Positions 1 to 64,000 of a DNA stretch of 64,000 bases are shown here, one piece after another. This stretch comes from Deferribacteraceae bacterium (lineage in GTDB: Bacteria; Chrysiogenota; Deferribacteres; Deferribacterales; Deferrivibrionaceae): the NCBI GenBank assembly GCA_020054865.1, contig JAIHAR010000006.1:1-64000 (forward strand). The letters run 5' to 3'. The position numbers and the translations under genes are program-made. Below the pieces are notes generated by a model. The model saw only the letters and a program-made list of their open reading frames with translations, searched no databases and was not told the origin of the DNA. Position 1 is the stretch's first letter. Each line of letters opens with the position of its first letter.

Positions 1-576
1 TTTGGCAAAATTGTCGGCAAAGTTATTCATCTCATCAACACTTTCAAATGTTTCTAAGATAAAATTAGCTTCTTTCATAAACTCTGCATCCACCATATCT
101 CCAAACAAAAATAATTTTTGTAAATAAGCAGGTTTCATCAGTCTTGGCAATCTTTGTGTCCCTCCAAAACCTGTAATTATTCCAAGCTTTGCTCCCGGAT
201 GAGCAAATTTACTCTTTTTAGTAGCAAGCCTAAAATCGCAGCTTGCAGCAAAATCAACCCCGCCACCCATACAAAATCCGTCAATCTCCCCAATTATTAC
301 CTGAGGGATACTGTCCATAAGTTTAAAAAGGGAGTTGCCAAGTATAGAAAACTTCTTTGCAGTAAATCCGCTGTATTTAATCATTTGTCTGATATCTGCA
401 CCTACGGCAAATGAGCCGCCGTGCCCTTTGACCCTTATCACCTTCGCCTGCGATATAGAAATCTCCTTAAAAGTCTCCCTTAATTTGATTATTGTTGGGA
501 TATTTAAAATATTAAATTTATCGTCCGGGAAAAGCTCTATTACGGCTATTTCTTGGTTAATTGTAAATTTTATCAT
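1..576 (-). CDS. Crotonase-family (enoyl-CoA hydratase/isomerase-like) protein, 3' end cut by window edge
   Basis: The reverse strand reads an open frame from ATG at 576 to the window edge, giving 192 codons of a crotonase-fold protein. The first oxyanion-hole segment (GGSFAVGADIRQM) and the second (DGFCMGGGVDFAASCDF) are clear, as is the following GIITGFGGTQRLPRL segment. In catalytic enoyl-CoA hydratases two glutamates do the hydration. Here the first is Asp (GGGVDF) and the second position reads FAHPGAKLG, without Glu, so a simple hydratase is doubtful; an isomerase, hydrolase or other crotonase role is possible. The start overlaps the stop of the upstream regulator gene by four bases (ATGA), so the two are probably translationally coupled. 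The C-terminus is not visible. Confidence 0.85.
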   Translation of the reverse strand, partial: MIKFTINQEIAVIELFPDDKFNILNIPTIIKLRETFKEISISQAKVIRVKGHGGSFAVGADIRQMIKYSGFTAKKFSILGNSLFKLMDSIPQVIIGEIDGFCMGGGVDFAASCDFRLATKKSKFAHPGAKLGIITGFGGTQRLPRLMKPAYLQKLFLFGDMVDAEFMKEANFILETFESVDEMNNFADNFAK

Positions 577-1949
577 TTTGACTCCATATTTTTATTTATT
601 ATCCACTTACCTTTTTTTGTACTTCCCTCTCTTGCGATGATATCTTTTTTCTTTAATATGCTCATATAATTTTTTGTAGTTCTTGTACTTTTATTTATAA
701 TTTTACTGATTGCATCAACAGTGATGTAGGGATTCTTTGTGATTATTTCAATCAATTTTGTCACAATTTCTGGTGCAATTTCTGGTGCAATTTCTGGTGC
801 AATTTCTGGTGCAACATAATCTTTAGTGTTAAATATTGTTACCTTGAAAAAGTTGTTAGTGCTTTCAAAAATTGGCTCAGGTAAAAAGGCCTTATTAAAT
901 GCATCTATGACTCTTTTTATTCCTGATCCATATTTCTCAATTAAGCCTGCTTCTTTAAATAGAGTGGCAATTAACTTATTTCTTGGAGTTGAGATAAAAT
1001 TCCCCGACTTTAGATGTTCAATGGTTAATCCTTCCGGCAACCCGCCCGGATTTATAAACTCTATTTTATTGTTAAAAATTTTTATGATTGAGTCGTAGCT
1101 ACTTTTGTAGTCCCTATGTACAATCATATTTATAACTATCTCTCTTATAGCTTCCATAGGGTAATCCCACTTTTCTTCTCGTTGCGGTTTTCCCGTAAAG
1201 ATAAGGGCTTTATTTATATGTTTGGAAATAAAATTTATTATTAGTTCGACCTCAGAGAATAAATCTTCCCTAATGGTTACATCATCTTTGATACTAATAT
1301 CATCTATAAATCTCCCCATTTCAATTGTGGACATTATTGGATTGTCTTTAGTAAATAGTAGATACGCACCAAATGTGATTTTATTATCTCTGATTGCTTG
1401 AAGTTTTGTCAAAACAGTCAATGGATCATCTGTTATAGGAAAAGCTCTTTTTTGGTTAGCCATTGAAATAAAACGGTTTATTTTTTCAAATGAAATGTCT
1501 TCAATAGTATGCATAGAGTCTTGAAAAAAATCCCAACTTGAGTTTATGGTTTTTAAATGTTCATCGGAAATTTCAGTTGGTGACATTTGATGGTTTGAAT
1601 TGTTTATCCTTTTAAAGTATCTTCCTTTATAACTTATAGGTTTGATAGGTTGCTCAGTTACATGTATCACTGCTATCGATTTTCCTTTTACCTCTACTTG
1701 TTCGATTTCAGGTATGACAGAGGGAGATGTTGATGTTTTAATTTGGTTAATCCAACTTTGGAATGTTTCATCATTTATTTTTAAGCCTTTCAATATGCCA
1801 TTGTCTGTAACACCAACAATAAGCTTACCCCCTTTTGCATTAGCAAAGGCACAAACTGACTCAATAGCTTCTTTATCAAAAGAAGCTTTAAACTCTACAA
1901 CTTCAGATTCCCCCTGACTTATTAGTTTATTAAGTTTTTCTATATCCAT
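573..1949 (-). CDS. AlbA_2/divergent-AAA plus HATPase-like putative transcriptional regulator
   Basis: A 458-residue protein. The N-terminus (about residues 10-120) has the AlbA_2 (Schlafen-like, divergent AAA-4) signature: ESEVVEFKASFD followed by CAFANAKGGKLIVGVTDNG. The middle (about 270-360) matches the ATP-binding half of RecG-like regulators, with INMIVHRDY, INPGGLPEG, and FKEAGLIEKYGSGI. A linker of four tandem APEI units precedes a C-terminal winged helix (about 395-450; AISKIINKSTRTTKNYMSILKK). The family is usually annotated as ATP-binding or putative DNA-binding; target and ligand are unknown. The gene lies between two crotonase genes, 9 nt after one and overlapping the next by four bases. 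This could be a local regulator of that operon or an inserted accessory gene. Confidence 0.85.
   Translation of the reverse strand: MDIEKLNKLISQGESEVVEFKASFDKEAIESVCAFANAKGGKLIVGVTDNGILKGLKINDETFQSWINQIKTSTSPSVIPEIEQVEVKGKSIAVIHVTEQPIKPISYKGRYFKRINNSNHQMSPTEISDEHLKTINSSWDFFQDSMHTIEDISFEKINRFISMANQKRAFPITDDPLTVLTKLQAIRDNKITFGAYLLFTKDNPIMSTIEMGRFIDDISIKDDVTIREDLFSEVELIINFISKHINKALIFTGKPQREEKWDYPMEAIREIVINMIVHRDYKSSYDSIIKIFNNKIEFINPGGLPEGLTIEHLKSGNFISTPRNKLIATLFKEAGLIEKYGSGIKRVIDAFNKAFLPEPIFESTNNFFKVTIFNTKDYVAPEIAPEIAPEIAPEIVTKLIEIITKNPYITVDAISKIINKSTRTTKNYMSILKKKDIIAREGSTKKGKWIINKNMESK
765..812. repeat. Four perfect tandem copies of a 12-bp unit inside a coding region
   Basis: The 12-mer AATTTCTGGTGC (plus strand) occurs four times without a mismatch at 765-776, 777-788, 789-800 and 801-812. 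On the coding (minus) strand it encodes four APEI units linking the ATPase-like part of the regulator to its winged helix. Because the unit is a multiple of three, copy-number change would alter linker length without breaking the frame. Confidence 0.95.
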
Positions 1950-1958
1950 ATTTATAGA

Positions 1959-2753
1959 CTATTTTATCTCCTCAAAATCTTCCCACCTGTCTTTAAACTG
2001 TGGTGCTCTTTTTTGAAGAAAGGCGCTCATCCCTTCAATTTTGTCATTGCTGGCAAAGGCTACGGTAAAGGCGTTTTGCTCTATGAGGAGGGCTTGGTTA
2101 AAATCCGTTTCAAGTCCGTTATTGATTGTCTCTTTAGCAAGGCCTATTGCAAAGAGGCTTTTTGATTCGAACTTTTCGAGAATTAAATTTAAATTTAACT
2201 CCAATTCGTTTTTATCTTTGTAGGTGCTTAAAAATATGCCATACCTTTTAAGAAAGTCCGCATCGACTTTTTCTCCGGTAAAAACCAAGTATTTAGCAAG
2301 TGTTTCGTGAGATTTTTTGGCAATTATCTGACTGCCGCCAAACCCCGGGATAAGTCCGAAATTTACCTCGTCAAATCCAAATCTTGCATCGCTTGTGGCA
2401 AGAATCAAATCGCAGGCAAGTACAATCTCAAAGCTACCGCCTAAAGTGTCGCCGCATACACAAGCAATTACAGGTTTTTTAATCTCTCGTATCTTTTTTA
2501 TGATATTTTGGCCTAATTTAGCATAAATTTTTGATTCAGCTTCATTAAACTTGACAAGCTCATCGATAGGCGCACCTTTTGAAAAATACTCAAGCTCGCT
2601 TTTTATGACTATGACATCAATGTTTTTGTCTTTTTCCCCTTTTTCAAGTGCGGAGTAAATATTGTTTAGCATACTGACAGTTAGTCTGTTTTCATTGGAT
2701 TTACTGTTGAGTGATATAAAAAATGCCCTTTTTGAAATTTCAGATTTGATCAT
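1959..2753 (-). CDS. Enoyl-CoA hydratase/isomerase family protein
   Basis: A 264-residue crotonase, the usual length for a single-domain enoyl-CoA hydratase. The oxyanion-hole segments are YFSKGAPIDELVKF (near 60) and VCGDTLGGSFEIVLACDL (near 105). Both catalytic glutamates appear to be present: GGSFE, and FGFDEVNFGLIPGFGG. It probably hydrates or isomerises an acyl-CoA in beta-oxidation or in breakdown of an aromatic or branched acid; the substrate cannot be told. An AGAGG ribosome-binding site lies five bases before the ATG. It is the first gene of a minus-strand operon that continues into the AlbA_2 regulator and a second, catalytically different crotonase. Confidence 0.88.
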   Translation of the reverse strand: MIKSEISKRAFFISLNSKSNENRLTVSMLNNIYSALEKGEKDKNIDVIVIKSELEYFSKGAPIDELVKFNEAESKIYAKLGQNIIKKIREIKKPVIACVCGDTLGGSFEIVLACDLILATSDARFGFDEVNFGLIPGFGGSQIIAKKSHETLAKYLVFTGEKVDADFLKRYGIFLSTYKDKNELELNLNLILEKFESKSLFAIGLAKETINNGLETDFNQALLIEQNAFTVAFASNDKIEGMSAFLQKRAPQFKDRWEDFEEIK

Positions 2754-2807
2754 CTCTCCCTCTCTAAATTGTGTGCTATAAATTACCCAAACTCACATTT
2801 TTATTTA

Positions 2808-2836
2808 TTGCTTATAGTAAAAAATATTGATATTTA
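2808..2836 (+). promoter_or_regulatory. Putative sigma-70 promoter of the aminotransferase gene
   Basis: TTGCTT (2808-2813), a 17-base spacer, then TATTTA (2831-2836). Transcription would start near 2843, upstream of the SD-supported ATG at 2863. The in-frame ATG at 2827 would lie inside this promoter, which argues against using it as the start. Confidence 0.45.
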
Positions 2837-2862
2837 CAAGAAAATTAAACTTGGAGCGTGCC

Positions 2863-4275
2863 ATGGCAAAGGTCAATCACAGGTCGATGCGACTTTTTGA
2901 AGACAGATTAACTGATAGACAGCAAAAATTTATAGATGAATTTTCAATACTTTACGGCAAAAAGTTTGAGTCTTCCAAAAAATGGATTGAGGAGAAAAGA
3001 TTTGTTTATTGCGACTGGATGAATGCTCTGACTTTTAAAAAAAGTATCAAAGAGCTTATATTCCCCATATTTTCAAAGAGCTCAAAAGGAGCGCATTTTG
3101 AGGATATTGACGGAAATATTTTGACAGATATCGCTATGGGGTATGGTGTCAATTTTTGGGGGCACAATCCTGATTTTGTAAAAGAAGCTATTTCAGAAAG
3201 ACTTGAGCTTGGGCTTGAGCTTGGTCCTCAGCTTAAATTGTCTGCTGAGGTGGCTGAGCTTATTTCTGAGCTGACAGGAGTAGAGCGGGTAGCTTTTTGC
3301 AACTCAGGGACTGAGGCAGTTATGACGGCAATCCGAATTGCAAGGGGGAAGACCGGCAAAGATAAAATTGTCATCTTTAAAGGCTCATACCACGGGACAT
3401 TTGACGGGGTGCTCGGTGTAGGAAGTTGTGAAAATGTTGAGCCGATTTCTATTGGGACACCGGATAACTTTGTAAGAGATTTGTATGTTTTGGATTATGG
3501 GGCTACAGAGTCATTAGAATTTATAAAGGAAAATGCGAAAGAGATTGCAGCAGTAATGGTTGAGCCTGTCCAAAGCAGAAACCCGGCACTGAGGCCGAAA
3601 GAATTTTTGCAAAATTTAAGAGAGATTACCTTAAATACAGGGGTAGCACTGATTTTTGATGAAACGATAACGGGATTTAGAATACACCCGGGAGGTGCTC
3701 AAAAGTATTTTGATGTGATTGCAGACTTGGTTATCTATGGCAAGGCGTTAGGTGGTGGAATGCCGATAAGTGCCGTTGCGGGCAAAGATGAATATATGCA
3801 GCTTTTGGATGGCGGAATGTGGCAATTTGGAGATGACAGTATGCCGCATGATAACGTGATATTTCACGCCGGGACTTATTACAAACATCCTTTGTCAATT
3901 GCTGCTGCAAAAGCATCGTTGACTGAGATAAAAAAGAGAAGAAATACAGTATATGATGAGATGCGAAACAACATGACCTATCTTGCTGATTCGTTAAACA
4001 GCTATTTTAAAGATGAAAATATCCCTCTCAGGCTTGATTATTGCGAAACAATGTTTAGATTTTTCGGGCTTGGGCGATATGACTTGACTCTTGAGCCTTT
4101 GGAGCTGGATTTGCTGTTTAAAATTTTGATTTATAACAATATCTACACATGGGAGAAAAGGACATGCTTTATTTCAGATGCCCACACAAAAGAGGATATT
4201 GATAAGATAATTGCTTCATTCAAAAAGTCTGTAGAAACCTTAAGAAATGGTGGTTTTGAATTTATAATCGATTGA
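2863..4275 (+). CDS. Class III (glutamate-1-semialdehyde aminomutase-like) PLP aminotransferase
   Basis: A 470-residue PLP enzyme of aminotransferase class III. Visible motifs are NSGTEAVMTAIRIAR (PLP phosphate binding), FKGSYHGTFDG, FDETITGFR (the Asp that binds the pyridine nitrogen) and LVIYGKALGGGMP, with the Schiff-base lysine at about residue 294. The N-terminal extension of about 40 residues and the tail with CFISDAHTKEDIDKII recall the aminotransferase modules found in polyketide/peptide synthases more than HemL, so I would not call it hemL. The start at 2863 has GGAG six bases upstream; an earlier in-frame ATG at 2827 lacks an SD. It is monocistronic, between the divergent crotonase operon and feoB. 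The substrate is unknown. Confidence 0.85.
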   Translation: MAKVNHRSMRLFEDRLTDRQQKFIDEFSILYGKKFESSKKWIEEKRFVYCDWMNALTFKKSIKELIFPIFSKSSKGAHFEDIDGNILTDIAMGYGVNFWGHNPDFVKEAISERLELGLELGPQLKLSAEVAELISELTGVERVAFCNSGTEAVMTAIRIARGKTGKDKIVIFKGSYHGTFDGVLGVGSCENVEPISIGTPDNFVRDLYVLDYGATESLEFIKENAKEIAAVMVEPVQSRNPALRPKEFLQNLREITLNTGVALIFDETITGFRIHPGGAQKYFDVIADLVIYGKALGGGMPISAVAGKDEYMQLLDGGMWQFGDDSMPHDNVIFHAGTYYKHPLSIAAAKASLTEIKKRRNTVYDEMRNNMTYLADSLNSYFKDENIPLRLDYCETMFRFFGLGRYDLTLEPLELDLLFKILIYNNIYTWEKRTCFISDAHTKEDIDKIIASFKKSVETLRNGGFEFIID

Positions 4276-4307
4276 TGAAAAAATATTTTTAAAGTTTAAA
4301 AAAAGTG

Positions 4308-4336
4308 TTGACTTTTTTGTTAGTCTTTTCTAACTT
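4308..4336 (+). promoter_or_regulatory. feo operon promoter with an embedded palindrome (possible metal-regulator site)
   Basis: TTGACT (4308-4313), a 17-base spacer, then TAACTT (4331-4336). Inside the spacer and touching the -10 is the interrupted palindrome GTTAG-N6-CTAAC (4319-4334). Its placement fits a repressor operator and its half-sites loosely recall DtxR/IdeR-type TTAG...CTAA arms. The regulator is not in the window; assignment is inference. Confidence 0.45.
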
Positions 4337-4368
4337 CTCTCAGTGGTTGTTGTAAAAAAGGAGAGGTT

Positions 4369-6309
4369 ATGACAGGCAATAATAAATATAAGGTTTTATT
4401 GGTAGGAAATCCCAATGTAGGGAAAAGTCTTTTATTTTACCATATTACAGGCAAATACGCTTCCGTTTCCAATTACCCTGGCACAACGGTTGCAATCACA
4501 AAGGGGGTGGCAAAAATTGGTAGCCACCATGAGCTTGAAGTAATAGATACGCCTGGTTTTTACAATATGATTACTATTACTGAAGAGGAAGCTGTTACCA
4601 AAAGGATAATTTTTGAAGAAAAACCTGATGTCATACTTCATGTAATCGATGCAAAAAATATTGAGAGAATGCTCCCTTTGACATTGCAGCTTTTGGAGGC
4701 AAATTTGCCTGTAATACTTGTGCTCAATATGTATGATGAGCTTAAAAGAAGGGGGCTTGAGATAGAACTTTCCCATCTTGAGCATGACCTTGGAATCCCT
4801 GTTGTGTGTACAATTGCCACGAAGAAATATGGCATTGATAATCTGATTTCAAGAATAATAAGTGTAGCTGAAAAAAGATACAAGTTTCAGCCGATTAAAA
4901 TAGGTTATTCTACGCTTGTAGAAGATGCAATTACAAGGGTAGTAGAGTTAATTAAGAATGAGTATCCGATAAGCAAAAGGTCGCTTGCTACACTACTTTT
5001 ACAGGGGGACGTTGAGGCCTACAAACTTATTGATAAAGAAGAAGCTGTTGATGAAATCTCGAAGTTTGCAGGTGGTTTTGTAAAAAATGATATCAGTCTT
5101 AAGATTGCATATGACAGACACAGGATGGCTGTGGATATTATCGGTGAAAATATTTATGAAAATGAGAAAAAAAAGGTGTCTGGAATAAAGAATCTGCTTG
5201 ATAAACTTACTCTTCATCCAATCTTCGGATTTATAGCGGTGTTTATAATTTTGTATTTTGGTTTTTACAAATTTGTCGGAGGATTTGGTGCGGGGACACT
5301 TGTGGACCTTATTGAAACAAACCTCTTTGAGGAGATTATAAACCCCTATGTAAACAGTTTCTTTTCAAAAATACTGGGAGACAGCATATTTTTTAGTCTT
5401 TTTGCGGGGGACTATGGGATTATTACATTGGGTGTAAGATATGCCTTTGCAATAGTGTTGCCGGTAGTCTCAACTTTTTTCCTTATGTTTTCAGTTATTG
5501 AAGATTCTGGTTTTTTGGTGAGAATTTCAATGTTGCTTGATAAAATACTCAAAAAAATAGGGCTCAGTGGTAGGTCTGTTATTCCACTTATTTTGGGCCT
5601 TGGCTGCGGGACAATGGCAACCGTAGTTACCAGGACTCTTGAAACAAAAAGGGAAAGATATCTTGTTACATTTTTACTGGCGCTAACAATTCCATGCTCG
5701 GCACAGCTTGGTGTAATTTTGGGGCTTCTTGGTGGCAGTTTTTCGATGTTGATGATATGGTTTGTGTCCATACTTGTTATTTTCCTGATTTCAGGATTTG
5801 TGCTTAACAAATATACAAAAGGGGAGCAGGCTACCTTTTTTATGGAAATCCCACCCATAAGGATGCCAAAACTTGGCAACGTGATGGTAAAAACATTTTC
5901 AAGACTAAAATGGTATGCCTTTGAAATTATCCCGATATTTATTTATGCAAGTGCGCTTATATGGATAGGAAAAATTACCAAAATTTTTGACTTTTTGACG
6001 TATATATTGACATTCCCAGCAAAATGGGCGGGACTTCCGGATAAAATGGGGGAAATTTTTCTTTACGGCTTTTTCAGGAGAGATTTTGGTGCAGCAGGAC
6101 TTTATGATATACAGGATATTATGACCAACAAACAGCTTGTGGTAGCATCAGTGGTTTTGACACTTTTTGTCCCCTGTATTGCACAGTTTGCGGTGATGAT
6201 TAAGGAAAGAGGGCTTAAAACCTCAATTTTTATATTCCTGTCCGTAATACCTTTTGCGTTTATTTTTGGAATGATATTAAACAGTATTCTTGGAATTTGG
6301 GGGTATTGA
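4369..6309 (+). CDS. feoB: FeoB ferrous iron transporter (G-protein/permease)
   Basis: A 646-residue inner-membrane protein for Fe(II) uptake. The N-terminal G domain has the P-loop GNPNVGKS (13-20), G3 DTPGFY and G4 NMYDE. A helical linker follows to about residue 280, then the permease core with the conserved stretches GLGCGTMATVV, TIPCSAQLGVI and LYGFFRRDFGAAGL and several hydrophobic helices. It is shorter than the 700-770 residues of typical FeoB proteins. GGAGAGG sits just before the ATG. The order is feoB then feoA, the reverse of many operons; feoA starts in the feoB stop (TGATG). Fe(II) uptake suits anoxic conditions. Confidence 0.95.
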   Translation: MTGNNKYKVLLVGNPNVGKSLLFYHITGKYASVSNYPGTTVAITKGVAKIGSHHELEVIDTPGFYNMITITEEEAVTKRIIFEEKPDVILHVIDAKNIERMLPLTLQLLEANLPVILVLNMYDELKRRGLEIELSHLEHDLGIPVVCTIATKKYGIDNLISRIISVAEKRYKFQPIKIGYSTLVEDAITRVVELIKNEYPISKRSLATLLLQGDVEAYKLIDKEEAVDEISKFAGGFVKNDISLKIAYDRHRMAVDIIGENIYENEKKKVSGIKNLLDKLTLHPIFGFIAVFIILYFGFYKFVGGFGAGTLVDLIETNLFEEIINPYVNSFFSKILGDSIFFSLFAGDYGIITLGVRYAFAIVLPVVSTFFLMFSVIEDSGFLVRISMLLDKILKKIGLSGRSVIPLILGLGCGTMATVVTRTLETKRERYLVTFLLALTIPCSAQLGVILGLLGGSFSMLMIWFVSILVIFLISGFVLNKYTKGEQATFFMEIPPIRMPKLGNVMVKTFSRLKWYAFEIIPIFIYASALIWIGKITKIFDFLTYILTFPAKWAGLPDKMGEIFLYGFFRRDFGAAGLYDIQDIMTNKQLVVASVVLTLFVPCIAQFAVMIKERGLKTSIFIFLSVIPFAFIFGMILNSILGIWGY

Positions 6310-6539
6310 TGAATCTTATTGAAGCAAAACTCAACGAGACATATATTGTGGAAAGTATAGATTCAAAGGACGATAATGCTATGAAAAAGCTTCTGTCTAT
6401 GGGTATTTTGCCAGGGACCGAGTTAAAAGTTTTACAGAAAAAACCTACAATTGTTTTTGAGGTTTATCACAGCAGATTTGCAATAGACAATAGTTTAGGA
6501 GAGAAGGTATATGTCACAAAAAATCACCCACAGGGGTAA
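6309..6539 (+). CDS. feoA: FeoA-like SH3-domain protein
   Basis: A 76-residue FeoA-fold protein, matching the usual 75-80 residues. The segment MKKLLSMGILPGTELKVLQKKP is typical of the family (residue counts of motif pieces: KLLSMGILPGT near 25-35). FeoA is thought to bind or modulate FeoB at the membrane. The start at 6309 overlaps the feoB TGA by one base (TGATG), favouring it over an in-frame start 12 bases upstream. Its last 29 bases overlap the start of the following RseC-like gene. Confidence 0.9.
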   Translation: MNLIEAKLNETYIVESIDSKDDNAMKKLLSMGILPGTELKVLQKKPTIVFEVYHSRFAIDNSLGEKVYVTKNHPQG

Positions 6540-6936
6540 AGTTGTAAAGAAGGTAGACAAAAATAAATATCTGGTAGAAGTTTTACCTATGTCGGCCTGC
6601 TCATCATGCTCCATGAGCGGTGGGTGTCACGGTGCTTCGGAATCGTCTCAGAAGACTTTTACTGTTGTTTCTGACAGGGATATTCAGGTAAGCAGCGAGG
6701 TTATAATTTCCCTTACAAAGAAGAATTTACTGTTTTCTATTTTTACTGCATATATTTTGCCGGTTGTCCTTATGCTTGTTATTGCTCTTATAACCGATAA
6801 ATTGATTGGCAGAGATATAGTTACCGCAATTTTGTCTCTTGCGGTACTTGGCATATATTTTATAATTTTGAAATTTTTTCTTAAAGGTAATTCAAAATTA
6901 AATGTCAGTATAGAAAAGGTAGAAGGGGGAGTGTAG
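6511..6936 (+). CDS. RseC/MucC-family (SoxR-reducing system) membrane protein
   Basis: A 141-residue protein with a cysteine cluster CSSCSMSGGC near residues 30-39 and two membrane helices (about 73-95 and 99-120), the layout of RseC/MucC proteins. In Proteobacteria RseC modulates sigma-E and takes part in reducing SoxR; in anaerobes relatives also accompany Rnf-type electron transfer. The gene begins inside feoA and is therefore part of the feo operon, suggesting a redox function tied to iron uptake here (inference). The cysteines could bind an iron-sulfur cluster. A terminator overlaps its stop. Confidence 0.8.
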   Translation: MSQKITHRGKVVKKVDKNKYLVEVLPMSACSSCSMSGGCHGASESSQKTFTVVSDRDIQVSSEVIISLTKKNLLFSIFTAYILPVVLMLVIALITDKLIGRDIVTAILSLAVLGIYFIILKFFLKGNSKLNVSIEKVEGGV

Positions 6937-6955
6937 CTCCCCTTTGCTATTTTGT
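6926..6955. terminator. Terminator between the converging feo and purC operons
   Basis: The stem GGGGAG (6926-6931) / CTCCCC (6937-6942) closes a 5-base loop and is followed by a T-rich stretch. The hairpin overlaps the end of the RseC-like gene and could act in both directions. Confidence 0.65.
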
Positions 6956-7825
6956 AAGAATCTCCATAATTTCAAGATATTTTTTGGAAGTTTGAGATGC
7001 AACTTCTTCGGGCAGTTCTGGGCCTGGAGCTGTTTTATCCCAGTCAAGCGTCTCAAGATAATCTCTTACATATTGTTTATCCATACTTTGCTGAGGTTTG
7101 CCAACTTCGTATTTTTCCTTAAACCAGAACCTTGAAGAATCAGGTGTAAGGAGCTCATCGATGATAATTATTTTGCCATCATACAGCCCAAATTCCATTT
7201 TTGTATCGGCAATTATAATCCCCTTTTGGGCTGCATATTCAGAAGCTTTTAGATAAATTTTGACGGCAAGATTTTTTAGTGTATCCGCATACTCTTCCCC
7301 TACAACCTGCTTGAATCTATCAAAATCTATATTCTCATCATGAAGGCCTACTTCAGCTTTTGTGGCAGGCGTAAAAATGGGCTCAGGCAGTTTTTCAGAC
7401 TCTCTAAGTCCTTCAGGTAATTTAATTCCGCAGACAGCGCCTGTTTTTTGATAGTCTTTCCAGCCAGAGCCGCTTAAATATCCTCTTACGACACATTCAG
7501 CCATAAATGGTTTTGCTTTTTTCACAAGCATGCTTCTGCCGTCAAGCTCATCTTTGTACTTTTGGCAAATTACCGGCATTTCATCTACATTTGTTGTTAC
7601 AATATGGTTTTCCACTATATCTTCCATCATTTCAAACCAGAACTTTGAAAGCTGGGTTAATACATACCCTTTTTTTGGAATTCCTGTCGGTAAAATTACA
7701 TCAAATGCAGATAGTCTGTCTGTGGTAACTATCAAAAGGTGTTCGCCAAGGTCATAAATATCCCTTACCTTTCCTCTTCCCACCAGTTTCAAATCTTTGA
7801 AATCTGTTTTCAATAGAACGTTCAT
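6947..7825 (-). CDS. purC: SAICAR synthase (phosphoribosylaminoimidazole-succinocarboxamide synthase)
   Basis: A 292-residue protein of the longer PurC type. It joins aspartate to CAIR with ATP hydrolysis in purine synthesis. Recognisable family segments are [68 protein letters not shown] and [13 protein letters not shown], in the expected order. The start overlaps the stop of the upstream CoA-disulfide reductase by four bases. No other pur genes lie nearby, so it has been placed in an unrelated operon. Confidence 0.96.
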
Positions 7826-9483
7826 AGTGCCCCCTGATATATTTTTTTAAACCTCTTCACAGCTTCAATCCCCCCCAGAATATTGTAGGCTTTGAAACCC
7901 AAGTTTCTAAGAATCCTTGTGGCAAGATATCCTCTAAATCCCACAGCACAGTATACTACAACAGGGGTATCTTTATCAAGAATACCAAGATGGTTTCTCA
8001 AATCATTTATATAAATATTTATCGAATTTTCAAGGTGAAACATTTTGTGCTCTATTTTGGTTCTTACATCAAGAAGTTGGAAGTGCCAGTCCCCCTTCTC
8101 AAGTTCAAGAAAATATTCAGGGGTGATTCCAAACCCTTCGCCTCTTAACTGGTTTGATGCCACATATCCTGCCATATGCTCCACATCTTTTGCTGAACCA
8201 TGCGGTGGCGAGTAACAAAGGTCCAAATTTTCAAGGTCAAAAACGGTCATATTTCCATAAATTGCAGTAGAAATAACATCAATTCTTCTTGCAACCCCTT
8301 CTTCGCCTGATGCAGTTGCACCGAGGATTTTTCCCGAAGATTTGTCATATATAAGTTTTAAAAAGATAAACTTGGGGTCAGGGTAGTATTCGGCATGATG
8401 GGCGTTTTCCACATATATACACTGGGCATCAAAGCCTTCATTTAAAGCCTGCTTCATGGTAAGACCGGTATGTGCTACAACGGCATTGTTAAAACTTACC
8501 ACTGAAGCACCTACCACACCTTTAAATGTCATATCCCCACCTGCTGCATTGCAGCCTGCCACTCTGCCTTCCCTGTTGGCAGGGCCAGCAAGGGGCATCA
8601 GACAGTTTTTTCCTGTTATCAGATTATGTTTTTCTACCATATCCCCTGCGGCGTATATATCTTTTACGGATGTTTCCATCTTTTCGTTTACGATTACACC
8701 GCCAAGCTCTCCGATTTTTATCCCGGCAGTTTGGGCAAGTGATGTGTCTGGTCTTACCCCCGTTGCAAGAATCAACAAATCGACTGCAATCTCCCTTTTG
8801 TCGGAAAGATAACATTTTATTTTATCATCTACCTTTTCAACCTTTATTAATGCAGTACCTGTTCTAATATCAATGCCACACTTAATTGCTTCATCATATA
8901 TTTTCAGTGAACACTCAGGCTCAAAAATGGGGAGTATATTTTTTTCATATTCTACAAGGGTTGTATTTAAACCGGCATGGTAGAAGGCTTCGGCCATTTC
9001 TATGCCAATGTACCCACCTCCAACGATGAGCACACTTTTTGCAGTGTCCAGTTTTTCTACAATATTTTCGGCATCTTCTACGCTTCTTACAAAATGATAT
9101 TCAACATCATTCAAACCTTCAATATCAGGAACAACAGGCTTGCCGCCGGTGGCAAGAATCAGTTTGTCATATTCGATTACCTGTCTGCCGCTGTTATTTT
9201 CTGCCACAATCTTTTTGGTCTCAGGGTCTATGAATGTAGCAGTAGTATTTAGCATTACATTTGTGTTAAATCTGTTTGAAAATGTGCTTTTTGTGTGAAG
9301 GATAATATTTTTTTTCTGTGGGATTATTTTGCCTATGTAGTAAGGCAGTCCACAGTTGGCATATGAAATATATGAATTCTTTTCTATTATTGTTATTTCG
9401 GCATCTTCGGATACCCTTCTTGCCTTTGCCGCAGCAGTTGCTCCAGCAGCGACTCCACCCACTATAACAATTTTTTTACCCAT
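7822..9483 (-). CDS. CoA-disulfide/polysulfide reductase with C-terminal rhodanese domain
   Basis: A 553-residue flavoprotein. Residues 1-450 are a pyridine nucleotide-disulfide oxidoreductase: FAD-binding [20 protein letters not shown](P)-binding [16 protein letters not shown], and AAGDMVE near 290. The single redox cysteine ([11 protein letters not shown]44) is the hallmark of CoA-disulfide reductases. Residues 455-553 form a rhodanese domain with catalytic Cys512 ([11 protein letters not shown]). Such fusions (CoADR-RHD, Npsr) reduce CoA persulfide or polysulfide with NAD(P)H. That would fit sulfur respiration or sulfur detoxification in an anaerobe. The gene sits between mtaB and purC with short overlaps on both sides. 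Confidence 0.93.
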
Positions 9484-10732
9484 TTATCTTCTCCACTATA
9501 AGATTTCCGTCAAATGTTACGCTGACAACTTTTGCCTTTATAAAAATATTCCTTTCTATATCTGTCAAAAAGGTTGATTCAAGATAGTTATCCGTAAGCC
9601 CTTTGTTATCTTTTTCTGTCAAAATATTTACATTGTTGCCGAAGAATTTTTTTGCAAAATTAAAGTTAAGACTTTCGGAGATTTGCCTTAAATGTTTTGC
9701 TCTTTCATTTCTAATTTTTACCGGGACACTGTGGGGCATACTGGCAGCACCTGTGCCTTCCCTTTCGGAGTAGGGGAAAACATGGAGATAATTTATTCCT
9801 GAATCATAAATTGTCTGCTCCGTTTCCAAAAATTCATCTTCCCCTTCCCCCGGGAAACCAACAATAACGTCGCTGCCCACACTTGCAAGGGGGTCGGCTT
9901 GTTTGATTTTTGAAACGGTTTTGATGAAATCACTTTTTGTGTACTTTCTGTTCATAAGATTTAAGATTTTGTCGCTCCCGCTTTGCATTGGGATATGGAA
10001 ATGGGAGCAAAATTTATTGCTGTTAATAACGAGGTCAATAATTTCATCATCTATTTCATTTACTTCCAGAGAGGAGAGTCTTATTCTGAAATCTCCTTCT
10101 ACCTTTTCAAGGTCAAAGAGCAGTTTTTTCAACGAATAGCCTATATCATGGCCATATTTTCCTATATGTATCCCTACAAGAACAATCTCCTTGTATCCGT
10201 TGTCTATAAAATTTTTGAATGCAGTCATTACATTTTCAGGTTTTCTGCTTCTTGGCTTTCCACGTAGAGTAGGTATTATGCAGTAAGAGCAAAATGAGTC
10301 GCAACCATCCTGAATTTTCAAATATCCCCTTGTTTTGTCCTTTACAAGAGTTTCATTAAATTCCTCAAAATGTTCCACCGTACTGATATCTGTTATAAAA
10401 TCGGATTCATTTGATATATATTCAAAAATGTTCGTTTTACCTGCGTTGGTAATTATAAGGTCCGCTGTTCCTTTTATCTTTTGCCCCATAAGGTCAGCGC
10501 CGCATCCGGTAATGGCAATTTTCTTTTCCGGGAAACTTTTTTTTATTTTTTTTGTAAAAGCTATAAACTTTTTTACAGCCTTATCGGTAACAGCGCAGGA
10601 GTTTAAAATAACCATGTCCGATTCTTCCAATGTGTTTACAACTTTGATGTTTTTGGATTCAGCATCGAGCTTTAAATTTTCAGTTTCTACTTGATTTACT
10701 TTGCAGCCTTGTGTATAAAAGTATATTTTCAC
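9476..10732 (-). CDS. mtaB: tRNA (t6A37) methylthiotransferase MtaB family
   Basis: A 418-residue radical-SAM methylthiotransferase. The N-terminal UPF0004 domain begins MKIYFYTQGCKVNQVETE, the form typical of MtaB (conserved QGCKVNQ). The SAM cluster motif CDSFCSYCIIPTLRGKPRSR follows at about residue 145, and a TRAM-like domain ends the protein (about 355-418). It adds a methylthio group to N6-threonylcarbamoyladenosine at tRNA position 37. It is the first gene of the mtaB-CoADR-purC operon, with overlaps of 8 and 4 bases downstream. Confidence 0.93.
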   Translation of the reverse strand: MKIYFYTQGCKVNQVETENLKLDAESKNIKVVNTLEESDMVILNSCAVTDKAVKKFIAFTKKIKKSFPEKKIAITGCGADLMGQKIKGTADLIITNAGKTNIFEYISNESDFITDISTVEHFEEFNETLVKDKTRGYLKIQDGCDSFCSYCIIPTLRGKPRSRKPENVMTAFKNFIDNGYKEIVLVGIHIGKYGHDIGYSLKKLLFDLEKVEGDFRIRLSSLEVNEIDDEIIDLVINSNKFCSHFHIPMQSGSDKILNLMNRKYTKSDFIKTVSKIKQADPLASVGSDVIVGFPGEGEDEFLETEQTIYDSGINYLHVFPYSEREGTGAASMPHSVPVKIRNERAKHLRQISESLNFNFAKKFFGNNVNILTEKDNKGLTDNYLESTFLTDIERNIFIKAKVVSVTFDGNLIVEKING

Positions 10733-10760
10733 CGTTTCTCCTAAATTTTTTATTGAACTT

Positions 10761-10776
10761 TATACAATATTGTATA
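10761..10776. repeat. Perfect 16-bp palindrome upstream of mtaB
   Basis: TATACAATATTGTATA is its own reverse complement. It lies between the -35 and -10 of the candidate plus-strand promoter and 29 bases before the mtaB start on the other strand. It could be an operator for either direction. No regulator gene is adjacent. Confidence 0.5.
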
Positions 10777-10837
10777 TCTTTAGTATGCCCCTGTAGGTTC
10801 AACACATAAAGTTACCTTGGCACCCTTAAGTAATTTT

Positions 10838-10855
10838 GGGTGCTTTTTTATTTTA
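10838..10855 (+). terminator. Intrinsic terminator upstream of the FliL-like gene
   Basis: The right arm GGGTGC (10838-10843) pairs with GCACCC at 10820-10825 and is followed at once by TTTTTTATTTTA. It has the orientation of plus-strand transcription. Confidence 0.7.
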
Positions 10856-10920
10856 TACCTTGAATAAAAAAAGTGAAGTATTTTATTTAAAAAAAATTGA
10901 TTATTTGTTATATTATTAAT

Positions 10921-11391
10921 ATGGACAGGAAGAAAATTTATATATTAATTTCCGTGGTGCTTGCAGTGTTTTTGATATTGTTTTCCATGAGAGGGCGTAT
11001 TAATCTTTCTCTTAACTATCTTGTAAATAAAATTGATTTTAAAAATGACACTGTGTTTAAAAACTTCAGTATTACAGATACAAAGGTCAACGGCGAGTAT
11101 GCAGTCCAGTTCAGGGACATTGTAGCAGGTACAGGGGATATAGAGAAAAGATATTTTCGGGTTGATATGACAATAACAGTCAGCGGAAAAAATGGGCAGA
11201 AAATGATTGTGAAAAATGATGCCCTGGCTGCAGCAGTGATAGCCAGTACATTGTCAAATTTTAAAGTCAGTGATGTGTCAACTGTTCGTGGGAAAGAGTT
11301 TTTGAAGAAAACAATCAAGAAAAACCTTGAAAATAAATTTGGGGACAATCTTGTAAAGGATGTATACTTTGAAAAATTTATCTACAATTAA
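10921..11391 (+). CDS. FliL-like single-span membrane protein
   Basis: A 156-residue protein with one N-terminal membrane helix (about 6-24, IYILISVVLAVFLILFSM) and an extracytoplasmic domain. The C-terminal pattern, a helix followed by LVKDVYFEKFIYN, resembles the end of FliL (flagellar basal-body protein), although similarity is weak and no flagellar gene is nearby. The name is therefore tentative. I chose ATG 10921; no SD precedes it, but a TATATT box at 10909-10914 puts the predicted transcript start at the ATG, so the message may be leaderless. The end overlaps glnD by about 25-30 bases. Confidence 0.65.
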   Translation: MDRKKIYILISVVLAVFLILFSMRGRINLSLNYLVNKIDFKNDTVFKNFSITDTKVNGEYAVQFRDIVAGTGDIEKRYFRVDMTITVSGKNGQKMIVKNDALAAAVIASTLSNFKVSDVSTVRGKEFLKKTIKKNLENKFGDNLVKDVYFEKFIYN

Positions 11392-13972
11392 TCTTGAAAA
11401 TTTAAAAAATAATTTCTGGTCAGAGTGGAATAATATAAAGGATAACCGGCTTAAAATAACTACATCATGGCAGATAATGAGCAGGTTGACATCTCTTTGT
11501 GACAGAACGGTTATTGATATTTTCAAAAGTATCAAAAGTACTACAAACAATATTTGCATTGTTGCCCTTGGTGGATATGCCAGGCAGGAGATGGCTCCAT
11601 ATTCTGATATAGACATTTTGATACTTCATAAAAAAAGATTAAAAGGGGAAGATAAGGATTTAATAAACTTTTTTTCAACTTCACTGTGGGATATGAATCT
11701 CCAGCCAGGTATCCAGATAAAACAGCTATCAGAAATAACTGAAGCTGCAGTGGAGGACGAAATAGTAAAAACTTCATTTCTTGACAACAGGTATCTTGCC
11801 GGTGAAAAAGGGATATATGATGAGTTTTTGAAAATAGTCGATGAAAAGGTGATAAGCAGAGGGAAAGAAAAATTTCTTCTCCAAAAAGTTTCTGAGCTAA
11901 GAAACAGATCAAAGAAATACAGGGATTCCATTTACAAGATTGAACCCAATATCAAAGAAGGCAAAGGTGGAATAAGAGATATCAATACGATTTATTGGAC
12001 TTCAAAGACACTTTACAAAGATAGTACGCTTAGAAAATTTATAGAGGCAGGAATTATTGATATTTCTGACTATGACAACCTTATTTCTGCTGCGGAATTT
12101 TTGTATAGAGTCAGAGTTGAAATCCATTATTTTCACAAAAGAAAATACGATGTGCTCAGTATGGAGTCCCAGAAACAGATTGCTGAAAATTTTGGCTATT
12201 TAAATACTTCCAGTATGATGGCAGTCGAAGTCTTTCTTATGGACTATTACAGGGCGGCAAGAAAGATTAAGGAGATTTCAAGAAAAGTTATTGATAACAC
12301 AATTGTAAAATTTATTTTTAAGGATAAGACTTCAAAGTCTATTCGAAATATTACATCTGATCTTTTTAAATATGAAAACCTTATAACAACAAATAATAAG
12401 GATTACTTTTTATCTAACCATAAAAACATACTTTACGTTTTTTACTATGCTGCACAGAATTCATTGAAATTTTCAGACTCTTTGCGGGAGCTTTTAAGTG
12501 AAAGTCTTTACCTGATTTCAGAAGGGTTTGTGAAAAAGCATGGGGGACTTTTTTTGAAAATTATTTCCAGTACTCCTTTTGCATCCAAAATACTTACCCT
12601 TATGGCTGATACCGGCGTGTTGCAAAAATTTATCCCGGAATTTGAAAAAATTGTCTGCAAGCCTCAGTTTGATATGTATCACCATTATACTGTAGACGAA
12701 CACACGATACTTGCAGTAAACTATATTGATAAACTTCATGAAATATTGCCGGATAAATATATTGATTACCAGAACGAGTTCAAGGAATTAAAAAGAAAAG
12801 ATTTGCTTATTCTTGCGATACTTTTACACGATATAGGCAAAGGGCAGGGGAAGAATCATTCGGTTGTGGGTGCCAAGATGTCCAAAATAATCTGCAAAAG
12901 GCTGGGAATGAATATGGATGATACGGACACCATTTATAACCTTGTGGAACAACATCTTTTGATGAGCCATATTTCACAGAGAAGGGACATTCATGATATC
13001 GAGGTAATAGAGCACTTTATAAGCCATTTGAATAACAAAGAAGAACTCAGATTGTTGTATCTGCTGACATATGCGGATATGAATGCAGTAGGCGGGACTT
13101 TGTTTAATGAATGGAAAAACTCTCTGCTTACTGAACTTTACAAGCGAGCATCCATGATGTTTGATCAGGATGATTTGCAGACAGAGTTTCAAAATGTGGT
13201 GGAAAACAAGAAAAAAAGGTTGCTGGAAAGAATTGCTGAAGATGAAGAGCTTGTGCAGATTTACAATATGCTTGAAGACGACTATATTTTTTCCAACAAA
13301 ATCAAACATATTGTAAGACATATAAAGCTTGCGGCAAGTCTGAAAAATAATATTGCCATGCTTGACTATGCTATCAGGAGGGATTTAAATGCAGTTAACA
13401 TAATGGTCTGCACAAGAGACAAGGCAGGTATACTTAAAAAGCTTGTGGGCGTATTTTCATATTACGGCTTTAACATACTTGGGGCACAGATAAATACTTT
13501 TGGGAAAAATATTGCGGTAGATGCCTTTCAGATTTCAGGTGAAAATATTGATTATGAAAAGATTGAGTCAATTATCCATAAACTGGATGACTCAATCAAG
13601 AAGGTTTTGTCAGGGGAGACGGATATCGATTATATTTTACAAAAGGCGGGTTCAGGCTTGTTTTTAAAGAAAAAAATCCAGAGAGAGCTTTCTTCCAAAG
13701 TAAATATAGACAACAAAATTTCTTCGCAATACTCGGTAATAGATGTCTACACTTATGATTACAGAGGGCTTTTATATGACATTCTCAAGGTTTTTGAAGA
13801 TAACAGGATATATGTTCAGAATGCTAAAATCTCTACTGATGTTGACAGGGTGGTAGACTCCTTTGCAATCACTGACTTTGACGGCAAAAAACTGACGGAT
13901 GAGTTTCTTAATGAAAAAGTCAAGCCGGCCATTTTGGAAAAACTTAACAGCAATACAAAAACGTTGCAATAG
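11360..13972 (+). CDS. glnD: PII uridylyltransferase / uridylyl-removing enzyme
   Basis: An 870-residue four-domain nitrogen sensor. The nucleotidyltransferase has GGYARQEMAPYSDIDILIL (about 73-91), followed by the GlnD-specific KGGIRDINTIYW. The HD hydrolase has LILAILLHDIGKGQGKNHS (near 490). Two ACT domains close the protein, starting NIMVCTRDKAGILKKL (about 676) and VIDVYTYDYRGLLYDIL (about 793). It uridylylates PII when glutamine is low and reverses this when it is high. ATG 11360 directly abuts the AAAGGA, whereas TTG 11369 has it eight bases upstream, so the true start may be 11369. No glnB or glnA is in the window. Confidence 0.94.
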   Translation: MYTLKNLSTINLENLKNNFWSEWNNIKDNRLKITTSWQIMSRLTSLCDRTVIDIFKSIKSTTNNICIVALGGYARQEMAPYSDIDILILHKKRLKGEDKDLINFFSTSLWDMNLQPGIQIKQLSEITEAAVEDEIVKTSFLDNRYLAGEKGIYDEFLKIVDEKVISRGKEKFLLQKVSELRNRSKKYRDSIYKIEPNIKEGKGGIRDINTIYWTSKTLYKDSTLRKFIEAGIIDISDYDNLISAAEFLYRVRVEIHYFHKRKYDVLSMESQKQIAENFGYLNTSSMMAVEVFLMDYYRAARKIKEISRKVIDNTIVKFIFKDKTSKSIRNITSDLFKYENLITTNNKDYFLSNHKNILYVFYYAAQNSLKFSDSLRELLSESLYLISEGFVKKHGGLFLKIISSTPFASKILTLMADTGVLQKFIPEFEKIVCKPQFDMYHHYTVDEHTILAVNYIDKLHEILPDKYIDYQNEFKELKRKDLLILAILLHDIGKGQGKNHSVVGAKMSKIICKRLGMNMDDTDTIYNLVEQHLLMSHISQRRDIHDIEVIEHFISHLNNKEELRLLYLLTYADMNAVGGTLFNEWKNSLLTELYKRASMMFDQDDLQTEFQNVVENKKKRLLERIAEDEELVQIYNMLEDDYIFSNKIKHIVRHIKLAASLKNNIAMLDYAIRRDLNAVNIMVCTRDKAGILKKLVGVFSYYGFNILGAQINTFGKNIAVDAFQISGENIDYEKIESIIHKLDDSIKKVLSGETDIDYILQKAGSGLFLKKKIQRELSSKVNIDNKISSQYSVIDVYTYDYRGLLYDILKVFEDNRIYVQNAKISTDVDRVVDSFAITDFDGKKLTDEFLNEKVKPAILEKLNSNTKTLQ

Positions 13973-13978
13973 CAAAAA

Positions 13979-15660
13979 TTAATCTTCTTTGATTACAGTA
14001 AGCCTCAAAACTTCTTCTATTGTTGTAATCCCCATTTTTGCAAGCTTTAGACCTGAGTCAAACATGGTGCGAAAACCCATATCAAGGGCTGATTTTCTGA
14101 TATCTTCAGAGTTGGCACCTTTTACAATCATTTCTCGAAGTTTCGCATTTACCTTTAACACTTCATAAATTCCTATTCGTCCCTGATAACCTGTATAGTG
14201 GCATTCTTCACACCCTTCACCCTTTACAAACCTGACATTTTCTTCTATCTCTCCGATTCTGTCCAGAAATTCCTGCGGTGGTGTGTATTCAGTGGCGCAA
14301 TTTATGCATACTTTCCTTACAAGCCTTTGCCCGACAATTCCAATGAGTGATGAGCCCACAAGAAAAGGTTCAATCCCCATATCAACAAGTCTCACTATCC
14401 CGCTTACTGCATCATTGGTATGGATAGTTGAAAGGACAAGATGACCGGTAAGAGATGCCTGTACGGCTATCTCTGCAGTTTCTTTGTCCCTGATTTCCCC
14501 AACCATTATAATATCGGGGTCCTGTCTTAAAATAGAGCGAAGTGTTGAAGCAAAGGTAACATCGGCTGATTCATCTACCTGCACTTGATTAATGAGCTTA
14601 AAATTGTATTCTATAGGGTCTTCTACCGTAACAATATTTTTTTCTATAGAGTTTAATTTTGCAAGGGTTGCATATAATGTTGTTGTTTTACCGCTCCCTG
14701 TTGGGCCTGAGATTAATATTATCCCATAGGGTCTTGAAATTATTGATTCATAAATTTCAAGACTTGAGCTGTCCATTCCTATGCTTTTCAAATCAAGCAC
14801 AACGTTGCTTCTGTCAAGAATCCTCAAAACAATTTTTTCGCCAAAATAGGTTGGAAGTGTTGAGGCACGGAAGTCTACATCTTTAAAATTTACCCGTATT
14901 TTAAACCTACCATCCTGAGGTGCCCTTTTCTCGGCAATGTTCATATTGGAAAGGATTTTAATCCTTGATACAAGGGGGGCATGGAGGTTTTTATTTACGG
15001 CAAGGACTTCGTGTAATATCCCGTCTATCCGATACCTTATTCTCAATTTATCTTCGTCAGGCTCAATATGTATGTCACTGGCAGCCTCATTGATTGCTTT
15101 GGCAAGAATACCATCTACAAAGCTGATTACAGGGGCATCCTGGGAGAGGCTTTCTAAAAAGTCCTCATCAGAAAGATTGCCTGCAATCTTTTTTCCACAT
15201 CTGTTGCTATTTTAAAAAGCCTATCTTCAGTGCCATATATCTTTTCCATTCCGTAATAAAGGTCATCGGTTGTCAGAAGTACCGGAGTAATATTTTTTTT
15301 TGTTAGCCTTGAAATTTCATCCATTGCATCTATGTTCATAGGGTCGTTTGTGGCAACAACGATGCTGTTATTTTCTATCTTAAGTGGGATTATCTTAAAT
15401 TTTCTTGCAAACTGTTCCGGTATAAGCTTTTTCAAATCAGGACTAAGGTCATAGTCTAAAATGGAAACAAAACTTACCCCTACCTGTTCTGCCACCGCTC
15501 TTAAAAGTTCATATTCGGTAATATAGTTTAGTTCTATGAGTGTTTCCCCAAGCTTTTTACCTGTCCTTGCCTGCTCACTGAGGGCTACCTTATGTTGAGC
15601 TTCGCTAATAAGGTTTTTATTGACGAGTAGTTCACCGATTCTTACTTTTTTGAGTTTCAT
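13979..15660 (-). pseudogene. pilB: PilB/GspE-type type IV pilus assembly ATPase, interrupted by one frameshift
   Basis: Two minus-strand frames together encode one PilB. The first (15660 to 15154) carries the MshEN domain (VRIGELLVNKNLISE, KKLGETLIELNYITEYELL). The second is open from the break to 13979 and carries GPTGSGKTTTLYATL (Walker A), RSILRQDPDIIMVGEIRD, GHLVLSTIHTND and the zinc motif CINC...CEECHYTGYQGR. At 15189-15194 the coding strand has six A; one more A would read DVEKKIAGNLSDEDFLES and restore a protein of about 560 residues, the family length. The downstream half is unspoiled, so this is a recent mutation, a sequencing error, or slippage. PilB powers pilus extension. Confidence 0.88.
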
Positions 15661-15670
15661 AGATACCTGT

Positions 15671-15919
15671 CTATATGTAAAATTTTATATCTTCTATCTG
15701 GCTTATTGTTTTGTAAAGTTTTTCAAGCTCTTCGTAAGATTTTACCATAACAGTCACGGTAAAGCTCACAAAATTTTCATCTCTACTTTTTTTAGGCTCC
15801 GGTATATCAATTTCAAAAAACAGCTTTTTGACAGAAATTTTGAAAGTTTCGCTATTTTTGCCAACAATTTTAAATGTATGGAGAGTGGGAAATTTTATCA
15901 AATCCTTCATATCGGGCAT
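15671..15919 (-). CDS. DUF493 (YbeD-like) small protein
   Basis: An 82-residue protein with the ACT-like DUF493 pattern: FPTLHTFKIVGKN at the start, then SFTVTVMVKSYEELEKLYKTI and a final IKFYI. Length agrees with the family (about 85-95). E. coli YbeD has a ferredoxin-like fold and no established function. It starts within the last 13 bases of the radical SAM gene upstream and lies 10 bases before pilB, within one operon. Confidence 0.8.
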   Translation of the reverse strand: MPDMKDLIKFPTLHTFKIVGKNSETFKISVKKLFFEIDIPEPKKSRDENFVSFTVTVMVKSYEELEKLYKTISQIEDIKFYI

Positions 15920-17097
15920 ACTATTTCCTCTTTGTTTTTTATAGATTGCGATATTTTAAGCTGAGTTATCCATTGTCCAAAAATACGCCCTTTACCTTCA
16001 AGACGTTTTATTTCCTTTTCAAACTCCTCCGGTATTATGCTTGGTGTTTCATTTTCCCATCGGCTTCCCGGAAGAGGCATAAAAAAGTGGGAGTGTATCC
16101 TTACCTTGCTATGCCATTTGTTAATCCATTCAAAAGTTTCTTTTAATGTCTCTTCGGTTTCATAGGGAAGTCCGAAGATAAAATCAACATCAACACTGAA
16201 ATTATATTTCAGAAAAAGGCTTATGCTTTCCTCCACTTTTTCAATGTTTTCAGGTCTGTTTATGTTTTTAAGTTGCTTTCTTGAAGCGGTTTGCAGGCCA
16301 ATAACCACCCTTTTGTTATGACAGAAATCTCTTAAAATTTTGACAAGGTCTTCTGTTACATAATAAGGGTTTATCTCCGAAGGGAATGAGCCGAAAAAGA
16401 TTCTCGATTTTCCTTCCGTTACTTTTTTTATCCCTGAAAGAAGGTTGAAAATTGCTTCAATATTTACTTTATTATTATACATATAGGATGCTGCATCTGG
16501 TGAGATAAATCTGTAATCTTTTTTGCCACGTTTATAGGAGTATTTTATGTTTTCTATTATGTTTTCAATACTTCTGTGGCGAAGTCTTCCGGGAAAAAGG
16601 GAGGGTGTCTGGCAGTAGTTGCACCGATATTGACACCCTCTCATAATCTCAATTGCGCCAAACATAAAAGTCTTTTTTGGATAGGCATCAAAATCATCAA
16701 GAGAAACTTTTTTATTATTTTGATAAATACCTTTTATGATGGTATTGCCCAAATAATTTTCAACAATTTCCTTTAATACATACTCCCCTTCCCCAATGCA
16801 GACTGCATCGAAAAATTCGAGCATTTTTTCTGGCCTTGCTGACGGATGTGGACCGCCGCAAACGGTGATATTTTTATTTTTTAATACTTTTGATAATTCA
16901 ACGTATTTTAGGTGGTTAAGGGTGTTAAATGAAAATAAAATAAGTTTATTTTCAGGATTTTCAGCTAAAATATTATCGAAATGTACAATCCTATAGATAA
17001 TCTCCGGGAAAAATTTTTCAAAGGCACACAGAAGAGCCCTAACGGAAAATCTGTTAAATTTATCTATAACAAATATTATTTCAGCATTTTTTGACAT
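15907..17097 (-). CDS. Radical SAM protein with N-terminal B12-binding-like domain
   Basis: A 396-residue protein. The cluster motif RGCQYRCNYCQTPSLFPGRLR (C-x3-C-x2-C, about residue 155) identifies radical SAM chemistry. The first 130 residues resemble the cobalamin-binding-type domain of the B12/radical SAM group (NKLILFSFNTLNHLKY, then TVCGGPHPSARPEKM and DAVCIGEGEYVLKEI). It looks most like the MJ_1487-type family, of unknown substrate. The canonical DxHxxG cobalamin motif is not seen. Overlaps with both neighbours place it within the NfeD-pilB operon. Confidence 0.82.
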   Translation of the reverse strand: MSKNAEIIFVIDKFNRFSVRALLCAFEKFFPEIIYRIVHFDNILAENPENKLILFSFNTLNHLKYVELSKVLKNKNITVCGGPHPSARPEKMLEFFDAVCIGEGEYVLKEIVENYLGNTIIKGIYQNNKKVSLDDFDAYPKKTFMFGAIEIMRGCQYRCNYCQTPSLFPGRLRHRSIENIIENIKYSYKRGKKDYRFISPDAASYMYNNKVNIEAIFNLLSGIKKVTEGKSRIFFGSFPSEINPYYVTEDLVKILRDFCHNKRVVIGLQTASRKQLKNINRPENIEKVEESISLFLKYNFSVDVDFIFGLPYETEETLKETFEWINKWHSKVRIHSHFFMPLPGSRWENETPSIIPEEFEKEIKRLEGKGRIFGQWITQLKISQSIKNKEEIVCPI

Positions 17098-18313
17098 AAA
17101 GTGTCATATCCTTGTAGTTAGTTACCTGAACCGTATCGCCAACACTTAAAGTATCTTCCGATACAGCATCCCAAAATTCTCCGTTTAAAAATACCTTCCC
17201 TTTTTTATCATTCCATACCTTTACTGTCCCAGTCATATTAATCAACTTTTCCATGCCTGTTTCAGGTTTTTTCTTGAAATCTTTTAGCACAAGTCTTCCG
17301 ATAATAAGTGCAATCAGCAAAATTATTGATACCACAACTGCAATCATCATAGAAGATACCCCTATTCCCATATTCCCCTCTTTGTCAAAAAGCAGTTTCA
17401 TGCCAAAAACAAGGCTAACCACTGACGCAAAAGTCAAAAGACCAAAACTTGGAATGAAAATTTCCATAATCAAGAGTGCAATGCCTGCAAGTATAAGCAG
17501 GAGCGCCATGTAGTTTAGCGGGATTATATTTATTCCAAACAAAAAAAGCAACAGAGCTGAGATGCCTATTCCTGCAAATACGAATGTTCCAGGCATTTTT
17601 ATCTCAAGAAAGATTGAAAGGATTGCAATTATTAAAAGGAGCATCAATACGTTAGGGTCAGAAAGAAATATTGATATTTTTTCGTAAATATCAGGCTTGA
17701 TATAGACAGGGCTCAAATTTTTTTCTTGATATTTTTCTTCAATTTTATTAAGTAGCTCAGAATCAGAGTTTACTATTAAATCTATCAGTTTACTTTGCAA
17801 TGCTTCGCTTGAAGTAAAACTTTTTGAATTCAATACTGTTTGAGTAGCAGCTTGAACATTTCTACCCCTTTTTTCTGCAATAGATTTCATAAAAGCTACC
17901 GTATCATTTTCAATCTTTTTGCCAATTTCCCCTTCGATGTCTTTTCCTGTAACACTTACAGGATGAGCTGCTCCTATATTTGTCCCTTCGGCCATTACAG
18001 CCATATCTGATGCAAGGACGATGAATGTCCCTGCTGAGCCGGCCCTTGCCCCTTGAGGTGAAACAAATGATATTATTTTTGCTTTGCTTTCAAAAATGTT
18101 TTGGACAATTTTTCGTGTGGAATCAAGCACCCCTCCGGGGGTATCTATTTTTAAAACAAGAAATCCGCTGTCGTTTTCTGCCTTTTGAATAGCACCTTTT
18201 ATATATTTCACTGTAAATGGCGTAATTACCCCTTTTATTTCAAGGAAATAAACATTTTTTGCAAAAAGGTTCTGGGATAGAAGAATCAATATCAGAAGAA
18301 AAAGTTTTTTCAT
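17081..18313 (-). CDS. NfeD/ClpP-class membrane serine protease
   Basis: A 410-residue membrane protease of the NfeD1b type. A signal peptide covers residues 1-18 (LLSQNLFA/KN). The ClpP-like domain has KIDTPGGVLDSTR and the catalytic Ser93 in GARAGSAGTF, with a lysine expected near 140. Four or five membrane helices follow (about 225-335), and a soluble OB-fold NfeD domain ends the protein (about 350-410; GTVKVWNDKKGKVFLNGEFW). Homologues cleave stomatin partners. No stomatin gene is adjacent. Its start is 3 bases after the trmB stop. Confidence 0.9.
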   Translation of the reverse strand: MKKLFLLILILLSQNLFAKNVYFLEIKGVITPFTVKYIKGAIQKAENDSGFLVLKIDTPGGVLDSTRKIVQNIFESKAKIISFVSPQGARAGSAGTFIVLASDMAVMAEGTNIGAAHPVSVTGKDIEGEIGKKIENDTVAFMKSIAEKRGRNVQAATQTVLNSKSFTSSEALQSKLIDLIVNSDSELLNKIEEKYQEKNLSPVYIKPDIYEKISIFLSDPNVLMLLLIIAILSIFLEIKMPGTFVFAGIGISALLLFLFGINIIPLNYMALLLILAGIALLIMEIFIPSFGLLTFASVVSLVFGMKLLFDKEGNMGIGVSSMMIAVVVSIILLIALIIGRLVLKDFKKKPETGMEKLINMTGTVKVWNDKKGKVFLNGEFWDAVSEDTLSVGDTVQVTNYKDMTLYVKKC

Positions 18314-18315
18314 AA

Positions 18316-18981
18316 TTACTCTCCCGGTGCTACTTTTTTTAGTTTAAAAAAATATATTTTGCCGGGGATTGCAAACTTTCTATAATATTTTGTCTGGTAA
18401 TAATCTACAAGGTCTGTGTGGTAAAGAGTTTCGAATGAGGATTTCAAAGAAGTAACCGGTTTTAGATTTTCGCATATTTCCTCACCATAGTCATTGTGAT
18501 CTGTAGCAATGTAAATATGGCCTCCATCAACAAGTTTGTCGGAAAGCAGTCTCAGAAAGTCAGTTTTGAGCAACCTTCTTTTATGGTGTTTCTTTTTTGG
18601 CCATGGGTCAGGGAAGTTGATATAGAAATTGCTTACACTGCCCAAAGGAAAAAGTTTTACAAAGAATGTAGCATCAAAGTGTATAAGCCTAACGTTATTG
18701 TTTTCAAGTTTTTCACATCTTTTTATCGCTTTTCTGATGGCCTTTTTATAGATTTCAAACCCCAAAAAATTTTCATCTTTTCTTAAGGCTGCATGAAATA
18801 CAATAAACTCGCCATTTCCTATACCTATTTCTACATTCACCGGATTGCTGTTACTAAATATATCTGAAAAGTCCAATTTGGTAAAATTGTTATTAATAGA
18901 TAACTGCCCTTTTATTTCTTCAGAAAACACATAACATTTATTTGCAAAATCTAAATGTAAATCAGTTAGACACGTTTCCAT
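18316..18981 (-). CDS. trmB: tRNA (guanine-N7-)-methyltransferase
   Basis: A 221-residue SAM-dependent methyltransferase that makes m7G46 in tRNA. The SAM-binding motif is NVEIGIGNGEFIV (about 50-62) and the TrmB hallmark is FYINFPDPWPKKKHHKRR (about 118-135). Length is normal for the family. Its first 16 bases overlap the 3' end of the MBL hydrolase gene. Confidence 0.95.
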   Translation of the reverse strand: METCLTDLHLDFANKCYVFSEEIKGQLSINNNFTKLDFSDIFSNSNPVNVEIGIGNGEFIVFHAALRKDENFLGFEIYKKAIRKAIKRCEKLENNNVRLIHFDATFFVKLFPLGSVSNFYINFPDPWPKKKHHKRRLLKTDFLRLLSDKLVDGGHIYIATDHNDYGEEICENLKPVTSLKSSFETLYHTDLVDYYQTKYYRKFAIPGKIYFFKLKKVAPGE

Positions 18982-19829
18982 TTTACCCCTTTGTCAATTA
19001 AGTGAGCTATTTTTTCGCTTTTTTCAAGATAACTTAAATAACCTTTAATTGTTGAGGAAACAAGCAGGAAATATTCTGTTTCAAAAGGTATATTAAATTT
19101 TAGCATAATCTCTGATGATATCTCTTCGCCGGTGAGGGCATAGTTTTTTAATACATTTAAGACTTCCTCACAGACTTTTTCAGTGTGGGCGATATTTTCT
19201 GAGATGAGTTCAATTGCTTCGTCTTTTTTTATAATCCCTTTGTGGCAGAATACAATATATTCAAAATTAAGAGATTTTATTTTTTTTAAAGAATACACAA
19301 AGTTTTCAACGTCGTAGAGATATAAAATTTTGTGTTTTTCTATAACTTCCTTTGAAAAAAGTGCATCCCCGGCATAAAGCACATTGTTTATAAGAAAGCC
19401 AGTATGCCCCGGTGAGTGACCAAAAAGCTCTACAATTTCAATATCCGTTTCTATATTTTCAAGAGTATCTATAGAGTTAAAACCTGTAGCACACAAAAAC
19501 CTGCTTTTGGAAGCACTGAAAGGGCAGCCGCCGTAAAGCAGAGCAGGTTCAAGCTCAGGAAAATAGCAAAATGAAATTTCTCTTTTATTTATAAAAGATT
19601 TGCAATTAAACTTGTTTTCAAAAAAGCTATTTCCCCCTATATGGTCTGCGTGTGAATGGGTGTTTATAATTCTGCCGACATTAAAATTTACAGCCCTTGA
19701 GAGTTTTCTTGCATTATCTTTGTTAAGGCATGTGTCAAAGAGCGTGGCAATATCGTTTTTGACAGTAAAAACAGTATTCAACGCTCCTGAATCTACAACA
19801 AACAGATCATTTAGAGGAGTAATTTTCAT
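18966..19829 (-). CDS. MBL-fold metallo-hydrolase
   Basis: A 287-residue metallo-beta-lactamase-fold protein. The metal-binding motif is NTHSHADHIGGNSFF (about 56-70); further ligands lie in GHSPGHTGFLINNVLYAGDALF and FCHKG near residue 195. A C-terminal helical region (about 205-287) resembles the LACTB2-like C-terminal domain. Substrate unknown. The start overlaps the DUF1858 gene upstream by 23 bases, and the pair may act together. Confidence 0.87.
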   Translation of the reverse strand: MKITPLNDLFVVDSGALNTVFTVKNDIATLFDTCLNKDNARKLSRAVNFNVGRIINTHSHADHIGGNSFFENKFNCKSFINKREISFCYFPELEPALLYGGCPFSASKSRFLCATGFNSIDTLENIETDIEIVELFGHSPGHTGFLINNVLYAGDALFSKEVIEKHKILYLYDVENFVYSLKKIKSLNFEYIVFCHKGIIKKDEAIELISENIAHTEKVCEEVLNVLKNYALTGEEISSEIMLKFNIPFETEYFLLVSSTIKGYLSYLEKSEKIAHLIDKGVKWKRV

Positions 19830-20016
19830 TTATAAACTTTTCCAGCTCTTTTATAAGTATGTTTACGTCCATACCGTGCATAAGGCACCCTTTCTCCAGT
19901 GTTTCTGTCTGAATACCCATGCAGCTTATACAACCCATATTCATTTTATTGAAAACTTCCACACACTTTGGATATTTTTTTAAAACATCCGCTATTTTCA
20001 TATTTTTATCAAGCAT
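19807..20016 (-). CDS. DUF1858 domain small protein
   Basis: A 69-residue protein matching DUF1858: MKIADVLKKYPKCVEVFNKMNMGCISCMGIQTETLE. The conserved CISC pair and the pattern of a leading helix followed by MHGMDVNILIKELEKFI are typical. This domain recalls the N-terminal helix bundle of hybrid-cluster repair proteins and may bind an iron-sulfur cluster; function is not established. SD GGAGG lies before the ATG. It is the first gene of the long minus-strand operon that runs to pilB. Confidence 0.82.
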   Translation of the reverse strand: MLDKNMKIADVLKKYPKCVEVFNKMNMGCISCMGIQTETLEKGCLMHGMDVNILIKELEKFINENYSSK

Positions 20017-20112
20017 TGCATCCTCCTTTAAAAAAATACTTGATTATTTTAGTAATTTTATGTTAGCATCCAGGCTTCTTAAAATCAAGAATTATGTAGG
20101 AGGACCTTAAAA

Positions 20113-20304
20113 ATGGCTAGAAAGTGTGATATTTGTGGAAAGGGCCCCATGTTTGGAAATACAATAAGCCACGCTCACAATGTTACTAAAAGGGTGTTTT
20201 ACCCTAATGTTCACAGAATGAGGGTAGTGGAATCTGACGGTTCAATTGTCAGAAAAAAAGTTTGTACCAAATGTCTTAAGGCCGGAAAAGTTAAAAAAGC
20301 ATAA
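20113..20304 (+). CDS. rpmB: 50S ribosomal protein L28 (zinc-binding form)
   Basis: A 63-residue bL28. The pairs C5/C8 (CDIC) and C51/C54 (CTKC) show the zinc-binding version. Family segments HNVTKRVFYPNVH and KAGKVKKA are present. AGGAGG lies ahead of the ATG and a hairpin terminator follows directly, so the gene is probably transcribed alone. Confidence 0.97.
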   Translation: MARKCDICGKGPMFGNTISHAHNVTKRVFYPNVHRMRVVESDGSIVRKKVCTKCLKAGKVKKA

Positions 20305-20307
20305 TAT

Positions 20308-20335
20308 GCCTGCTTTGCCGCAGGCGTCTTTCTCT
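20308..20335 (+). terminator. Terminator after rpmB
   Basis: GCCTGC (20308-20313) pairs with GCAGGC (20320-20325) across a 6-base loop, followed by GTCTTTCTCTT. It lies four bases after the rpmB stop. Confidence 0.7.
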
Positions 20336-20369
20336 TCAAAAAAATATTTTATATTTCTTTTTAATAGTG

Positions 20370-20375
20370 TATAAT
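20370..20375 (+). promoter_or_regulatory. Putative -10 element for trkA-trkH-hypF
   Basis: A perfect TATAAT at 20370-20375, 30 bases before the trkA start. The -35 region (TTTATA-like) is poor. Confidence 0.4.
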
Positions 20376-20404
20376 AGCCTAACTTTTAAACATTCAGGTG
20401 CTAT

Positions 20405-21748
20405 TTGAGAGTAGTGATTGTCGGAGCAGGTGAAGTCGGCTACAATATTGCCGAACAGCTTATCCTTGAAAAGAAAGATGTTATCCTTGTCGAAAAAGAT
20501 TCAGAACGCGCCAAAAAAACGGCAAATCATCTTGACTGCCTTGTTTTGACCGGGGAAGGGACGAATATTGATACTCTGAAAAAAGCAGGGATTGAAGGGG
20601 CAGATATCTTCATTAGCGTTACAAACTCTGATGAAATAAATATGATATCTTGCTTTATAGTGGCAAATGAATTCAACGTTCCTGTAAAGCTTGCCAGGGT
20701 AAGAAATCTCGAATATGAAAAAACAAGGATGTTTAGCAAGGCAAAAATAGGTATTGATTACGCTGTCAATCCTGAGCTTGAGGCCGCTAAATCCATTGTA
20801 AAAACTGTCGAGCATGGCGCCACAACCGATGTATTTTCTTTTGAAGATATGGATGTCCAGTTCAGGGACGTGTTTGTGGATGAAGAGTGTGATCTTGAAG
20901 GGAAAAGCATAAAAGATATTAGAAAAACTGTTTCGGGCGATTTTCTTGTTGCCGGGATTTTAAGGGATGATGAGATAATAATACCGGATGGTAATACAGA
21001 GGTAAAAAATGGTGACCATTTATTTACTGTAGGGACAAAAAAGGCTATCTATCAATTTTTGCAAAAAAGCGGAATCAGGACAAAAAGGATAAAAAATATT
21101 TTGATTGTTGGCGGTGGCAATATAGGCAGTAAAGTGGCAAATTCCCTTACTTTAAGAGGGAGGTCTGTTACGGTGGTGGATAATAATTATGATGTTTGCA
21201 AGGATCTGGCGGAAAAGTATCCGGAAATCACCGTACTGCATGGAGATATTTCAGATGATTCTATCTTTGAAGATGAAGGGCTTGATGAGCATGACCTGAT
21301 TATCACTACTACCGACAATGAAGAACTGAATATTTTGACGGCTGTATATGCAAAAACATTGGGTGTTAAAAGGGCTATTGCCCTTGTAAACAAATCAAAC
21401 TATCTGAAGGTGTCAAGAAATCTGGGTATTGATGCTACAATAAGTCCAAAAATAAGCTCTGCAAGTGCTGTATTGAGGTTTATCAGAAGAGGGAATATTA
21501 AGGCTGTCCATACAATTTTTGACGGAAGGGCTGAGGCGATAGAGTTTAAAGTATCATCGGACAGTTCGATTGCAAATAAGGCGGTAAAGGATTTAAATTT
21601 GCCGGAAAAGTGCCTTATAGTAGCTGTTAACAGAAATTATGAGGATTTTATCCCTGACGGAAATTTTGAAATAAAGTCGGGGGATAATGTTATAATATTT
21701 GCTAAAAAGGAATCAATCGAAAAACTTGAAGAGTCCGTTATAGTCTGA
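20405..21748 (+). CDS. trkA: Trk/Ktr potassium uptake regulatory subunit
   Basis: A 447-residue cytoplasmic gating protein for a K+ channel/transporter, the double-length TrkA. Two Rossmann NAD-binding halves start MRVVIVGAGEVGYNIAEQL and KNILIVGGGNIGSKVANSL (about 226); each is followed by a TrkA_C domain (about 135-215 and 370-447). The start is TTG with AGGTG a few bases upstream. The stop overlaps trkH (TGATG), so the two subunits are co-translated. Confidence 0.95.
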   Translation: MRVVIVGAGEVGYNIAEQLILEKKDVILVEKDSERAKKTANHLDCLVLTGEGTNIDTLKKAGIEGADIFISVTNSDEINMISCFIVANEFNVPVKLARVRNLEYEKTRMFSKAKIGIDYAVNPELEAAKSIVKTVEHGATTDVFSFEDMDVQFRDVFVDEECDLEGKSIKDIRKTVSGDFLVAGILRDDEIIIPDGNTEVKNGDHLFTVGTKKAIYQFLQKSGIRTKRIKNILIVGGGNIGSKVANSLTLRGRSVTVVDNNYDVCKDLAEKYPEITVLHGDISDDSIFEDEGLDEHDLIITTTDNEELNILTAVYAKTLGVKRAIALVNKSNYLKVSRNLGIDATISPKISSASAVLRFIRRGNIKAVHTIFDGRAEAIEFKVSSDSSIANKAVKDLNLPEKCLIVAVNRNYEDFIPDGNFEIKSGDNVIIFAKKESIEKLEESVIV

Positions 21749-23199
21749 TGCAACTTTTGAGCGTAATCAGAATAATCTCCATTTTGATGATAGTCCTTAT
21801 AATTTTCATGATTTTTCCTGCCGGTATTGCACTTTTTTATGGAGAATATAATGTAGCGATTGCTTTTTTGAAAACCATAATAGTTATCGGAGTTATATCT
21901 GTATTTTTCCTTAAAATGCTTCCAGGCAAAGAAAAGCAGAATTTAAGAGTTAAGGACGGGTTTTTGTTTGTCACATTGAGCTGGATTGTAGCTTCATTGA
22001 TTGGTGCATTCCCTTTTTATTTAAGTGGTGAAATAAATAGTTTTACGGATGCTTTTTTTGAGACTGCATCAGGTTTTACAACAACAGGTGCTTCAATACT
22101 TAGTGAAATAGAAACAATGTCAAAGTCTGCGCTTTTCTGGAGAGCACTTACGCACTGGCTTGGAGGTATGGGGATTGTTGTGCTTACTGTTGCTATCTTG
22201 CCGATATTGGGTATCGGAGGGCTACAACTTGTAAAAGCCGAAGCACCAGGACCTACAGTGGACAAGCTTTCTCCAAGAATTGCAGAGACTGCAAAGATTT
22301 TGTGGATGATTTATGTGGGGCTTACGCTTGCGCAAACAGCACTGTTAATGTTTGGAGGACTTAGCTTTTTTGATGCTATTACCCATGCTTTTGCTACAAT
22401 GGCAACGGGCGGATTTTCAACAAAGAATGCCAGTGTAATGGGGTTTCAATCTGCGTATGTAGAGATTGTTATTACAATTTTTATGTTTCTTGCTGGGATT
22501 AACTTTGCGATACATTTCAGGTTTCTTACCGGAAAGTTCAGGTTTGTGTTCAAAGACAGCGAGCTTAGAGCATATGTTGTTATATTTGTAGTCACATCAC
22601 TTTTGATAGCTTCAAATCTTTATAAAAACTACTATCCAACAATTTATGAAAGTTTAAGACATGCTTTTTTTCAGGCGGCTACAATTATAACCACCACAGG
22701 TTTTGCTTCTGCTGATTACGAAAAATGGCCTTATTTCTCTCAAGTTGTTCTTTTTATCCTGATGTTTGTGGGAGGTTGTACAGGCTCTACCGGCGGCGGT
22801 GTGAAGGTGCTGAGAGTCATTACCCTATTGAAACAGGGGTTAAACGAAATGAAATACCTTCTTCACCCAAGGGGGGTTTTTATTTTGAAAATTTCCGGCA
22901 ACACTATCAAAAAAGATATTGTTTATGCCATATCGGGCTTTTTCTTCCTCTATATTTTCACTATTCTTACTGTTACCTTGATAGTTTCGTTTTCCGGTCA
23001 TGATATTATAACTTCTCTTACCACCGCGCTTGCTACGGTGGGAAATATAGGTCCTGGTTTTGGAAAAGTCGGTCCCACAGAAAACTATGCTTTTTATTCT
23101 GATTTTATAAAATGGGTGTTGAGTTTTGCAATGATTGCAGGAAGGCTTGAAATTTATACCTTCCTTGTGATATTTTTTCCATATTTCTGGAAAAGATAA
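21748..23199 (+). CDS. trkH: Trk/Ktr-type potassium uptake membrane subunit
   Basis: A 483-residue integral membrane protein with four membrane-pore-membrane repeats. Selectivity-filter-like segments include TASGFTTTGASIL, TMATGGFSTKNA, TTTGFASADY and ATVGNIGPGFG. The conserved LTHWLGGMGIVVLTVAILPILG follows the first pore. It forms the K+ pathway gated by TrkA, encoded just upstream with an overlapping stop/start. Confidence 0.95.
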   Translation: MQLLSVIRIISILMIVLIIFMIFPAGIALFYGEYNVAIAFLKTIIVIGVISVFFLKMLPGKEKQNLRVKDGFLFVTLSWIVASLIGAFPFYLSGEINSFTDAFFETASGFTTTGASILSEIETMSKSALFWRALTHWLGGMGIVVLTVAILPILGIGGLQLVKAEAPGPTVDKLSPRIAETAKILWMIYVGLTLAQTALLMFGGLSFFDAITHAFATMATGGFSTKNASVMGFQSAYVEIVITIFMFLAGINFAIHFRFLTGKFRFVFKDSELRAYVVIFVVTSLLIASNLYKNYYPTIYESLRHAFFQAATIITTTGFASADYEKWPYFSQVVLFILMFVGGCTGSTGGGVKVLRVITLLKQGLNEMKYLLHPRGVFILKISGNTIKKDIVYAISGFFFLYIFTILTVTLIVSFSGHDIITSLTTALATVGNIGPGFGKVGPTENYAFYSDFIKWVLSFAMIAGRLEIYTFLVIFFPYFWKR

Positions 23200-25415
23200 T
23201 GGGATTCAAGATACTTCTAAGAGGAATTGTCCAGGGAGTTGGTTTCAGACCATTTATATACAATCTTGCTTTGAAAAATGGGTTGAAAGGCTATGTTGAA
23301 AACAGCTCTGATGGGGTTGAAATATTTGTAGATGGTGAAACTTCTGCTGAAGGTTTTCTTGATGAGATTTTGAGCAATTTACCCCCTCTGGCATATGTGA
23401 TAGACTACAGTGTTGAAGAAGATGTTACTTTAGATGAGCATATAGAAAGGTTTTATATAAAAAAATCCAGGCAAACCGCCGGGATTACCTTTGTATCACC
23501 GGATACCGCAATATGCAGCGACTGTAAAGAAGAGCTTTTTGATGAAAAACACCACAAATATATGTATCCATTTATAAATTGTACCAACTGCGGTCCAAGA
23601 TATTCCATAATGGAAAATATCCCTTATGATAGAAGCAACACTTCTATGAAATATTTCAAGATGTGCAGTGTCTGTCAATCTGAATATGATGAGCCTGAAA
23701 ACAGGAGATTCCACGCTCAGCCGAATGCTTGCAATGTTTGTGGCCCCAAGGTGTATTTTAAGGATTTAAGTGGAAAAAAACTTATAGAAATTGCGCGAAA
23801 ATATCTTAACGATGGCAAAATAATTGGTGTCAAGGGGATTGGTGGCTATCACATTATGTGTGATGCTATGAGGCATGAGGCTGTTTCAAGGTTGAGGGAT
23901 TTCAAAAGTAGAAAATTCAAACCATTTGCATTGATGATAAAAGATAAAAATACCCTTATGAAATATAATATTAACTTAAGCCTGGAAGAGGAAAAATTGT
24001 TTGAAAGTAAAATTGCTCCAATTATTATCAAGGAAATTGATGACAACAGATTTTTCCATATAAACCCACTTGGGAAAAACATAGGGATAATGAAAGCTTA
24101 CACGCCGCTTCATCTTCTTCTCTTCGATGGATTCAAAGGTGATTTCCTTATTGCAACAAGCGGGAATATCAAGGATGAGCCTATCGCCATTGATGAAAAA
24201 ACAGCAGAAGAACGACTTTCGGTATGCGAATTGTTTTTGCATAATGACAGAGAGATAGTAAATAGGGTAGACGACTCTCTGGTTAGATTTGTGAATGAAA
24301 AACCTTATATGTTAAGGAGAAGCAGAGGTTATGCCCCGCTTCCGGTTGTAATCAGAAATAGATTGCAAAAAGAGATTGTAGGTCTTGGCGCACATTTAAA
24401 AAGTTCGATATGTTTTGTAAAGAATGATTATGCTTTTATAAGTCAGTATATCGGTGACCTTGAAAACTATGAGGCGCAAAATTTTTACGAAGAAGTTTAT
24501 GAGCGTATGAAAAGGCTTTTCAGACTTAACCCTGCGGTTGCAATAACCGACTTGCACCCTGACTTTTTTTCTACAAAATTTGCCAAAAGGCTGAAAATCC
24601 CAACCTTTGAGGTGCAACATCATATTGCTCATATGTATGCAAATATGGCTGAAAATAGTTTGACGGATAATGTTATCGGTATAGTTTTTGACGGTACCGG
24701 GCTTGGAGACGATGGCAAGATATGGGGTGGAGAAGTTTTTGTGGTTAAAGAGGGGAAAACAAAAAGGGAAATCCATCTTGAATATACTCCGTTGATTGGT
24801 GGAGAGTCGGCAATCAAAAATCCGTATAGAATGTTTTTATCGTATATTGTACATTTTGGTATTGATAACGCTGAAATAGACGAAAAATATCTGAAAGAAT
24901 ATGAACTGATCAAGAAGGTTATAAAAAATAATGTAAACATTGTTGAAACATCAAGCATGGGGAGATTTTTTGAAGCAATAGGAGCTTATCTTCTTGGTAT
25001 AGAGCAAAATGAGTTTGAAGCGCATTCTGCAATAGCGCTTGAAGGGTTATGTGTAGATGGATATGATGAATCATATGAAGCCCATATTTTGGATGGCGAA
25101 ATAAAGGTAAAAAAAATTGTTGAGAATATAATCAGCGATTTTAAAAATGGCGAGGATATTGGTAAAATTACAACGAAATTTCACAATACAGTTGCCGATT
25201 TAATTTTTCGTAGCGCTATTAAAATGAAGGAAAAATATAATATTAACCGAGTATCTCTTTCAGGCGGGGTATTTCAAAACATTTTTCTGCTTAGAAAAAC
25301 AGTGAATTTGTTTAAAAAGAATGGATTTGAAGTTTTTTTGCATAAAAATGTTCCATCCAATGACGGTTGTATATCTTTAGGGCAGGTTTATTTTTATATT
25401 CTTAACAATAGATGA
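23199..25415 (+). CDS. hypF: Carbamoyltransferase HypF
   Basis: A 738-residue [NiFe]-hydrogenase maturation enzyme making the thiocarbamate precursor of the CN ligand. Domains in order: acylphosphatase (GIVQGVGFRPFIYNLA, about 8-23); zinc-finger region with C-x2-C pairs (CSDC, CTNCGPRYS, CSVC, CNVCGP; about 105-185); YrdC-like (about 195-375, ending RRSRGYAPLPV); Kae1-like with VQHHIAHMYAN and SGGVFQN. Full length, with all catalytic modules. It begins in the trkH stop (overlap of one base), and no other hyp or hydrogenase gene is in the window. That location is unusual, and the enzyme presumably serves a hydrogenase encoded elsewhere. Confidence 0.95.
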   Translation: MGFKILLRGIVQGVGFRPFIYNLALKNGLKGYVENSSDGVEIFVDGETSAEGFLDEILSNLPPLAYVIDYSVEEDVTLDEHIERFYIKKSRQTAGITFVSPDTAICSDCKEELFDEKHHKYMYPFINCTNCGPRYSIMENIPYDRSNTSMKYFKMCSVCQSEYDEPENRRFHAQPNACNVCGPKVYFKDLSGKKLIEIARKYLNDGKIIGVKGIGGYHIMCDAMRHEAVSRLRDFKSRKFKPFALMIKDKNTLMKYNINLSLEEEKLFESKIAPIIIKEIDDNRFFHINPLGKNIGIMKAYTPLHLLLFDGFKGDFLIATSGNIKDEPIAIDEKTAEERLSVCELFLHNDREIVNRVDDSLVRFVNEKPYMLRRSRGYAPLPVVIRNRLQKEIVGLGAHLKSSICFVKNDYAFISQYIGDLENYEAQNFYEEVYERMKRLFRLNPAVAITDLHPDFFSTKFAKRLKIPTFEVQHHIAHMYANMAENSLTDNVIGIVFDGTGLGDDGKIWGGEVFVVKEGKTKREIHLEYTPLIGGESAIKNPYRMFLSYIVHFGIDNAEIDEKYLKEYELIKKVIKNNVNIVETSSMGRFFEAIGAYLLGIEQNEFEAHSAIALEGLCVDGYDESYEAHILDGEIKVKKIVENIISDFKNGEDIGKITTKFHNTVADLIFRSAIKMKEKYNINRVSLSGGVFQNIFLLRKTVNLFKKNGFEVFLHKNVPSNDGCISLGQVYFYILNNR

Positions 25416-25459
25416 GCTTTTACAGCCCATAAGATGAGCGGATTTGGCTCACCTTTGGT

Positions 25460-25487
25460 TTGAGTCCCAATAAATTCAGTATATATT
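25460..25487 (+). promoter_or_regulatory. Putative sigma-70 promoter of the TAXI-TRAP genes
   Basis: TTGAGT (25460-25465), 16 bases, TATATT (25482-25487), about 50 bases ahead of the receptor start. Only weak dyad symmetry is visible in the rest of the hypF-TRAP gap. Confidence 0.4.
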
Positions 25488-25539
25488 TCTGGCATGGTTT
25501 TTTCTTTAATATATTTACATTTTAAAAGGAGGAATGTGT

Positions 25540-26544
25540 ATGTTGAAAAAAGTTTTGTCTCTTATTTTGGTGTTTGCTTTTACTTTAGCAGTTGGAGTCA
25601 GCAAGGCAAAAGCTGATGATCAGAAACTTATTATTGCCACAGCTACCACCGGTGGCACATTTTACCCTGTTGGGGTTGCTATTGGTACTCTTTTAAGTAT
25701 CAAGCTTGCAAGCTCTGACAAGATAACAGCAACAGCAATTAACTCAGCAGGCTCAGGAGAAAATATCCAGATGCTTAACAACAAAGAAGCTGACCTTGCT
25801 ATTTTGCAGGCACTTTTTGGGCTTAACGCCTATAATGGCACCGGTCCATATGAAGGTAAGCCGGTCAAATCATTCAGGTCTATTACAATGTTGTGGAAAA
25901 ATGTAGAACACTTTCCTGTTCTTGCAAAATATGTCAAGACAGGTACAATTATTGATCTGAAAGATTTTCCAAAGAAATTTTCTATAGGTAAAAGAGGTAG
26001 CGGTACAGAAGGTTCAGGAAGGGCAATTTTATCAGCTGTAGGGATTGATCCTGACTCACTTGATCTTGAATATTTGGGATATAACCCTTCTGTTCAGGCG
26101 ATGATGGATAATCGTATAGGTGGGGCAAATATTCCTGCCGGTGTACCTGTATCAGCAATTACGCAACTTTATGCGCAAATGGGTGCTGACAAAGTAAAAG
26201 TGCTTGATTTTACAGATGAGCAGCTTAAGCAGATCAGAGCAAAATATCCTATATGGCTAAGGTATGTAATCCCTGCAGGAACATATCCAGGGCAAAAAGA
26301 GGATATCAAAACTATTGCTCAGCCAAACTTTTTGGCTGTAAGAGAAGACTTGCCTGAGGATGTAGTATACAAAATCACAAAGACAATTTATGAAAACCTT
26401 CCATTTTTGAACAATATTCATAAGGCAACAACAGCAATGAATATCAAGGAAGCCCTTGATGGACTTCCAGTACCACTTCACCCAGGTGCAGTAAAATATT
26501 ATAAAGAGGTCGGTCTTGATATTCCTCAGGAGCTTTTGAAGTAA
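25540..26544 (+). CDS. TAXI-family TRAP transporter solute-binding protein
   Basis: A 334-residue periplasmic receptor. The signal peptide ends KAKA/DD near residue 22. The mature start ATTGGTFYPVGVAIGTLLS is the TAXI-family hallmark; the central IGKRGSGTEGSGRAIL and the tail LPVPLHPGAVKYYKE agree. It captures a ligand, often an organic acid or amino acid such as glutamate, for the adjacent fused permease. AAGGAGG lies seven bases before ATG 25540; an in-frame ATG at 25534 is too close to it. The next gene is separated by a G/C-rich hairpin. Confidence 0.93.
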   Translation: MLKKVLSLILVFAFTLAVGVSKAKADDQKLIIATATTGGTFYPVGVAIGTLLSIKLASSDKITATAINSAGSGENIQMLNNKEADLAILQALFGLNAYNGTGPYEGKPVKSFRSITMLWKNVEHFPVLAKYVKTGTIIDLKDFPKKFSIGKRGSGTEGSGRAILSAVGIDPDSLDLEYLGYNPSVQAMMDNRIGGANIPAGVPVSAITQLYAQMGADKVKVLDFTDEQLKQIRAKYPIWLRYVIPAGTYPGQKEDIKTIAQPNFLAVREDLPEDVVYKITKTIYENLPFLNNIHKATTAMNIKEALDGLPVPLHPGAVKYYKEVGLDIPQELLK

Positions 26545-26550
26545 TTTATA

Positions 26551-26570
26551 ATGGGGGCTTTGCCCCCCAT
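26551..26570 (+). terminator. Hairpin between the TRAP receptor and permease genes
   Basis: GGGGGC (26553-26558), loop TTT, GCCCCC (26562-26567), with a weak extension past a bulged C. No long T run follows. Such an intercistronic hairpin could stabilise or attenuate the message so that receptor exceeds permease; this is inference. Confidence 0.55.
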
Positions 26571-26594
26571 ATATTTCATTTATAAGGAGAGACC

Positions 26595-28649
26595 ATGTTC
26601 TTTTTCAAAAAAAAGACCCAAGAAGAGATTGATACAAAAGGTGTTGAAAAGGATGCAAGCGGTGAGGCGATAACTGTACAGAGGGTATTTGAAGGCAGAC
26701 AGCAGCAGTTTTTATATATTGTCGGCATTTGTATGTCTCTTTTTCATTTGTGGATCAACACGATAGGTATTATGCCCGAGATACAGAGAAATGCTATTCA
26801 TTTTAGTTTTGTTCTGTTTATGGGATATTTGATTTATCCTGTAAATATGAAACTTGCAAACAAGACATTGAAACTTGATTATGTGATTGCCACATTGGCA
26901 TTTTTGGTGGGACTTTATCTGGTATTTTTTGAAGATGCTCTTCATGCGAGAAATGAAATACCGACTACAGTTGACTTGATTGCAGCAGGTATTGCCATTA
27001 TTTTGATGTTAGAGATTACGAGAAGGACTTCAGGCTGGCTTATACCTGTACTTGCTATAATATTTATTTCCTACTCGCTATTTTTAGGGAAAATAATCCC
27101 CGGTCTTTGGAATTTTCCGGGTGTTACTATAGAAAGGTTACTATACAGGATGTATTTTGCACCGGATGGACTCTTTGGGACTATTGCAACGATATCATCA
27201 ACTTTTGTGTTTTTGTTTGTGCTTTTTGCCGCTTTTCTGATTAAATCAGGAGCGGGAGAATTTATTATAAAACTTGCCGTGTCTCTTATGGGACATACTA
27301 CCGGTGGGCCGGCAAAGATGGCGGTCTTTGCGAGCGGGCTTATGGGGTCTGTTTCCGGTAGCGCGGTGGCAAATACCGTTGGTACAGGCTCAATAACCAT
27401 TCCTATGATGAAAAAGATTGGCTTCAGTCCCAAATTTGCAGGCGGAGTTGAAGCAGCTGCAAGTACGGGAGGTCAGTTAATGCCGCCTATAATGGGCGCT
27501 GGTGCGTTTATTATGGCACAGTGGACACAAATTTCTTATCTTAAAATAGTTGCAGTTTCTTTTATCCCGGCAATAATGTATTTCTTGAGTGTGGCTTTTT
27601 TTATTCACCTTCGGGCAAAAAAGCGTGGTATAAAGCCACTGCCAAAAGATGAGTTGCCAAAGTTTCGCGAAGTTATAAAAGAAGGGTGGAACTTTTTTAT
27701 TCCAATAGCTGTATTGATGGGGCTTTTGATAAAAGGTTACACGCCGACCTATGCAGCATCAATGGGAATTTTATCAATAATTGTTTCAAGCTGGTTTAAT
27801 CCAAGGACAAGGATGGGCTTTAAGGACATTTTGGATTCCTTGTATCTTGGGGCAAAAAATATGGTGACCACCGGAGTCATTCTTCTTTGCTCAGGAATTA
27901 TTGTAGGTATAGTTCTTATGGTTGGTATGGGCGTAAAATTTTCCATGATGATAACGGCAATAGCTGGAGATAGTGTCTTCATAACTATTGTTTTGATAGC
28001 GCTTGCTTCACTTATTTTGGGTATGGGTTTGCCTGTAACTGCCTCATATATTGTTTTGGCAGTATTGGCTGCTCCTTCTCTTGTGTCCCTGATGATGAAG
28101 GATTATCTGATTGCCAATTTCGGACTTACACCTGAGATGGCTCTTGATCCCAATATTGTTCAGCAAATGACTGCCCTTGTCCCTCCGGATGTGGCTATGG
28201 GTGCACTTCTTGCTTCACATCTTTTGATATTCTGGTATTCTCAGGATGCAAATGTCACTCCACCTGTATGTCTTGCAGCCTATTCAGCAGCCGGGATTGC
28301 AGGCAGTAAGCCTCTTGAGACAGGGCTTGAGTCGTGGAAGCTTGCAAAAGGTCTGTATATTATTCCACTGATGTTTATTTATGAGCCTGCCATATTATTT
28401 CAAGGTCCGCTTATTACTACTATTGAAAATATTGTTACCGGTACAATTGGTCTATTTACGTTTGCAGTATTTTTTGAAGGTTATTTTGTCAGAAAGTTAA
28501 ACTGGCCTGAAAGGATAATAATAGGTATATCTTCATGGCTTTTGTTCTGGCCGGAGACGATTTCAAATATTGCAGGAATAATAATTACAATTATAATGTG
28601 GTTGTATTTAAAAAAGACTAAAAACAGGTACGAACAAGCAGAATCTTAA
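26595..28649 (+). CDS. Fused TRAP transporter permease (DctQM type)
   Basis: A 684-residue membrane protein joining the small (4-helix) and large (12-helix) TRAP permease subunits, as is usual for TAXI systems. Family marks in the M part are FASGLMGSVSGSAVANTVGTG and TGGQLMPPIMGAGAFIMA in succession, then ILGMGLPVTASYIV and the tail with SQDANVTPPVCLAAYSAAGI. It drives ligand import using an ion gradient, with the receptor encoded upstream. GGAGAG precedes the ATG. Its 3' end meets rqcH tail to tail with a 4-base overlap. Confidence 0.93.
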   Translation: MFFFKKKTQEEIDTKGVEKDASGEAITVQRVFEGRQQQFLYIVGICMSLFHLWINTIGIMPEIQRNAIHFSFVLFMGYLIYPVNMKLANKTLKLDYVIATLAFLVGLYLVFFEDALHARNEIPTTVDLIAAGIAIILMLEITRRTSGWLIPVLAIIFISYSLFLGKIIPGLWNFPGVTIERLLYRMYFAPDGLFGTIATISSTFVFLFVLFAAFLIKSGAGEFIIKLAVSLMGHTTGGPAKMAVFASGLMGSVSGSAVANTVGTGSITIPMMKKIGFSPKFAGGVEAAASTGGQLMPPIMGAGAFIMAQWTQISYLKIVAVSFIPAIMYFLSVAFFIHLRAKKRGIKPLPKDELPKFREVIKEGWNFFIPIAVLMGLLIKGYTPTYAASMGILSIIVSSWFNPRTRMGFKDILDSLYLGAKNMVTTGVILLCSGIIVGIVLMVGMGVKFSMMITAIAGDSVFITIVLIALASLILGMGLPVTASYIVLAVLAAPSLVSLMMKDYLIANFGLTPEMALDPNIVQQMTALVPPDVAMGALLASHLLIFWYSQDANVTPPVCLAAYSAAGIAGSKPLETGLESWKLAKGLYIIPLMFIYEPAILFQGPLITTIENIVTGTIGLFTFAVFFEGYFVRKLNWPERIIIGISSWLLFWPETISNIAGIIITIIMWLYLKKTKNRYEQAES

Positions 28650-30205
28650 AGACCAATTTTTATAGCCTCTTCAACTGTGAGTGGCTCAGCCAGTATAGTT
28701 TTGAAATTTGAATAGATTACAAAGCCCTCCTTTGAGCCGGGGGGCTTTTTCACATATTTCTTAAAGGTATAGTCTATATTCACTTTTTTATCATCCTTTG
28801 CCTTGCTAAAATAAGCTGTGATTCTTGCTGCGAAAAGCAAAACGTTTTCAGGGACTTCTTCATTTGTGATATTTTTTATGACAATATGTGCTGACGGGAT
28901 TTTTTGTGCGTGCATCCAAACGTCATTTGATGAGGCAATGTGAAAAACGAGCTCGTGATTTGATTTGCTGTTTTTACCTATAAGAATATCAAATCCTTGA
29001 AAATGAACCTTTTTTATCTTTTCAATGATTTCCTTCTTTTTTATGTTTTTTTTATCGGGAAAATATGTCTGATAAATTATTTCAAGCTCATTTTTTGATG
29101 CAGTTTCTATATTGAATTCTTCTTCCGTCAATTCAAGAATTTTTAATTTAACTTCCTCAATACGTCTTTTTATGTGTTCAATACTTCTTTTTAATTTTTT
29201 ATACCGTTCAAACAGTTTATTGATTGTTTCATCAAGATTTGATATATTGTCAACGTTGATTATTTTTTCGGTTTCTCCGGTTTCGGTATATTCATAGACC
29301 AGTACATCCCTTTTGGAGTTTTTCAGCAGGTGATAATTGTTTTTCAAAAGCTCCGCCTCTTTTTTGTAATCATCATATTTGAGCGCATTTTTTAGCTCAG
29401 CTTCAAGCTTTTCAAGAAGGGCCTTTTCTTTTTTTATTTTTTTTGAAATCAGCAGCAAAAGTCTGTTTCTTAAATATGTATGCTTTTCGTTGTGTGTTTT
29501 TGCAATAGGACGAAAATCATGAATATTACATTTAATAAGGTTGTCTTTTATAGCAAATGGATAAAACTTTCCATTTGAGTCTATGTAAAGGGAATCATTA
29601 TCAAGATCTTTCTTTAAAATATTCAGGCCTTTTTCAAAGCCATAATGTTCAAATATATGATTTGCATATTTTGCCGTAGGTGGATAAAAGCCTTCTACAT
29701 CTTCAAATGATTTGAAGCTACTTGCATTCAGGTTGTCAATTGTCATTGCCTTGTTTCTTTTAAAATAACAATAAACAGAGCCTATTGAAATATCTCTGTC
29801 CTTATCTGCATTTTTATCATTAAGTTTAAATAAAATTTTCCTATCTTCATTCAGAATAAAAAGGTTTGAATTGCTTCCGATAAATTCGCAGACAATATAA
29901 AAAGTTTCAAGTTTGCCACTTTGTTTTCTGCTGATAATTTCAAATTCAAGTATTCTGTCGTATCCCCTTTGCTTTACACTTTTTATTACTCTGTTTTTGT
30001 GAAAATATTCAATTTTACCAAGCTTTGGTGCATCAAACCCAAAAAGTATCAGATTCCTGTTGAAATCAAGAAAGATAGTTTCTTTTTTCTCTTTATAAAT
30101 ATCAAGAAGTATCCCACCATCGCTGAAATATACAGCATTAAGCTGGCAGGGGATATATTTTTTTTGTATATATCGTTGAATTTTGAATAATGACAATCCG
30201 TCCAT
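28646..30205 (-). CDS. rqcH: RqcH / NFACT-family protein (Rqc2 homologue)
   Basis: A 519-residue NFACT protein. The N-terminal NFACT-N domain spans about 1-200; a long charged coiled coil covers about 250-375 (KKIKKEKALLEKLEAELKNA and later). The C-terminal NFACT-R domain has VWMHAQKIPSAHIVIKN and KKPPGSKEGFVIYSN. RqcH binds obstructed 50S subunits and adds C-terminal alanine tails to stalled peptides; older names are FbpA or fibronectin-binding. The ATG lies in the pilT stop (TGATG). Placing a ribosome-rescue gene behind pilT is not obviously functional. Confidence 0.92.
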   Translation of the reverse strand: MDGLSLFKIQRYIQKKYIPCQLNAVYFSDGGILLDIYKEKKETIFLDFNRNLILFGFDAPKLGKIEYFHKNRVIKSVKQRGYDRILEFEIISRKQSGKLETFYIVCEFIGSNSNLFILNEDRKILFKLNDKNADKDRDISIGSVYCYFKRNKAMTIDNLNASSFKSFEDVEGFYPPTAKYANHIFEHYGFEKGLNILKKDLDNDSLYIDSNGKFYPFAIKDNLIKCNIHDFRPIAKTHNEKHTYLRNRLLLLISKKIKKEKALLEKLEAELKNALKYDDYKKEAELLKNNYHLLKNSKRDVLVYEYTETGETEKIINVDNISNLDETINKLFERYKKLKRSIEHIKRRIEEVKLKILELTEEEFNIETASKNELEIIYQTYFPDKKNIKKKEIIEKIKKVHFQGFDILIGKNSKSNHELVFHIASSNDVWMHAQKIPSAHIVIKNITNEEVPENVLLFAARITAYFSKAKDDKKVNIDYTFKKYVKKPPGSKEGFVIYSNFKTILAEPLTVEEAIKIGL

Positions 30206-31263
30206 CAACTATTTAAAAAACGCTCAAAGGATTTTTTGTCATTAGCCTTGAGATACGCTTCTTCAGGGCTTATAATCTTTTTCATAAGAAAGTCCATTAT
30301 TGACTGATCCATAAGCTGCATTCCATCCCCTTTCCCGGTTTGTATCATAGAAGGGATTTGAAATGTTTTCCCTTCTCTGATAAGGTTTGCAATCGCGCTG
30401 TTTACAAACAAAATCTCCAGTGCAGCTACGCGTCCCGGTTTGTCAATTCTTTTTAACAATTGTTGAGATATAACACCTTTTAAAGATTCAGAAAGCATAG
30501 TTCTGATCTGGGCCTGCTGACCTGCGGGGAACGCATCTATTATCCTGTCAACTGTTTTTGCAGCAGAGTTTGTGTGAAGTGTGCCAAATACAAGATGACC
30601 TGTTTCAGCGGCAGTTATTGCAAGTTCAATGGTTTCCAGATCCCTCATTTCCCCTACAAGAATGACGTCAGGGTCTTCTCTTAAGGCTGCCCGCAGAGCC
30701 GAACTGAATGATTCCGTATGGGTTGAGACCTCCCGGTGATTTACCAGGCACTGTTTATTTACATGTACAAACTCAACAGGGTCTTCAATTGTCAGAATAT
30801 GATCTTTTCTTGTTGAATTTATATAGTCTATCATTGCAGCAAGTGTTGTGGATTTGCCGCTTCCTGTTGGACCTGTTACAAGGACTAACCCTCTTGAAAG
30901 CTTTGTAAACCTCAAAATACTTTCTGGCAGTCCCAGATCCTGAGCTGACAGTATTTTGGAAGGTATTATTCTAAATACTGCCCCAAGCCCCCTTTTCTGG
31001 TAAAAATAATTTGCCCTAAATCTTGCAAGACCCGGCATTTCGTAGGCAAAATCGAGATCTTTCTTTTCAAGAAAGCGCTTCTTTTGTTCTTCGGTTATTA
31101 TTTCAAAAAGGAGCATTTTAAGAATATCATTTGTAAGCTCCTGATATTTTATCTCTTCAAGCTCACCATGTTTTCTAACCTTTGGCTTGCATCCGGCACT
31201 CAAATGCAAGTCGCTTGCATCATTTTCAATCATATATTTGAAGAAAGCATCTATTTTAGCCAT
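30205..31263 (-). CDS. pilT: Type IV pilus retraction ATPase PilT
   Basis: A 352-residue hexameric ATPase that retracts pili for twitching motility. The start (MIENDASDLHLSAGCKPKVR), Walker A GPTGSGKSTTLAAMIDY, Asp box TIEDPVEFVH, Walker B LREDPDVILVGEMRDLET, His box GHLVFGTLHTNSA and PilT C-terminal AIANLIREGKTFQIPSMIQ are all intact. The ATG overlaps the stop of the MshEN gene by eight bases, with GGTG upstream. The partner PilB-like ATPase is the frameshifted gene at 13979-15660. Confidence 0.96.
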   Translation of the reverse strand: MAKIDAFFKYMIENDASDLHLSAGCKPKVRKHGELEEIKYQELTNDILKMLLFEIITEEQKKRFLEKKDLDFAYEMPGLARFRANYFYQKRGLGAVFRIIPSKILSAQDLGLPESILRFTKLSRGLVLVTGPTGSGKSTTLAAMIDYINSTRKDHILTIEDPVEFVHVNKQCLVNHREVSTHTESFSSALRAALREDPDVILVGEMRDLETIELAITAAETGHLVFGTLHTNSAAKTVDRIIDAFPAGQQAQIRTMLSESLKGVISQQLLKRIDKPGRVAALEILFVNSAIANLIREGKTFQIPSMIQTGKGDGMQLMDQSIMDFLMKKIISPEEAYLKANDKKSFERFLNS

Positions 31264-32251
31264 TTTTCACCTCGAAAGTATAGCCCAGATTGTTGCACTC
31301 GTCGCACTTGCTTCCGCTGCAAATTTTACATTTTGTGCAGGCCAGATAGTTTTCCGGTAGCTTTTCGTGCAGATTGTCGATTACATTAATTGCATCTTTA
31401 AATTCTGAATATTTTTTGAAGGATATATACGCATAACCTGGCACAGGGTAATCGGATTGAAAAACAGGCAGGTTGCCTGCATATTTCGTATCGGTAAAAA
31501 TTGGGAATTTGTCAGGGTAAATTCCAAATTCATTGATAAATGATATGTCTTTTGTTTCGATTACCGGGTAAATTTGTATTAAAAAACCACTATCATAATT
31601 AAAATTTTCATAAAAAAAGCCGTGCTCTAAATTTTCAAAATATTTGAATATATCTTCAACGGTGATATTACCAGGGTCAATCTCGGTATATGTCTGCATG
31701 GTGAATGTTCCAAAAATGTTTATTGTAAGCTTGCCTCTGAAAATAAAATCGAGGCGGTAAAATGAAGTTTTTGTTAGTTTCTTGAGCAGATTTTCGATAA
31801 CTTCGTTTATTTCACCCAGAAAAACGTTTTGAAGTGATTTTAGTTTTTGCAAAATATCTTTTGATGAGCATGCGGAAACAGATATATCTTTTCCTGTAAA
31901 CTCTTTGAGTTTATTTATTGCTTCACTATTAAAAGGGTCGTTTGTGGCCACAGATAATAAATCAGCAGTTTCATAAAGAGGAATTATCCTGTTATTTACA
32001 AGAAAGTCTCTGGAAAACTTTTTTATCAAATCATTGTCAAGCTTAATATCCCTTAAAAATATAAAGGGAATATCCAGCTGTTTGCTAATAAGATACTGAA
32101 TATCTTCTTCGGTTACTTTTCCAAGCTCTACTAAAATTTCCCCAATCCTTTTTTTGTTTCCTTGATGCTGGATGTTTAGCGCCTCGGTAAGGTCACTTTG
32201 CGTTATTAGATTATACTCAATGAGCAGGTCACCTAAATTCTTTTTACTCAT
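31256..32251 (-). CDS. MshEN (GspE_N) domain protein with a PilB-like Cys motif but no ATPase motifs
   Basis: A 331-residue protein. Residues 1-60 hold two MshEN motifs (NLGDLLIEYNLITQSDLTEAL and RIGEILVELGKVTEEDIQYL), the c-di-GMP-binding half of PilB/MshE; the domain runs to about 140. The next 160 residues have no Walker A, Asp box or His box. The end, CTKCKICSGSKCDECNNLGYTF, looks like the tetracysteine zinc motif near the C-terminus of PilB (CxxC...CEEC-x-TGY). It may be a non-enzymatic c-di-GMP sensor derived from a PilB-like ancestor. ATG 32251 has GGAG upstream in the end of the TPR gene; pilT follows with overlap. Confidence 0.7.
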   Translation of the reverse strand: MSKKNLGDLLIEYNLITQSDLTEALNIQHQGNKKRIGEILVELGKVTEEDIQYLISKQLDIPFIFLRDIKLDNDLIKKFSRDFLVNNRIIPLYETADLLSVATNDPFNSEAINKLKEFTGKDISVSACSSKDILQKLKSLQNVFLGEINEVIENLLKKLTKTSFYRLDFIFRGKLTINIFGTFTMQTYTEIDPGNITVEDIFKYFENLEHGFFYENFNYDSGFLIQIYPVIETKDISFINEFGIYPDKFPIFTDTKYAGNLPVFQSDYPVPGYAYISFKKYSEFKDAINVIDNLHEKLPENYLACTKCKICSGSKCDECNNLGYTFEVKNG

Positions 32252-33269
32252 TTTCATCTCCAAAAGGTTCGCCACTGCCAAATTGTTCGTCATATTCACT
32301 TAATATTTCATCGCACAGTTCATAACTTTTTTGGGCGGCGATGTAATTTACCTGTTGCATAAGTTTATTGAGCTTGTCTTTACTCACTTTATAGCTGTTT
32401 AAAATTATATTTCGCATATTTTCATCTTCACCTATGCAAACAGATATATTATATTCTATCACGGCAGCAAGCAGTTTGGGATTAAAATATTCAAATTTTT
32501 CTTTGTTTAAAAAGATAAGAAATTCGGCTGCCTTTTCTATTTCAAATTTAAAATAACCGCGAAGCGACATCCCTTCCACTATCATCCTGAGAGCCGAAGT
32601 ATATATTTGTGGCATAAAATTTATTCTGTGAATGTTTTTAAAGAAAATATCCTTTTTGTAATCGCGGTAGTTTCTTTCAAGTTCATTTATTTCATATAAA
32701 GTATCTTCAGCAATAAAATTGTCAGGAAAGTTGCCAAGGGCAACAAATATTACTTTCTTTGCATTTTCAAAATTCCCTTTTGAAACGTAAGCCATTGCAA
32801 GGTCGGCAAAGCTTTGTGGCTCAAGTTTTTTTTGTTTCAACAATTTTTTGTAGATTATTTCAGCCTTTTCGTCATGTCCTGACAGCACGTAACTCCACAT
32901 AAGCTGTATAAGGATATTGACATTTTGTGGATGATTTTTAAGGTTAATGTTAATCAGCTTATTTGCCATTTTTGTGTTTTGTTCAAACATGTAAACATTA
33001 GCCAGATTGTAGTTTGCATCAAAATTGGTTGGGTTGAGTTTTAAAGCTGTATTAAAATATCTTTTTGCTGCAGTAAACTGTCCCGTCAGATAGCGAATTT
33101 TGCCAAGCAGTGAGTAAAATGATGCCCTTGTCTTGTTGTCATAGCTGGTATTTGCAAGCATTCTTTTTACCATTTTTTCAGCTATGTCAAATTCATATTC
33201 GGAGATTAAAAATTCAATTTTTTGAAAAAGCTTTTTTGAAAAACTGTTTTTTATCTTTTGTGTATTCAT
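32244..33269 (-). CDS. Tetratricopeptide-repeat protein
   Basis: A 341-residue protein with TPR-type helical repeats over about residues 20-200; the clearest unit is GQFTAAKRYFNTALKLNPTN followed by FDANYNLANVYMFEQN. No signal peptide is seen, so it is probably cytoplasmic. It heads the operon TPR-MshEN-pilT-rqcH, suggesting a scaffolding role in pilus control (inference). No SD precedes the ATG; a promoter -10 box ends eight bases before it, so the transcript may be leaderless. The stop overlaps the MshEN gene by eight bases. Confidence 0.78.
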   Translation of the reverse strand: MNTQKIKNSFSKKLFQKIEFLISEYEFDIAEKMVKRMLANTSYDNKTRASFYSLLGKIRYLTGQFTAAKRYFNTALKLNPTNFDANYNLANVYMFEQNTKMANKLININLKNHPQNVNILIQLMWSYVLSGHDEKAEIIYKKLLKQKKLEPQSFADLAMAYVSKGNFENAKKVIFVALGNFPDNFIAEDTLYEINELERNYRDYKKDIFFKNIHRINFMPQIYTSALRMIVEGMSLRGYFKFEIEKAAEFLIFLNKEKFEYFNPKLLAAVIEYNISVCIGEDENMRNIILNSYKVSKDKLNKLMQQVNYIAAQKSYELCDEILSEYDEQFGSGEPFGDENE

Positions 33270-33276
33270 GAGATTT

Positions 33277-33304
33277 GTTTTATAGAAAAAAATGGTTTTG
33301 TCAA
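33277..33304 (-). promoter_or_regulatory. Promoter of the TPR-MshEN-pilT-rqcH operon
   Basis: On the minus strand TTGACA (33304-33299), 16 bases, TAAAAC (33282-33277). The predicted transcript start falls at or next to the ATG at 33269. Confidence 0.55.
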
Positions 33305-33395
33305 ATTGAAGTTTGCAATAAATTTTGGCTCATTGTGTAGAATGGGTAATCCAAATCTATAATCATACATTCTTCATTTTTTATTCATTTTAAAT

Positions 33396-33424
33396 TTGAC
33401 AACAAGACATCTGTGCATTAAAAT
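33396..33424 (+). promoter_or_regulatory. Sigma-70 promoter of the cobalamin-riboswitch/nrdDG operon
   Basis: Consensus TTGACA (33396-33401), exactly 17 bases, TAAAAT (33419-33424). The predicted start, near 33431, coincides with the first base of riboswitch helix P1. The rest of the 399-base gap between the TPR gene and nrdD holds the TPR promoter, the riboswitch, a possible leader ORF and the nrdD ribosome-binding site. Confidence 0.75.
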
Positions 33425-33430
33425 TGGATT

Positions 33431-33575
33431 ACTGTGGAAGTCCGGTGTAAATCCGGCGCTGTCCCCGCAACTGTAAGCTGGACGAAAGCCATTTTGGCCA
33501 CTGCCTGACTCTTGAAGATAAGAGAAGAGGTGGGAAGGCCGGCAAGTAGGATGAAGGTAAGCCAGGATACACAGT
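33431..33575 (+). promoter_or_regulatory. Adenosylcobalamin (B12) riboswitch
   Basis: The class-defining core is complete: GGAAGTCCGGTGTAAATCC, then GGCGCTGTCCCCGCAACTGTAA, then the B12 box GCCACTG (33498-33504 region) and the closing GCCAGGATAC. Helix P1 is formed by ACTGTG (33431-33436) and CACAGT (33570-33575). It lies upstream of nrdD and has the same orientation. By analogy with known cobalamin riboswitches, bound coenzyme B12 should lower expression of this B12-independent reductase when a B12-dependent one can work. Confidence 0.95.
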
Positions 33576-33603
33576 CAAAATAAAACTACGGAGGATAGTA
33601 ATC

Positions 33604-33630
33604 ATGAATATAGTCCTATCTATTTTTTAA
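33604..33630 (+). CDS. Possible 8-codon leader ORF between riboswitch and nrdD
   Basis: ATG at 33604 reads MNIVLSIF and stops at TAA. GGAGG (33590-33594) lies nine bases upstream, a stronger SD than that of nrdD. The region can also form a weak hairpin, GATAG (33594-33598) with CTATC (33616-33620), followed by a T run, so it may belong to the riboswitch expression platform instead. Translation is unproven. Confidence 0.3.
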   Translation: MNIVLSIF

Positions 33631-33668
33631 CCAGAGTCTAACATATTAACTAATTTATGGAGTGAGTT

Positions 33669-35702
33669 ATGAATATCAAAGTTATTAAACGTGATGGTAG
33701 ATTTGTGCATTTTGATGGCGAAAGGATAGCAAATGCCATTTTTAAGGCCGCAAAAGCTGTTGGTGGAGAAAATAGAAGCATTGCTGCAAGTCTTACTCAG
33801 TCAATAGTTGAGAAAATAGTTGAAAAATATGGTGCAATTGGTTCGGTAACAGTGGAGCAGATTCAGGATATAGTGGAAAAAGAGTTGATTGAAAATGGAC
33901 ATGCAAAGACTGCAAAGGCTTATATCCTTTATCGTAAACAAAGAGCTGATATTCGTGAGATAAAGCAGACTTTTGAAGAAGTTGAAAATATGCTTGATGA
34001 GTATCTTAAGGGGTCTGACTGGAGAATTAAGGAAAACAGCAATACAACTTATTCCCTGCAAGGGCTGAATAATTTTATAGCGTCAACTGTCACTGCAAAA
34101 TACTGGTTGAATAAAATTTATAATGAAAAAATTAAAAACTCTCATGTGAATGGTGATTTTCATATTCATGACCTTGGCTCGTTGTCCGTTTATTGTTGTG
34201 GTTGGGACTTAAGAGACCTTCTTCTAAGAGGTTTTGGCGGAGTTATGGGAAAGGTAGAAAGTGCTCCACCAAAGCATTTCAGGACTGCGCTGGGGCAAAT
34301 AGTAAACTTTTTTTATACATTGCAGGGGGAAGCAGCAGGTGCGCAAGCCTTTGCCAACTTTGACACCTTGCTTGCACCATATGTTGCCTTTGATAATCTC
34401 GAGTATCAAGAAGTAAAGCAGTGTATGCAGGAGTTCATATTTAATCTAAATGTTCCGACAAGGGTGGGCTTTCAGACTCCGTTTACCAACCTTACCTTTG
34501 ATTTGACCGTACCTTATATTTATAAAAATGAGGCAGTTGTGCATGGTGGCAAAATTATGGATTATGTATATGGTGAGTTTCAAAATGAGATGGATATGAT
34601 TAATAGGGCATTTATAGAAATTATGACAATGGGAGATGCAAAAGGGAGAATATTTACATTTCCGATACCAACATACAATATTTCAAAAGAATTTGATTGG
34701 TCAAATGAAGTCATAGATGAGCTTATGGCTATGACGGGGAAGTATGGTATCCCTTATTTTGCAAATTTTGTAAATAGTGATATGTCCCCTGAAGATGCAA
34801 GGAGTATGTGTTGCAGGTTGAGACTTGATAACAGGGAGCTGAGGAAAAGAGGTGGCGGGCTTTTTGGAGCTAACCCTCTCACAGGTTCGATCGGGGTTGT
34901 AACCATAAACCTGCCAAGAATCGGTTTTTTAGCTGAAGATGAGGAGGATTATTTTAATAGACTATCAGAATTAATGGAAACAGCAAGACAGTCACTTTTT
35001 ATAAAACGGAAAGCGCTTGAAAACTACACTGAAAATGCTCTTTATCCTTATTCAAGAGTGTATCTTGAAGATGTAAAAAGGCACACAGGCGAGTACTGGA
35101 AGAATCATTTCAACACAATTGGTATAATAGGAATGCATGAATCTCTTGTTAATTTTATTGGGGTAGGGATTACTGATGACGAGGGGCTTGAATTTGCTGA
35201 GAAGGTGTTGAAATTTATGAATGAGCAACTGGTACGATTCCAGGAGGAAGATGGAATGTTGTACAACCTGGAAGCCACCCCTGCCGAAGGGACAAGTTAT
35301 AGGCTTGCCATAAAGGATAAAGAGCTTTACCCTCAAATATATACTTCAGGTAGAGAAAAACCGTACTATACCAACTCAACCCAGTTGCCGGTTAATTCTA
35401 ATTTAAGCCTTTTTTCAGCATTGGAGCATCAGGACAGATTACAGACGCTTTACACAGGGGGTACAGTTTTTCACACATTTATTGGCGAGTCGATTGATGA
35501 TTTTGGCTCGGTTAAGGAGCTTGTAAGAGAAATTGCCTATAGTTTCAGGCTTCCATATTTTACAATAACGCCCACCTTCTCAGTTTGTCCCGTGCATGGT
35601 TATTTGAAAGGTGAGCACAGATTTTGCCCTAAATGTAAAGAAGAGCGAACAAACGAAATTTTGGCTGAAATAAATGTTTTAAAGGAAAAAATAAGGGGGT
35701 GA
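33669..35702 (+). CDS. nrdD: Anaerobic (class III) ribonucleoside-triphosphate reductase, catalytic chain lacking the glycyl-radical loop
   Basis: A 677-residue NrdD. An ATP-cone starts KVIKRDGRFVHFDGERIANA (about 3-95). The catalytic barrel has FHIHDLGSLSVYCCGWDL and RSMCCRLRLDNRELRKRGGG, with the candidate active-site cysteines, and GSIGVVTINLPRIG. Near the end is a zinc-binding pattern (CPVHGY and CPKC, from about 640 to 656). The chain then ends NEILAEINVLKEKIRG without the RVxGY radical loop present in ordinary NrdD. That loop is encoded by the next gene. It makes dNTPs from NTPs without oxygen, usually with formate as reductant. GGAG precedes the ATG; control is by the B12 riboswitch. 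Confidence 0.95.
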   Translation: MNIKVIKRDGRFVHFDGERIANAIFKAAKAVGGENRSIAASLTQSIVEKIVEKYGAIGSVTVEQIQDIVEKELIENGHAKTAKAYILYRKQRADIREIKQTFEEVENMLDEYLKGSDWRIKENSNTTYSLQGLNNFIASTVTAKYWLNKIYNEKIKNSHVNGDFHIHDLGSLSVYCCGWDLRDLLLRGFGGVMGKVESAPPKHFRTALGQIVNFFYTLQGEAAGAQAFANFDTLLAPYVAFDNLEYQEVKQCMQEFIFNLNVPTRVGFQTPFTNLTFDLTVPYIYKNEAVVHGGKIMDYVYGEFQNEMDMINRAFIEIMTMGDAKGRIFTFPIPTYNISKEFDWSNEVIDELMAMTGKYGIPYFANFVNSDMSPEDARSMCCRLRLDNRELRKRGGGLFGANPLTGSIGVVTINLPRIGFLAEDEEDYFNRLSELMETARQSLFIKRKALENYTENALYPYSRVYLEDVKRHTGEYWKNHFNTIGIIGMHESLVNFIGVGITDDEGLEFAEKVLKFMNEQLVRFQEEDGMLYNLEATPAEGTSYRLAIKDKELYPQIYTSGREKPYYTNSTQLPVNSNLSLFSALEHQDRLQTLYTGGTVFHTFIGESIDDFGSVKELVREIAYSFRLPYFTITPTFSVCPVHGYLKGEHRFCPKCKEERTNEILAEINVLKEKIRG

Positions 35703-35706
35703 TAAG

Positions 35707-35892
35707 ATGAGTATCGAAAAGAGAATCAAGGAGCTGGAAAATGAGCTTAAAAATGTAAAAGGCTCAAAATGTGAGGTCTACAGCAGGATCGTTGGTTATC
35801 ACAGACCTGTGGACAACTGGAACGAATCGAAGCAGGAAGAATTTAGCGACAGAATGACTTTCGATGTTAAAACTTCAGATAGCAGGATTTGA
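35707..35892 (+). CDS. Separate glycyl-radical domain protein of NrdD
   Basis: A 61-residue protein with the C-terminal domain of class III reductase: KCEVYSRIVGYHRPVDNW and NESKQEEFSDRMTF. Gly30 of RIVGY is the expected radical site made by NrdG. Residues 3-17 (IEKRIKELENELKNV) have hydrophobics at heptad spacing (I3, I7, L10, L14, V17). The end of NrdD has the same kind of heptads, so the two chains could pair as a coiled coil. ATG 35707 has AGGGGGTG upstream and lies four bases after the nrdD stop in the +1 frame; nrdG overlaps its end by 29 bases. If one G of the G5 run at 35695-35699 were absent, both ORFs would be one. Confidence 0.88.
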   Translation: MSIEKRIKELENELKNVKGSKCEVYSRIVGYHRPVDNWNESKQEEFSDRMTFDVKTSDSRI

Positions 35893-36553
35893 ACCTGTAT
35901 CGTTAAATAATTTTACCGGTAAAGTTGCCTGCACCGTGTTTACATCTGGCTGCAATTTGCGGTGCAGGTACTGTCATAATAGAGAGCTGGTTGTGAGTAC
36001 TGCCTCTAACATTGATTTGGATGAGCTGAAAAAAAGAATAATTGCGTGCGGGTTGAAAAATATTGTAATCACCGGCGGTGAGCCTATGCTACAAAGAGGG
36101 TTAGAAGATTTTTTAATATGGCTCAAGAACTTAAAAATGGTTATCAAAATTGATACAAACGGAACATTTCCTCATAAGCTTGAGAAGCTGATAAATAGTT
36201 CACTTATTGACTATGTGGCAATTGATATTAAAGGTTTTTCTGAAGAGGATTTTAAGTTTATTACAAGAAAGGACGGTTTTTATAAAGTCTTTGATAGTAT
36301 TTCTATAACAAAAAAATATAAATTACCTTTTGAATTAAGATACACAATGTGGAAAATTCCTGAAATGCATAATGTTAAAATGTTTTTAAGAGATGCCGGG
36401 CTTAAAAGCGATGACTGTATTTATCTTCAAAAAATGATAAAAAGTGAGTCAAATCTTGATAAAAGATTTTATCCCCAGATTACTGAAAACGAGGTATACA
36501 GGTTTAGAGAGGCTCTCAGTGAATATTTGTCAGTTTACTTGAGAGGATTTTGA
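35864..36553 (+). CDS. nrdG: Anaerobic ribonucleotide reductase activating enzyme (radical SAM)
   Basis: A 229-residue radical SAM activase. The cluster motif CNLRCRYCHN (C-x3-C-x2-C, about 30-39) is preceded by VACTVFTSG, and the SAM-contacting NIVITGGEPMLQ lies near 70. It is the type often annotated as NrdG. It should abstract hydrogen from the glycine of the 61-residue protein encoded just upstream, whose gene it overlaps by 29 bases. No clear SD precedes the ATG, consistent with translational coupling. Confidence 0.93.
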   Translation: MLKLQIAGFEPVSLNNFTGKVACTVFTSGCNLRCRYCHNRELVVSTASNIDLDELKKRIIACGLKNIVITGGEPMLQRGLEDFLIWLKNLKMVIKIDTNGTFPHKLEKLINSSLIDYVAIDIKGFSEEDFKFITRKDGFYKVFDSISITKKYKLPFELRYTMWKIPEMHNVKMFLRDAGLKSDDCIYLQKMIKSESNLDKRFYPQITENEVYRFREALSEYLSVYLRGF

Positions 36554-36627
36554 AATTTTTTGTGTAAAGTCTTGATTTGGCAAACAAAAGATATTAATTA
36601 ATTGTACTTAAAACAAAGGATTTTTTT

Positions 36628-37266
36628 ATGTATATAGGTCTTACCGGAAATATTGCCAGCGGGAAGAGCACTGTTGCTAAAATGTTTGAAGAGCTTGGCT
36701 GTTACACTATTGATGCCGATGAAATCAGCAGGATTGTTATGCGAAAAGGAGAGACTGCATATTTTGGGCTGGTTAAAGAATTTTCCGAAAAGATTCTTGA
36801 CAAAGAGGGGAACATAGACAGGGGGAAATTAAAGGGGATAGTTTTCAATAATCCTCAAAAAAAAGAGCTTCTTGAAAAGATAGTGCATCCTGCAATTTTA
36901 AATTATGAAAAAAAACTTGTTTCAAACATTAAAGGCAAAGATGATAAGGCTATTATTCTAACTCAGGCAGCTTTGATTATCGAAAAGGGTACATATCGTC
37001 GATTTGATGCAATAATGGTGGTATATGTGGATGAGAAGACCCAGTTTGAGCGTCTTTTAAAAAGGGATGAGATAGATGTAGAGCTTGCAAAAAAGATAAT
37101 AAAATCGCAAATGCCGGTCGAAGAAAAAATCAAATATGCCGATTTTATTATTGATAACAGTAGAGATATTTCCTACACAAAAGCTGAAGTAGAAAGAGTG
37201 TATGAGGCAATAAAAATTTACAAATATTGTGAAAGGCAATTGAAAAAGACCATAAAATCAAAATAA
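36628..37266 (+). CDS. coaE: Dephospho-CoA kinase
   Basis: A 212-residue P-loop kinase, last step of coenzyme A synthesis. Walker A is GLTGNIASGKSTVAKMF (4-20), followed by the family's TIDADEISR. ADFIIDNS near 170 and the central LTQAALIIEKG also match. It lies 74 bases after nrdG; a TTGATT-17-TAATTA element in that gap may be its own promoter. A strong terminator follows immediately. Confidence 0.95.
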   Translation: MYIGLTGNIASGKSTVAKMFEELGCYTIDADEISRIVMRKGETAYFGLVKEFSEKILDKEGNIDRGKLKGIVFNNPQKKELLEKIVHPAILNYEKKLVSNIKGKDDKAIILTQAALIIEKGTYRRFDAIMVVYVDEKTQFERLLKRDEIDVELAKKIIKSQMPVEEKIKYADFIIDNSRDISYTKAEVERVYEAIKIYKYCERQLKKTIKSK

Positions 37267-37269
37267 AAA

Positions 37270-37302
37270 CGGCCCTCGATTTTAGGGCCGGCTAAATATT
37301 TT
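37270..37302. terminator. Terminator between converging coaE and htpG
   Basis: CGGCCCT (37270-37276), loop CGATTTT, AGGGCCG (37284-37290), then GCTAAATATTTTT. It lies within the few bases separating the two stops and could serve both genes. Confidence 0.8.
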
Positions 37303-39148
37303 TCTCCATAAATTCTGAGATTTTTGTTGCAAAATTTACCGGGTCAACCGGTTTTTCACCATCCATTATTAATGCAAGGTCGTATATTAATTTTGAATAT
37401 TCGTTGACTTTTGTGCTTTTTGGGTCGACTTCGTAGAGAGATTTAACCTTTTTCATTACGGGGTGTTCAAGGTTTATTTCGAGGATTTTCTTTGAATCAA
37501 AAGCTGTCTGCCCCATAGATTCCAAGATTCTCTTCATTGTTTCGTCCATTTCATTTTCATCCCCTACAAGGCAACAGAGGGAGTTTTTTAATCTGACACC
37601 GGCTTTGACATCTTTTACATAATCCTTTAAATCTTCTTTTATCTTCTCAAGCAACCCTTTATACTCTTTTTCTTTGGTTTCCTTTTCTTTCTTAAGGTTT
37701 TCATCAATTTCAATATCACCTTTCAAGATAGACTTAACCTTTTTCTTCTTAAACTCCATCAAAGAATTCATTATGATGCCGTCTATTTCATCGGTGAGGA
37801 AAATCACATCGATATTATTTTCTTTAAAGTATTCAAGATGTGGGGATATTTTTATTTCATCTACACTTTCCCCTGTAATATAGTAGATTTCTTTCTGATT
37901 TTCAGGCATATTTTCAATATAAATGTTGAAATCAATTTTTTTGTCCTGATTTTTTAATGAGTTAAATATGAGTAATTCGGCAATCTCTTCTTTTCTCGAA
38001 AAATCAAAATGTATCCCTTCCTTCAGGATGTTTCCAAATTCGCTATAAAATTTTTCATACTTTTCAAAATTATTTTTTTTCAGCTCTTCAAGTTTAGACA
38101 ATACTTTTTTTGTAATATTGTTTTTAATCTGGGTTACAACTCTGTTGTTTTGGAGCATTTCTCTTGAAACGTTGAGAGGAAGGTCATTTGACTCCACAAC
38201 CCCCTTAACAAATCTCAAATAAGGCTCAATAAGTTCCTCGCAGGCATCCATAATCTGTACTTTTTTTACATAGAGACTTGGACCCATTTTGTAATCTTTG
38301 TAATAAATATCAAAAGGTTTTTTTGAAGGGATATACAAAAGTGCAGTAAATTCAAGTGTACCTTCAGCTTTGAAGTGGATATAGTCAAGTGGGTCGTTGA
38401 AATCGTGTGAGATATGCTTGTAAAATTCTTTGTATTCTTCATCCTTTATGTCAGATTTGTCCTTCATCCAGATAGCCTTTCTGGAATTGAGAGTTTCTTC
38501 TTCTATCTTTTTATCTTTTTCTACATCCATTACAATGGGGTATTCGATATAATCAGAATATTTCTTTACAATACTTTTTATCTTCCATTCATCAAGATAC
38601 TCTTCTGCATCATTTTTAAGGTATAAGATTATGTCAGTCCCGTTGGCATCTCTTGCAGTTTCTTCAATTTCATAATTACCATCAGCTTTTGAAGTCCATT
38701 TATAGGCGCTGTTTTCACCGGCTTTTTTTGTTACAACATCTATTTTTTCAGCCACCATAAATGCAGAGTAAAAGCCTACGCCAAATTGACCCACAAGGTT
38801 TAAGTCGCCCGTTTCCTTAACTTTTTTTACCATCTCCATAAATTCTTTTGTGCCAGACTTCGCAATTGTGCCTATGTTATTAATAAGGTCATCTTTTGAC
38901 ATTCCAATACCATTATCAGAAATAGTCAGAGTCTTTTTATCCTTGTCGGGAATAATTTTGATTTTAAAATCGTTTGATGAAAGTTTTACCTGATTGGTAA
39001 GGCTTAAATATCTTGCCTTATCAATAGCATCAGAGGCGTTTGATATAAGCTCTCTTAAAAATATGTCCTTATTGGAGTAAAGTGAATTGATTACAAGATT
39101 TAACAGCTCTTTTACTTCTGCCTTGAATTCAAATTTTTCTATTGTCAT
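37292..39148 (-). CDS. htpG: Molecular chaperone HtpG (Hsp90)
   Basis: A 618-residue Hsp90. The GHKL ATPase domain shows FLRELISNASDAIDKARY, LTISDNGIGMSKDDLINNI, GTIAKSGTKEFM and LVGQFGVGFYSAFMVA. The middle domain has VKGVVESNDLPLNVSREMLQ. Length and order match bacterial HtpG. GGAGGAG lies just before the ATG; there is a 10-base gap to the upstream larE-like gene. Confidence 0.97.
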   Translation of the reverse strand: MTIEKFEFKAEVKELLNLVINSLYSNKDIFLRELISNASDAIDKARYLSLTNQVKLSSNDFKIKIIPDKDKKTLTISDNGIGMSKDDLINNIGTIAKSGTKEFMEMVKKVKETGDLNLVGQFGVGFYSAFMVAEKIDVVTKKAGENSAYKWTSKADGNYEIEETARDANGTDIILYLKNDAEEYLDEWKIKSIVKKYSDYIEYPIVMDVEKDKKIEEETLNSRKAIWMKDKSDIKDEEYKEFYKHISHDFNDPLDYIHFKAEGTLEFTALLYIPSKKPFDIYYKDYKMGPSLYVKKVQIMDACEELIEPYLRFVKGVVESNDLPLNVSREMLQNNRVVTQIKNNITKKVLSKLEELKKNNFEKYEKFYSEFGNILKEGIHFDFSRKEEIAELLIFNSLKNQDKKIDFNIYIENMPENQKEIYYITGESVDEIKISPHLEYFKENNIDVIFLTDEIDGIIMNSLMEFKKKKVKSILKGDIEIDENLKKEKETKEKEYKGLLEKIKEDLKDYVKDVKAGVRLKNSLCCLVGDENEMDETMKRILESMGQTAFDSKKILEINLEHPVMKKVKSLYEVDPKSTKVNEYSKLIYDLALIMDGEKPVDPVNFATKISEFMEKNI

Positions 39149-39158
39149 CTGCTCCTCC

Positions 39159-39878
39159 TTAATAATTGATTTTTATCTGTTTGTCAGCGTAGTGCAATTT
39201 AATTATTTTGCTCAAAAATTCAAGGTCAGATTTTTTTAAAGAGACTTTATTTTTGAATTCAACTGATATATTCTCTGACACCCTCACCCTTATTCCGGGG
39301 TACCTATACCTTAAAATATCCTCAATCTTTTCAACTTTTAGCATATCTTCAAAGTTTATCATTTTGTTTACTATTCTGGTTGCAGCACAGGACTCGACGT
39401 TAAAATATATTTTTTTAAATGATGATTTTGCAATGTGAAGGGAGTCCTTTTTTGAAATGCCCAGTTCTTTGAGGGGGGAAAAAACGTTAAATTCTTTAAT
39501 GGCCTTCATCCCTGGGCGATAATCGTTCAGATCGTCAATATTTGTTCCGTCAAAAATTGCATCGAAGCCTTCTGTTTTTCTGATGTTTTCAATGGATTTT
39601 AATATTTCGTGTTTACAGTAATAACACCTCAAATCGTCATTTTTTAAAAAATCCGCACTGTATTGGACAGTAAAAGGCTTCCAGTTTATGTTTAAACTGT
39701 CTGCGATTTTTCTTGCATTTTCTATTTCGTAGCCAAACACATGGGGATTGACACAGGTTACTGCAAGTATGTTTTCAGGAGTAATAAATTGTGAAGAAAG
39801 TTGCAGTACGGCAGCACTATCAGCGCCGCCGCTAAGTGCTACTATGACTTTATTGAATTTTTTAAAAAAAGTCTTCAA
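39159..39878 (-). CDS. LarE-like ATP-dependent sulfur transferase (PP-loop)
   Basis: A PP-loop enzyme of about 239 residues. The pyrophosphatase motif VIVALSGGADSAAVLQL begins about 10 residues in. LRCYYCKHEIL is the LarE-type segment with the cysteine that may give up its sulfur, followed by DAIFDGTNIDDLNDYRPGMKA and SCAATRI. LarE makes the nickel-pincer cofactor, but no larB or larC is present and relatives of other function exist. TTG 39878 has GGAGG eight bases upstream; ATG 39911 is the alternative. Either start lies within the 3' end of mnmA, so the two sulfur-transfer genes are coupled. Confidence 0.82.
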   Translation of the reverse strand: MKTFFKKFNKVIVALSGGADSAAVLQLSSQFITPENILAVTCVNPHVFGYEIENARKIADSLNINWKPFTVQYSADFLKNDDLRCYYCKHEILKSIENIRKTEGFDAIFDGTNIDDLNDYRPGMKAIKEFNVFSPLKELGISKKDSLHIAKSSFKKIYFNVESCAATRIVNKMINFEDMLKVEKIEDILRYRYPGIRVRVSENISVEFKNKVSLKKSDLEFLSKIIKLHYADKQIKINY

Positions 39879-40893
39879 TGAATCCGCCTCCAAGAAGGAT
39901 ATCCCCTTCATAAATACCGGCAATTTGACCTGGAGCAGGAAATGACTGAGGTTCATCAAAAAGGAGAAATGCCCTGTTTTCAGGGTGTATTTCCACAAGA
40001 CAGTCTGCCTCTTTCATGCGATATCTGAGTTTCGCTTTTGCTTTGAAGATTTTTTTGTCTGTTTGAAACACCGTGTCCTTAAGTTTAACCCCTTTCACAT
40101 TTCCACCATCCTTTCTGCATAACTCTATATCGTTTGTCTTAGGGTCTAATTTCTTCACATACAAAGGTTCATGATATGAAAGTCCAAGCCCCTTTCTTTG
40201 GCCCACAGTGTAAAGCTCTATCCCCTCATGTCGTCCTAATATTCTCCCTTCAAATATAAAATTTCCTTTTTTGAAATTGTTTTGATTTATTTTTGATTTC
40301 AGATAATCTCTATAGTCCCCGCCTTCAAGAAAACACACTTCCTGACTGTCTTTTTTATTGTGTACGCTGAGTCCGTATTTTTGTGCAAGGTTTCTGGTTG
40401 TAATTTTGTCAATTTCACCCAAAGGGAATTCTATTTTCTCTATCTGATAATTTTCCAGTAAAGTAAGGTAGTATGATTGATCTTTTTTCCTGTCGAGCCC
40501 CTTTGCAATGTAATATTTACCATCGGTATAAACTTTTCTTGCATAATGCCCTGTGACAATTTTTGTCGCATCATACTTTAGCATTTCATTGTGCAGAAAG
40601 TTAAACTTTCCAAATCTGTTGCAGAAGGCACATGGATTTGGTGTTTTTCCTTTTCTGTAAGTACTTATAAAATAGTTTATAATATCTCTTTTAAAATCCT
40701 CGCTATAATCTGCCATGTACCACTTTATGCCTATTTCCTGAGCCATTTTCTCTGCATCTGTCAGGTATTTTTCCTGCCCTTCAAAAAGCTTTAATGTGAT
40801 TCCTATAACTTCATAGCCTTTTTCTTTCATAAGGTATGCCGAAAGTGAGCTGTCTACACCTCCGCTCATCGCCACAACTACTCTTTCTTTCAT
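39862..40893 (-). CDS. mnmA: tRNA-specific 2-thiouridylase MnmA
   Basis: A 343-residue PP-loop enzyme that thiolates U34 of tRNA for Glu, Gln and Lys. MKERVVVAMSGGVDSSLSAY opens the protein; the catalytic cysteines lie in NPCAFCNRFGKF and KDSQEVCFLEGG. IVTGHYARK, VGQRKGLG and the C-terminal AGIYEGDILLGGGFIED agree with the family. The start at 40893 has GGAG five bases before it, preferred to an in-frame site 63 bases upstream. The larE-like gene starts inside its last codons. Confidence 0.95.
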   Translation of the reverse strand: MKERVVVAMSGGVDSSLSAYLMKEKGYEVIGITLKLFEGQEKYLTDAEKMAQEIGIKWYMADYSEDFKRDIINYFISTYRKGKTPNPCAFCNRFGKFNFLHNEMLKYDATKIVTGHYARKVYTDGKYYIAKGLDRKKDQSYYLTLLENYQIEKIEFPLGEIDKITTRNLAQKYGLSVHNKKDSQEVCFLEGGDYRDYLKSKINQNNFKKGNFIFEGRILGRHEGIELYTVGQRKGLGLSYHEPLYVKKLDPKTNDIELCRKDGGNVKGVKLKDTVFQTDKKIFKAKAKLRYRMKEADCLVEIHPENRAFLLFDEPQSFPAPGQIAGIYEGDILLGGGFIEDFF

Positions 40894-40970
40894 GGTTGCT
40901 CCAAAAATATATTTATAAGGTAGGTTTTTCTTATTATATTCAAATGCAAAAGTCAAACATTAAATGCGGA

Positions 40971-40999
40971 ATAAATATCATAAAAATTATGATATTTAT
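40971..40999. repeat. AT-rich 13-bp perfect inverted repeat
   Basis: ATAAATATCATAA (40971-40983), spacer AAA, TTATGATATTTAT (40987-40999). It sits between the gmhB stop and the mnmA start, both on the minus strand. It could be an operator for mnmA-larE or a weak end-of-operon hairpin; no T run follows. Confidence 0.6.
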
Positions 41000-41007
41000 G
41001 ATAATAA

Positions 41008-41592
41008 TCAGATTTTTCCGGATAAAATGCTTAAAACCGCAGTGAGCAGGTTATCAGTAATTAGCCCCGGCTTGAGCTTCCATTTTGAATAATCGTTTGC
41101 TATCTCCCCTTCACCGTATCCCGTTTTAACCATAATTGTTTTGCATTTAGCGTTTATGCCCATCTGAATATCCGTGTATTTGTCGCCAATCATGAACATA
41201 TTTGAAGTGTCTACAGGGAGCAATTTTATTGCATCATCAATCATTTTTGTTTTCGGTTTTCTGCAATCACAGTCAATATTGTAGGCGGGAATTTTTGAAC
41301 CTTTGTAATGTGGGCAGTAAAATATCCCGTCTATATCCGTACCATTTTTTTGCAAAATTACCCTCATTTTGTTGTGAACTTGGGACAAGAAGTCTTCGGT
41401 AAAAATTCCTCTTGCTATGCCCGCCTGGTTGGTAATAATTACCACAAGGTAGCCATTGTCTTTTAGAAGCTTTATTGCCTGAGGGGCAAAAGGGTACATT
41501 TCAAAGTTTTTAAGACTGTTTATATATCCGGCATCTTTATTTATTGTACCATCCCTATCTATAAATACTGTAGGTCTCTTCTTGATTGTCAT
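41008..41592 (-). CDS. gmhB: D-glycero-D-manno-heptose 1,7-bisphosphate 7-phosphatase
   Basis: A 194-residue HAD phosphatase with FIDRDGTINKDAGYI (nucleophile Asp 11 and Asp 13) and the HisB/GmhB zinc loop CPHYKGSKIPAY...CDCRKP. FMIGDKYTDIQMGINA is motif IV. It makes heptose precursors for LPS inner core. It is the last gene of the degT-DUF374-waaA-lpxL-gmhB operon and overlaps lpxL by 38 bases. Confidence 0.92.
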   Translation of the reverse strand: MTIKKRPTVFIDRDGTINKDAGYINSLKNFEMYPFAPQAIKLLKDNGYLVVIITNQAGIARGIFTEDFLSQVHNKMRVILQKNGTDIDGIFYCPHYKGSKIPAYNIDCDCRKPKTKMIDDAIKLLPVDTSNMFMIGDKYTDIQMGINAKCKTIMVKTGYGEGEIANDYSKWKLKPGLITDNLLTAVLSILSGKI

Positions 41593-42451
41593 CCTTTTTC
41601 ACCCTTTTAAATCTTTTATGCATTAGGTACCACTGCTCTGGATATTTTTTTATAATATCTTCGTAAACTGAATTTATTTTTTCAGCAATATTTAGTATTC
41701 TTTCTCCGGGTTTTAAATTTTTGTCAGGGAAAATGGGGTCGTAACAGATAATTTTAAGTGTGTGTTTGTCAACTCTTATGCAGAAAACAGGTACTACAGG
41801 GATATTTTTTTTGGCAGATAAAATCGGTATTCCAGCTATAAAAGATGTTTTAAGGCCAAAAAAATCTACATAAATTGAATCTTTCTTGAGTGCACTGTGA
41901 TCAAGCAGCGTTCCAACAATTATTTTCTTATCAACAAGTTTGGATATTTCGAATGCTATATTTCTGTGGGAAAGGTAGATGATTTTTTCATCACTTCTTA
42001 GCCTTTTTATCAAATTATCAATATTTGAATTTTTAATTTTTCTGCCAACGATGCATACAACTTTGTCAAACTTCAGGGTAAAGAGCTTTGGCACAATCTC
42101 CCATGAGCCGATATGCGCCGATACTACAAAATAAGGGCCGAATGTTTCATTTAAATTTAAAATTTTGTTTACATCATCATTGTTAATTATTACGTGTTTT
42201 TCTAAAAAACTTGTATCTATTTTTTTAATAAAAAATACTTCAAGAAATGAAGCAAAAGAATTTTTAAAACTCTCCTTTGCTACATTGTAAGGGTCTTTTA
42301 TACCTATTATCTGAGCATTTTTTATGGCCACTTTTCTTCTTGACGGCAGAATATAAAAAGCAATTGTCCCCAAAATTCTTCCTAAGCTTGTAAGTGAATT
42401 ATAGCTTAATTGTCTTAAAAGAATGTCTAATAAATTAATTAACACTTTCAT
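41555..42451 (-). CDS. LpxL/HtrB-family lipid A acyltransferase
   Basis: A 298-residue lysophospholipid-type acyltransferase. The catalytic HX4E is in VSAHIGSWEIVP, and RSDEKIIYLSH, GTLLDHSALKKDSIYVDFFG (in two pieces) and the C-terminal YEDIIKKYPEQWYLMHKRFK match the family. It acylates lipid A after Kdo addition, which fits its position right after waaA. An N-terminal hydrophobic segment anchors it in the inner membrane. Whether it is LpxL- or LpxM-like cannot be told. Confidence 0.9.
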   Translation of the reverse strand: MKVLINLLDILLRQLSYNSLTSLGRILGTIAFYILPSRRKVAIKNAQIIGIKDPYNVAKESFKNSFASFLEVFFIKKIDTSFLEKHVIINNDDVNKILNLNETFGPYFVVSAHIGSWEIVPKLFTLKFDKVVCIVGRKIKNSNIDNLIKRLRSDEKIIYLSHRNIAFEISKLVDKKIIVGTLLDHSALKKDSIYVDFFGLKTSFIAGIPILSAKKNIPVVPVFCIRVDKHTLKIICYDPIFPDKNLKPGERILNIAEKINSVYEDIIKKYPEQWYLMHKRFKRVKKDDNQEETYSIYR

Positions 42452-43643
42452 TTTTGATAAAATCTGTAATCTCTTTTAACGGTTTTTCAGCCATTTTCCT
42501 GGTCTCAACGAGGAAATTTTCAAAGTCAGCTTCTTTATAGGTGTCAGTCATAAGATACTCAACAAGATCCTTTTCATTTTCAATTGTGGTTAAAACGTTG
42601 TATTTTGTTGCTATTTCATATATTTCTTGAAAATTCTGCATGTTTTTCCCGGCAGCAACTACCTTACTGAAAATAAGGGCCTCATAGATATTGTGCCCAC
42701 CAATGTTTACGATTGAGCCGCCCACAAAAATTTTCTCTGCCTTGCTGTAAAAATTTTTCAAGATTCCGAAACTATCGATAATAATTACCTTCGTTAACTT
42801 ATTTTCTGAATATTTGCTGGTTTCAAAATCAGTTGAAAAAAGGTTTACTACTTCATCTACCCTGTTTAGATGTCGGGGAGCCACAACAAGATGCGCAAAT
42901 CTGTCAGCAACCTTTTTAAAGGCGTTTTTGATAATTTCTTCTTCACCTTTATGTGTGCTTGCAGCAAGGAAAAAGTTTCCGTTTAGGTTTATAGGAGCCG
43001 TGCAGGTATCGATAGATGCCTTGATATTGCCGATGTTGGATATTTTTGCAGTATTACCGATAATAGCTTCGAATCGAGCTGCATCATCCGCACTTTTTGC
43101 AAATATATGTTCAAACCTGGTTAGCAGATTTTTGAATATGGGTCTGAACAAAAGATATTTTTTGTAACTTTTTTCAGAAATTCTTGCATTTACAAGGATA
43201 AGTTTGGAATTTTGTGCTGCGGCATAAATCATGTTTGGCCAGAGTTCTGTGTCGACGATTATAAAGTATTCGGTATTGAGATATGACACAAGGTATTTGA
43301 TTGCAAAATAATTTTCTATTGGAAGGAGAAAAAAGTAGCCAGCAGAAAGGTTTTTCATGGCGACCGACTTGCCGCTTGCAGTTATTGTGGATACAGCGAT
43401 TTCAAAATCAGGCAATTCATTTTTTAAATGGTCAACGAGTGGTTTTACGCTCAAGACTTCCCCTACACTGGCACAGTGTATCCAGATGGTTTTTTCAGGT
43501 TTTTTGTCAAAAAGTATAAAGCCCAACCTTTCAAAATACCAGATTTCTTCTTTTCTCCTTAAAGCAATAAGATATCCAAGAGGAAAGATTATGGGAAGCA
43601 GTGCAAAAAGTAGCAAGTTATATAAAATCAGGAGAATTTTCAC
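42435..43643 (-). CDS. waaA: 3-deoxy-D-manno-octulosonic acid (Kdo) transferase
   Basis: A 402-residue GT30 glycosyltransferase. An N-terminal membrane anchor (about 3-25) precedes IWIHCASVGEVLSVKPLVDHL in the family position. VDTELWPNMIYAA, VNARISEKSYKKY, APRHLNRVDEV and the acceptor-domain VGGSIVNIGGHNIYEAL also match. It adds Kdo to lipid A, proving an LPS-type outer membrane. It overlaps the DUF374 gene upstream by 26 bases and lpxL downstream by 17. Confidence 0.95.
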   Translation of the reverse strand: MKILLILYNLLLFALLPIIFPLGYLIALRRKEEIWYFERLGFILFDKKPEKTIWIHCASVGEVLSVKPLVDHLKNELPDFEIAVSTITASGKSVAMKNLSAGYFFLLPIENYFAIKYLVSYLNTEYFIIVDTELWPNMIYAAAQNSKLILVNARISEKSYKKYLLFRPIFKNLLTRFEHIFAKSADDAARFEAIIGNTAKISNIGNIKASIDTCTAPINLNGNFFLAASTHKGEEEIIKNAFKKVADRFAHLVVAPRHLNRVDEVVNLFSTDFETSKYSENKLTKVIIIDSFGILKNFYSKAEKIFVGGSIVNIGGHNIYEALIFSKVVAAGKNMQNFQEIYEIATKYNVLTTIENEKDLVEYLMTDTYKEADFENFLVETRKMAEKPLKEITDFIKNESVN

Positions 43644-44247
43644 GGGTTAACTCTAACATATTTTTTTGTAAGTGTTCAAGAGCAAGGTCAATTTCTTTCT
43701 TTGATGTGTTTTCGTTAAGAATCAATGGATTGCCATAAAAAACTTCGATTGTTGCAAAAGGGTAAGGGAGCATAAATTTGTCCCAGCTGTTAAATCTAAA
43801 AGATCTATTTGTCTTCCATACTGTTGGGATAATTACCCTGTCTGTTATTTTGGCAAGAAATACGGCTCCGGGCTTTGCAATAAGCCTTGGTCCTTTTGGC
43901 CCATCCAGGGTGATTGCTGCGTTAAAGTTACCACTTACCATTTGTTTTTTGCAACTTATGATTGCTTTGGTGCCATTTCTTGAAGATGAGCCTCTTGATA
44001 TGTTAAAACCGAATCTTTTTAGTAAAAATGCGGCTATCTGCCCATCCTTGCTTTCCGAAACTATACCGACTACCCCCTGATTTCTGTAAAGATATGCATA
44101 TGGAAAAAGCTGACCGTGCCATAAAGCAAATACAATTTTTTTCCCTTTTACTTTCTCAAAATTATCAAGGCCATACTCTTTATACCTGAAAGTAAACGAG
44201 TATGCCTTGATAATAATGTATGCCAGGTAAAGCAAAATTTTGTTCAT
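43618..44247 (-). CDS. DUF374 lysophospholipid acyltransferase family protein
   Basis: A 209-residue DUF374 protein. LWHGQLFPYAYL holds the HGQ of the family, followed by ESKDGQIAAFLLKRFGF, RGSSSRNGTKAI and ITLDGPKGPRLIAKPGAVFLAK. The family is related to acyltransferases of lipid A synthesis. The position next to waaA and lpxL supports a role in lipid A or LPS assembly. Its start is six bases after the degT stop. Confidence 0.88.
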   Translation of the reverse strand: MNKILLYLAYIIIKAYSFTFRYKEYGLDNFEKVKGKKIVFALWHGQLFPYAYLYRNQGVVGIVSESKDGQIAAFLLKRFGFNISRGSSSRNGTKAIISCKKQMVSGNFNAAITLDGPKGPRLIAKPGAVFLAKITDRVIIPTVWKTNRSFRFNSWDKFMLPYPFATIEVFYGNPLILNENTSKKEIDLALEHLQKNMLELTRENSPDFI

Positions 44248-44253
44248 TAACCT

Positions 44254-45345
44254 TTAAAATGCAGTTTTCAGCGTGTTGGCTATTACAAGTATTTCTTCAT
44301 CTTCAAGGTAAGGATTTATCGGCAGTGAGATAACATTTTCAGCCAGGTATTCAGCAACAGGAAGATCACCTTTTTTGTATCCTAAATCTTCAAATGCCTT
44401 TTGCAAGTGCAAAGGTACCGGATAATATATTGCAGATGCTATCCCCCCTTCTGAAAGTGCTTTCATTATATCGTTTCTCTTTTCTGTTACAATTGTATAC
44501 TGATGATATACGTTTAAACCGTTTTCGGTTTCTTTTTGATATTTGACTATTTCACCGATGTATTTCCTGTAAAGATTTGCTACATTTCTCCTTTCTTTGT
44601 TAAATCTGTCAATATATTTCAGTTTTACGCTTAAGATTGCAGCCTGAATATCATCAAGTCTTGAATTAAATCCAATTATTTCGTGATAATATCTTTTGTA
44701 TGAGCCGTGGTTTCGAAGTGCTATAAGTGTGTTGTAAATATTCTCATCATTGGTGGTAACAAGTCCCCCATCACCATAGCATCCAAGGTTTTTACTGGGG
44801 AAAAAGCTGAAAGCACCGGCATCACCAATGGAACCTGTTTGTTTGCCGTTGTATGTTGCACCGAAAGACTGGGCGCAATCTTCCACAACCTTTAAGTTGT
44901 GTTTTTTGGCAAAAACAATAATTTCATCCATATTTGCAGGGTTTCCAAAAAGATGAACGGGCAGTATTGCTTTTGTTTTATTTGTTATCTTTGTTTCAAT
45001 AAGGTTTACATCTATATTGAATGTATCAGGGTCAACATCTACAAATACAGGGGTTGCTCCGCAATATCTTATGGCTTCCGCAGTAGCAATAAAAGTAAAG
45101 GGTGTGGTAATTACCTCGTCACCCTCTTTTATCCCAATAGCTTTCAGGGCTAAATGCAGGGCATCTGTACCGCTTGCAACACCAACCGCAAATTTACATC
45201 CAAGATATTTTGCAGCTTCTTCTTCAAATTTCTTTACATTTGGTCCTAAAATAAACATCGTACCGTTGATGGAAGAATCAACGGCTTTTTTAATTTCATC
45301 CCCTATATCGTTTAACTCCCTTTTTATGTCGAGCATTGGTATCAT
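44254..45345 (-). CDS. DegT/DnrJ/EryC1/StrS-family sugar aminotransferase
   Basis: A 363-residue PLP enzyme that aminates keto-sugars for surface glycans. Visible are [65 protein letters not shown] and the PLP lysine in [28 protein letters not shown] and [14 protein letters not shown] follow as usual. ATG 45345 has GGAGG five bases upstream, preferred to an in-frame upstream start. It is the first gene of the LPS operon; the exact sugar is unknown. Confidence 0.93.
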
Positions 45346-45373
45346 ATTTACCTCCTTCCAGTTCAAGCTGTCC

Positions 45374-45402
45374 ATTATATGTGATTTTTTTTATTTGTGC
45401 AA
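45374..45402 (-). promoter_or_regulatory. Sigma-70 promoter of the degT-waaA-lpxL-gmhB operon
   Basis: On the minus strand TTGCAC (45402-45397), exactly 17 bases, TATAAT (45379-45374). The predicted start is near 45367, about 20 bases before the degT ATG. Confidence 0.7.
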
Positions 45403-45429
45403 TAGTTTCAGCCGAAAGTATAAAAGTAA

Positions 45430-45461
45430 AGCTGCAACCCATATTTGAAAGGGATGCAGCT
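45430..45461 (-). terminator. Terminator after sulP
   Basis: AGCTGCA (45430-45436) pairs with TGCAGCT (45455-45461), extended by CCC/GGG past an A-A mismatch. On the minus strand a T-rich stretch (TTTACTTTTATACTTT) follows, so it should end sulP transcription. Confidence 0.65.
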
Positions 45462-45472
45462 GAAAGTTTTGA

Positions 45473-47167
45473 CTATTTAAAAGTGTATTTTTTGGCTATT
45501 TCAATGGCTTTGTCAATATGGTCTACAATATTTTCATCACCTACAATCTTATTGATGCCTGCCTTTAAAAGTAGCTTTTTGACATATGGTGAAACTCCCG
45601 AAAGTATTACAGATGTGCCTTTTTTTTCAAAATCAGAGCAGATTTCTGTAAGGGCATGTATTCCTGTTGCGTCTATCATCGGTACATTTCTCATTCTCAG
45701 GATAAATACTTTTGGAGATTGCTCTAATGATGTAATGACCTGTTTGACTTTATCAGCCACGCCAAAAAAGAACGGCCCACTTAATTCATACACCTCAACA
45801 CCTTCAGGAAATTTTTTGTTATATATAGCATCTTTGTCATCCATTTCGTCGTCCATCAAGTCTTCGGCTTTATCGAGTTGGATATTGATATCTTTTACTT
45901 CTGTAATAGATATCATACGTCTCATGAAAAGCAACACTGACAATAACATACCTACCTGAACTGCAACGTTGAGGTCTATTATGACGGTTAGTAGCAATGT
46001 AGCCAAAAATACGGTGATATCACTTTTTGGCGCTTTGAAAAGATTTTTTATATGTTCGATTTCACTCATATTGTATGCTACGACAATAAGAATTGCTCCA
46101 AGTGTTGCAAACGGGATTTTAATTATTATAGGAGCAAGCAGAAGCATAAACAAAAGAACCCAAATTGAATGAAAAATTCCGCTAAGCGGTGAGTAAGCGC
46201 CATTTTTTATATTTGTTGCTGTTCTTGCAATTGTACCTGTTGCAGGGATACCACCAAATAATGGGCTAAAAATATTTGCTACACCTTGCGCCAAAAGTTC
46301 CATATTTGATCTGTGCTTGTCCCCCGTCATACCGTCTGCCACTACTGCGCTTAACAATGATTCTACTGCACCCAGAACAGCTATGGTAATAGCATCTGGG
46401 ATAAGTGCTTTTATCTTCTCAAGAGTAATTACTGGAATTGTAGGTGCAGGAAGAGTACTTGGTATTGTCCCGAACCTGTCCTGAATTGTTTCAATAGGCA
46501 ATTTAAACAGATAAACAACCAAAATACCAAATACTACGGCAAGAAAAGGCCCTGGAATCTTTAGGGTGATTTTTTTTGAGTATATAATTATAATGATAGA
46601 TATAAGCCCCACAATCGTGGAATAAATGTCTATCCGGCTTATATTTTCAAAATATAGAAGTAGCTTATCAAAGAATTCCGAAGGGACTTTTTTGATTCCC
46701 ATGCCGAAGAAATCGTTCAATTGTGTAATGAAGATTATTATCGCAATTCCTGCGCTAAAACCTTTGGTTACAGGGTAAGGTATAAATTTGATAACAGTTC
46801 CAAGCTTAAGCAAACCCATTATTATAAGAATTACTCCCGCCATGAAACCTGCAATGAGAAGGCCATCTATCCCTTGCCTTTCGATAATACCATAGATGAT
46901 AACGATAAAGGCTCCTGCCGGGCCACCAATCTGATATCTGCTTCCACCAAGAAATGAAATAAGAAAGCCTCCAATAATTGCTGTGTAAAGCCCTTTTTCG
47001 GGTGATGTTCCGCTTGCAATCGCAAACGCCATTGAGAGCGGGAGGGCAATAATTGCAACAATAAGACCGCTAACCAAGTCTGCAGTGAGGTTTTTGAATC
47101 CGTATCCATGTTTTAAGACGGAGAAAAATTTTGGTTTGAATTCTGAAAAGTATGAGTTTGCCTGCAT
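45473..47167 (-). CDS. SulP-family anion transporter with STAS domain
   Basis: A 564-residue membrane protein. The SulP core (about 15-420) shows GLIVAIIALPLSMAFAIASG, GGPAGAFIVIIYG, GVANIFSPLFGGIPATGTIART in sequence, and about ten or more helices. A cytoplasmic STAS domain closes it (about 455-564; RMRNVPMIDATGIHALTEI). Members carry sulfate, bicarbonate or dicarboxylates; the substrate cannot be read here, and no carbonic anhydrase is adjacent. Its SD lies in a hairpin directly before the ATG. Confidence 0.92.
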   Translation of the reverse strand: MQANSYFSEFKPKFFSVLKHGYGFKNLTADLVSGLIVAIIALPLSMAFAIASGTSPEKGLYTAIIGGFLISFLGGSRYQIGGPAGAFIVIIYGIIERQGIDGLLIAGFMAGVILIIMGLLKLGTVIKFIPYPVTKGFSAGIAIIIFITQLNDFFGMGIKKVPSEFFDKLLLYFENISRIDIYSTIVGLISIIIIIYSKKITLKIPGPFLAVVFGILVVYLFKLPIETIQDRFGTIPSTLPAPTIPVITLEKIKALIPDAITIAVLGAVESLLSAVVADGMTGDKHRSNMELLAQGVANIFSPLFGGIPATGTIARTATNIKNGAYSPLSGIFHSIWVLLFMLLLAPIIIKIPFATLGAILIVVAYNMSEIEHIKNLFKAPKSDITVFLATLLLTVIIDLNVAVQVGMLLSVLLFMRRMISITEVKDINIQLDKAEDLMDDEMDDKDAIYNKKFPEGVEVYELSGPFFFGVADKVKQVITSLEQSPKVFILRMRNVPMIDATGIHALTEICSDFEKKGTSVILSGVSPYVKKLLLKAGINKIVGDENIVDHIDKAIEIAKKYTFK

Positions 47168-47169
47168 AG

Positions 47170-47187
47170 ACCAACTCCTGAGTTGGT
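47170..47187 (-). promoter_or_regulatory. Hairpin holding the sulP ribosome-binding site (CsrA-site-like)
   Basis: The minus strand reads ACCAAC-TCAGGA-GTTGGT, then CT and the sulP ATG. A perfect 6-bp stem shows AGGA in a six-base loop, with the SD AGGAG seven bases before the ATG. This is the shape bound by CsrA/RsmA. The element could instead be simple SD occlusion. Confidence 0.5.
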
Positions 47188-47286
47188 GATTACATATATA
47201 AACCGACGGGATGCTCCGTTACTCCCAATTTTTTTGAATGTCAACTGGATTTTTAGTTTTTCAGATGAATTTTGGGCAAGTCGCTG

Positions 47287-47315
47287 TTGACAGGTATTTC
47301 AATTTTCTATATATG
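47287..47315 (+). promoter_or_regulatory. Putative promoter of tig-clpP-clpX
   Basis: TTGACA (47287-47292), 17 bases, TATATG (47310-47315). A second element, TTGAAA-17-TTATAA, begins about 40 bases on and could be an alternative promoter. Both lie upstream of tig with a leader of 70-110 bases. Confidence 0.5.
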
Positions 47316-47430
47316 TTCTACTTTAGGCTTGAAATTATATGCAAATTGGTATTATAACAAACTTATGTATTGTCGGATTTGTCTTTTATGAATGCAATCA
47401 ATAAAATGAAATATAAAAAAGGGGAAAAAG

Positions 47431-48777
47431 ATGAAAGTTACTGTTAATGATGCAGAAAAATCACAAAAGGAATTGTCTGTTGAAATTCCATATGCAAAGT
47501 ATGAAGAGCTTTTTGAGCAGGAGTACAACAAGATAAAACCAAATGTAAAAATTCCTGGGTTTAGACAGGGGAAAGCTCCTCGCGATTTAATAATCAAGGA
47601 ATACAAGCACAGAATAAGTGTTAATGCACTTGAAAAGCTTGTTAATGATTCTGTTCAACAATCAATAATTTCAAACAACATCACTCCGTTAAATACGCCA
47701 AGTGTAAAGGATGTTAAGTTTGAAGAGGGTGAGCCTATTACCTTTAAAATCTATGTGGATGTTTATCCGGAAGTTAAGGTTGAAAAGTATAAGGGTTATG
47801 ATTTTGTAAAAGAGATTGAAGAAGTCAAACAGGAAGATATAAATAATGTTCTTGAACAGATTAGACAAAAAAATACCTCTTTTGAGCCTGCAGAGGACGG
47901 TTATGCTATTCAGAATGGCGATATGGCAGTTATTGATTTTGTGGGCAAGGTTGACGGAGAAGTCTTTGCAGGTGGTTCAGCTACCGATCAGAGTATAGTT
48001 GTAGGGAGCAATACTTTTCTGAAAGATTTTGAAGATGGCGTGATTGGAATGAAAAAAGGGGAAACTAAGGCTGTTGATGTTCAGTTTCCTGACAATTATC
48101 ATGAAAAGAGTCTGGCCGGGAAGGTTGCAACTTTTGATATAACAGTAAAAGAAGTTAAAAAGAAATCTGTACCTGAGATAAATGACGATTTTGCAAAAGA
48201 TGTGGATGAGGATTGTGAGACTCTTGAAGATTTAAAAAAGAAGGTTGAAGAAGATTTGAAACAAGAAGTAGATATGATAGCAAAAGAAAAATTGTACGAC
48301 GATATCTTAAAAAAACTTATTGAAGAAAATCCTTTCGAAATCCCTGAATCAATGGTTGAAGAACAGGCTTACAGACTGGCTGACCAGACACTGCAACAGT
48401 ACCAATATATGTATGGAGTATCACCTGAGGCTCTTGGACTTGACCGCAAAAGTGTTGCAGAGTCAATGAAAGATAGAGCCGAATTTCAAATAAAAGGCGC
48501 ATTAATTTTAAACAAAATCGCAGAAACAGAATCTATAAAAGTAGAAGAGGCTGACGTTGATGCCAAAATCAGGGAAGTCGCTGAAAAGATGAAAAAAGAT
48601 TTTGAAGAGTACAAAAAAGAACTCGTGGGAAGAAAAGTGTTGTCAAACGTAGAAAATAATGTTTTGACAGAAAAAATATTCGATTTTCTTATTAAGGAAA
48701 ATAAAGTGGAAGAAAAAATAGTCGATAGAAAGAAAGAAGCAGAAGAAAAATCTCAGAAGGAAGAAAGTGCTGAGTAA
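47431..48777 (+). CDS. tig: Trigger factor
   Basis: A 448-residue ribosome-bound chaperone. The ribosome-docking signature is IPGFRQGKAPRDLI (about 41-54). The FKBP-type prolyl isomerase domain (about 155-245) has AVIDFVGKVDGEVFAGG and GVIGMKKGETKAVDVQFP. A helical C-terminal domain rich in Lys and Glu ends the protein. It lies ahead of clpP and clpX, the classical order. GGGG precedes the ATG. Confidence 0.97.
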   Translation: MKVTVNDAEKSQKELSVEIPYAKYEELFEQEYNKIKPNVKIPGFRQGKAPRDLIIKEYKHRISVNALEKLVNDSVQQSIISNNITPLNTPSVKDVKFEEGEPITFKIYVDVYPEVKVEKYKGYDFVKEIEEVKQEDINNVLEQIRQKNTSFEPAEDGYAIQNGDMAVIDFVGKVDGEVFAGGSATDQSIVVGSNTFLKDFEDGVIGMKKGETKAVDVQFPDNYHEKSLAGKVATFDITVKEVKKKSVPEINDDFAKDVDEDCETLEDLKKKVEEDLKQEVDMIAKEKLYDDILKKLIEENPFEIPESMVEEQAYRLADQTLQQYQYMYGVSPEALGLDRKSVAESMKDRAEFQIKGALILNKIAETESIKVEEADVDAKIREVAEKMKKDFEEYKKELVGRKVLSNVENNVLTEKIFDFLIKENKVEEKIVDRKKEAEEKSQKEESAE

Positions 48778-48799
48778 TACTAAATTTTAAGGTGGTGCA

Positions 48800-49387
48800 A
48801 TGAGCTTTTATATTCCTTATGTAATTGAACAAACTGGACGCGGGGAGAGAGCCTACGATATATATTCAAGGCTTTTGAAAGACAGAATCATTTTCCTTGG
48901 AACTCCAATCGATGACAGTGTTGCAAATGTAGTTATTGCGCAACTGTTGTTTCTTGAGGCTGAAGATCCTGATAGAGATATATATATTTATATCAACAGT
49001 CCCGGCGGTGTAATAACAAGCGGGCTTGCAATATATGATACCATAAGGTACATAAAGCCTGATGTTTCAACAATATGTCTTGGGCAGGCTGCCAGTATGG
49101 GTGCAGTGCTTCTTGCAGCAGGCACAAAAGGTAAAAGATTTGCTGTGCCAAATGCGAGGATAATGATTCATCAGCCACTTGGAGGTTTTCAGGGACAGGC
49201 AAAGGATATTGAGATTCAGGCAAAAGAAATACTCAGGTTGAAAAAGATACTCAATGAGATTCTGGCAGAGTCCACTGGCAAATCTATTGAGCAGATTGAA
49301 CTTGACAGTGACAGGGACTTTTTTATGAGCAGCCTTGAAGCAAAGGAATATGGGCTGATAGATGAAGTAATAACAAAAAGGGGTTGA
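48800..49387 (+). CDS. clpP: ATP-dependent Clp protease proteolytic subunit
   Basis: A 195-residue ClpP. Catalytic Ser99 is in [14 protein letters not shown] and His in [11 protein letters not shown], with Asp in [26 protein letters not shown] matches the family. It forms the 14-mer protease barrel fed by ClpX, encoded 66 bases downstream. Spacing to tig is 22 bases. Confidence 0.98.
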
Positions 49388-49453
49388 AAATAACTTTTCC
49401 AACTATATTTTTGAAATTTGAAATAAAGCCCTTTTTTGGTTTATGAGGTGAAT

Positions 49454-50689
49454 ATGAAAAAGAAAAAAGAGATGCTGTTTTGTTCATTTTGTGGGAAACA
49501 GCAGGATGAGGTAAAAAAACTGATTGCAGGTCCTGATGTATTTATCTGTGATGAATGTGTTGAACTGTGCAATGATATTCTAAGTGAAGAGGAGCTTGAG
49601 TCTGTTAACACTGGCGACATTAAACTATTGAAGCCTGAAGAGATAAAAAAACTTCTTGATGATTATGTTATTGGCCAGGATGAGGCCAAAAAGATATTAA
49701 GTGTGGCAGTTTATAATCATTATAAAAGGATTTTGTTTGCCAAAAAGTCAGAAGTTGAACTTGAGAAATCCAATATTCTTATGATTGGACCTACAGGGAC
49801 GGGCAAAACGCTCCTTGCAAGAACCCTTGCAAGAATACTGAATGTACCTTTTGCTATTGCTGATGCTACAACACTTACAGAAGCAGGTTATGTAGGCGAA
49901 GATGTAGAGAATGTTGTATTGAAACTCCTTCAGGCGGCAGATTACGACGTCCAGAGAGCACAGAAGGGGATTATCTTTATAGATGAAATAGACAAAATAT
50001 CAAGAAAGACGGACAGCCCCTCAATTACAAGAGATGTTAGCGGAGAGGGTGTTCAGCAGGCACTTTTAAAAATTATCGAAGGGACTGTTGCAAATGTTCC
50101 TCCTCAGGGGGGCAGAAAGCATCCAAACCAGGAATATATTCAGGTAGACACAACAAATATTCTTTTTATATGCGGCGGAGCGTTTGATAAGCTTGACAGC
50201 GTTATAAAAGAAAGACTTGGTAAAAAAGCGGTAGGTTTCAATTCAAAATCAGTAAATGTAAATCAGATGAAGTTTATGGAGCTTGCTAAAAATCTTCAAC
50301 CTGAAGACCTTGTGAGATATGGGCTTATTCCTGAATTTGTAGGCAGGCTTCCTGTGGTAGCTGTACTTGACGACCTGACAGAAGATTCTCTTGTTAAAAT
50401 TTTAAAAGAGCCAAAAAATGCCATTGTAAAGCAATATGAGGAATTTTTTAAATTTGACAATGTAAAACTTAGCTTTACGGACAGCGCACTTCGAGCTGTT
50501 GCCAAAAGGGCTATTGAGAGGAAAACAGGGGCAAGGGGACTTCGTTCAATTATGGAAGATATTATGATAGACATTATGTATGATATCCCTTCAATGAAAG
50601 GATTGAAAGAATGCGTCATAAATGAAGATGCAGTAAACAAGAAGGGGAAACCTATTTTAATATTTGAAAACGAAAAGGAATCTGCTTAA
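49454..50689 (+). CDS. clpX: ATP-dependent Clp protease ATP-binding subunit ClpX
   Basis: A 411-residue AAA+ unfoldase. The N-terminal zinc domain has CSFCGKQQ and [10 protein letters not shown]. Walker A is [16 protein letters not shown], Walker [11 protein letters not shown], the pore loop [12 protein letters not shown], and the ClpX-specific [12 protein letters not shown] follows. The start at 49454 has AGGTG upstream; an in-frame codon at 49436 is less likely. A terminator follows its stop. Confidence 0.97.
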
Positions 50690-50717
50690 AAAGGCGCTTA
50701 AAGGCGCCTTTTTTTAT
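50690..50717 (+). terminator. Terminator between clpX and lon
   Basis: AAAGGCGC (50690-50697), loop TTAAAG, GCGCCTTT (50704-50711), followed by further T. It begins one base after the clpX stop. No obvious promoter fits in the remaining 30 bases before lon, so it may attenuate read-through into lon. Confidence 0.8.
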
Positions 50718-50747
50718 CGACCTGTTTTAAGAAAGAAGGAGCAGAAT

Positions 50748-53051
50748 ATGGAACAATATGCTGTAATACCGTTAAGGGATATTGTCGTTTTCCCAACGAT
50801 GATAACCCCTATTTTTGTTGGTAGAAAGAGATCACTTAATGCTGTTGAAATTGCCAATGATACTGATAAAAAAATATTTTTAACGCTGCAGAAAAATCCT
50901 GAAAGTGAAAATCCGAAAAAAGATGATATTCATCAGATAGGTGTCGTTGCCGAAATATTGCAAACCCTTAAACTTCCTGATGGAACAAATAAAGTTCTTG
51001 TTGAAGGGCTTTATAGAGCAAAAGTAGTTGATTATATAGAAGATACGGATTGCAACTATGTAACTGCCCAGAGGATTGATGATGTTGTAAAAGATGAGTC
51101 TGTCAATGATGTTTTGAGGGAAACATTGCTTAAAACATTTGGGGAATATGCAAGAAGATTTGGTAAGATTCCAAAGGAGTTGTTTGAGACTATTTCTCAG
51201 ACAAAGGATATGACGAAACTTATTTACATGGTGGCTTCCAATGTTGCAACAAAAATAACTGAACTTCAGGAAGTGCTTGAGATAAGTGAGATTGATGGGA
51301 AAATAGAAAAACTTATTGAAATTATTGAAACCGAGATTGAAATTTCAAAGATTGATGAGCGGATAAAGCAACGAGTAAAAGCACAGATGACCAAAGCACA
51401 AAGAGAATATTATCTAAATGAACAGATAAAAGCAATAAACAAAGAGTTGGGAAGAGATGAAGATCTCAAGGCAGATTTGCAGGAAATAGAAGACAAAATT
51501 AAATCATTAAATCTAAATGAGCAGACAAGGGACAAGGCGCTAAAAGAGCTTAAAAAGTTGAAATCCATGCCGCCGATGAGCTCTGAGGCAACGGTAGTAA
51601 GAAATTATCTGGATTGGCTTATTTCTTTGCCATGGAATGAATACACGGAAGATAAACTTGATATAGATAATGCAGAAAAAATATTGGAAAGGGATCATTA
51701 CGGTCTTGAAAAACCAAAGGAAAGGATTTTAGAGTTTCTTGCCGTAAAGAAATTATCAAATAATTTAAAGGGGCCGATTTTATGCTTTGTAGGACCTCCC
51801 GGGGTGGGAAAAACTTCACTTGCCAAATCTATTGCTGAGGCTATGGGAAGAAAATTTGTAAGGATGAGTCTCGGCGGAGTGAGGGACGAGGCAGAGATAA
51901 GAGGGCATAGAAGAACCTATATCGGCTCTATGCCAGGTAAAATTATTCAGTCAATGAAGAAAGCAGGAAGTATGAATCCTGTGTTTCTGCTTGACGAAAT
52001 TGATAAAATAGGGGTTGATTTTAGAGGTGACCCTGCATCTGCTTTGCTGGAAACTCTTGATCCTGAACAAAATTCAACATTTATAGATCATTACCTGGAA
52101 GTAGAGTTTGACTTATCAAAGGTATTTTTCATAACAACGGCCAATAGTCTTGAAACTATTCCACATCCCCTTCTTGACAGGATGGAAGTAATAAGGGTAT
52201 CAGGGTATACAGAAAAAGAAAAGCATTCCATTGCCAGAAAATTTCTTATTCCCAAACAGCTAAAAGAGCATGGCCTTTCAGATGAGCAGGTAAAGATTAC
52301 AGATAGTGCCATTATAAGCATCATCAGGCATTATACAAGAGAAGCAGGTGTGAGAAATTTGCAAAGGGAAATTGGCTCAGTCATAAGAAAGGCAGCCAAA
52401 AAATTTGTATCGTCTGAAAAAATAAATAAGATTGAGATTTCCGGCAAAAATATTGAGAAGTATCTTGGTATAAAAAGGTACAGGCTTGAAGATTTTAAAG
52501 AAGAAAGAGGGGTGGGTGTTGCAACAGGACTTGCCTGGACACCATTTGGAGGAGAGATTCTTCAAACAGAGGTAGCCGTATTTGAAGGTACAGGTAAATT
52601 GATCATTACAGGCCACATTGGAGATGTAATGCAGGAGTCCGCCCAGATTGCATATTCGGTAGCAAAGAGCAGGGCTTCCAAATTTGGAATCCCGGGGTAC
52701 ATGTTTAAAGATTACGATATTCACCTGCATGTCCCTGAGGGCGCAGTGCCAAAGGATGGGCCTTCTGCAGGGATTACAATGGCAACAGCAATCATTTCTG
52801 CACTTTCTAAAAAAGAGGTAAATTTGCAGTTTGCAATGACAGGTGAGATTACATTAAGAGGTAAAGTACTTGCTGTCGGTGGTATCAAAGAGAAGGTATT
52901 GGCGGCCCACCGAAATGGAATCAGAGAAATCATATTACCAGCACAGAACAAAAAGGACTTGACAGAAATTCCTGATGATGTTAGAAGGGTGACTCAATTC
53001 TGCCTGGCTGAAACTATTGATGAAGTATTGGATAAAGTTATAATAAAATAA
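50748..53051 (+). CDS. lon: ATP-dependent protease Lon
   Basis: A 767-residue Lon. The N-domain begins YAVIPLRDIVVFPTMITPIF; the AAA+ part has CFVGPPGVGKTSLAKSIAEA and VFLLDEIDKIG. The protease domain has the catalytic Ser in PKDGPSAGITMA and Lys in VGGIKEKVLAAHRNG. GAAGGAG lies before ATG 50748; an upstream in-frame start would run through the clpX terminator. It degrades misfolded and regulatory proteins and follows clpX in a proteostasis block. Confidence 0.97.
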   Translation: MEQYAVIPLRDIVVFPTMITPIFVGRKRSLNAVEIANDTDKKIFLTLQKNPESENPKKDDIHQIGVVAEILQTLKLPDGTNKVLVEGLYRAKVVDYIEDTDCNYVTAQRIDDVVKDESVNDVLRETLLKTFGEYARRFGKIPKELFETISQTKDMTKLIYMVASNVATKITELQEVLEISEIDGKIEKLIEIIETEIEISKIDERIKQRVKAQMTKAQREYYLNEQIKAINKELGRDEDLKADLQEIEDKIKSLNLNEQTRDKALKELKKLKSMPPMSSEATVVRNYLDWLISLPWNEYTEDKLDIDNAEKILERDHYGLEKPKERILEFLAVKKLSNNLKGPILCFVGPPGVGKTSLAKSIAEAMGRKFVRMSLGGVRDEAEIRGHRRTYIGSMPGKIIQSMKKAGSMNPVFLLDEIDKIGVDFRGDPASALLETLDPEQNSTFIDHYLEVEFDLSKVFFITTANSLETIPHPLLDRMEVIRVSGYTEKEKHSIARKFLIPKQLKEHGLSDEQVKITDSAIISIIRHYTREAGVRNLQREIGSVIRKAAKKFVSSEKINKIEISGKNIEKYLGIKRYRLEDFKEERGVGVATGLAWTPFGGEILQTEVAVFEGTGKLIITGHIGDVMQESAQIAYSVAKSRASKFGIPGYMFKDYDIHLHVPEGAVPKDGPSAGITMATAIISALSKKEVNLQFAMTGEITLRGKVLAVGGIKEKVLAAHRNGIREIILPAQNKKDLTEIPDDVRRVTQFCLAETIDEVLDKVIIK

Positions 53052-53065
53052 AAGGGGTGATTAGC

Positions 53066-53284
53066 TTGGCTACAAATGCTGTTGTTAAAGTTGAAGGCGA
53101 TAATGTCGATTTTGCCATAAGACTTCTCAAGAAGAAAGTTGAAAGAGAAGGTCTTATCAGGGAAATCAAAAAACATGCTTACTATGAAAAGCCTACAGAA
53201 GTCAGAAGAAAAAAGATTCTCAAGGCTCGTCGTAAGCAGCAGAAACTTGTCAGAAAACTTCAAGAAAAGTACAAATACTATTAA
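53066..53284 (+). CDS. rpsU: 30S ribosomal protein S21
   Basis: A 72-residue bS21. Key segments are VKVEGDNVDFAIRLLKKKVE and KKHAYYEKPTEVRRKK in order, with a basic tail. The start is TTG at 53066, seven bases after AGGGGTGA. It lies 14 bases after lon and is followed by a strong terminator. Confidence 0.95.
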   Translation: MATNAVVKVEGDNVDFAIRLLKKKVEREGLIREIKKHAYYEKPTEVRRKKILKARRKQQKLVRKLQEKYKYY

Positions 53285-53289
53285 AAAAT

Positions 53290-53313
53290 CCGGCCACCTG
53301 GCCGGTTTTTTTT
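53290..53313 (+). terminator. Terminator after rpsU
   Basis: CCGGCC (53290-53295), loop ACCT, GGCCGG (53300-53305), then eight T. A textbook intrinsic terminator. Confidence 0.92.
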
Positions 53314-53386
53314 ATATCTTTTTATATCAAATAACAGTTAAAAATCTATCGAAAATGTGCTAACATCTTAAAAAAGGTGGTTTGTT

Positions 53387-55009
53387 ATGAAGATTTCAGG
53401 GAATATTGTAGATGTTGTAAACCGTAAAATATTTACCGGTATTATCCATGTAGAAGATGGAAAAATAAAGGACATTTCAGAAGAAAAGTTTGAGTCGGAT
53501 AAATATATTATCCCGGGTTTTATAGATTCCCACGTGCATATAGAAAGCTCAATGCTGCTCCCTTATGAATTTGGGAGAATTGCTGCAACCCATGGAACGG
53601 TTTCATGCATCTGTGACCCCCATGAAATTGCAAATGTAATGGGGCTTAAGGGGGTGGAATTTATGATTGAGAATTCCAGACAATCCCCGATAAAAATATA
53701 TTTTGGCGCGCCATCATGTGTGCCTGCAACAGGTTTTGAGACTGCCGGTGGTAAAATAGACATAAATGATATTCGGTATCTGTTTAAGCGGTATGGTCTG
53801 AAATGTTTAAGCGAAGTGATGAATGTGCCCGGTGTAATTTACAATGATCCTGATGTAGTTGAAAAAATTAACTTGGCAAAAAGTTTGGGCAGAAAAATTG
53901 ATGGTCATGCACCGAGACTTACAGGGGAGAGTCTGAAAAAGTATGTGGATGCTGGTATTGGCACCGATCATGAGTGTACTGATATCAATGAGGCTATTGA
54001 AAAAATCAAACTTGGGATGAAGGTGCAGATTCGAAACGGTTCTGCTGCAAAGGACTTTGATGAGTTGTTTGAACTTATTGATATGTATCCCGAAAACTGC
54101 ATGTTTTGCACCGATGATTTGCATCCTGACAATCTAGTAAATGGTCATATAAACCTCATTGTAAAAGAAGCTGTGTCAAGGGGTGCGGACTTGTTTAATG
54201 TATTGCAGATTGCCTGCGTGAATCCTGTAAGACACTACGGCCTTTGTACTGGAACATTACAGGTTGGGGATAATGCAGACTTTCTCATAGTTTCTGATCT
54301 TAAAAATTTCGAAGTATTAAGAACATATGTCAATGGGAAGGTTGTTGCCAAAAATGGGGTTGCTGATTGCAAGCATCAAGAGTTTGATAAGATAAATAAC
54401 TTTGCAAAGTATATGGTGAGTGAATCTGAGTTTAAAGTCTATTCGGAGATACCAAAGGATGTAAATGTAATTGTTATAAATGATGGAAGTCTTGTCACAG
54501 AAAGAGAGAAGGTAAAATTAAGACCACAAAATGGCAATTTATCTGCGGATGTTGAAAATGATATTTTAAAGATTGCAGTGGTTAATCGTTATAAAAAGTC
54601 AAAACCATCAGTCGGATTTGTAAAAAATTTTGGTATAAAAAGAGGTGCTGTGGCATCAAGTGTGGCTCATGATTCACACAATATTGTAGCGGTAGGTTGC
54701 GATGATTTTAGTTTGTGCAGGGTTGTAAATATCGTTATGGAAAATGAAGGGGGGGTTGCTGTTGTTGACGGCGGCGAACAGTTAATTTTGCCCCTGCCGT
54801 TTGGGGGCATAATGAGTGGTGAAGAAGGATATCGTGTTTCAAATCAATACAGGCTTTTGGATGAAAAAGTTAAAAAAATGGGCAGCCCACTTATGTCCCC
54901 CTTTATGACTTTGTCATTTCTTGCTTTGCTGGTCATACCAAGTTTGAAGATAAGCGATAAGGGGCTTTTTGATTCAGAAGATTTTAAGTTTATTAGTGTA
55001 TTGGAATAA
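53387..55009 (+). CDS. ade: Adenine deaminase
   Basis: A 540-residue amidohydrolase that turns adenine into hypoxanthine. The metal-binding IIPGFIDSHVHIESSMLLP, the segment CDPHEIANVMG, KIDGHAPRL, GIGTDHECTD and CTDDLHPDNLV are in family order. The C-terminal domain (about 375-540) includes VAHDSHNIVAVGCDD and LPLPFGGIMS. AAGGTGG precedes the ATG. It appears to be transcribed alone after the rpsU terminator. Confidence 0.94.
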   Translation: MKISGNIVDVVNRKIFTGIIHVEDGKIKDISEEKFESDKYIIPGFIDSHVHIESSMLLPYEFGRIAATHGTVSCICDPHEIANVMGLKGVEFMIENSRQSPIKIYFGAPSCVPATGFETAGGKIDINDIRYLFKRYGLKCLSEVMNVPGVIYNDPDVVEKINLAKSLGRKIDGHAPRLTGESLKKYVDAGIGTDHECTDINEAIEKIKLGMKVQIRNGSAAKDFDELFELIDMYPENCMFCTDDLHPDNLVNGHINLIVKEAVSRGADLFNVLQIACVNPVRHYGLCTGTLQVGDNADFLIVSDLKNFEVLRTYVNGKVVAKNGVADCKHQEFDKINNFAKYMVSESEFKVYSEIPKDVNVIVINDGSLVTEREKVKLRPQNGNLSADVENDILKIAVVNRYKKSKPSVGFVKNFGIKRGAVASSVAHDSHNIVAVGCDDFSLCRVVNIVMENEGGVAVVDGGEQLILPLPFGGIMSGEEGYRVSNQYRLLDEKVKKMGSPLMSPFMTLSFLALLVIPSLKISDKGLFDSEDFKFISVLE

Positions 55010-55048
55010 CAGGTGACAAGTGTGAAAAAATAGTGTAAATAGTTTTTT

Positions 55049-55792
55049 ATGAAGGAAGTTTTACTTTTTTTAGTAGGGATTTTGACCGGTTTTGTGAATG
55101 TGATAGCAGGTGGAGGTTCATTTTTAACGATACCTCTACTAATATTTATGGGGCTTCCGCCTACAGTTGCAAATGGTACCAACAGGCTTGGTATCTTTCT
55201 TCAAAGTCTTTTTGCGGTTAGAAAATTTCACCAGTATGGCGTAATCCCGGTAAAATTTGCCATCTTTGTAGCAATTCCTGCTACTTTAGGAAGTTTACTT
55301 GGTGCATATTGGGCAACAATTATCAGTGAAACTTCATTTAAGAAATATCTTGCAATTTTGATGATTGTTATCACTTTGATAACACTTTACAATCCTCTTA
55401 ATAAGTTAAAGACCAAACAGGACGAAGACTTCTCTTTAAGAAGAAAAATTGCAATTTTTATTGTATTTTTCATTATTGGAATTTATGGGGGATTTATCCA
55501 GGCTGGCGTTGGTTTTTTGATTCTTGCAGGAATGATGCTAACCGGTTATGACCTTGTCGCCGGTAATGCCGTAAAAACATTTGTAATACTCATATTTACC
55601 CTTTTTGCCCTTGTCATTTTCATTGCAAATTCAAAGGTTAATTTTACGCTTGGACTGATTCTTGGTGCTGGCAGCATCATAGGGGCAATTCTTGGCACTA
55701 CCGTAAGTGTTAAAAAAGGCAATAAGTTTATTCAATATTTTGTAACAGTCTGTATTTTTATTTTTTCCGTAAAACTTCTCTTTTTCAAATAA
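55049..55792 (+). CDS. TauE/SafE-family membrane permease
   Basis: A 247-residue protein with about eight hydrophobic helices and the two family repeats: GFVNVIAGGGSFLTIPLLI (about 12-30) and GIYGGFIQAGVGFLILAGM (about 143-161). Members export sulfite or organosulfonates or have unknown anion substrates. The substrate is not evident here. It lies 39 bases after ade. Confidence 0.88.
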   Translation: MKEVLLFLVGILTGFVNVIAGGGSFLTIPLLIFMGLPPTVANGTNRLGIFLQSLFAVRKFHQYGVIPVKFAIFVAIPATLGSLLGAYWATIISETSFKKYLAILMIVITLITLYNPLNKLKTKQDEDFSLRRKIAIFIVFFIIGIYGGFIQAGVGFLILAGMMLTGYDLVAGNAVKTFVILIFTLFALVIFIANSKVNFTLGLILGAGSIIGAILGTTVSVKKGNKFIQYFVTVCIFIFSVKLLFFK

Positions 55793-55825
55793 AATTCAAT
55801 TTACATTTTTGAAGGAATTTTTGTC

Positions 55826-55869
55826 TTGAATAAATTTCCGTTTTGTTTATATATACCCCTATAGGGTAT
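55826..55869 (+). promoter_or_regulatory. copA promoter with CsoR-type operator
   Basis: TTGAAT (55826-55831), 16 bases, TATATA (55848-55853), directly followed by ATACCC-CTATA-GGGTAT (55853-55869). The G/C-tract palindrome is the form bound by CsoR-type copper sensors. Overlap with the promoter implies repression lifted by Cu(I). No csoR gene is in the window. Confidence 0.75.
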
Positions 55870-55881
55870 AGGAGATTATGT

Positions 55882-58215
55882 ATGAATTATATTTTATCCG
55901 TAAAAGGTATGACTTGCGCTGCCTGTGCAAGACGAATAGATGTCAGCCTCAATAAGATTGAAGGCGTTAAAAATGTATCGGTTAACCTTGTGGCGGAAAA
56001 GGTTACTTTTGAGTCAAACAAAAATGGGATTCTTGATGAAGTTATATCAAAAATAGAGGGGCTTGGCTACGAGGTTGAAAGGGAAAGGGTTGATTTCATG
56101 ATTGACGGTATGACCTGTGCAGCTTGTTCAAGCAGGATAGAAAAGCAGGTTGCTAAGATGAATGGAGTTTTAAGCTCGACAGTGAATCTTACTACGGGCA
56201 AAGGTACGTTTTATATTGCAAAAGGGATGATTTCAGAAAAGGACATAAAAGATAAAATTGAAAGCCTTGGCTACCAGCCCAGAGCATTAAAAAATGAAAT
56301 ATTGGCTGAAAGTGACAAAGCGATAGTTGAGAAAAAAATCAAACTGTTGCTTTCAATTTTTGTGTCTTTACCATTGTTGTTTTCAATGTTTGATATGATT
56401 TTTGATATATACATAATACCTGATTTTCTTTCTAACAAATATGTCCAACTTGCCCTTGGCAGCATTGTTCAGTTTTATTGTGGATTTCAGTTTTATAAAG
56501 GTGCATATGCAAATTTGAGACATTTTAGTGCAAATATGGATGTCCTTGTCGCTCTTGGAACATCTGCAGCGTATTTTTTTAGTGTTTACAATATGTTTTC
56601 GGGAGGACATCTGTACTTTGAGACTTCTGCAATTCTTATCACTCTTATACTTCTTGGAAAATACCTTGAGGAAAGAGCTAAAGGCAAAACCAAAGAAGCA
56701 ATTTCAAAACTTATGGACCTTACCCCCAAAAAGGCAAGGGTCGTCAGAGATGGTGTTGAGTTGGATATCCCCACTGAAGAGGTTAAGGTGGGTGATATTG
56801 TTATAGTAAGACCAGGTGAAAAACTGCCTGTTGATGGTGTCATTGTGGAAGGGCAGACATACATTGATGAATCTATGCTCACCGGGGAAAGTGCTCCTGT
56901 GAAAAAAGGTGTTGAAGATGAAGTAATAGGCGCGACAATAAATAAAAACAATACATTCAAATACAAGGCGACAAAAGTAGGCCAGGATACAATGCTTTCT
57001 CAGATAGTTAAAATTATTGAAGAAGCACAGGGCTCTAAAGCTCCAATCCAGCGATTTGCTGACGTTATATCAGGTTATTTTGTCCCTGTTGTTATAGTTA
57101 TATCAATTTTAACATTTATCTACTGGTATTTATTGGGAAGTCAGCACGATATAAATATAAGTATAATTAATATGGTGGCAGTGCTTGTCATAGCTTGTCC
57201 ATGTGCCCTTGGGCTTGCAACACCCACTTCAATAATGGTGGCAACGGGGAAGGCGGCAGAAAACGGTATTTTGTTTAAGGGAGGGGAATATCTTGAAAAG
57301 CTGCACAAAGTGACAGCGGTGGTCTTTGATAAAACAGGAACAATTACCATAGGAAAACCGGTGGTCAGTGAAATTGTTGGAGAAAATAAAAATCTCATTT
57401 TAAAATATGCCGCATCGATTGAGAAATATTCCGAACATCCTATAGCAGAAGCAATAGTTTCTTCTTATAAAAATGATTTCTTTGATGTCAAAAATGTGGA
57501 AGCAATCCCTGGAAAAGGTATCATTGGTGAAATCGATGGCAAAAAGGTATTGGCAGGTTCAAAAAGATTTATAGAGGAGCACCTGAAATTGGATTCAGAT
57601 GAATACAAAATTTCAGGAACAATCGTTTATGTTGCATATGATGGTAAACTTCTCGGAAAAATCTCTGTAAAAGATGATCTCAAACCAGGTTCAATTGAGG
57701 GGATAAAATTATTGAAGAGTAAAGGCTTAAAATTGTTTATGCTTACAGGAGATAACCTTCAAACTGCACATGAAATTGCAAAAAGTGCCGGAATTGAAAA
57801 TGTTATAGCGGAGGTACTTCCCCACGAGAAATCGGATAAAATCAAAGAACTAAGAGATTCGGGAGAAATTGTGGCAATGGTTGGTGATGGAATAAACGAT
57901 GCGCCGGCTCTTGCTGTTGCTGATATTGGGATTGCAATAGGCACAGGAACGGATATAGCCATAGAAGCAGCTGATGTAACGCTGGTAAAAGGGGATATTG
58001 TATCGGTGGCAAAGAGTATAGATTTAAGTCATGCAACAATGAAAAATATCAGGCAAAATCTATTCTGGGCACTTATTTACAACATTATCGGAATACCTGT
58101 GGCAGCATCAGGCTATTTGAATCCTATAATTGCAGGTGCTGCAATGGCTTTTAGTTCGGTTTCTGTTGTTAGCAATGCACTAAGATTAAAAAGGTGGAAG
58201 TTTAACAAATCATAA
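55882..58215 (+). CDS. copA: Copper-translocating P-type ATPase
   Basis: A 777-residue P1B-ATPase. Two N-terminal heavy-metal domains carry [11 protein letters not shown] (about 8-18) and [11 protein letters not shown] (about 76-86). The transmembrane metal motif is [11 protein letters not shown], the phosphorylation site [11 protein letters not shown], the hinge [12 protein letters not shown], and the actuator [20 protein letters not shown] is typical of Cu(I) exporters. ATG 55882 has AGGAG seven bases upstream. A copper chaperone gene follows after 12 bases. Confidence 0.96.
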
Positions 58216-58227
58216 GGAGGAAAATTT

Positions 58228-58437
58228 ATGAAAGAAGTAAAGCTGACTGTTAATGGTATGAGTTGCCATCATTGCAAGAATGCTGTGGAATCATCGTTAA
58301 AGAAGCTTCAGGGTGTGGAAAACGCCGAGGTAAATCTTGCGGAAAAGAGTGTTAAGGTGATTTTTGACGAGGCAAAGGTTAATCTTGAAAAGATTTATAA
58401 TGAAATTGAGGAAGCAGGTTACGAGCCTGTAAAGTAA
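58228..58437 (+). CDS. copZ: CopZ-like copper chaperone (HMA domain)
   Basis: A 69-residue single HMA domain: VNGMSCHHCKNAVESSLKKL carries the CxxC metal site (C13/C16). The following GVENAEVNLAEKSVKV and EEAGYEPV are normal for the fold. It should deliver Cu(I) to CopA, encoded upstream. AAGGAGG precedes the ATG; a palindromic terminator follows. Confidence 0.93.
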   Translation: MKEVKLTVNGMSCHHCKNAVESSLKKLQGVENAEVNLAEKSVKVIFDEAKVNLEKIYNEIEEAGYEPVK

Positions 58438-58445
58438 GAATTAAA

Positions 58446-58467
58446 AAAGCGGGGATATCCCCGCTTT
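58446..58467. terminator. Bidirectional terminator between copZ and the HIT gene
   Basis: The 22 bases from 58446 to 58467 form a perfect palindrome with the arms AAAGCGGGGA and TCCCCGCTTT. It sits between converging stops, overlapping the HIT stop codon by two bases. Confidence 0.8.
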
Positions 58468-58882
58468 ATCTATTTAGGATATCCGCTACCTTTTTTGCCC
58501 AAAGGCACATATCTTCCTGAGAAGCATAAGCTCTATGTTTTACCCCAAAACTTATTCCGTCCTCCTTGAATCTCGGTATAATGTGAATATGGGAATGGAA
58601 TACTTCCTGTCCACCTGCCTCTTCAATGTTTTGAATAATATTAAAGCCATCGCATTTATATGCAAGTTTCATTGCATTTGTGATTTTTTTTAAGGTAGGG
58701 TAAACTTTGTCTGCAATATCATCCGGAGCATCAAGGACATTTACAAAATGCTTTTTGGGAATAAGTAATGTGTGACCTAAGTTTACCGGTCTTATATCAA
58801 GGATGGCCACAAAATAATCGTCCTCGTAAACTTTGCTACATGGAAGTTTACCTTTTATTAAGTTGCAAAAAATACAGTCCAT
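58466..58882 (-). CDS. HIT-family hydrolase
   Basis: A 138-residue histidine-triad nucleotide hydrolase. The opening CIFCNLIKGKLPCSKVYED has the zinc-type CxxC. LIPKKHFVNVLD and the triad HSHIHIIPRF (about 95-104) follow. Probable substrates are dinucleoside polyphosphates or nucleoside phosphoramidates. AGGAGG-like SD lies before the ATG. It is monocistronic. Confidence 0.92.
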   Translation of the reverse strand: MDCIFCNLIKGKLPCSKVYEDDYFVAILDIRPVNLGHTLLIPKKHFVNVLDAPDDIADKVYPTLKKITNAMKLAYKCDGFNIIQNIEEAGGQEVFHSHIHIIPRFKEDGISFGVKHRAYASQEDMCLWAKKVADILNR

Positions 58883-58983
58883 CTTTTCCTCCTGTGCTTT
58901 ATATCTTTATTTTTGATATAAATTATTATAGTATATTTTAGCAAATTTACAACACAAGTCGTCCGTCGGTAAATGGGTTAATA

Positions 58984-59037
58984 GGTGAGTTACTTTGTTT
59001 GCAAGGCCTATCCTGTTATGGTCTAAGGTAATTCACC
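58984..59037. ncRNA. Long intergenic hairpin of unknown function
   Basis: GGTGAGTTACTTTG (58984-58997) pairs with 59024-59037 over 14 bp, allowing three G-U pairs, and an inner AGGCC (59004-59008)/GGTCT (59020-59024) stem can form. It lies between the HIT gene and the HAD gene. No T run follows the arm on the plus strand; A6 then comes. It may be a 5' leader structure of the HAD operon or an independent RNA. I recognise no family. Confidence 0.4.
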
Positions 59038-59064
59038 AAAAAATTAAGTTTTTTAAAAGAGGCA

Positions 59065-59694
59065 ATGTTGAAAAATTATATTTTTGACCTGGATAACACT
59101 CTATACAGTCCGGAAAAAGATGTGTTGAAAGAGATTGACAGACGCATAAATATTTTTATGCACAGTAAGCTTAATCTAAAGAATGTAAATGAACTTAGAA
59201 AATATTATCGGGATAACTACGGGACTACCCTGTTGGGATTAATGAAGCATCATGGAACAAACCCTCGTGATTATCTGGATTTTGTCCACGATATTGAGTA
59301 TGAAAAACTTCTCGATAAAGACGAAAATCTGATATCTGTACTTGGCAGCATTGAAGGTAAAAAGATTATTTTTACAAACGGCTCGTACATGCATGCAGTA
59401 AACACTCTTACCTGTTTAGGTGTTATTGATATGTTTGACAATATCTTTTCCATTGAAAACTATATTGAATATCCCAAACCTTTTGAGCCGTCATACGACA
59501 AAGTCATCAAAGCCTTACAGATTTTGCCCGAAGAAAGTTTGTACTTTGAAGACTCAAAAAGAAACTTAAACGCAGCAAAAAAGTTTAATTTTAAGACTGC
59601 GCTTGTTTGGGACAGGGATGAAGATTTTGATTATTCTTTTGATACAATATATGATATAATTCAACTAAAAGATGCAGAGGTGAATGTTGGATAA
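59065..59694 (+). CDS. HAD-superfamily phosphatase, pyrimidine 5'-nucleotidase-like
   Basis: A 209-residue HAD protein. Motif I is YIFDLDNTLYSP (5-16), motif II IIFTNGSYMHAV, and motif IV LYFEDSKRNLNAAKKF. A helical cap between motifs I and II (RDNYGTTLLGLM) matches the yeast SDT1/PHM8-type pyrimidine 5'-nucleotidase group. Substrate is inferred only. It heads the six-gene signalling-to-ubiE stretch and overlaps the next gene by 11 bases. Confidence 0.85.
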   Translation: MLKNYIFDLDNTLYSPEKDVLKEIDRRINIFMHSKLNLKNVNELRKYYRDNYGTTLLGLMKHHGTNPRDYLDFVHDIEYEKLLDKDENLISVLGSIEGKKIIFTNGSYMHAVNTLTCLGVIDMFDNIFSIENYIEYPKPFEPSYDKVIKALQILPEESLYFEDSKRNLNAAKKFNFKTALVWDRDEDFDYSFDTIYDIIQLKDAEVNVG

Positions 59695-60250
59695 AACAAC
59701 AAAAGACTTATACAGCTTTTTTTCGCACAATATCAGAACGTTCAATGCTGAGATTGTAACCACAATCGAATGTTTGAAGGTGGGTTTTATTGATAAGGAT
59801 AGCGAAGAGTTTGATACTGTGTATGAGGCTTCATATCTTCTTGATCTATATGATTCGTGTTTGAGTATAATACTTGATTATTTAGATGGAGCAAAAATAG
59901 AAAAAAAGAGTGAAGAAGTTGATATTGTAAGGATTACGGAAGAATTTTTGGAGTCCATAAAAGGATATTTAACTGCAAGTGGTCTTAATATTGTGAAAAA
60001 CTTTAATGATGAAATATGGTATACTGACAGTTATATATTTAAAAATATTTATAAAATTGTTCTTTATGAGTTTATCAAAACAGCGTCAAAGGGGATTAGT
60101 TTTAATATTGCAGGTGCGATTGAAATAGAAGCTGATGAGATTATTGGTGCGTTGCCTGATATCTTTAAGACGTTTCAGGAGATATTTGATAAAATCGGGT
60201 TTAAACTGAAGTTTGATAACAAGAAAATTGTTCTGGAGTATCTTTCATGA
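59684..60250 (+). CDS. H-box protein: histidine-kinase-like dimerisation domain with degraded ATPase part
   Basis: A 188-residue cytoplasmic protein. Residues 11-24 (SFFSHNIRTFNAEI) resemble the H-box of sensor kinases, with His15 as the candidate phosphate acceptor, although the usual Pro after RT is missing. Residues 95-188 look like a worn-down kinase ATP-binding domain (YKIVLYEFIKTASKG where the N-box would be, no G-boxes). It has no sensor or membrane segment. It might be a Spo0B/ChpT-like phosphotransferase for the receiver encoded next, with a four-base overlap. I do not recognise a named family. Confidence 0.6.
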   Translation: MLDKTTKDLYSFFSHNIRTFNAEIVTTIECLKVGFIDKDSEEFDTVYEASYLLDLYDSCLSIILDYLDGAKIEKKSEEVDIVRITEEFLESIKGYLTASGLNIVKNFNDEIWYTDSYIFKNIYKIVLYEFIKTASKGISFNIAGAIEIEADEIIGALPDIFKTFQEIFDKIGFKLKFDNKKIVLEYLS

Positions 60251-60612
60251 GAGTACTTATCGCAGATGATGAACTACGACTTAGAAAAGTAGTTGCTTTG
60301 CACTTAAAAAAAAGCGGCCTTGATGTTATCGAGGTTTCAAACGGTAGGCAGGCCATAGAAAAGGCAAAAGAATGCAAACCTGATGTTATAGTCCTTGATG
60401 TTATGATGCCTGAAATGAACGGGCTTGAAGCGTTGAGTCATATCAAGTCTGACAATATGTTAAAAAATATCCCGGTGATAATGCTCTCTGCAAAGGCAAC
60501 AGGAGAAGATATTGAAAAGGGCATGGCTTTAGGGGCTGCATGCTATTTGACAAAACCTTTCAGCCCAAAACAGTTGCTGGATGAAATAAACAAACTGGGT
60601 GTAAAACTGTAA
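60247..60612 (+). CDS. Stand-alone response regulator receiver (CheY-like)
   Basis: A 121-residue receiver domain with no output domain. The acidic pair is DD (7-8), the phospho-acceptor Asp51 (VIVLDVMMPEMNG), switch Ser81 (MLSAKA) and Lys103 (YLTKPFSP). All needed residues are present. It overlaps the H-box gene by four bases and ends next to the HDOD gene, so it probably relays phosphorylation within this operon. Confidence 0.93.
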   Translation: MRVLIADDELRLRKVVALHLKKSGLDVIEVSNGRQAIEKAKECKPDVIVLDVMMPEMNGLEALSHIKSDNMLKNIPVIMLSAKATGEDIEKGMALGAACYLTKPFSPKQLLDEINKLGVKL

Positions 60613-61695
60613 ATGACCAAATTATATTTTCATGGCAGCAAAAATACATTTTCAAAAATTGCAAAAGAATTAAGCGGTCACTTTGAATTTACGGCTGATT
60701 ACAATTCCTCTGATATAGTGCTGGTTGAAATGCTTGGTGAATCTGAAGCTGCTCAGCTTGACAAATTTAGTGGTAAGAGGGTATTTGCAATTTTTGATAG
60801 GCCTGACAGGAATCTCATTTCGGAAGTTAAAAAACATAAAATAGCTGGGATTTTAACAGCGCCTTTAAGTAAAGAAGTTTTACTGGGAAAATTGAAAAAT
60901 CAGGCGGCTTCATCTGATTTGCAGGATGTAGTAAAATATGAAACACTTAAGGCCAAGATTATTGCTAAGGCTGAAAGTATTCCGCCGCTTCCTAAAATTG
61001 CAAGGGAACTTATCTTATTGTCTTCAAAAGAAAATGTTGAGATGGGGGATGTCATAGAGAAAATAAAGTCGGATCAGGGGATTGCTTCCAAACTTCTTAA
61101 AATAATCAATTCTCCATTTTATGGGATGAGAAAAGAGATAACAAGTATAGAAAGAGCAGCTCTTCTTTTAGGGCTTCAAACAGTTAAAAATATTGCAATT
61201 TCTCTGTCAACTGCGGACTTTTTCAATAAAAACTTTACACTTTATGGCACAACCGGGAAAAAACTTTGGGAGCACTCGTTTATTGTAGCAAGGTTATGTG
61301 AAGAAATGGCGCATTTTTCAAACCTTAATCCTGATACGGAAGCACTATACCTTGCAGGGCTATGCCACGATATAGGTAAAGTAATACTAATAGACTTTCT
61401 TTATGAAAATGTCAGTATTCCCGCTGACGAGTCAAGACAGCTTGGGCTAAATCATATAGATGTTGCAGAGATAGTCCTGAAAAAATGGAATATTGCCGGA
61501 AAAATTATAGAGTGGGTAAAAAATCATCATGAATTTAACCCTGATGTGGGCAGTTCAATATTATATTTTGCCAATATGCTTGCAAATGAGCCGGATTGTA
61601 TTCAGGAGATTTTGCCTGAGCTTGCGGTTATTGCAGGAATTGACAAAGAGAGGTTTGGCAGTAAGATTGCCCAAATTTTAGGTGAGGATGTTTAG
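60613..61695 (+). CDS. HDOD-domain signalling protein
   Basis: A 360-residue protein. Residues 1-100 look like a degenerate receiver fold without a clear phospho-Asp. The HDOD domain covers about 115-320: IPPLPKIARELILLSSKEN, SKLLKIINSPFYGM, ITSIERAALLLGLQTVKNIA and LAGLCHDIGKVIL, which keeps an HD pair. HDOD proteins act in signalling, often around c-di-GMP, motility and chemotaxis. It starts right after the receiver stop. Confidence 0.88.
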   Translation: MTKLYFHGSKNTFSKIAKELSGHFEFTADYNSSDIVLVEMLGESEAAQLDKFSGKRVFAIFDRPDRNLISEVKKHKIAGILTAPLSKEVLLGKLKNQAASSDLQDVVKYETLKAKIIAKAESIPPLPKIARELILLSSKENVEMGDVIEKIKSDQGIASKLLKIINSPFYGMRKEITSIERAALLLGLQTVKNIAISLSTADFFNKNFTLYGTTGKKLWEHSFIVARLCEEMAHFSNLNPDTEALYLAGLCHDIGKVILIDFLYENVSIPADESRQLGLNHIDVAEIVLKKWNIAGKIIEWVKNHHEFNPDVGSSILYFANMLANEPDCIQEILPELAVIAGIDKERFGSKIAQILGEDV

Positions 61696-61697
61696 CT

Positions 61698-63251
61698 TTG
61701 TTTTACAGTGATTTTGCAAAAATCTTGACGAGCGCAACAATTGATTCATTTTTTGGACATTTGTTTAATCTTATTAAATCATCTGAATGTAAAAAGTATG
61801 CCGTTTTAAGATTTGACGGCAGTACGGTTGCAGATGTTGTTATCCAAAAAGGTTTTCATGAAAATTTCTTTATGGATATTTCTGATTTGAATTTTGAACA
61901 AAAGCCTTTTAATGAAAATATCTTAATAAATTTTTTCGGTGAAGAGATTAAGGTAGAGCTTGCTTTATATATTTATCACAACAGCTCACTTTTTGCTGCT
62001 GTGCTTCTCAATTCAATTAATCCCCTGTACCGTGATTTTCTTAAGGAGAATGCAGATGCACTATCTTTGAGATATTTTGAAATACTTGTCAAAGATAAGC
62101 GTACGGAAGTTTATGTGGAGTATCAAAAGAAGATAGATTTTATAAAAGTTGTAAGCAATATTTTCAGGAATTTGTCTGTTAATGAGCTTTTGACAGCAGG
62201 CGTAGGGCTTTTTTCAGATGTCTTTGCTGCACAGGCAAGCTGTGTAATTTACGAGGGGAAGTTTATCCCTATAGGAGTAAGTCAGGAAGATCTTCAAGAG
62301 ATAACAGTAGATGGTGCACCCCTTATCCGGAAGATAACCCAGATGCAAAGCACTTACTTTATAAAGGAAAAAATAGAATCGGTAAAATATAATATAGAAA
62401 ATATATTTTTTATATTTGAGCCAAAATATAAAATGAGGGTTGTTTTATTTAACATCAGTGTTGATTTTGCACCGGATGTGGAATTTTCTCAGATTGTAAC
62501 TTCAATTTTGACAATTGCGCTGGAAAATGCCTTTGCCCATGAAAAAATGGTTGAGTTAAAAGTGCATGAATCTGAGATGCAAAAAACCGCTCAAATATTG
62601 AATATGTTTGTAAATAAAGAGATATATGTAGACTCAGAAATCAAAGGGTATGGTGTAAGTATTCCTGCGAAAGTGGCAGGTGGCGACTTTTTATATTTTG
62701 TTGAAAATGATAACGAATTCTTTGTCTGTATAGCCGATGTGTGCGGTAAAGGATATTCTGCTGCGGTATTGACGGTTGTGATGAGTACCTTTGCTGAAAT
62801 GCAGAAACACAATGATAAATTTGATATCTTATTGCTGGCAAAAACACTTTCAGGGTTTCTTATAAGCAAAAATCTTGAAGGAAGGTTTGTTACCGCTTTT
62901 ATTGGAGTTATAGATAAAGAGAGTTTAAATATTAAATATATTTCCCTTGGGCACGAGCCTGTTTATATGATCAGCAATGATGAAATTAATGAATTGGATT
63001 CAAATTATCTCCCCATTGGTATCATTGATGAGGAATATGAAATTCGCGAAGCAGCCCTTCAAAGGGGTGATTACCTGTTTTTGTTTACTGACGGGATAGT
63101 TGAATATATTGATTACGACAAGCTAAAATCTAAAATTCTTGAAATAAAACATACAAAACTTGAAGATTTTGTCAAATCGCTATATAAATTTTGTGTTACA
63201 GATGAAAAAAATCAAAAAGATGATTTTACCTGTGCAATTTTAAAAATCTGA
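61698..63251 (+). CDS. SpoIIE/RsbU-type PP2C protein phosphatase with N-terminal sensor region
   Basis: A 517-residue protein. Residues 1-290 are probably a GAF-like sensor region (weak). The PP2C_2/SpoIIE domain is at about 315-517: AGGDFLYFVEN, CIADVCGKGYSAAVLTVVMS, FVTAFIGVIDKE, SLGHEPVYMI and YLFLFTDGIVEY, with the metal-binding Asp residues kept. Such phosphatases dephosphorylate anti-sigma antagonists in partner-switching; none is encoded here. The start is TTG at 61698. It lies directly after the HDOD gene. Confidence 0.9.
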   Translation: MFYSDFAKILTSATIDSFFGHLFNLIKSSECKKYAVLRFDGSTVADVVIQKGFHENFFMDISDLNFEQKPFNENILINFFGEEIKVELALYIYHNSSLFAAVLLNSINPLYRDFLKENADALSLRYFEILVKDKRTEVYVEYQKKIDFIKVVSNIFRNLSVNELLTAGVGLFSDVFAAQASCVIYEGKFIPIGVSQEDLQEITVDGAPLIRKITQMQSTYFIKEKIESVKYNIENIFFIFEPKYKMRVVLFNISVDFAPDVEFSQIVTSILTIALENAFAHEKMVELKVHESEMQKTAQILNMFVNKEIYVDSEIKGYGVSIPAKVAGGDFLYFVENDNEFFVCIADVCGKGYSAAVLTVVMSTFAEMQKHNDKFDILLLAKTLSGFLISKNLEGRFVTAFIGVIDKESLNIKYISLGHEPVYMISNDEINELDSNYLPIGIIDEEYEIREAALQRGDYLFLFTDGIVEYIDYDKLKSKILEIKHTKLEDFVKSLYKFCVTDEKNQKDDFTCAILKI

Positions 63252-63268
63252 AAATAAAGGGTGATATT

Positions 63269-63949
63269 TTGGAAGATAAATCAAAGCAGATACAATCTAT
63301 GTTTGACAATATTGCGGGGAAATATGACCTTCTTAACAGGCTATTGAGCTTTAGAAGGGACGTGGCATGGCGCAAGAAGGCTATTTCGAAAATGGATATT
63401 ACAAACAAAATGCTTGTACTTGACCTTGCCTGTGGCACGGGGGATATGATTTTGGAGCTTAAAAATCAGGTCAATGGTGCAAGGGTTATAGGAGCTGATT
63501 TCAGTATGAATATGCTTACTGTTGCAAGAAGAAAAGGGATAAATGAACCATTGCTTGCAGCAGATGCCCATTATTTGCCATTCAAAGAAAACTCTTTTGA
63601 TAGAATTATGATAGCATTTGGGTTTAGAAATGTTGTGGACAAACAGTTAGGGTTAAGAAACCTTTATAGGATTTTAAAGCCGGGTGGAAGGCTCTGCATA
63701 CTTGAATTTTCACAGCCAGAAGGAATCTTTTTTTCAAAAATCTACCGAATTTATTTCACAAAACTTCTCCCCTTTATAGGTGGGGTTATCTCAGGGAATA
63801 AAAATGCATACACCTATCTGCCTGATTCGGTTTATAAATTTCCCAAAAAGGACATTTACAAAGAGATGATTTTGTCTGCAGGGTTTAAAAAAGTTGAATT
63901 TAACCCTTTGACTTTTGGTATATGTGATGCAACAATCTGTTATAAATAA
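63269..63949 (+). CDS. ubiE: Demethylmenaquinone/ubiquinone methyltransferase UbiE/MenG
   Basis: A 226-residue SAM methyltransferase. FDNIAGKYDLLNRLLSF opens the protein, motif I is LVLDLACGTGDMILEL, and LRNLYRILKPGGRLCILEFSQP is the family post-motif. In an anaerobe it most likely makes menaquinone. The start is TTG with GGGTGA upstream. It lies 17 bases after the phosphatase gene, and the next gene starts within its end. Confidence 0.93.
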   Translation: MEDKSKQIQSMFDNIAGKYDLLNRLLSFRRDVAWRKKAISKMDITNKMLVLDLACGTGDMILELKNQVNGARVIGADFSMNMLTVARRKGINEPLLAADAHYLPFKENSFDRIMIAFGFRNVVDKQLGLRNLYRILKPGGRLCILEFSQPEGIFFSKIYRIYFTKLLPFIGGVISGNKNAYTYLPDSVYKFPKKDIYKEMILSAGFKKVEFNPLTFGICDATICYK

Positions 63950-64000
63950 GGCGAGTAAGTTTCTTGAAGTTCTCGACAGAAAATACCCTGATGCAACGTG
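63927..64000 (+). CDS. nth: Probable endonuclease III, start only
   Basis: From ATG 63927 the frame is open to the window edge, reading MQQSVINKASKFLEVLDRKY then PDAT. This matches the beginning of endonuclease III proteins, in which a helix ending in LxxxYPDA precedes the first catalytic-domain helix. Only 24 residues are seen, so the call is tentative. It overlaps the end of ubiE by 23 bases. Confidence 0.5.
   Translation, partial: MQQSVINKASKFLEVLDRKYPDAT

Follow-up and report, generated by a model that had tools for sequence, protein, structure and literature searches.

To our knowledge, phosphotransferases that derive from histidine kinases and are dead as kinases are known in only a few cases, namely Spo0B, ChpT and PhyT. 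In Spo0B and ChpT, a histidine exchanges phosphate with the receivers of these proteins. Spo0B acts together with the single-domain receiver Spo0F in the Bacillus sporulation phosphorelay. ChpT of Caulobacter and Brucella, with its partners CckA, CtrA and CpdR, consists of a DHp hairpin carrying the H-box histidine and an ATP-incompetent CA-like domain (PMC3433190). In the PhyT-SdrG system of Sphingomonas, a histidine kinase-like phosphotransferase with a conserved histidine operates between a single-domain regulator and the partner-switch of the general stress response (PMC5898713). In the HptB-HsbR-HsbA system of Pseudomonas aeruginosa (CrsR/CrsA in Shewanella), a phosphotransfer protein acts on a receiver, and this receiver in turn controls a PP2C phosphatase and a STAS antagonist (PMC6482189). 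For PP2C phosphatases in general, a coiled-coil mechanism involving a sensory N-terminus and a helical linker has been proposed (PMC12143880).

Here we describe a four-gene signalling cluster that occupies positions 59684-63251 of the analysed window, the first 64,000 nucleotides of contig JAIHAR010000006.1 from a Deferribacteraceae bacterium (assembly GCA_020054865.1). The cluster encodes, in this order, a kinase-derived phosphotransferase or phosphatase candidate (hereafter HPT), a single-domain receiver (REC), an HDOD protein and a PP2C phosphatase. As in HptB-HsbR-HsbA, a phosphotransfer protein would act here on a receiver that may govern a PP2C and a STAS antagonist. Unlike HptB, which is an ordinary Hpt domain, HPT is derived from a histidine kinase; furthermore, HsbR combines REC, PP2C and kinase in one protein, with HsbA as the partner, whereas here REC and PP2C are the products of separate genes in one operon that includes an extra gene for an HDOD protein but no kinase or STAS gene. 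With ChpT, HPT shares the DHp hairpin, the predicted ATP-incompetent CA-like domain and the H-box histidine, but it does not match the ChpT family of Pfam, its H-box is HisKA-like (FSH[NH]xRT), and its candidate partner is the single-domain receiver of the operon. The pairing of a dead-kinase DHp protein with a single-domain receiver also recalls Spo0B-Spo0F; in this case, however, there is no Pfam Spo0B match, the HPT and REC genes are adjacent, a final regulator of the Spo0A type is missing, and the output looks like HDOD/PP2C. PhyT is likewise a histidine kinase-like protein with a conserved histidine that functions next to a single-domain regulator, but it is membrane-bound and feeds PhyR/EcfG, without a PP2C or an HDOD protein. 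Finally, the PP2C of the operon resembles RsbU and SpoIIE in its metal-binding aspartates and in an N-terminus joined through a helical linker, but the N-terminal 290 aa are unique to Deferribacterales.

Given that HptB-HsbR-HsbA is an established example of a phosphorelay that ends on a PP2C, the operon is to be considered a new, order-wide variant. An initial reading of this DNA, made from the sequence only, had seen in it a combination not familiar as a described pathway; taken as a claim of an undescribed kind of pathway, this was an overstatement with regard to a phosphorelay onto REC-PP2C (PMC6482189) and to Asp-less receivers, which are often joined to HDOD domains (PMC4395418), but the literature search did not turn up the specific combination of the four genes.

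Organization of the operon

The coordinates of the features are given in Table 1. The cluster is real as described in the sequence-only reading: the coordinates of the four open reading frames are exact, and the junctions HPT/REC, REC/HDOD and HDOD/PP2C measure -4, 0 and +2 nt. The PP2C gene starts with a TTG codon at 61698, preceded by the purine stretch GGTGAGG about 10 nt 5' of the start. Because both the gene order and the proteins are conserved across Deferribacterales, the arrangement is not due to chance. The gene for the HAD nucleotidase, whose upstream position is kept in some families only, shares 11 nt with the HPT gene and is probably part of the same transcript; ubiE begins 17 nt past the PP2C gene, and given these distances on both sides, the transcript probably comprises more than four genes. 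The region around the operon is not richer in promoter-like or terminator-like patterns than shuffled sequence. Farther upstream, a HIT-family gene faces the operon, and just upstream of it lie genes for a copper-transporting P-type ATPase and then a small CopZ-like metal-binding protein (55843-58437 of the window; both named by sight).

Table 1. Features of the operon and adjacent genes, with coordinates in the window
Feature	Coordinates	Strand	Evidence
HAD pyrimidine 5'-nucleotidase gene, upstream of HPT	59065..59694	+	TIGR01993 above cut-off
HPT, 188-aa dead-kinase phosphotransferase/phosphatase candidate	59684..60250	+	AF2, Foldseek, hhalign; no Pfam/NCBIfam match
HPT His15 codon, putative phospho-accepting His in H-box FSHNIRT	59726..59728	+	His in 31/33 orthologues
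HPT Thr19 codon (His+4), HisKA phosphatase Thr/Asn position	59738..59740	+	Thr 31, Asn 2 of 33
REC, single-domain receiver, 121 aa	60247..60612	+	PF00072 5.1e-30
REC Asp51 codon, phospho-acceptor	60397..60399	+	invariant in 19 aligned rows and in L114
HDOD protein, 360 aa	60613..61695	+	PF08668 1.2e-39, aa 123-307; AF2 pLDDT 88
N-terminal Asp-less receiver-like domain of HDOD protein, aa 1-97	60613..60903	+	model beta/alpha order; Foldseek
HDOD domain	60979..61533	+	Pfam; H221, H252-D253, H281, H305-H306 invariant
PP2C, SpoIIE-type Ser/Thr phosphatase, 517 aa	61698..63251	+	PF07228 1e-27
SpoIIE/PP2C catalytic domain	62709..63248	+	Pfam
UbiE/MenG menaquinone methyltransferase gene, downstream of PP2C	63269..63949	+	conserved neighbour

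HPT, a predicted dead kinase that retains its H-box

The HPT sequence does not match any family in Pfam or NCBIfam, and a Pfam scan of 22 orthologues yielded chance matches only: the ChpT profile (HPTransfase) was found in 0 of the 22 at E<=1, and the Spo0B-type domain was unmatched among them. The AlphaFold2 model, a monomer prediction built from 22 orthologues (pLDDT 94, pTM 0.90), consists of a two-helix hairpin (4-32, 41-67) followed by a small alpha/beta domain; together with profile comparisons, it delineates a HisKA-type DHp hairpin (aa 4-67) and a reduced CA-like domain (aa 77-188). A Foldseek search with this model retrieved the DHp-CA cores of the HisKA kinases SrrB, AdeS, HK853, DivL and RetS as well as the phosphotransferase structures 4qpj and 4qpk, which are of the ChpT type (PMC5231405). 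In profile searches, ordinary kinases were matched over the H-box and the CA region, and hhalign aligned HPT with the histidine kinase cores from its own genome (95.6%, E 1.2e-8), the alignment omitting exactly the ATP lid and the G2 box.

Consistent with this gap, the shrunken CA domain lacks the ATP lid and the G1 and G2 boxes: of 33 orthologues, none has GxGxG and one has DxGxG. The position of the N-box Asn is occupied by Glu129, which is invariant across the 33. Among the hallmarks of an active HisKA kinase, HPT has thus kept the H-box histidine and has lost the N, G1 and G2 boxes and the ATP lid, and its modelled fold, a DHp hairpin with an atypical, ATP-incompetent Bergerat domain, is that of the ChpT family by AlphaFold2 and Foldseek. 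Judging from sequence and model, HPT is a dead kinase of histidine kinase origin with an intact H-box; the H-box and an apparently dead kinase domain had been noted at the outset for this 188-residue protein.

The H-box consensus of the orthologues is FSH[NH]xR[TN] (FSHNIRT in the reference protein), and His15 aligns with the histidine of SHELRT in HK853. Although the orthologues share only about 25% overall identity, 31 of the 33 have His15, the H+4 residue is Thr in 31 and Asn in two, and Arg18, Asp54 and Asp57, along with Glu129, are found in all 33; F13 is invariant as well. The H+1 residue is Asn or His, never acidic, in contrast to most kinases of the same genome, which have an acidic residue after the histidine. 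The two orthologues without His15 come from family f4 and have the H-boxes FSFHMRN (L112:5986-6552) and FSRHMRN (L114:3904-4467), in which His15 is replaced by Phe and Arg, respectively, His is found at +1 and Asn at +4, and Arg18 is kept; the REC beside these variants retains its Asp and Lys. In HisKA kinases, the Thr or Asn one helical turn after the histidine performs the phosphatase chemistry, and the histidine is nonessential for dephosphorylation by NarX (PMC5231405). Because the f4 orthologues lack His15 beside an intact REC, phosphotransfer through His15 is not universal, and with Asn at H+4, a phosphatase or binding role is likelier than phosphotransfer via position 15, at least in this family.

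The receiver, the HDOD protein and the phosphatase

The domain assignments of the other three proteins agree with those made originally, namely a full receiver, an HDOD protein with a receiver-like N-terminus and a SpoIIE-type phosphatase. REC is a full Response_reg domain in which Asp51, Lys103 and the alpha1 segment ADDELRLRK are invariant in the 19 aligned rows. The N-terminal part of the HDOD protein adopts a receiver-like fold in the AlphaFold2 model, with the corresponding order of beta and alpha elements, and Foldseek matched it to CpaE-type and other receivers; the fold is clear, but the hhalign match to REC is weak (19%). Both the phospho-accepting Asp and the beta5 Lys are missing, so that the protein is predicted to be an Asp-less receiver fused to an HDOD domain. 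The SpoIIE domain of the PP2C contains the metal-binding active-site aspartates D330, D347, D465, D508 and D509, all of them invariant. The N-terminal region of 290 aa in this protein, which ends in a helical linker, matches no Pfam family and is confined to Deferribacterales, within the same limits as HPT; by pattern only, it might be GAF-like.

Distribution, gene order and gene loss

HPT orthologues were detected in 34 of the 46 Deferribacterales genomes, representing 7 of the 8 families, and in 0 of the ~340 genomes searched outside the order, comprising other members of the phylum and ~334 other bacteria; the matches obtained there were to ordinary kinases. A profile search of genome contigs with a narrower HPT alignment recovered four named loci, all from Deferribacterales (Calditerrivibrio included). 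The order HPT-REC-HDOD-PP2C-UbiE is preserved in nearly all loci, and an intact REC adjoins HPT at every one of them; the apparent absence of REC at three loci (L087, L096, L106) is an artefact of ORF picking, and tblastn recovers an intact REC. The sequence-only reading had named in advance two findings that would count against it, a His15 that is not conserved in homologues and a gene order limited to this genome; given the retention of His15 in nearly all orthologues and the order-wide gene arrangement, it has essentially withstood both. In two genomes (L115:7148-7507 and L116:7253-7609), a gene for a glycine-rich protein of 118-119 aa with a signal peptide is inserted between REC and HDOD, and in the same two genomes, a gene for a J-domain/TPR protein is located just upstream of HPT.

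Three genomes of genus g14 (family f7) lack HPT and REC at the locus but retain HDOD-PP2C with the key residues intact, and two genomes of family f3 lack all four genes. Since close relatives carry the genes, these absences are losses, and they show that the operon is made up of two units, HPT+REC on the one hand and HDOD+PP2C on the other; that the former is one unit follows from the loss of both its genes in g14 while HDOD-PP2C stayed. Accordingly, REC is not the sole input of HDOD-PP2C, whose survival without it shows that there is another input or a constitutive role.

Kinases, STAS proteins and other PP2C loci in the genome

The genome that contains the window encodes 40 HATPase_c matches and 52 receivers. 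It has no free-standing Hpt domain, its 3 Hpt domains being parts of CheA-like ORFs. About eight non-CheA hybrid kinases combine HATPase and REC in one ORF; most are of the AHDFNN type, which ends in a receiver. No kinase is linked to the operon in a conserved manner, a hybrid kinase gene adjoining a single locus (L087), and no STAS antagonist or its kinase is encoded within the operon or by the neighbouring genes. The original statement that a true kinase and an anti-sigma antagonist are absent therefore holds for the operon but not for the genome, which has, besides the HATPase_c proteins, an RsbW/RsbV-like pair on contig C39 (L117:8177-8919) and a second locus with PP2C and STAS genes on contig C42. 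An RsbV/RsbW pair also occurs in G011, a relative without the whole operon, leaving a tie between such a pair and the operon PP2C unsupported; a link between this PP2C and the C39 pair is possible. No sigma factor gene is adjacent to the C39 pair, which is convergent with a gene for a receiver protein whose C-terminus matches no Pfam family.

The C42 locus (L118:4069-8216) consists of PAS-PAS-PP2C, STAS and STAS-HEAT genes and one further gene, near a CheA gene, and could possibly be a second partner-switch joined to chemotaxis genes. On contig C43 (L119:2889-6119), a 1076-aa ORF combines a membrane-like N-terminus, a GAF domain and a C-terminal SpoIIE phosphatase, and may be a fusion of PP2C with a transporter-like sensor; PP2C ORFs of about this size are present in other genomes of the phylum.

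Proposed mechanism and alternatives

Most likely, HPT is a phosphotransferase or phosphatase similar to ChpT and Spo0B that sets the phosphorylation of REC. Under the model that we propose, HPT would be what remains of a HisKA-type kinase, its DHp-CA core, after the use of ATP was lost, and would act, probably as a dimer, on the adjacent REC, to which phosphate would be delivered from a kinase encoded elsewhere. His15 of HPT would exchange phosphate with Asp51 of REC, as in Spo0B and ChpT, and the Thr or Asn at His+4 could strip phosphate from REC. The HDOD protein, via the receiver-like domain that lacks the Asp, and PP2C, via its N-terminal region, would sense the state of REC, either singly or jointly, and this readout would switch PP2C on or off; PP2C, in turn, would dephosphorylate a STAS anti-anti-sigma protein, for example, the RsbV-like protein of C39. 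The comparisons described above establish the underpinnings of this model at the level of sequence, that is, the identities of the proteins, the loss of the ATP-binding motifs, the active residues, the gene order and the co-loss of HPT and REC, and every biochemical or regulatory step is inferred from them. For the model as a whole, from HPT through REC and HDOD/PP2C to a STAS protein, we consider the chances of being right and wrong to be about equal.

The notion of HPT as a phosphorelay intermediate, put forward originally, is partly supported by the dead kinase domain, the conserved H-box and, as regards its coupling to REC, the co-loss, but the loss of His15 in f4 fits a phosphatase or binding function. 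The best-surviving alternative is that HPT serves exclusively as a phosphatase of, or sink for, phosphorylated REC, ordinary kinases phosphorylating REC and HPT resetting it via the H+4 Thr/Asn, so that there is no phosphorelay. The presence of Thr or Asn at H+4, the position of phosphatase chemistry in HisKA kinases (PMC5231405), in all 33 orthologues, and the f4 lineage with its H+4 Asn, Arg18 and intact REC are in line with this possibility, but the retention of His15 in 31 of 33 orthologues at such low overall identity exceeds the expected need, considering that NarX can dispense with the histidine; we regard this alternative as unlikely. Quite improbable is a third scenario, in which HPT works without phosphorylation, as an adaptor that binds phosphorylated REC or anchors a complex, the H-box being a relic: the invariant F13, R18, D54, D57 and E129 and the two losses of His15 could be so explained, but not readily the fact that 31 of 33 orthologues conserve His15 together with Thr19. 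We similarly give little credence to, and reject as the main explanation, a general ChpT-like hub passing phosphate from many hybrid kinases to several regulators, for which the genome, with its eight or so hybrids and no free Hpt, might seem to have room, because most of these hybrids belong to the AHDFNN type, ending in a receiver, similar ones recur in the HPT-less G011 (1.6 of 2.53 Mb covered), and the joint loss of HPT and its own REC links the two.

Conclusions

In the broadest interpretation of the preferred model, in which HPT sets the phosphorylation of REC, the HPT proteins would represent an independently evolved, order-wide class of HisKA-derived, ATP-dead phosphotransferases, which together with their own REC control a PP2C partner-switch via a pseudo-receiver HDOD protein, with one lineage having turned from a phosphotransferase, with the histidine, to a pure phosphatase, without it. 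This interpretation is tentative, and we find it conceivable but rather doubtful. The HPT family has no database model, is spread across the order and includes natural His-less variants; owing to these properties, it provides for a direct test of phosphotransfer versus dephosphorylation in dead-kinase proteins, and the operon also offers a test of the role of the HDOD pseudo-receiver ahead of PP2C switches.
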